A stretch of DNA of 11,393 nucleotides from DAOVGU01 sp030637775 [NCBI: bacterium] (GTDB taxonomy: Bacteria > Ratteibacteria > UBA8468): assembly GCA_030637775.1 (NCBI GenBank), contig DAOWFY010000106.1, positions 1 through 11,393 of the forward strand, given 5' to 3'. This document shows positions 1 to 11,393 of this stretch, piece after piece (the first letter of the stretch is position 1; the number at the start of each line of letters is the position of its first letter). Under the pieces are notes generated by a model that made no database searches, was not told the DNA's origin, and saw only the letters and a list, made by a program, of their open reading frames with translations. A program made the translations under genes and the position numbers.

Positions 1-132
1 AAAGACTGTTTTGTGCATCACAGCTCTATTAAAGGAGAAGGCTTCAAGACCTTACAGGAAGGTGATGAGGTAGAGTTTGAGATTACTGAAGGCGAAAAAG
101 GACCCCAGGCTTCTAATGTTGTGAAGATTTAG
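1..132 (+). CDS. Cold-shock domain protein, 3' part (5' end outside window)
   Basis: The first 43 codons after the window edge, then TAG, read as the C-terminal two-thirds of a CspA-type cold-shock protein, a small OB-fold that binds single-stranded RNA or DNA and acts as an RNA chaperone. The RNP2-like segment reads [10 protein letters not shown], where the family usually has KDVFVHFSAI, so a Cys and a second His replace the usual Val and Phe. It is followed by the typical [17 protein letters not shown] strands and the closing [10 protein letters not shown]. The length left agrees with a protein of about 65-70 residues. The start and promoter are not in the window. The tRNA gene begins 14 bp after the stop, on the same strand. 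The family call is secure; the specific paralogue is not. Confidence 0.93.
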
Positions 133-146
133 GGTTTCTGAACGTC

Positions 147-221
147 GGGCGCATAGCTCAGCCTGGTTAGAGCACTGTCCTGATAAGGCAGGGGTCGGTG
201 GTTCGAGTCCACCTGCGCCCA
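147..221 (+). tRNA. tRNA-Ile, anticodon GAU
   Basis: A full cloverleaf can be drawn by eye. The 7-bp acceptor stem is GGGCGCA (147-153) with TGCGCCC (214-220), with discriminator A at 221. The D stem is GCTC (156-159) with GAGC (170-173). The anticodon stem CTGTC (175-179) pairs with GGCAG (187-191), including one T-G pair, around loop CTGATAA with GAT at 182-184. The T stem GGTGG (197-201) pairs with CCACC (209-213) around TTCGAGT. The 3' CCA is not encoded, so it must be added by the CCA-adding enzyme. It lies alone behind the cold-shock gene rather than in an rRNA spacer, where tRNA-Ile(GAU) is often found. The operon to its right is convergent, and no terminator is visible in the 55 bp between them. 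Confidence 0.96.
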
Positions 222-276
222 TTCGGAATTGTGACCATAAGATGGATGATACCAATAGTGACGCTACATATAGGAA

Positions 277-1674
277 CTAAAGGGGATATTCCTCCAGGTA
301 TTTGGGGACGATTACCTCACTTTTCAGGCTCTTCCTTAAAGTGGAAGCGAAGTCTGCGGCCACTTCTTTCTCGCCGTGGATAATGAATGTTTTTTCTGGT
401 GGTTTCTTGAAACCCGAAGCCCATCTTAAAAGCTCATCTCGATCAGCGTGCGCAGAGATACCATTTATTTTCTCAATCCTTGCCCGCACCGGATATATCT
501 GCCCAAGAATTCTCACCCTTTCAGGTCTCTCAAGAATTTCTCTCCCCAGGGTTCCCTTTGCTTGATAACCCACAAAGAGGATTGTGCTCTCTGGTCGCGT
601 GATATTGTGTACCAGATGGTGTTTTATTCTTCCTCCGGTGCACATCCCTGAGCCAGCCATGATAATTGAAGTCCCCTTGATGTAATTTATTGCCTTTGAT
701 TCTGCAACTGACCTTGTTGTCTTGAGCAACGGGAACTCAAATGGAGAATCCCCTCTTCCCATGAGCGCTTTTGCTTCTTTATCAAAATAGTCAGAGTATT
801 CCTTAAAAACTTCGGTAACGTTTATTGCCATTGGACTATTTACAAAAACAATAAGGTGGGGAATCTTATCCTCTCTTAATAATTTGCTGATATAGAAAAG
901 AAGTTCCTGCGCTCTCTCGATAGCAAAGGTGGGGATAACGACATTTCCTCCTGCCTCTTTCGTCTCTACGATCACCCGCTGAAGTTTTTCTACAGGAACC
1001 TCTTTTTCTTCATGGAGTCTGTTTCCGTAGGTAGATTCCATGAAAACATAGTCTGCTTTCGCAAAAACTGTCGGATCGCACAGGATAGGTCTGTTCCATC
1101 TCCCGATGTCTCCAGAAAAAATGCATCTTTTCTCCTTTCCGTCCTCAGCTATCTTCAACTCAATCATTGCCGCACCCAGGATGTGCCCCGCGTCGTAAAA
1201 AGTTGCTTTTATATCGGAAGAAATCTGAATTTGTTTCTGATACGGGACATTCTCAAAATAGGAAAACGCATTTTTTGCATCGTCAATCGTATATAGCGGA
1301 ACTTCTGGGTAGGCTCCCTTTCTTCCTTCACGCCTGTGCCTTTTCCTTTTGAATTTTGCATCCTCTTCCTGTATTTTTGCGGAATCCAGAAGGGAAATTT
1401 GAGCAATTCCTGTCGTTGGAGGAGTGCAGAAAATTTTACCCTTGAAACCTTTCCGGGCCAACCTGGGCAAATATCCGCAATGGTCAAGGTGAGCGTGGGT
1501 TAAAATCACATTATCAATACCCGCAGGCTCCACAGGAAAGGCTTCCCAGTTGCGGGTGCGGAACTCTCTTTCTTGATACAAACCGCAATCTATCAGAATC
1601 CGTGATTTACCACTCTCCACAAGGAATCTTGAGCCGGTGACATTTTCTGCGGCTCCAAGAAATGTAATTTTCAT
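277..1674 (-). CDS. MBL-fold beta-CASP ribonuclease (CPSF-like)
   Basis: The 465-residue protein is a metallo-beta-lactamase enzyme with a beta-CASP insertion and a C-terminal RMMBL segment, the arrangement of CPSF73-like RNA nucleases. Metal-site motifs are all present: HAHLDH at 60-65, DAGH with H164, SGD with D189, acidic motif A E213 in ESTYG, a motif B-like KHH around 351-353, SAHAD with H409, and HGE with H433. A basic stretch (KRKRHRREGRK) near 109-119 may contact nucleic acid. Family members cut or trim RNA using two zinc ions; whether this one is endo- or exonucleolytic cannot be told. The gene begins 8 bp after the dut stop and is last in the purD-rpsO-pnp-dut block, which places it beside PNPase and suggests a role in RNA turnover. 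No Shine-Dalgarno sequence precedes the ATG. It is distinct from RNase J, which is longer. Confidence 0.93.
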   Translation of the reverse strand: MKITFLGAAENVTGSRFLVESGKSRILIDCGLYQEREFRTRNWEAFPVEPAGIDNVILTHAHLDHCGYLPRLARKGFKGKIFCTPPTTGIAQISLLDSAKIQEEDAKFKRKRHRREGRKGAYPEVPLYTIDDAKNAFSYFENVPYQKQIQISSDIKATFYDAGHILGAAMIELKIAEDGKEKRCIFSGDIGRWNRPILCDPTVFAKADYVFMESTYGNRLHEEKEVPVEKLQRVIVETKEAGGNVVIPTFAIERAQELLFYISKLLREDKIPHLIVFVNSPMAINVTEVFKEYSDYFDKEAKALMGRGDSPFEFPLLKTTRSVAESKAINYIKGTSIIMAGSGMCTGGRIKHHLVHNITRPESTILFVGYQAKGTLGREILERPERVRILGQIYPVRARIEKINGISAHADRDELLRWASGFKKPPEKTFIIHGEKEVAADFASTLRKSLKSEVIVPKYLEEYPL

Positions 1675-1682
1675 TATTCTGA

Positions 1683-2117
1683 CTAAAATAAACCGGAACT
1701 ACCCCAGCCTTTCCTTCCCCGGGAAGTTGATGAAAGTCTCTTTTTTTCGACAACCTTTACCTTTCTGGTAGGTAGGATCAAAAGTTGGGCGATGCGGGAA
1801 CCTTTCTTTGTGCGAAAGGTCTCCCTTCCTAAGTTGATGAGAAGGATCCCTATTTCTCCCCGGTAATCTTCATCGATCACACCGGCAAGAACATGCAACC
1901 CCTTTCTTGCTAAACCACTGCGATCCTTGATAAGACCAACAGAACCTTTGGGAAGGGCAAAAGAAAAACCGGTAGGAATAAGAAATTTTTTCTCTGGTTC
2001 GATAACGATATCTACAGATGTTCTTAAATCAAGTCCATTTCCGTTCTGGCAGGCGGGAAGAGGTAAATCAGACTTTTTAATTCGTTTAATTGAGAGAATC
2101 TCATCGTTTTTCTGCAT
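1683..2117 (-). CDS. dut: Deoxyuridine triphosphatase (dUTPase)
   Basis: The 144-residue protein is a trimeric-type dUTPase that hydrolyses dUTP to dUMP and pyrophosphate, keeping uracil out of DNA and feeding thymidylate synthesis. The five family motifs are in order: GLDLRT (28-33), DRSGLARKG (65-73), AGVIDEDYRGEIG (78-90) with the catalytic Asp and substrate Tyr, GSRIAQ (106-111), and the C-terminal arm RGRKGWGSSG (133-142). The arm departs from the usual RGxGGFGSTG: a Lys replaces a Gly and Trp takes the place of the Phe that stacks on the uracil. Length is normal. The start overlaps the 3' end of pnp by 17 bp with no good ribosome binding site, so translation is probably coupled to pnp. 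Confidence 0.95.
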   Translation of the reverse strand: MQKNDEILSIKRIKKSDLPLPACQNGNGLDLRTSVDIVIEPEKKFLIPTGFSFALPKGSVGLIKDRSGLARKGLHVLAGVIDEDYRGEIGILLINLGRETFRTKKGSRIAQLLILPTRKVKVVEKKRLSSTSRGRKGWGSSGLF

Positions 2118-4179
2118 CTGTCAATGCTCGTTTCCTGCTTAAACTGATCTTGCCATCTTTGATTTCCTTCACTTTAACCTTTACCTCATCTCCAACTTTA
2201 AGTATATCTTCAACTTTACCTACATATTTATTGTCAAGTTCCGAAACATGAACAAGGCCCTCTTGACCAGGAAGAATTTCAACAAAGGCACCAAAGGGCA
2301 TAATCTTGGTTACCCTGCCTGAGTAAAGGTTGCCTACAACCGCCTCTTCCACCAAGGATTTAATAATCTTCAAGGCGCTGTTTCCTGCCTCCTGGTCGGT
2401 AGAAGCGATTTTTACTTCCCCATCATCATCAACATCAATCTTAGCCCCGGTTTCATTGATGATTTTTCTGATGGTTTTCCCCCCGGGACCGATAAGTAAT
2501 CCAATTTTATCCTTTGGTATCTGTAAGCTGGTAATCTTGGGGGCATAAGGGGAAAGAGATTCTTTTGGCTCCGAGATGGTTTCGGCCATTTTCTCCAGAA
2601 TTGTAATTCTAGCCTCTTTATTCTGCAGAAAAAGTTCCTGCAAAATCTCCCCGGTGATTAAAGCGGATTTCACATCCATCTGAATGGCCGTAACACCTTT
2701 GGCTGTCCCGGCAATTTTCAAGTCAAGGTCGCCAAAATGGTCTTCTTCTCCGGCAATATCGGTAAGAAGCAACTTCTTCTTCCCCTCCTGAATAAGCCCC
2801 ACTGTTATCCCTGCCACAGCAGATTTAATCGGAACACCGGCATCCATCAAGGCTAAAGAACCTCCGCAGACCGTGGCCATCGAAGAGGAACCATTGGAAG
2901 AAAGGATATCACTTACCACGCGAATTGTATAAGGAAACTTTTCCTCTGAAGGTATAACAGCAGAAAGGGCTCGTTCCGCCAAAACCCCATGGCCAATATC
3001 TCTCCGGCTTGGACCACGGCTGGGGCGAATCTCCCCTACGGAGAAAGGAGGAAAATTGTAGTGAACCATAAATCGCTTTGAGGACTCCTCCAAGAGAGTA
3101 TCAATAATCTGCTCATCGCTTGTTGTCCCTAAGGTCACAAGAACAAGGGCTTGCGTTTCGCCTCGCGTGAAAAGGGCCGAACCATGTGTCCGGGGTAAAA
3201 GCCCTGCCTCACAGGAAATCTCCCGTAAATCTTTGGCTTTTCTGCCATCCAGCCTTTTCCCTGTATCTAAAATTAGTTTCCGGATAGTTTCTTTTTTAAT
3301 CTCTTCATAAAAGTTATTTATTATCTCTTCACTATTTTCTGTCTCTGGAGAAGTAAACTTCTCCAGAGTCTCCGAAGAGAGATTCTTCCAGAAATTATCC
3401 CTTTTACTTTTCTCCGGGAAGTTATAAGCGTCCTTTACTCTGGGAGAAAGATATTCCTGCATCTTCCTCCATAACTCCGGAGAACTCTCCTGGTAGGAAA
3501 ATATCTTTTTCTCCTTCTTGCCTTCCCATTCTTTCTGGGCATTAATAAGCAATTTGATCGGTTTCTGAGCAAGGTCGATTGCCTCCAAGATTAAATCCTC
3601 AGGCAAAAAAGAACTCCTCCCCTCAAGCATAACCACTGAGGTCCCGGTTCCCGCCACAACAAGATTAAGTTTGCTCTCCTCCAACTGAGAGAAGGTTGGG
3701 CTAATGAGGAGTTTTTCATCCATATAGCCTACTCTTACCGCTCCCACCGGACCAAAAAATGGAATATCGGAAAGAGATAAAGCAACCGAGGCACCAATAA
3801 GAGCAAGAATGTCCGGGTCATTCTCAGTATCCGCAGAAAAGACAAGGGAGGTAACCTGAACTTCATTTTTATAATTCGGAGGAAAAAGAGGTCTAATGCT
3901 TCGATCAATAAGGCGGCTGGTAAGAACCTCCTTCTCGGTGGGTCGGCCCTCCCGTTTAAAGAACCCCCCGGGAAATTTACCTGCAGCAGAGGTATGCTCC
4001 CGATAGTCTACGGTCAACGGAAAAAATGTTGCCCCTTCCTTTGCTTTCTCAGAAGCCACTACCGAGACAAAAACAACAGTGTCTCCACAACGAACCGTTA
4101 CTGCGCTGTCAGCCTGTTTAGCCATCCGGCCGGCCTCAATGCTCAGGGGCTTCCCACCAATCTCAATCTCTTTCTTCAT
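2101..4179 (-). CDS. pnp: Polynucleotide phosphorylase
   Basis: The 692-residue protein is PNPase, the phosphate-dependent 3'-5' exoribonuclease that forms trimeric rings. Visible domains are RNase PH 1 (about 10-215, with [12 protein letters not shown] at 73-84), an alpha-helical linker (about 235-300), RNase PH 2 (about 310-535), a KH domain (about 545-610, [14 protein letters not shown] at 560-573) and an S1 domain (about 615-685, [15 protein letters not shown]). The catalytic half keeps [14 protein letters not shown] at 428-441 and the acidic cluster EEDHFGDLD with D480, D484 and D486. Length is typical. The ATG overlaps the rpsO stop as ATGA, so there is no spacer for the rpsO-pnp stem-loop used in E. 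coli for RNase III-dependent autoregulation. dut begins inside its 3' end. Confidence 0.98.
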
Positions 4180-4445
4180 CTTCTCAGTTTTAGCTTCGCG
4201 ATGAGCTTCTCATATCTTGCAGGATCCTCTCTCTTCAGATAATTAAGCAGTTTTCGGCGTCTTCCAATGAGAATAAGCAATCCCCGTCGGGAGCCATAAT
4301 CCTTTTTCTGTCTCTGAAAGTGTTTGGTCAATTCCTCAATCCTTTTAGTGAAAAGGGCAATTTGGACCTCGGGAGAACCTGTATCCTTCTCATGGTGAGA
4401 AAGCTCTGAAATTATCTTATTTTTTGTTTTCTTCTCTAAAGCCAT
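4176..4445 (-). CDS. rpsO: 30S ribosomal protein S15
   Basis: The 89-residue product is S15, which binds the central domain of 16S rRNA early in small-subunit assembly. It has the family's usual length and the motifs [16 protein letters not shown] (17-32), the [19 protein letters not shown] core and a basic C-terminus. The start is fixed by the standard MAL... N-terminus. The order rpsO-pnp is one of the most conserved bacterial pairs. The ATG has no Shine-Dalgarno sequence: the upstream bases are TATAATAAAAAAC, which reads as a -10 box set 7 nt before the start. The gene is therefore probably expressed as a leaderless mRNA. If so, it lacks the 5'-UTR pseudoknot by which S15 represses its own translation in E. 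coli. Confidence 0.98.
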
Positions 4446-4452
4446 GTTTTTT

Positions 4453-4481
4453 ATTATATCATATTAACTTTTTTTAATCAA
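4453..4481 (-). promoter_or_regulatory. Sigma70-type promoter for rpsO, predicted leaderless start
   Basis: On the - strand, TTGATT (4481-4476) lies 17 nt from a perfect TATAAT (4458-4453). A TG one base before the -10 gives the extended form TGATATAAT. The -10 is followed by AAAAAAC and then the rpsO ATG, so the expected start point, about 7-8 nt downstream of the -10, is at the A of the start codon. The elements overlap the last codons and stop (4466-4464) of purD. The promoter would separate expression of rpsO-pnp-dut-nuclease from purD. The elements are seen directly; activity and exact start are inferred. Confidence 0.8.
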
Positions 4482-5747
4482 TCTCAATGCCTTCTGGCCA
4501 ATATCTCTCCGGAAGTAGCAACCTTCAAAACCGATTTTTTTAACCGCCTCATAGGTATTCTTGATTGCTTCCTTAACCGTTTTCGCCAACCCCGTAACTC
4601 CTAATACCCTGCCCCCATTGGTAAGTAATCTTCCTTTTTCTTTCTTCGTACCCGCATGGAAGATAAAGACATCCTTTATCTTTTCTACCTCTCTTAAACC
4701 AAAAATGGCTTTGCCCTTTTCATACTTACCTGGGTAACCGGCCGAGACTAAAACAACGCAGAGAGCCGCCCGAGAATCCCAGCTTGCTTTTATCTTATTT
4801 AAATTCCCGCTAATCACTGCCTCCATTATCTCCACTAAATCATTCTTAAGCAAGGGTAGAATCACCTGGGTTTCAGGATCTCCAAAGCGAACATTGAACT
4901 CTAAAACCTTTGGCCCTTCCTCAGTAATCATAATTCCAATATAAAGTACTCCCTGATAGAGAATGCTCTTTCTTCTTAAAGCCAAAATTACTGGTTTGGC
5001 AATTCGGTTAATTACCTCCGAGAAGAGTTTCTCGGTCACGATAGGTGTCGGGGCAACCGCCCCCATCCCGCCAGTATTTGGGCCCCTATCTCCTTCGCCA
5101 ATCTGCTTATGATCCTGAGAGGCAAGCATCGGCAGAATATCTTTGCCATCGGTAAAGAGAATAATTGAGGCCTCCTCGCCCTTTAGACATTGTTCCACCA
5201 CTACTCTCTTCCCCGCCTCCCCGAATATCCTTTCTGCAAAGATTTTATCGAGGGCTTCTTCTGCTTCCCTTCGATTGTGGCAGATAAAAACACCTTTCCC
5301 CGCGGCCAATCCATCAATCTTAATTACTCCGGGAAATCCTTTTTTCTCTAAATAAAAAAGTGCTTCTCGGGAATTGGTAAAGACAGAGAATTCTGCGGTA
5401 GGGATAGCAAACTCTCTCATCAGTTCCTTAGCAAAGACTTTGGAGGATTCTAATTTGGCGGCTTGTCTTCCGGGAGCAAAGATACATAAGCCCTGCTTGC
5501 GGAAGAGATCTCCAATGCCTTTGGCCAAAGGAGCTTCCGGCCCAACAACCGTCAAATCAATTCTTTGGCTTTTAGCAAAAGAGGCTAAAGCCCTGATGTC
5601 TGTGGGAGAAATATCCTGACATTTTGCTACTTTAGAGATTCCACCATTGCCGGCAGCAGCATAGATCCTCTTTACCCTCGGACTCTGAGCCAATTTCCAA
5701 ATGATGGTATGCTCCCGACCGCCATCACCAATAACCAAGCACTTCAT
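4464..5747 (-). CDS. purD: Phosphoribosylamine-glycine ligase (GARS)
   Basis: The 427-residue protein is GAR synthetase, which joins glycine to 5-phosphoribosylamine with ATP in the second step of purine synthesis. The order is an N-terminal nucleotide-like fold with GDGGREH (7-13), the ATP-grasp region with KIDGLAAGKGV (143-153), the signature DRGPNTGGMGA (220-230), metal-site FNVRFGDPETQ (284-294), and a C-terminal GARS-C domain with GGRVLGVTG (378-386). Length is the family norm, with no fusion to purM or purN. It is the first gene of the left-hand block. A TATACT just before the ATG is too close to be its -10, and only a weak GGG precedes the start. The upstream 321 bp carry hairpins but no riboswitch I recognise. 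Confidence 0.98.
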   Translation of the reverse strand: MKCLVIGDGGREHTIIWKLAQSPRVKRIYAAAGNGGISKVAKCQDISPTDIRALASFAKSQRIDLTVVGPEAPLAKGIGDLFRKQGLCIFAPGRQAAKLESSKVFAKELMREFAIPTAEFSVFTNSREALFYLEKKGFPGVIKIDGLAAGKGVFICHNRREAEEALDKIFAERIFGEAGKRVVVEQCLKGEEASIILFTDGKDILPMLASQDHKQIGEGDRGPNTGGMGAVAPTPIVTEKLFSEVINRIAKPVILALRRKSILYQGVLYIGIMITEEGPKVLEFNVRFGDPETQVILPLLKNDLVEIMEAVISGNLNKIKASWDSRAALCVVLVSAGYPGKYEKGKAIFGLREVEKIKDVFIFHAGTKKEKGRLLTNGGRVLGVTGLAKTVKEAIKNTYEAVKKIGFEGCYFRRDIGQKALRLIKKS

Positions 5748-5891
5748 AAGTATACCCGGAGCACTTTCTCGACGGCACGCTCGCAGTAATGCTCGCTATG
5801 GACTCCTCCTCTGTCTGGGCATTCATACGGGGTCTAATGCCATCTACGAAAGTCTCCTCGTATTGTGGTTTACACACCAAGGCGAGTCAAG

Positions 5892-5915
5892 CCCCTCTGT
5901 ATCTCCCCAGAGGGG
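5892..5915. repeat. 8-bp perfect hairpin, palindromic element
   Basis: CCCCTCTG (5892-5899) pairs perfectly with CAGAGGGG (5908-5915) around the 8-nt loop TATCTCCC. There is no T-run after it on either strand, so it is not an obvious intrinsic terminator. The composition (CCCCTC...GAGGGG with TATCTCC) resembles the palindrome inside the tolC-like gene, and both may be degraded copies of one short palindromic repeat type. That kinship is inferred by eye only. Confidence 0.6.
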
Positions 5916-5956
5916 AGAACACTGAAGACTACAGTAAAGCAATCATAAGTAATTCC

Positions 5957-6057
5957 AGGAGATGACTGGGGTCTGTAAGCGAGTTGGCGGTTATGCCGCA
6001 GGCACGATAGTGCCGAGGAATAAGAAAGCCCAAGCGAACAAACTTTAGTCATCTCTT
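5957..6057. other. Foldable ~100-nt unit, possible ncRNA or IS605-type end remnant
   Basis: GAGATGACT (5959-5967) pairs perfectly with AGTCATCTC (6047-6055); a G-T and an A-T pair extend the stem to 11 bp (5957-6057). Inside are GCGG/CCGC (5987-5990 and 5996-5999, loop TTATG) and, directly after, GGCAC/GTGCC (6001-6005 and 6010-6014, loop GATA). The + strand text after these hairpins, GGAATAAGAAAGCCC then ACTTTAG, resembles the right ends of IS200/IS605 tnpB elements, where a region encoding guide-like RNA lies beside the last hairpin. No tnpB reading frame is next to it, so it would be a solo or decayed copy. A free-standing small RNA is equally possible. The stems are seen; identity is unresolved. 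Confidence 0.45.
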
Positions 6058-6068
6058 TCCGAGCCTAT

Positions 6069-7109
6069 TCATAATAGAGACCTTAGAGAGAGAAAGAAAA
6101 TGGAGGCAATCCCATTATTAAAGAGGTGGAGACTAATGGAAGGAATAAGGGAACCGGTTCTTTCATAGAGATAGGCTAAAACAATACCTAGGACGAATAT
6201 CGCAAGAAAAGCATAGAGACTGCGATGGACAAAAGCAAAGAGGAGACTGCTGAAAAGGATTCCTCTTTTTACTCCAAACCTTCTCCTCAGAGAAGAGTAA
6301 GCAAAACCCCGAAAGAGGAATTCCTCAAAGATCGGAGCAAAAATCACTGCCGCGAGGACAGAAAAACAGAGAAGAAATGGAGATCTCGCCTTTAGCAAAA
6401 AGATAGCAAATGTTCTCTCTGCCGGAGGATAACCGGTAACCTTAATGAGTAACCCTATCAGAAGTCCGATAAAAAACAAAATTGGCAGAAGATGAAGGTA
6501 ACTACGGATACCCAGGGTCACCTTCTCAACTTTCCTCTTTCCCACAGAAAGCAGAACAGCAAGGTGACCTTTGTTTCTGTTACGCCTTTTAATCAGAAAG
6601 CCGAAGATGAAAAGAACAACAGCGACCTCTCCCAAAATTGTATTGAAGAGAGTAAGAAAGAGGAAGGAGTCAAAGGAAGTGAAAAAAGAAGGCGGAAGAA
6701 ACATCTCTAAAAAGAAAAGGAGGCAAAGGAAAAAATAGAAAAAGAGCCCGGCGCGAAATAGGTCAGAAATCTCCCAATTGACTTGAGGAAAGAGAGAGTT
6801 CGCTAATGGAAATCTTTTTCGCTTCAGAAAGAAAAGATTAAGAAAAAGCCCGATGAGAAAAGCCATAAGAATAAAAAGGAGGAAGAAATTGAAAAAATAG
6901 AGTCGGAAGGTCTTGCCCTCGCTTATCTTCTCCTTCAAAATCTTCTCCTTAACTGTTGTTCCCAAAGAGACAGTTTCCTTTTCCCCCGGAGAAAGAAATT
7001 GCGCCCTTTTGATAAGTGTGCCTCTCCCCCCAAAAGATGTGGTGAAAAGAAGAATAAACAAGAGCATTCCGATGTAAATCCTCTCCTTCTTAAAGAAATT
7101 AAACATCAT
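6069..7109 (-). CDS. CPBP-family intramembrane metalloprotease (CAAX/Abi type)
   Basis: The 346-residue, very hydrophobic protein has about eight likely membrane segments (near 12-25, 70-96, 118-138, 147-173, 205-224, 246-260, 284-315 and 325-343). Its C-terminal half carries the CPBP motifs: EEFLFR with E262, E263 and R267; FAFVH with H295; and HLFNN with H328 and N332. These residues form the metal site in the family that includes Rce1-type CAAX proteases and bacteriocin-immunity or Abi-like proteins. The bacterial substrate is unknown. The N-terminal 200 residues are a long extra membrane portion without a motif I recognise. The ATG overlaps the stop of the upstream TPR-SPOR gene as ATGA, so the two are probably co-translated. 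A purine-rich AAGAAG precedes the start. Confidence 0.87.
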   Translation of the reverse strand: MMFNFFKKERIYIGMLLFILLFTTSFGGRGTLIKRAQFLSPGEKETVSLGTTVKEKILKEKISEGKTFRLYFFNFFLLFILMAFLIGLFLNLFFLKRKRFPLANSLFPQVNWEISDLFRAGLFFYFFLCLLFFLEMFLPPSFFTSFDSFLFLTLFNTILGEVAVVLFIFGFLIKRRNRNKGHLAVLLSVGKRKVEKVTLGIRSYLHLLPILFFIGLLIGLLIKVTGYPPAERTFAIFLLKARSPFLLCFSVLAAVIFAPIFEEFLFRGFAYSSLRRRFGVKRGILFSSLLFAFVHRSLYAFLAIFVLGIVLAYLYERTGSLIPSISLHLFNNGIASIFFLSLRSLL

Positions 7110-7873
7110 TCTTCTTTTGTAATAAAGAAATCTGTTTTTTCTGGCAATTGTGGAGTGAAAAGAATCGCTTTCGCTCTACTCTTAAAATTGCCTATTCTTA
7201 CCTTGTAAATCCAGGGCTTATCCTTAATTTTTTTGAGGAGATAAGCATCGTATCCTTTCTTCTGGAAATCCCTCGCCACATTCCTCGCTCTGGTCAAATT
7301 AACAAAGGCACCGATCTGAATGGAAAAAGGGCCCTCTTTCTGGAAAATAATTCTATTCGATTTTGCCGCTTCAAAACTTAAAGGATAGGAGGTCCGCACC
7401 CTCTTAAAGTATTTCAGCGCTTCTTTTTCCTCTCCATCCCGTCCACCGGACGGGAGCCCTCCCTTTTTTAAATAGGTCATTCCCAATTTAAAGAGGGCAA
7501 GATGGAGAAGAGAACTTTCCGGATGTTCCTTCGTCAACTGCTGATAGGCTTTTATTGCCTCGGCAAAATTTCCTCCCAGGTAAAGGGCTTCTCCTCTGGC
7601 AAATTGCGCATCATCAAAGAGAGCACTTTTGGTATAAGAGAAGACCTTTTTCAATTCTTCCTCTGCCTTTTCATACTTACCAAGTTTTAAATAACAAATC
7701 CCGATGCGATATTGCACAAGGTCATTTCTTTCAGAAAGTTTTTCATAATTTTCCAGGGCGCGGAGATATTCGCCTTTCAAAAAGGAGACGTTGGGATCGG
7801 CCTCTTCTGCCATCGCCGGGAGGTAAAAGAAAAGAGGAAATATTGAGAGAGCAATTATTATAATTTTCTTCAT
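7106..7873 (-). CDS. Secreted TPR-SPOR domain protein
   Basis: From the ATG at 7873 this is a 255-residue protein with a signal peptide (MKKIIIIALSIFPLFFYLPA, cut likely after AMA at 22). Three TPR-like helical pairs follow (about 55-77, 91-113 and 127-159), then a C-terminal SPOR domain (183-255, FSIQIGAFVNLTRA then YKVRIGNF). SPOR domains bind denuded peptidoglycan glycans, often at the division septum, and secreted TPR proteins such as CpoB act in the envelope there; a cell-wall or division scaffold role is inferred. An upstream ATG at 7993 would add 40 residues of non-signal-like sequence read from hairpin DNA, so I reject it. The third TPR carries about nine extra residues (near 139-150) coded by a palindrome. 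It overlaps the protease gene by 4 bp. Confidence 0.85.
   Translation of the reverse strand: MKKIIIIALSIFPLFFYLPAMAEEADPNVSFLKGEYLRALENYEKLSERNDLVQYRIGICYLKLGKYEKAEEELKKVFSYTKSALFDDAQFARGEALYLGGNFAEAIKAYQQLTKEHPESSLLHLALFKLGMTYLKKGGLPSGGRDGEEKEALKYFKRVRTSYPLSFEAAKSNRIIFQKEGPFSIQIGAFVNLTRARNVARDFQKKGYDAYLLKKIKDKPWIYKVRIGNFKSRAKAILFTPQLPEKTDFFITKEE
7438..7454. repeat. In-frame 17-bp palindrome inside TPR-SPOR gene
   Basis: CCCGTCC (7438-7444) and GGACGGG (7448-7454) form a perfect 7-bp stem with a 3-nt loop. On the coding strand it translates within GLPSGGRDGEEK, a loop that pushes apart the two helices of the third TPR, which normally have about three residues at that point. The GC-rich text contrasts with the AT-rich gene around it, as expected for an inserted palindromic element that kept the frame. 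Confidence 0.6.
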
Positions 7874-7890
7874 CTTCACCAAGGTGAGGA

Positions 7891-8013
7891 AGTTCCCTGA
7901 AGCGTGCCTTGTTAGCGACGAACGGGCACGGTGTCCTCGAAGAGGACGAGTGAGGAGCAACGAGAGTGCAGTCAGCCTCGCTGGGGCTGACAAACGTGCC
8001 GCTGAAGGAAACT
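7891..8013. other. Multi-hairpin spacer between rpoZ and the TPR-SPOR gene
   Basis: This GC-richer stretch has imperfect terminal inverted repeats AGTTCCCT (7891-7898) and AGGAAACT (8006-8013). Inside are hairpins GTCCTC/GAGGAC (7933-7938 and 7942-7947, loop GAA) and GTCAGCC/GGCTGAC (7971-7977 and 7985-7991). GGCACG (7925-7930) can pair with either CGTGCC at 7903-7908 or CGTGCC at 7995-8000, so two folds compete. It could be a MITE-like insertion or a structured leader of the TPR-SPOR gene, which starts 17 bp further on. No T-run marks a terminator. I do not recognise the family. Confidence 0.55.
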
Positions 8014-8024
8014 ACCGAGCCTCC

Positions 8025-8201
8025 TCATTTGGTTCTTGCCGCCAATTCCTTTTCTAAAACGGCAACTACTGGATTGGCAATCTCCTTGTCCGAAGGTTTA
8101 ATCTTATCCTGCAATTGGCGTGCCTTTTGAGAGAGATTCACAGTAATATGGTAAAGGTTTTCCTCCTTATCGATCCTATCCAGTAACTTTCCAATTTCCA
8201 T
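8025..8201 (-). CDS. rpoZ: Probable RNA polymerase omega subunit, 58 residues
   Basis: A 58-residue frame (MEIGKLLDRIDKEENLYHI... ending KELAARTK) fits the omega fold: an N-terminal LLDRID helix, the NLYHITVNLSQKARQLQ helix matching the conserved (A)KRARQL core, and a closing NPVVAVLEKELAA segment matching the VxxAlEEIa region. Omega binds the beta' subunit and helps assemble RNA polymerase. At 58 residues it is at the short end of the family (about 60-90). It faces away from the tolC-like gene, with a plausible promoter at 8259-8231 and a leader of about 20 nt holding only a distant AGGA. The usual neighbours gmk and coaBC are absent. The hit is by eye; an unrelated small helical protein is the alternative. 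Confidence 0.68.
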   Translation of the reverse strand: MEIGKLLDRIDKEENLYHITVNLSQKARQLQDKIKPSDKEIANPVVAVLEKELAARTK

Positions 8202-8230
8202 AAAGTTTCAGATTTTATCCTGAACTCTCT

Positions 8231-8259
8231 ATTTTACTACTTTTAAAACCGATTGACAA
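8231..8259 (-). promoter_or_regulatory. Likely promoter for rpoZ (divergent)
   Basis: On the - strand, TTGTCA (8259-8254) lies 17 nt from TAAAAT (8236-8231), a five-of-six match to each sigma70 box. The expected start is near 8223, giving a leader of about 20 nt to the rpoZ ATG at 8201. Its -35 lies almost exactly on the -35 of the opposing tolC-like promoter. Confidence 0.62.
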
Positions 8260-8282
8260 GTAAGGGGATAACAAACTATAAT
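8253..8282 (+). promoter_or_regulatory. Consensus sigma70 promoter of efflux operon, near-leaderless
   Basis: A perfect TTGACA (8253-8258) and a perfect TATAAT (8277-8282) are separated by 18 nt. The -10 is followed by TAAAAAAG and then the ATG at 8291. A start 7-9 nt past the -10 leaves a leader of 0-2 nt and no room for a Shine-Dalgarno sequence. The arrangement closely parallels the rpsO promoter. No operator palindrome overlaps it apart from the near-symmetric TTGACAA shared with the divergent -35. Confidence 0.85.
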
Positions 8283-8290
8283 TAAAAAAG

Positions 8291-9604
8291 ATGAAAATGG
8301 TCTTAATTTTTATTATCCTCCTTGTCAATACAAACCTCTTTGCCGAAAAATTAAGCTTAAAAGAGTCCTTAGAGATTGCCCTCGAGAACAACCCAGGGAT
8401 TCATCGGGCAAAAGAAAAGATTGCAGAGGCAAGAGCAAAGAAAAGAGAAACCTTTACCTCTTTCTTACCTAAATTGGGCAGTGCTTCAACATTTACTGAG
8501 CTTAGCGAAGAAACTGAATTTTATGGGATGACGATTACCGGCAAGGAACTGTATGACCTTAATCTGTATCTCACACAGCCTTTGTTTACCGGAGGGGAAT
8601 TAACCGCCCTCTATCGCCAGGCAAAAGAGGCGGTAGCAGCAGCGAAAGCAAATTACAAAAAAGTAGAGATTGACCTTATCTTTAAGGTAGAAAAGGCTTA
8701 TTATAATGTTTTAAAAGCAGAAAAGATTTGCGCCGTGGGTAAAGAAGCGGTAGAGCAACTTCTTGCCCATTTGAAAGTAGCAGAGAATTTCTACAGAGCA
8801 GGAATGGTGCCCAAGATGGATCTGTTAAAAGCGCAGGTGCAATTAGCCGATACCGAACAGAAGTTGGTAGAGGCGAAAAATAGATTGGAGTTAGCAAGAA
8901 TTTCCTTCAATAACCTTTTGAACAGAGATTTATCCGCTCCGGTAGAGCTGGTCGATATCTCGAGTTACACCCCCACCTATCTCCGGGGGGCTCACTCCCC
9001 TGGAGGGAGTGCATCCCCCGGATTAAGGAGAGGGGGATTAGAGGACTCTATTGAAAAAGCGTTTAGTCTGCGGCCAGAGTTAAGGGCGCAAGAGATAAAT
9101 TTAAAAATAGCAAAAGAAGACCTGCGCATTGCCAAGAGTGAATACCTACCCACTATCTCACTGATCACTAATTATGATCACGAGAAAGGCTCTGAAATTC
9201 CTATCGATAAATGGCACAATAGTTGGAATGCTGTAATTGCCTTCGAACTGAATATCTGGAACTGGGGAAGAACTAAGGAAAAGGTGAAGCAGGCAAAAAG
9301 CGTAATTAACCAGAGTCAAGACTCTTTATTTCTCCTTAAGAATAGGATTGAATCAGAAATAAGAAATGCTTTTCTAAATTTACAGAGCGCAGAAAAGAGA
9401 ATTCTTGTTACCGAGAAGGCTGTGGACCAGAGCAAAGAGGGTCTGCGGATGACAGGGTTGAGGTTCAAGGAGGGAATGGCAACAAGCACCGATGTTCTGG
9501 ATGCGACAACTCTGCGGAGTCAAGCAGAAACCAATTACTATCAAGCCCTGTATGACTGCTACCTCGCAGAAGCAGCACTAAAGAGGGCGATGGGGGAAAA
9601 ATGA
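8291..9604 (+). CDS. TolC-family outer membrane efflux protein
   Basis: The 437-residue protein has a signal peptide (about 1-18, cut after LFA) and the two internally repeated outer-membrane-factor halves (about 20-225 and 250-437). Each half has long coiled-coil helices; YYNVLKAEK (137-145) and the repeat RFKEGMATSTDVLDATT (391-407), matched in the first half by FYRAGMVPKMDLLKAQ (167-182), are typical. Such proteins form trimeric beta-barrel and tunnel exit ducts for efflux or type I secretion. It is first in a tolC-adaptor-RND operon and overlaps the adaptor gene as ATGA. The linker between halves contains an unusual Gly/Pro/Ser-rich insert (about 227-249) coded by a palindromic element. 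Start choice is helped by the adjacent promoter; a second Met at residue 3 is possible. Confidence 0.95.
   Translation: MKMVLIFIILLVNTNLFAEKLSLKESLEIALENNPGIHRAKEKIAEARAKKRETFTSFLPKLGSASTFTELSEETEFYGMTITGKELYDLNLYLTQPLFTGGELTALYRQAKEAVAAAKANYKKVEIDLIFKVEKAYYNVLKAEKICAVGKEAVEQLLAHLKVAENFYRAGMVPKMDLLKAQVQLADTEQKLVEAKNRLELARISFNNLLNRDLSAPVELVDISSYTPTYLRGAHSPGGSASPGLRRGGLEDSIEKAFSLRPELRAQEINLKIAKEDLRIAKSEYLPTISLITNYDHEKGSEIPIDKWHNSWNAVIAFELNIWNWGRTKEKVKQAKSVINQSQDSLFLLKNRIESEIRNAFLNLQSAEKRILVTEKAVDQSKEGLRMTGLRFKEGMATSTDVLDATTLRSQAETNYYQALYDCYLAEAALKRAMGEK
8970..9036. repeat. In-frame nested palindrome inside tolC-like gene
   Basis: TCCGGGGG (8982-8989) pairs with CCCCCGGA (9015-9022); inside it CACTCCC (8993-8999) pairs with GGGAGTG (9005-9011) around loop CTGGA. 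Outside, CCCCC (8970-8974) faces GGGGG (9032-9036) and CTCC (8981-8984) faces GGAG (9027-9030). It codes for about 23 residues (TPTYLRGAHSPGG... to GLRRGG) of low complexity at the boundary of the two structural halves, where insertion is likely tolerated. The local GC content is far above that of the rest of the gene. It resembles in-frame palindromic elements such as Rickettsia RPEs in behaviour, not in sequence. Confidence 0.72.
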
Positions 9605-10761
9605 AAAAACCTAAGATTATCATAACCCTGATTTTTATCGTTGTGATTGTATTCATTTTTGTTCGGATTAAAGGGGTAAAAAGCAGAAAACCTGTCCCGA
9701 GCATCTCGGAAATTCAGAAAGCAGAAGGGATACCCGTAAAAACACTAAAAGCGGCCAGGGGGAGGCTTCAACCAACAATTTCTGAAAGTGGAACCGTTCA
9801 AGGCTGGAAGGAGGTTGCCATTATGTCCGATTTGACGGAAAGAATTATTGCAGTAAATGCCGATGTTGGTGACTTGGTTCAGAAGGGACAGCTCCTCATC
9901 CAGTTAAAACGGGATGAAATGAAGACTCAGGTAAACCAGGTAGAAGCTGCCTATCAGGCGGTTCTTGATTCAGCCTCAGAAATCAAAGCAAATCTCAAAA
10001 ATATTAAAAGCAGATACCGACGAATGAAGAAACTTTTCGAGGAGGAAGTAATCACAAAGCAGGAATGGGAAAATGTCCAGACTGAACTGGAAGTTGTAGA
10101 GGCGCAGAGACAACGCATTGATAGCCAGACTCAACAGGCAAAGGCAAATCTTGATTACGCCAGATCACAACTTTCAAACAGTTCAATTCATAGTCCAATC
10201 GGTGGCTATGTGACTTTCAGACGCTGTGAGCCCGGAGAGTTTGCTACCCGGCCGATGGGTATGGAAAGCGATATCCTGATGAGGATTGTTAATATCGAAC
10301 GCGTTGACATTGAGACCGAAATATCGGAAGAAAATATTACGCATATTTATCCCGGGCAGAAGGTAGCGGTTAAGGTTGATGCTTTAAGAGGGAAAGAATA
10401 CGTTGGCAAAGTGACCAAAATTAACAAAGCTGCTGACCCTGACACTCATACTTTTCGCGTAAAGGTAAGACTTAATAATCCAGAAGGGGAATTGAAACCG
10501 GGTATGTTTTCTCGTCTGAGTTTTCTGCTAAAGAGTCAGGAAGGTATCATTGTGCCGCGGGAGGCTTTAGTATCCAGAGAAGGGACAGACTATGTATTTA
10601 TTGCTGAAAACGCCAGGGCAAAACTGCGTCAGGTAGAGATAGGTTTAATTCTTGATTCCAGGGTTCTTATTGCCAAAGGGCTCTCGGAAGGAGAGGACTT
10701 TATCATCTCCGGGCAGACAAGCCTTAAAAACGGGGATAAGATTACTGTCAAAGAACTGTAG
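9601..10761 (+). CDS. RND efflux periplasmic adaptor (membrane fusion protein)
   Basis: The 386-residue protein is an AcrA/HlyD-type adaptor that links the inner-membrane pump to the outer-membrane channel. It has an N-terminal membrane anchor (about 5-22) without a lipobox Cys, the first lipoyl half (about 60-102, VNADVGDLVQKGQLLIQL), an alpha-helical hairpin (about 105-195, rich in Gln, Glu and Lys), the second lipoyl half (SSIHSPIGGYV, 194-204), a beta-barrel (about 230-310) and a membrane-proximal domain to the end. Its ATG overlaps the tolC-like stop as ATGA, preceded by GGGGG, the best ribosome-binding site in the window. The TAG stop lies inside a palindromic repeat, which separates it from the permease gene. 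Confidence 0.95.
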   Translation: MKKPKIIITLIFIVVIVFIFVRIKGVKSRKPVPSISEIQKAEGIPVKTLKAARGRLQPTISESGTVQGWKEVAIMSDLTERIIAVNADVGDLVQKGQLLIQLKRDEMKTQVNQVEAAYQAVLDSASEIKANLKNIKSRYRRMKKLFEEEVITKQEWENVQTELEVVEAQRQRIDSQTQQAKANLDYARSQLSNSSIHSPIGGYVTFRRCEPGEFATRPMGMESDILMRIVNIERVDIETEISEENITHIYPGQKVAVKVDALRGKEYVGKVTKINKAADPDTHTFRVKVRLNNPEGELKPGMFSRLSFLLKSQEGIIVPREALVSREGTDYVFIAENARAKLRQVEIGLILDSRVLIAKGLSEGEDFIISGQTSLKNGDKITVKEL

Positions 10762-10814
10762 GGGTCGGATTCATCCGACCCGAAAAGACGGGTTTGATAA
10801 ATCAAACCCCTACA
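10757..10814. repeat. Nested palindromic element (MITE/REPIN-like)
   Basis: The outer perfect inverted repeat is TGTAGGGGT (10757-10765) with ACCCCTACA (10806-10814). Within it are two perfect 9-bp stems side by side: GGGTCGGAT/ATCCGACCC (10762-10770 and 10773-10781) and GGGTTTGAT/ATCAAACCC (10790-10798 and 10801-10809), separated by GAAAAGAC. The two stems have different sequences. The left TAG of the element is the stop codon of the adaptor gene. There is no T-run after it. The layout is that of a REPIN or short non-autonomous element; it could also act as an mRNA stability or attenuation structure between adaptor and permease. I see no clear target-site duplication. Confidence 0.78.
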
Positions 10815-10844
10815 ATTTTGAAATTCCATACAATCAAGTAAAAA

Positions 10845-11393
10845 ATGCTTTTAGTAAATACCGCCATCCGTAGACCGGTTCTGACCACAACGCTGATCCT
10901 TATGGTCGCGGTTTTAGGTATGTTTTCCCTCTCCAAACTTCCCGTTGAGCTTTTCCCTCCCGTTGAATTTCCGATTGTGACCATTTCCACTGTTTATCCG
11001 GGAGCTGGCTCTAAGGAAATCGAAACATTGGTTTCCAAACCAATTGAAGAGGCAGTGGGAACGGTTAAAGGCATTAAGAACATTGAATCCAGTTCCCAGG
11101 ATGGAATTTCCCTGGTTATGGCTGAATTTCATATGGGTACCGATGTTGATGTGGCAGCGGCCGACATCCGAGCTCAAATTAACTTGGCTAAATCTGCACT
11201 GCCGAAAGATGCAGAAGACCCGGTGGTAATCAAGTTTGATATTGGCGCGATGCCGGTAATGGACCTGACTGTCAGAAGCAAACACCCGCTTGAGGATATT
11301 TATTTAGCCTGTGATAAGGTTATAAAGAAAGAGTTGGAAAAAATTCCTGAGGTGGGTTCGGTCAATATTGTTGGCGGTAAAGAAAGAGAAATT
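10845..11393 (+). CDS. RND efflux permease, N-terminal part (runs off window)
   Basis: The 183 visible codons are the start of a proton-driven RND pump of the AcrB/MdtB class, which full length would be about 1,000-1,050 residues. It begins with the amphipathic NTAIRRPVLTTT segment, then the first membrane helix (about 12-30). The family motifs LPVELFPPVEFP, VYPGAGSKEIETLVSKPIEEAV and a periplasmic porter segment follow (DVAAADIRAQINLAKSALPKD... DPVV). The adaptor gene is 83 bp upstream, most of that gap being a palindromic element. No Shine-Dalgarno sequence precedes the ATG. A TACAAT ends 10 nt before it but lacks a partner -35, so transcription from the tolC-like promoter is more likely. 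The substrate cannot be predicted. Confidence 0.96.
   Translation, partial: MLLVNTAIRRPVLTTTLILMVAVLGMFSLSKLPVELFPPVEFPIVTISTVYPGAGSKEIETLVSKPIEEAVGTVKGIKNIESSSQDGISLVMAEFHMGTDVDVAAADIRAQINLAKSALPKDAEDPVVIKFDIGAMPVMDLTVRSKHPLEDIYLACDKVIKKELEKIPEVGSVNIVGGKEREI

Follow-up and report, generated by a model that had tools for sequence, protein, structure and literature searches.

Does the ribosomal protein gene rpsO begin, at this locus, on a messenger without a 5' leader? We addressed this question in an 11,393-nt stretch of DNA (the window), in which rpsO encodes ribosomal protein S15 (89 aa; Pfam PF00312, 116.7 bits) at 4176..4445 on the minus strand, with its ATG at 4445-4443. An earlier note on this DNA had described a promoter ending 7 nt before this ATG, with an extended -10 TG and without a Shine-Dalgarno (SD) sequence, and every one of these elements was confirmed. 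On the minus strand, the -35 box TTGATT (4481-4476) lies within the final codons of purD and is followed by a 17-nt spacer (4475-4459). The purD stop codon (4466-4464) sits in this spacer, in agreement with the note's placement of the promoter on that codon. The TG (4461-4460) stands one base 5' of the -10 box TATAAT (4458-4453), which was found both in the sequence and by our promoter scanner; seven nucleotides, AAAAAAC (4452-4446), then separate the -10 box from the start codon and hold no SD. The scanner scored the whole arrangement, TTGATT-N17-TATAAT with TG, at 10/12.

The start codon itself appears secure: the ATG is the correct start, as residues 1-89 of the product align with those of genus and family relatives, and E. 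coli S15 aligns to it from its own residue 1. Pyrimidine-purine steps are favored transcription start sites, and such a step falls on the A of the ATG, which is the 8th base after the -10 box in the window's genome (G000) and the 7th in a member of the same genus (G001). In the window this is a C-A step, and its A is the predicted transcription start. GGAG, GAGG, and AGGA were all absent at positions -18 to -5 of rpsO in G000, in G001, and in a member of another genus of the same family (G002).

The earlier note had also suggested aligning the purD-rpsO junction across relatives, and the outcome favored its proposal. The junction reads TTGATA-N17-TATAAT-6 nt-ATG in G001 and TTGACA-N17-TATTAT-8 nt-ATG in G002, each at 11/12, and the TG is common to all three family members. 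The two boxes, the 17-nt spacing, and the TG were thus kept in both relatives although the purD-rpsO gap and the flanks diverged. In both relatives purD stops before the promoter, so the -35 box there is not kept by purD coding. The distances of 6, 7, and 8 nt between the -10 box and the start codon, although known from the only three genomes that carry the trait, fit a transcription start on the start codon. We infer the actual start site from these distances together with the boxes, their spacing, and the many similarly placed promoters in the genome described below, and the start at the ATG that the earlier note had predicted is well supported on these grounds.

In our judgment, the explanation that is probably correct is that rpsO is expressed as a leaderless mRNA from a housekeeping extended -10 promoter, with initiation that does not depend on an SD. 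A sigma-70 type promoter would start the rpsO-pnp-dut-beta-CASP run at, or a base or two from, the rpsO AUG. The rpsO message would be read without a leader, most likely by ribosomes binding the 5'-terminal AUG; the SD leader that rpsO retains in the sister families would, in the window's family, have been lost or have never existed. The genes behind rpsO follow closely on the same strand. The pnp gene for polynucleotide phosphorylase (2101..4179) comes directly after rpsO, as it does in E. coli, and overlaps its end by 4 nt; dut, for dUTPase (1683..2117), overlaps the end of pnp; and a gene for a beta-CASP metallo-hydrolase with RNA-processing type domains (277..1674) comes next, 8 nt after dut. 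The leaderless promoter could therefore drive the RNA-turnover gene set rpsO-pnp-dut-beta-CASP (277-4445).

The promoter could also be real but start transcription 3-6 nt upstream of the ATG, from this box or from a second, overlapping match in the window, TTGAGA-N18-TATGAT, that lies 12 nt from the rpsO ATG. Such a very short leader is unlikely, in our view, though the overlapping match in G000 speaks for it, as does the 8-nt gap in G002, which permits a leader of 2-3 nt. Neither G001 nor G002 has a counterpart of the overlapping match at 9/12 or better. Moreover, translation would still proceed without an SD, and the biology would be little altered.

We consider it quite unlikely that rpsO is mainly co-transcribed with purD (4464..5747, minus strand), with the promoter-like site weak or silent and SD-less translation achieved by coupling or through the A-rich upstream region. 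The two genes share a strand and are only 18 nt apart, and no terminator-like site was scored between them in the window, where the 90 nt at the purD end fold at -13.7 kcal/mol. Yet the corresponding regions of G001 and G002 form hairpins of -27.6 and -24.1 kcal/mol that include the purD stop region and end just before the -35 box, thereby standing between purD and the promoter, and the boxes stay constant while the gap changes. No T-run follows either hairpin, so a terminator function can only be proposed. The earlier note's division of the cluster into two transcription units may hold: it gains from the hairpins ahead of the promoter in the two relatives, but is weakened by their lack of T-runs and by the lack of any scored terminator in the window, where read-through from purD is possible. 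Our likelihoods for these explanations overlap, as purD read-through and a leaderless start can co-occur. Separately, the end of purD ahead of rpsO in G001 (L159, C122; upstream of 10553, minus strand) carries a pronounced inverted repeat that was not seen in G000 and that may be either a terminator or a small mobile repeat.

A chance look-alike in A+T-rich DNA is very improbable: the purD-rpsO gap is indeed A+T-rich and promoter-like sites showed no clear excess across the window (18 found vs. 14.8 +/- 3.4 expected), but when the 110 nt upstream of rpsO were shuffled 20,000 times (first order), 39 of the shuffles produced a site of at least 10/12 at 5-9 nt and just 4 also had the TG, and a promoter with an equal spacer was kept in three genomes. 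Since the window as a whole lacks a clear excess, a consensus match alone proves little, and it is position and conservation that carry the case.

Promoters in the leaderless position proved to be frequent in this genome. We analyzed 621 kb of G000 with a hexamer-scored gene caller, whose starts are unverified gene by gene, and defined 333 leading genes as those with no upstream neighbor on the same strand within 15 nt. The best promoter was 4-12 nt from the start in 35 of them, farther in 76, and nearer in 1, with none recognized in 221; the leaderless position thus accounts for 35 of the 112 leading genes with a recognizable promoter. At 5-12 nt, G000 had 38 sites of at least 9/12 compared to 3.8 in shuffles, and 25 compared to 1.1 at a threshold of at least 10/12. 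A stricter comparison of the 4-12 nt range with the density at 30-80 nt gave 39 vs. 10.1 sites, and 25 vs. 3.9 at the higher threshold. A smaller second peak at 21-24 nt (14 vs. 2.2) represents a leadered class. By contrast, when 250 kb of E. coli K-12 was run through the same caller, none of the 177 leading genes had a promoter at 4-12 nt, compared to 2.5 predicted from the E. coli density at 30-80 nt. Two cruder approaches were set aside. A genome-wide search for TATAATN{4,10}ATG gave 152 matches vs. 91 for the reversed pattern, a crude excess in place of which the gene-anchored counts were used, and a caller that began every long open reading frame at its earliest ATG gave a weak peak only and was replaced by the hexamer-scored one.

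In smaller samples, the best promoter was at 4-12 nt for 6 of 85 leading genes in G001, 5 of 50 in G002, 6 of 69 in G012 (family f3), and 6 of 83 in G014 (family f5). Because the excess over the 30-80 nt density was weak in G012 (8 vs. 4.2 sites; 4 vs. 1.6 at 10/12 or better) and in G014 (10 vs. 6.4; 3 vs. 2.1), a leaderless habit of the whole class is only suggested. Genes with a promoter in this position were also poor in SD sequences. In G000, an SD preceded 1 of the 35 leaderless-position genes vs. 32 of the 76 with a farther promoter, and the pooled counts from five genomes were 2/58 and 74/168. The Fisher p of 6e-10 for the pooled deficit is overstated, because the -10 box occupies the room in which an SD would lie. 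With the -10 box masked, 2 SDs were seen among the 58 genes pooled from the five genomes vs. 8.8 expected (p 0.005), with samples other than that of G000 too small to tell.

To place the rpsO arrangement in its lineage, we turned to other members of the class. An rpsO match was obtained in 29 of the 35 class genomes searched, the window's own included, and loci were given for 26 of these: 3 from the window's family and 23 from families f3, f4, and f5, with f2 unrepresented. Not one of the 23 sister-family loci had a promoter of at least 9/12 at 4-12 nt from the rpsO start, and 22 had an SD-like core before the gene. Many of them carry TTGACA-TATAAT with the -10 box some 20-30 nt from the ATG, and in others it is farther away. 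A usable start was present in 109 of the 110 rpsO rows examined (L002-L111, one genome appearing twice). Only 4 of these, representing the three family members, had a promoter in the leaderless position, and the other 105 were without one. On this comparison, leaderless rpsO seems to be particular to a single family.

A quick tree of pnp from 103 rows, with SH-aLRT support only, held the class together (support 100) and divided it into the window's family (100) and the other sampled families (99). Since the other rows are without the trait, a change to leaderless rpsO within the window's family would be the simpler history. The pnp tree does not fix the position of the class relative to the named phyla, and a search for 16S rRNA gave no match in the G000 bin, although it also missed 5 of 14 control genomes.

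S15 feedback on rpsO is a textbook example of how a ribosomal protein controls its own gene via a 5' leader. As outlined for E. coli, Bacillus/Geobacillus, Thermus, Rhizobium, and mycobacteria (PMC8470358, PMC4137082, PMC5100602), S15 binds leader RNA structures in the 5'UTR of its own gene. In the window the gene is the same, but no 5'UTR is expected. No Rfam S15 leader was detected in the window or at 20 loci of relatives (2 from the family and 18 from leadered sister families), and we found no structured 5'UTR operator at rpsO, where the promoter and the ATG leave no room for one. The pseudoknot described for E. coli extends into the first part of the coding sequence (PMC8470358), so an S15 site within the rpsO coding region is possible. 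Folding of the initial 80 nt of the rpsO message in search of such an operator showed nothing unusual, with no more structure than in shuffled sequences (z 0.23, 1.60, and 1.06).

The earlier note had claimed that the S15 autoregulation known in E. coli would be removed here. What stands is that no leader is expected that could hold a 5'UTR operator, yet there is no sign that a leader of a known type was present earlier, given that the leadered sisters also gave no known S15 leader; a loss of S15 feedback is thus something we only infer. A broader interpretation, which we regard as unlikely, is that leaderless mRNA is regular in this lineage and in one family spread to rpsO, where S15 feedback through a leader gave way to some other arrangement; for example, S15 might bind within the coding sequence, there might be competition at the 5'-terminal AUG, or feedback might be missing altogether.

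Leaderless genes are already known as a kind, and are described as common in Actinobacteria and Deinococcus-Thermus (PMC3160421, PMC12340547). In E. coli, five mRNAs were mapped with leaders shorter than 10 nt (PMC4681348), and together with the lower frequency of leaderless starts among translation genes (PMC3160421) this is in line with the earlier note's remark that leaderless genes are uncommon in well-studied Gram-negative bacteria. The window's lineage shares with the "TA-led" leaderless genes of Actinobacteria and Deinococcus-Thermus (PMC3160421) a -10-like signal about 10 bp upstream, the absence of an SD, and the presence of SD-led genes in the same genome. Unlike those genes, it has a full -35 plus -10 promoter of the TTGACA/TATAAT type, and the samples from the genus have 37-41% G+C. 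In addition, the TA-led study describes translation genes as less often leaderless (PMC3160421), whereas the present case is a ribosomal protein gene. Another known system has a -10 element adjoining the open reading frame, and there too a -10 a few bp upstream drives leaderless expression; its described motif is the -10, and adding a -35 raises transcription, whereas the window has a -35 at 17 nt.

What is unusual here is the gene, since known S15 autoregulation uses 5' leaders, and we recognized no report of a leaderless rpsO in the literature searched, which most subscription journals lie outside. With apparently leaderless and leadered rpsO side by side in sister families, the class provides a natural test of whether feedback through the leader is required and of how genes shift between leadered and leaderless initiation. 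In addition, this uncultured lineage joins those in which leaderless genes appear to be numerous.

Among the few other ribosomal genes that could be seen, rpsO stands out. We queried the G000 sample with 46 E. coli ribosomal proteins plus infC and a portion of S1 (48 queries in all), and 8 of these matched: rpmB, infC, rpmI, rplT, rpsB, rplL, S1, and rpsO; most ribosomal genes lie outside this sample. By eye, a leaderless promoter was present only at rpsO among those matched, where the S1 start was not reached and the infC and rpmI starts are uncertain. Upstream of rpmB, a TATAAT lies ~36 nt away with an AGAGG in the intervening stretch, and rplT, rpsB, and rplL each have an SD-like core ahead of them.

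Beyond rpsO, the leaderless position was kept patchily between genomes. We compared the 35 leaderless-position genes of G000 with orthologues of at least 45% identity that aligned from near the start, using partial sequence for G001 and G002, and the position was kept in 5 of 11 comparisons, 2 of which were rpsO within the family (3 of 8 without rpsO). It was kept for rpsO in G001 and G002, for an oxidoreductase in G001, and for a phosphoglucomutase-like and a CooC-like gene in G012, a member of another family; these names, like that of the panD-like gene below, were read from sequence. The oxidoreductase promoter in G001 lies 10 nt from the start, but an AGGAG is also present. The six comparisons in which the position was not kept were tolC in G001 and G003, the panD-like gene in G001, two genes in G002, and rpsO in G014, whose promoter is at 58 nt. 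The tolC-like efflux gene lies in the window and has a second promoter of like shape, a perfect TTGACA-N18-TATAAT (8253..8290, plus strand), 8 nt before its ATG at 8291; the G001 counterpart lies 14 nt from the start, and no promoter of this kind was scored in G003. The phosphoglucomutase-like (L131:9956, L163:14461) and CooC-like (L122:4602, L166:10762) promoters occupy the leaderless position in two of the families in this class, so some leaderless starts may be old. Finally, in two divergent gene pairs, L125:7958 (minus)/8041 (plus) and L237:2433 (minus)/2512 (plus), both genes seemingly have leaderless-position promoters within ~80 bp of shared intergenic DNA.
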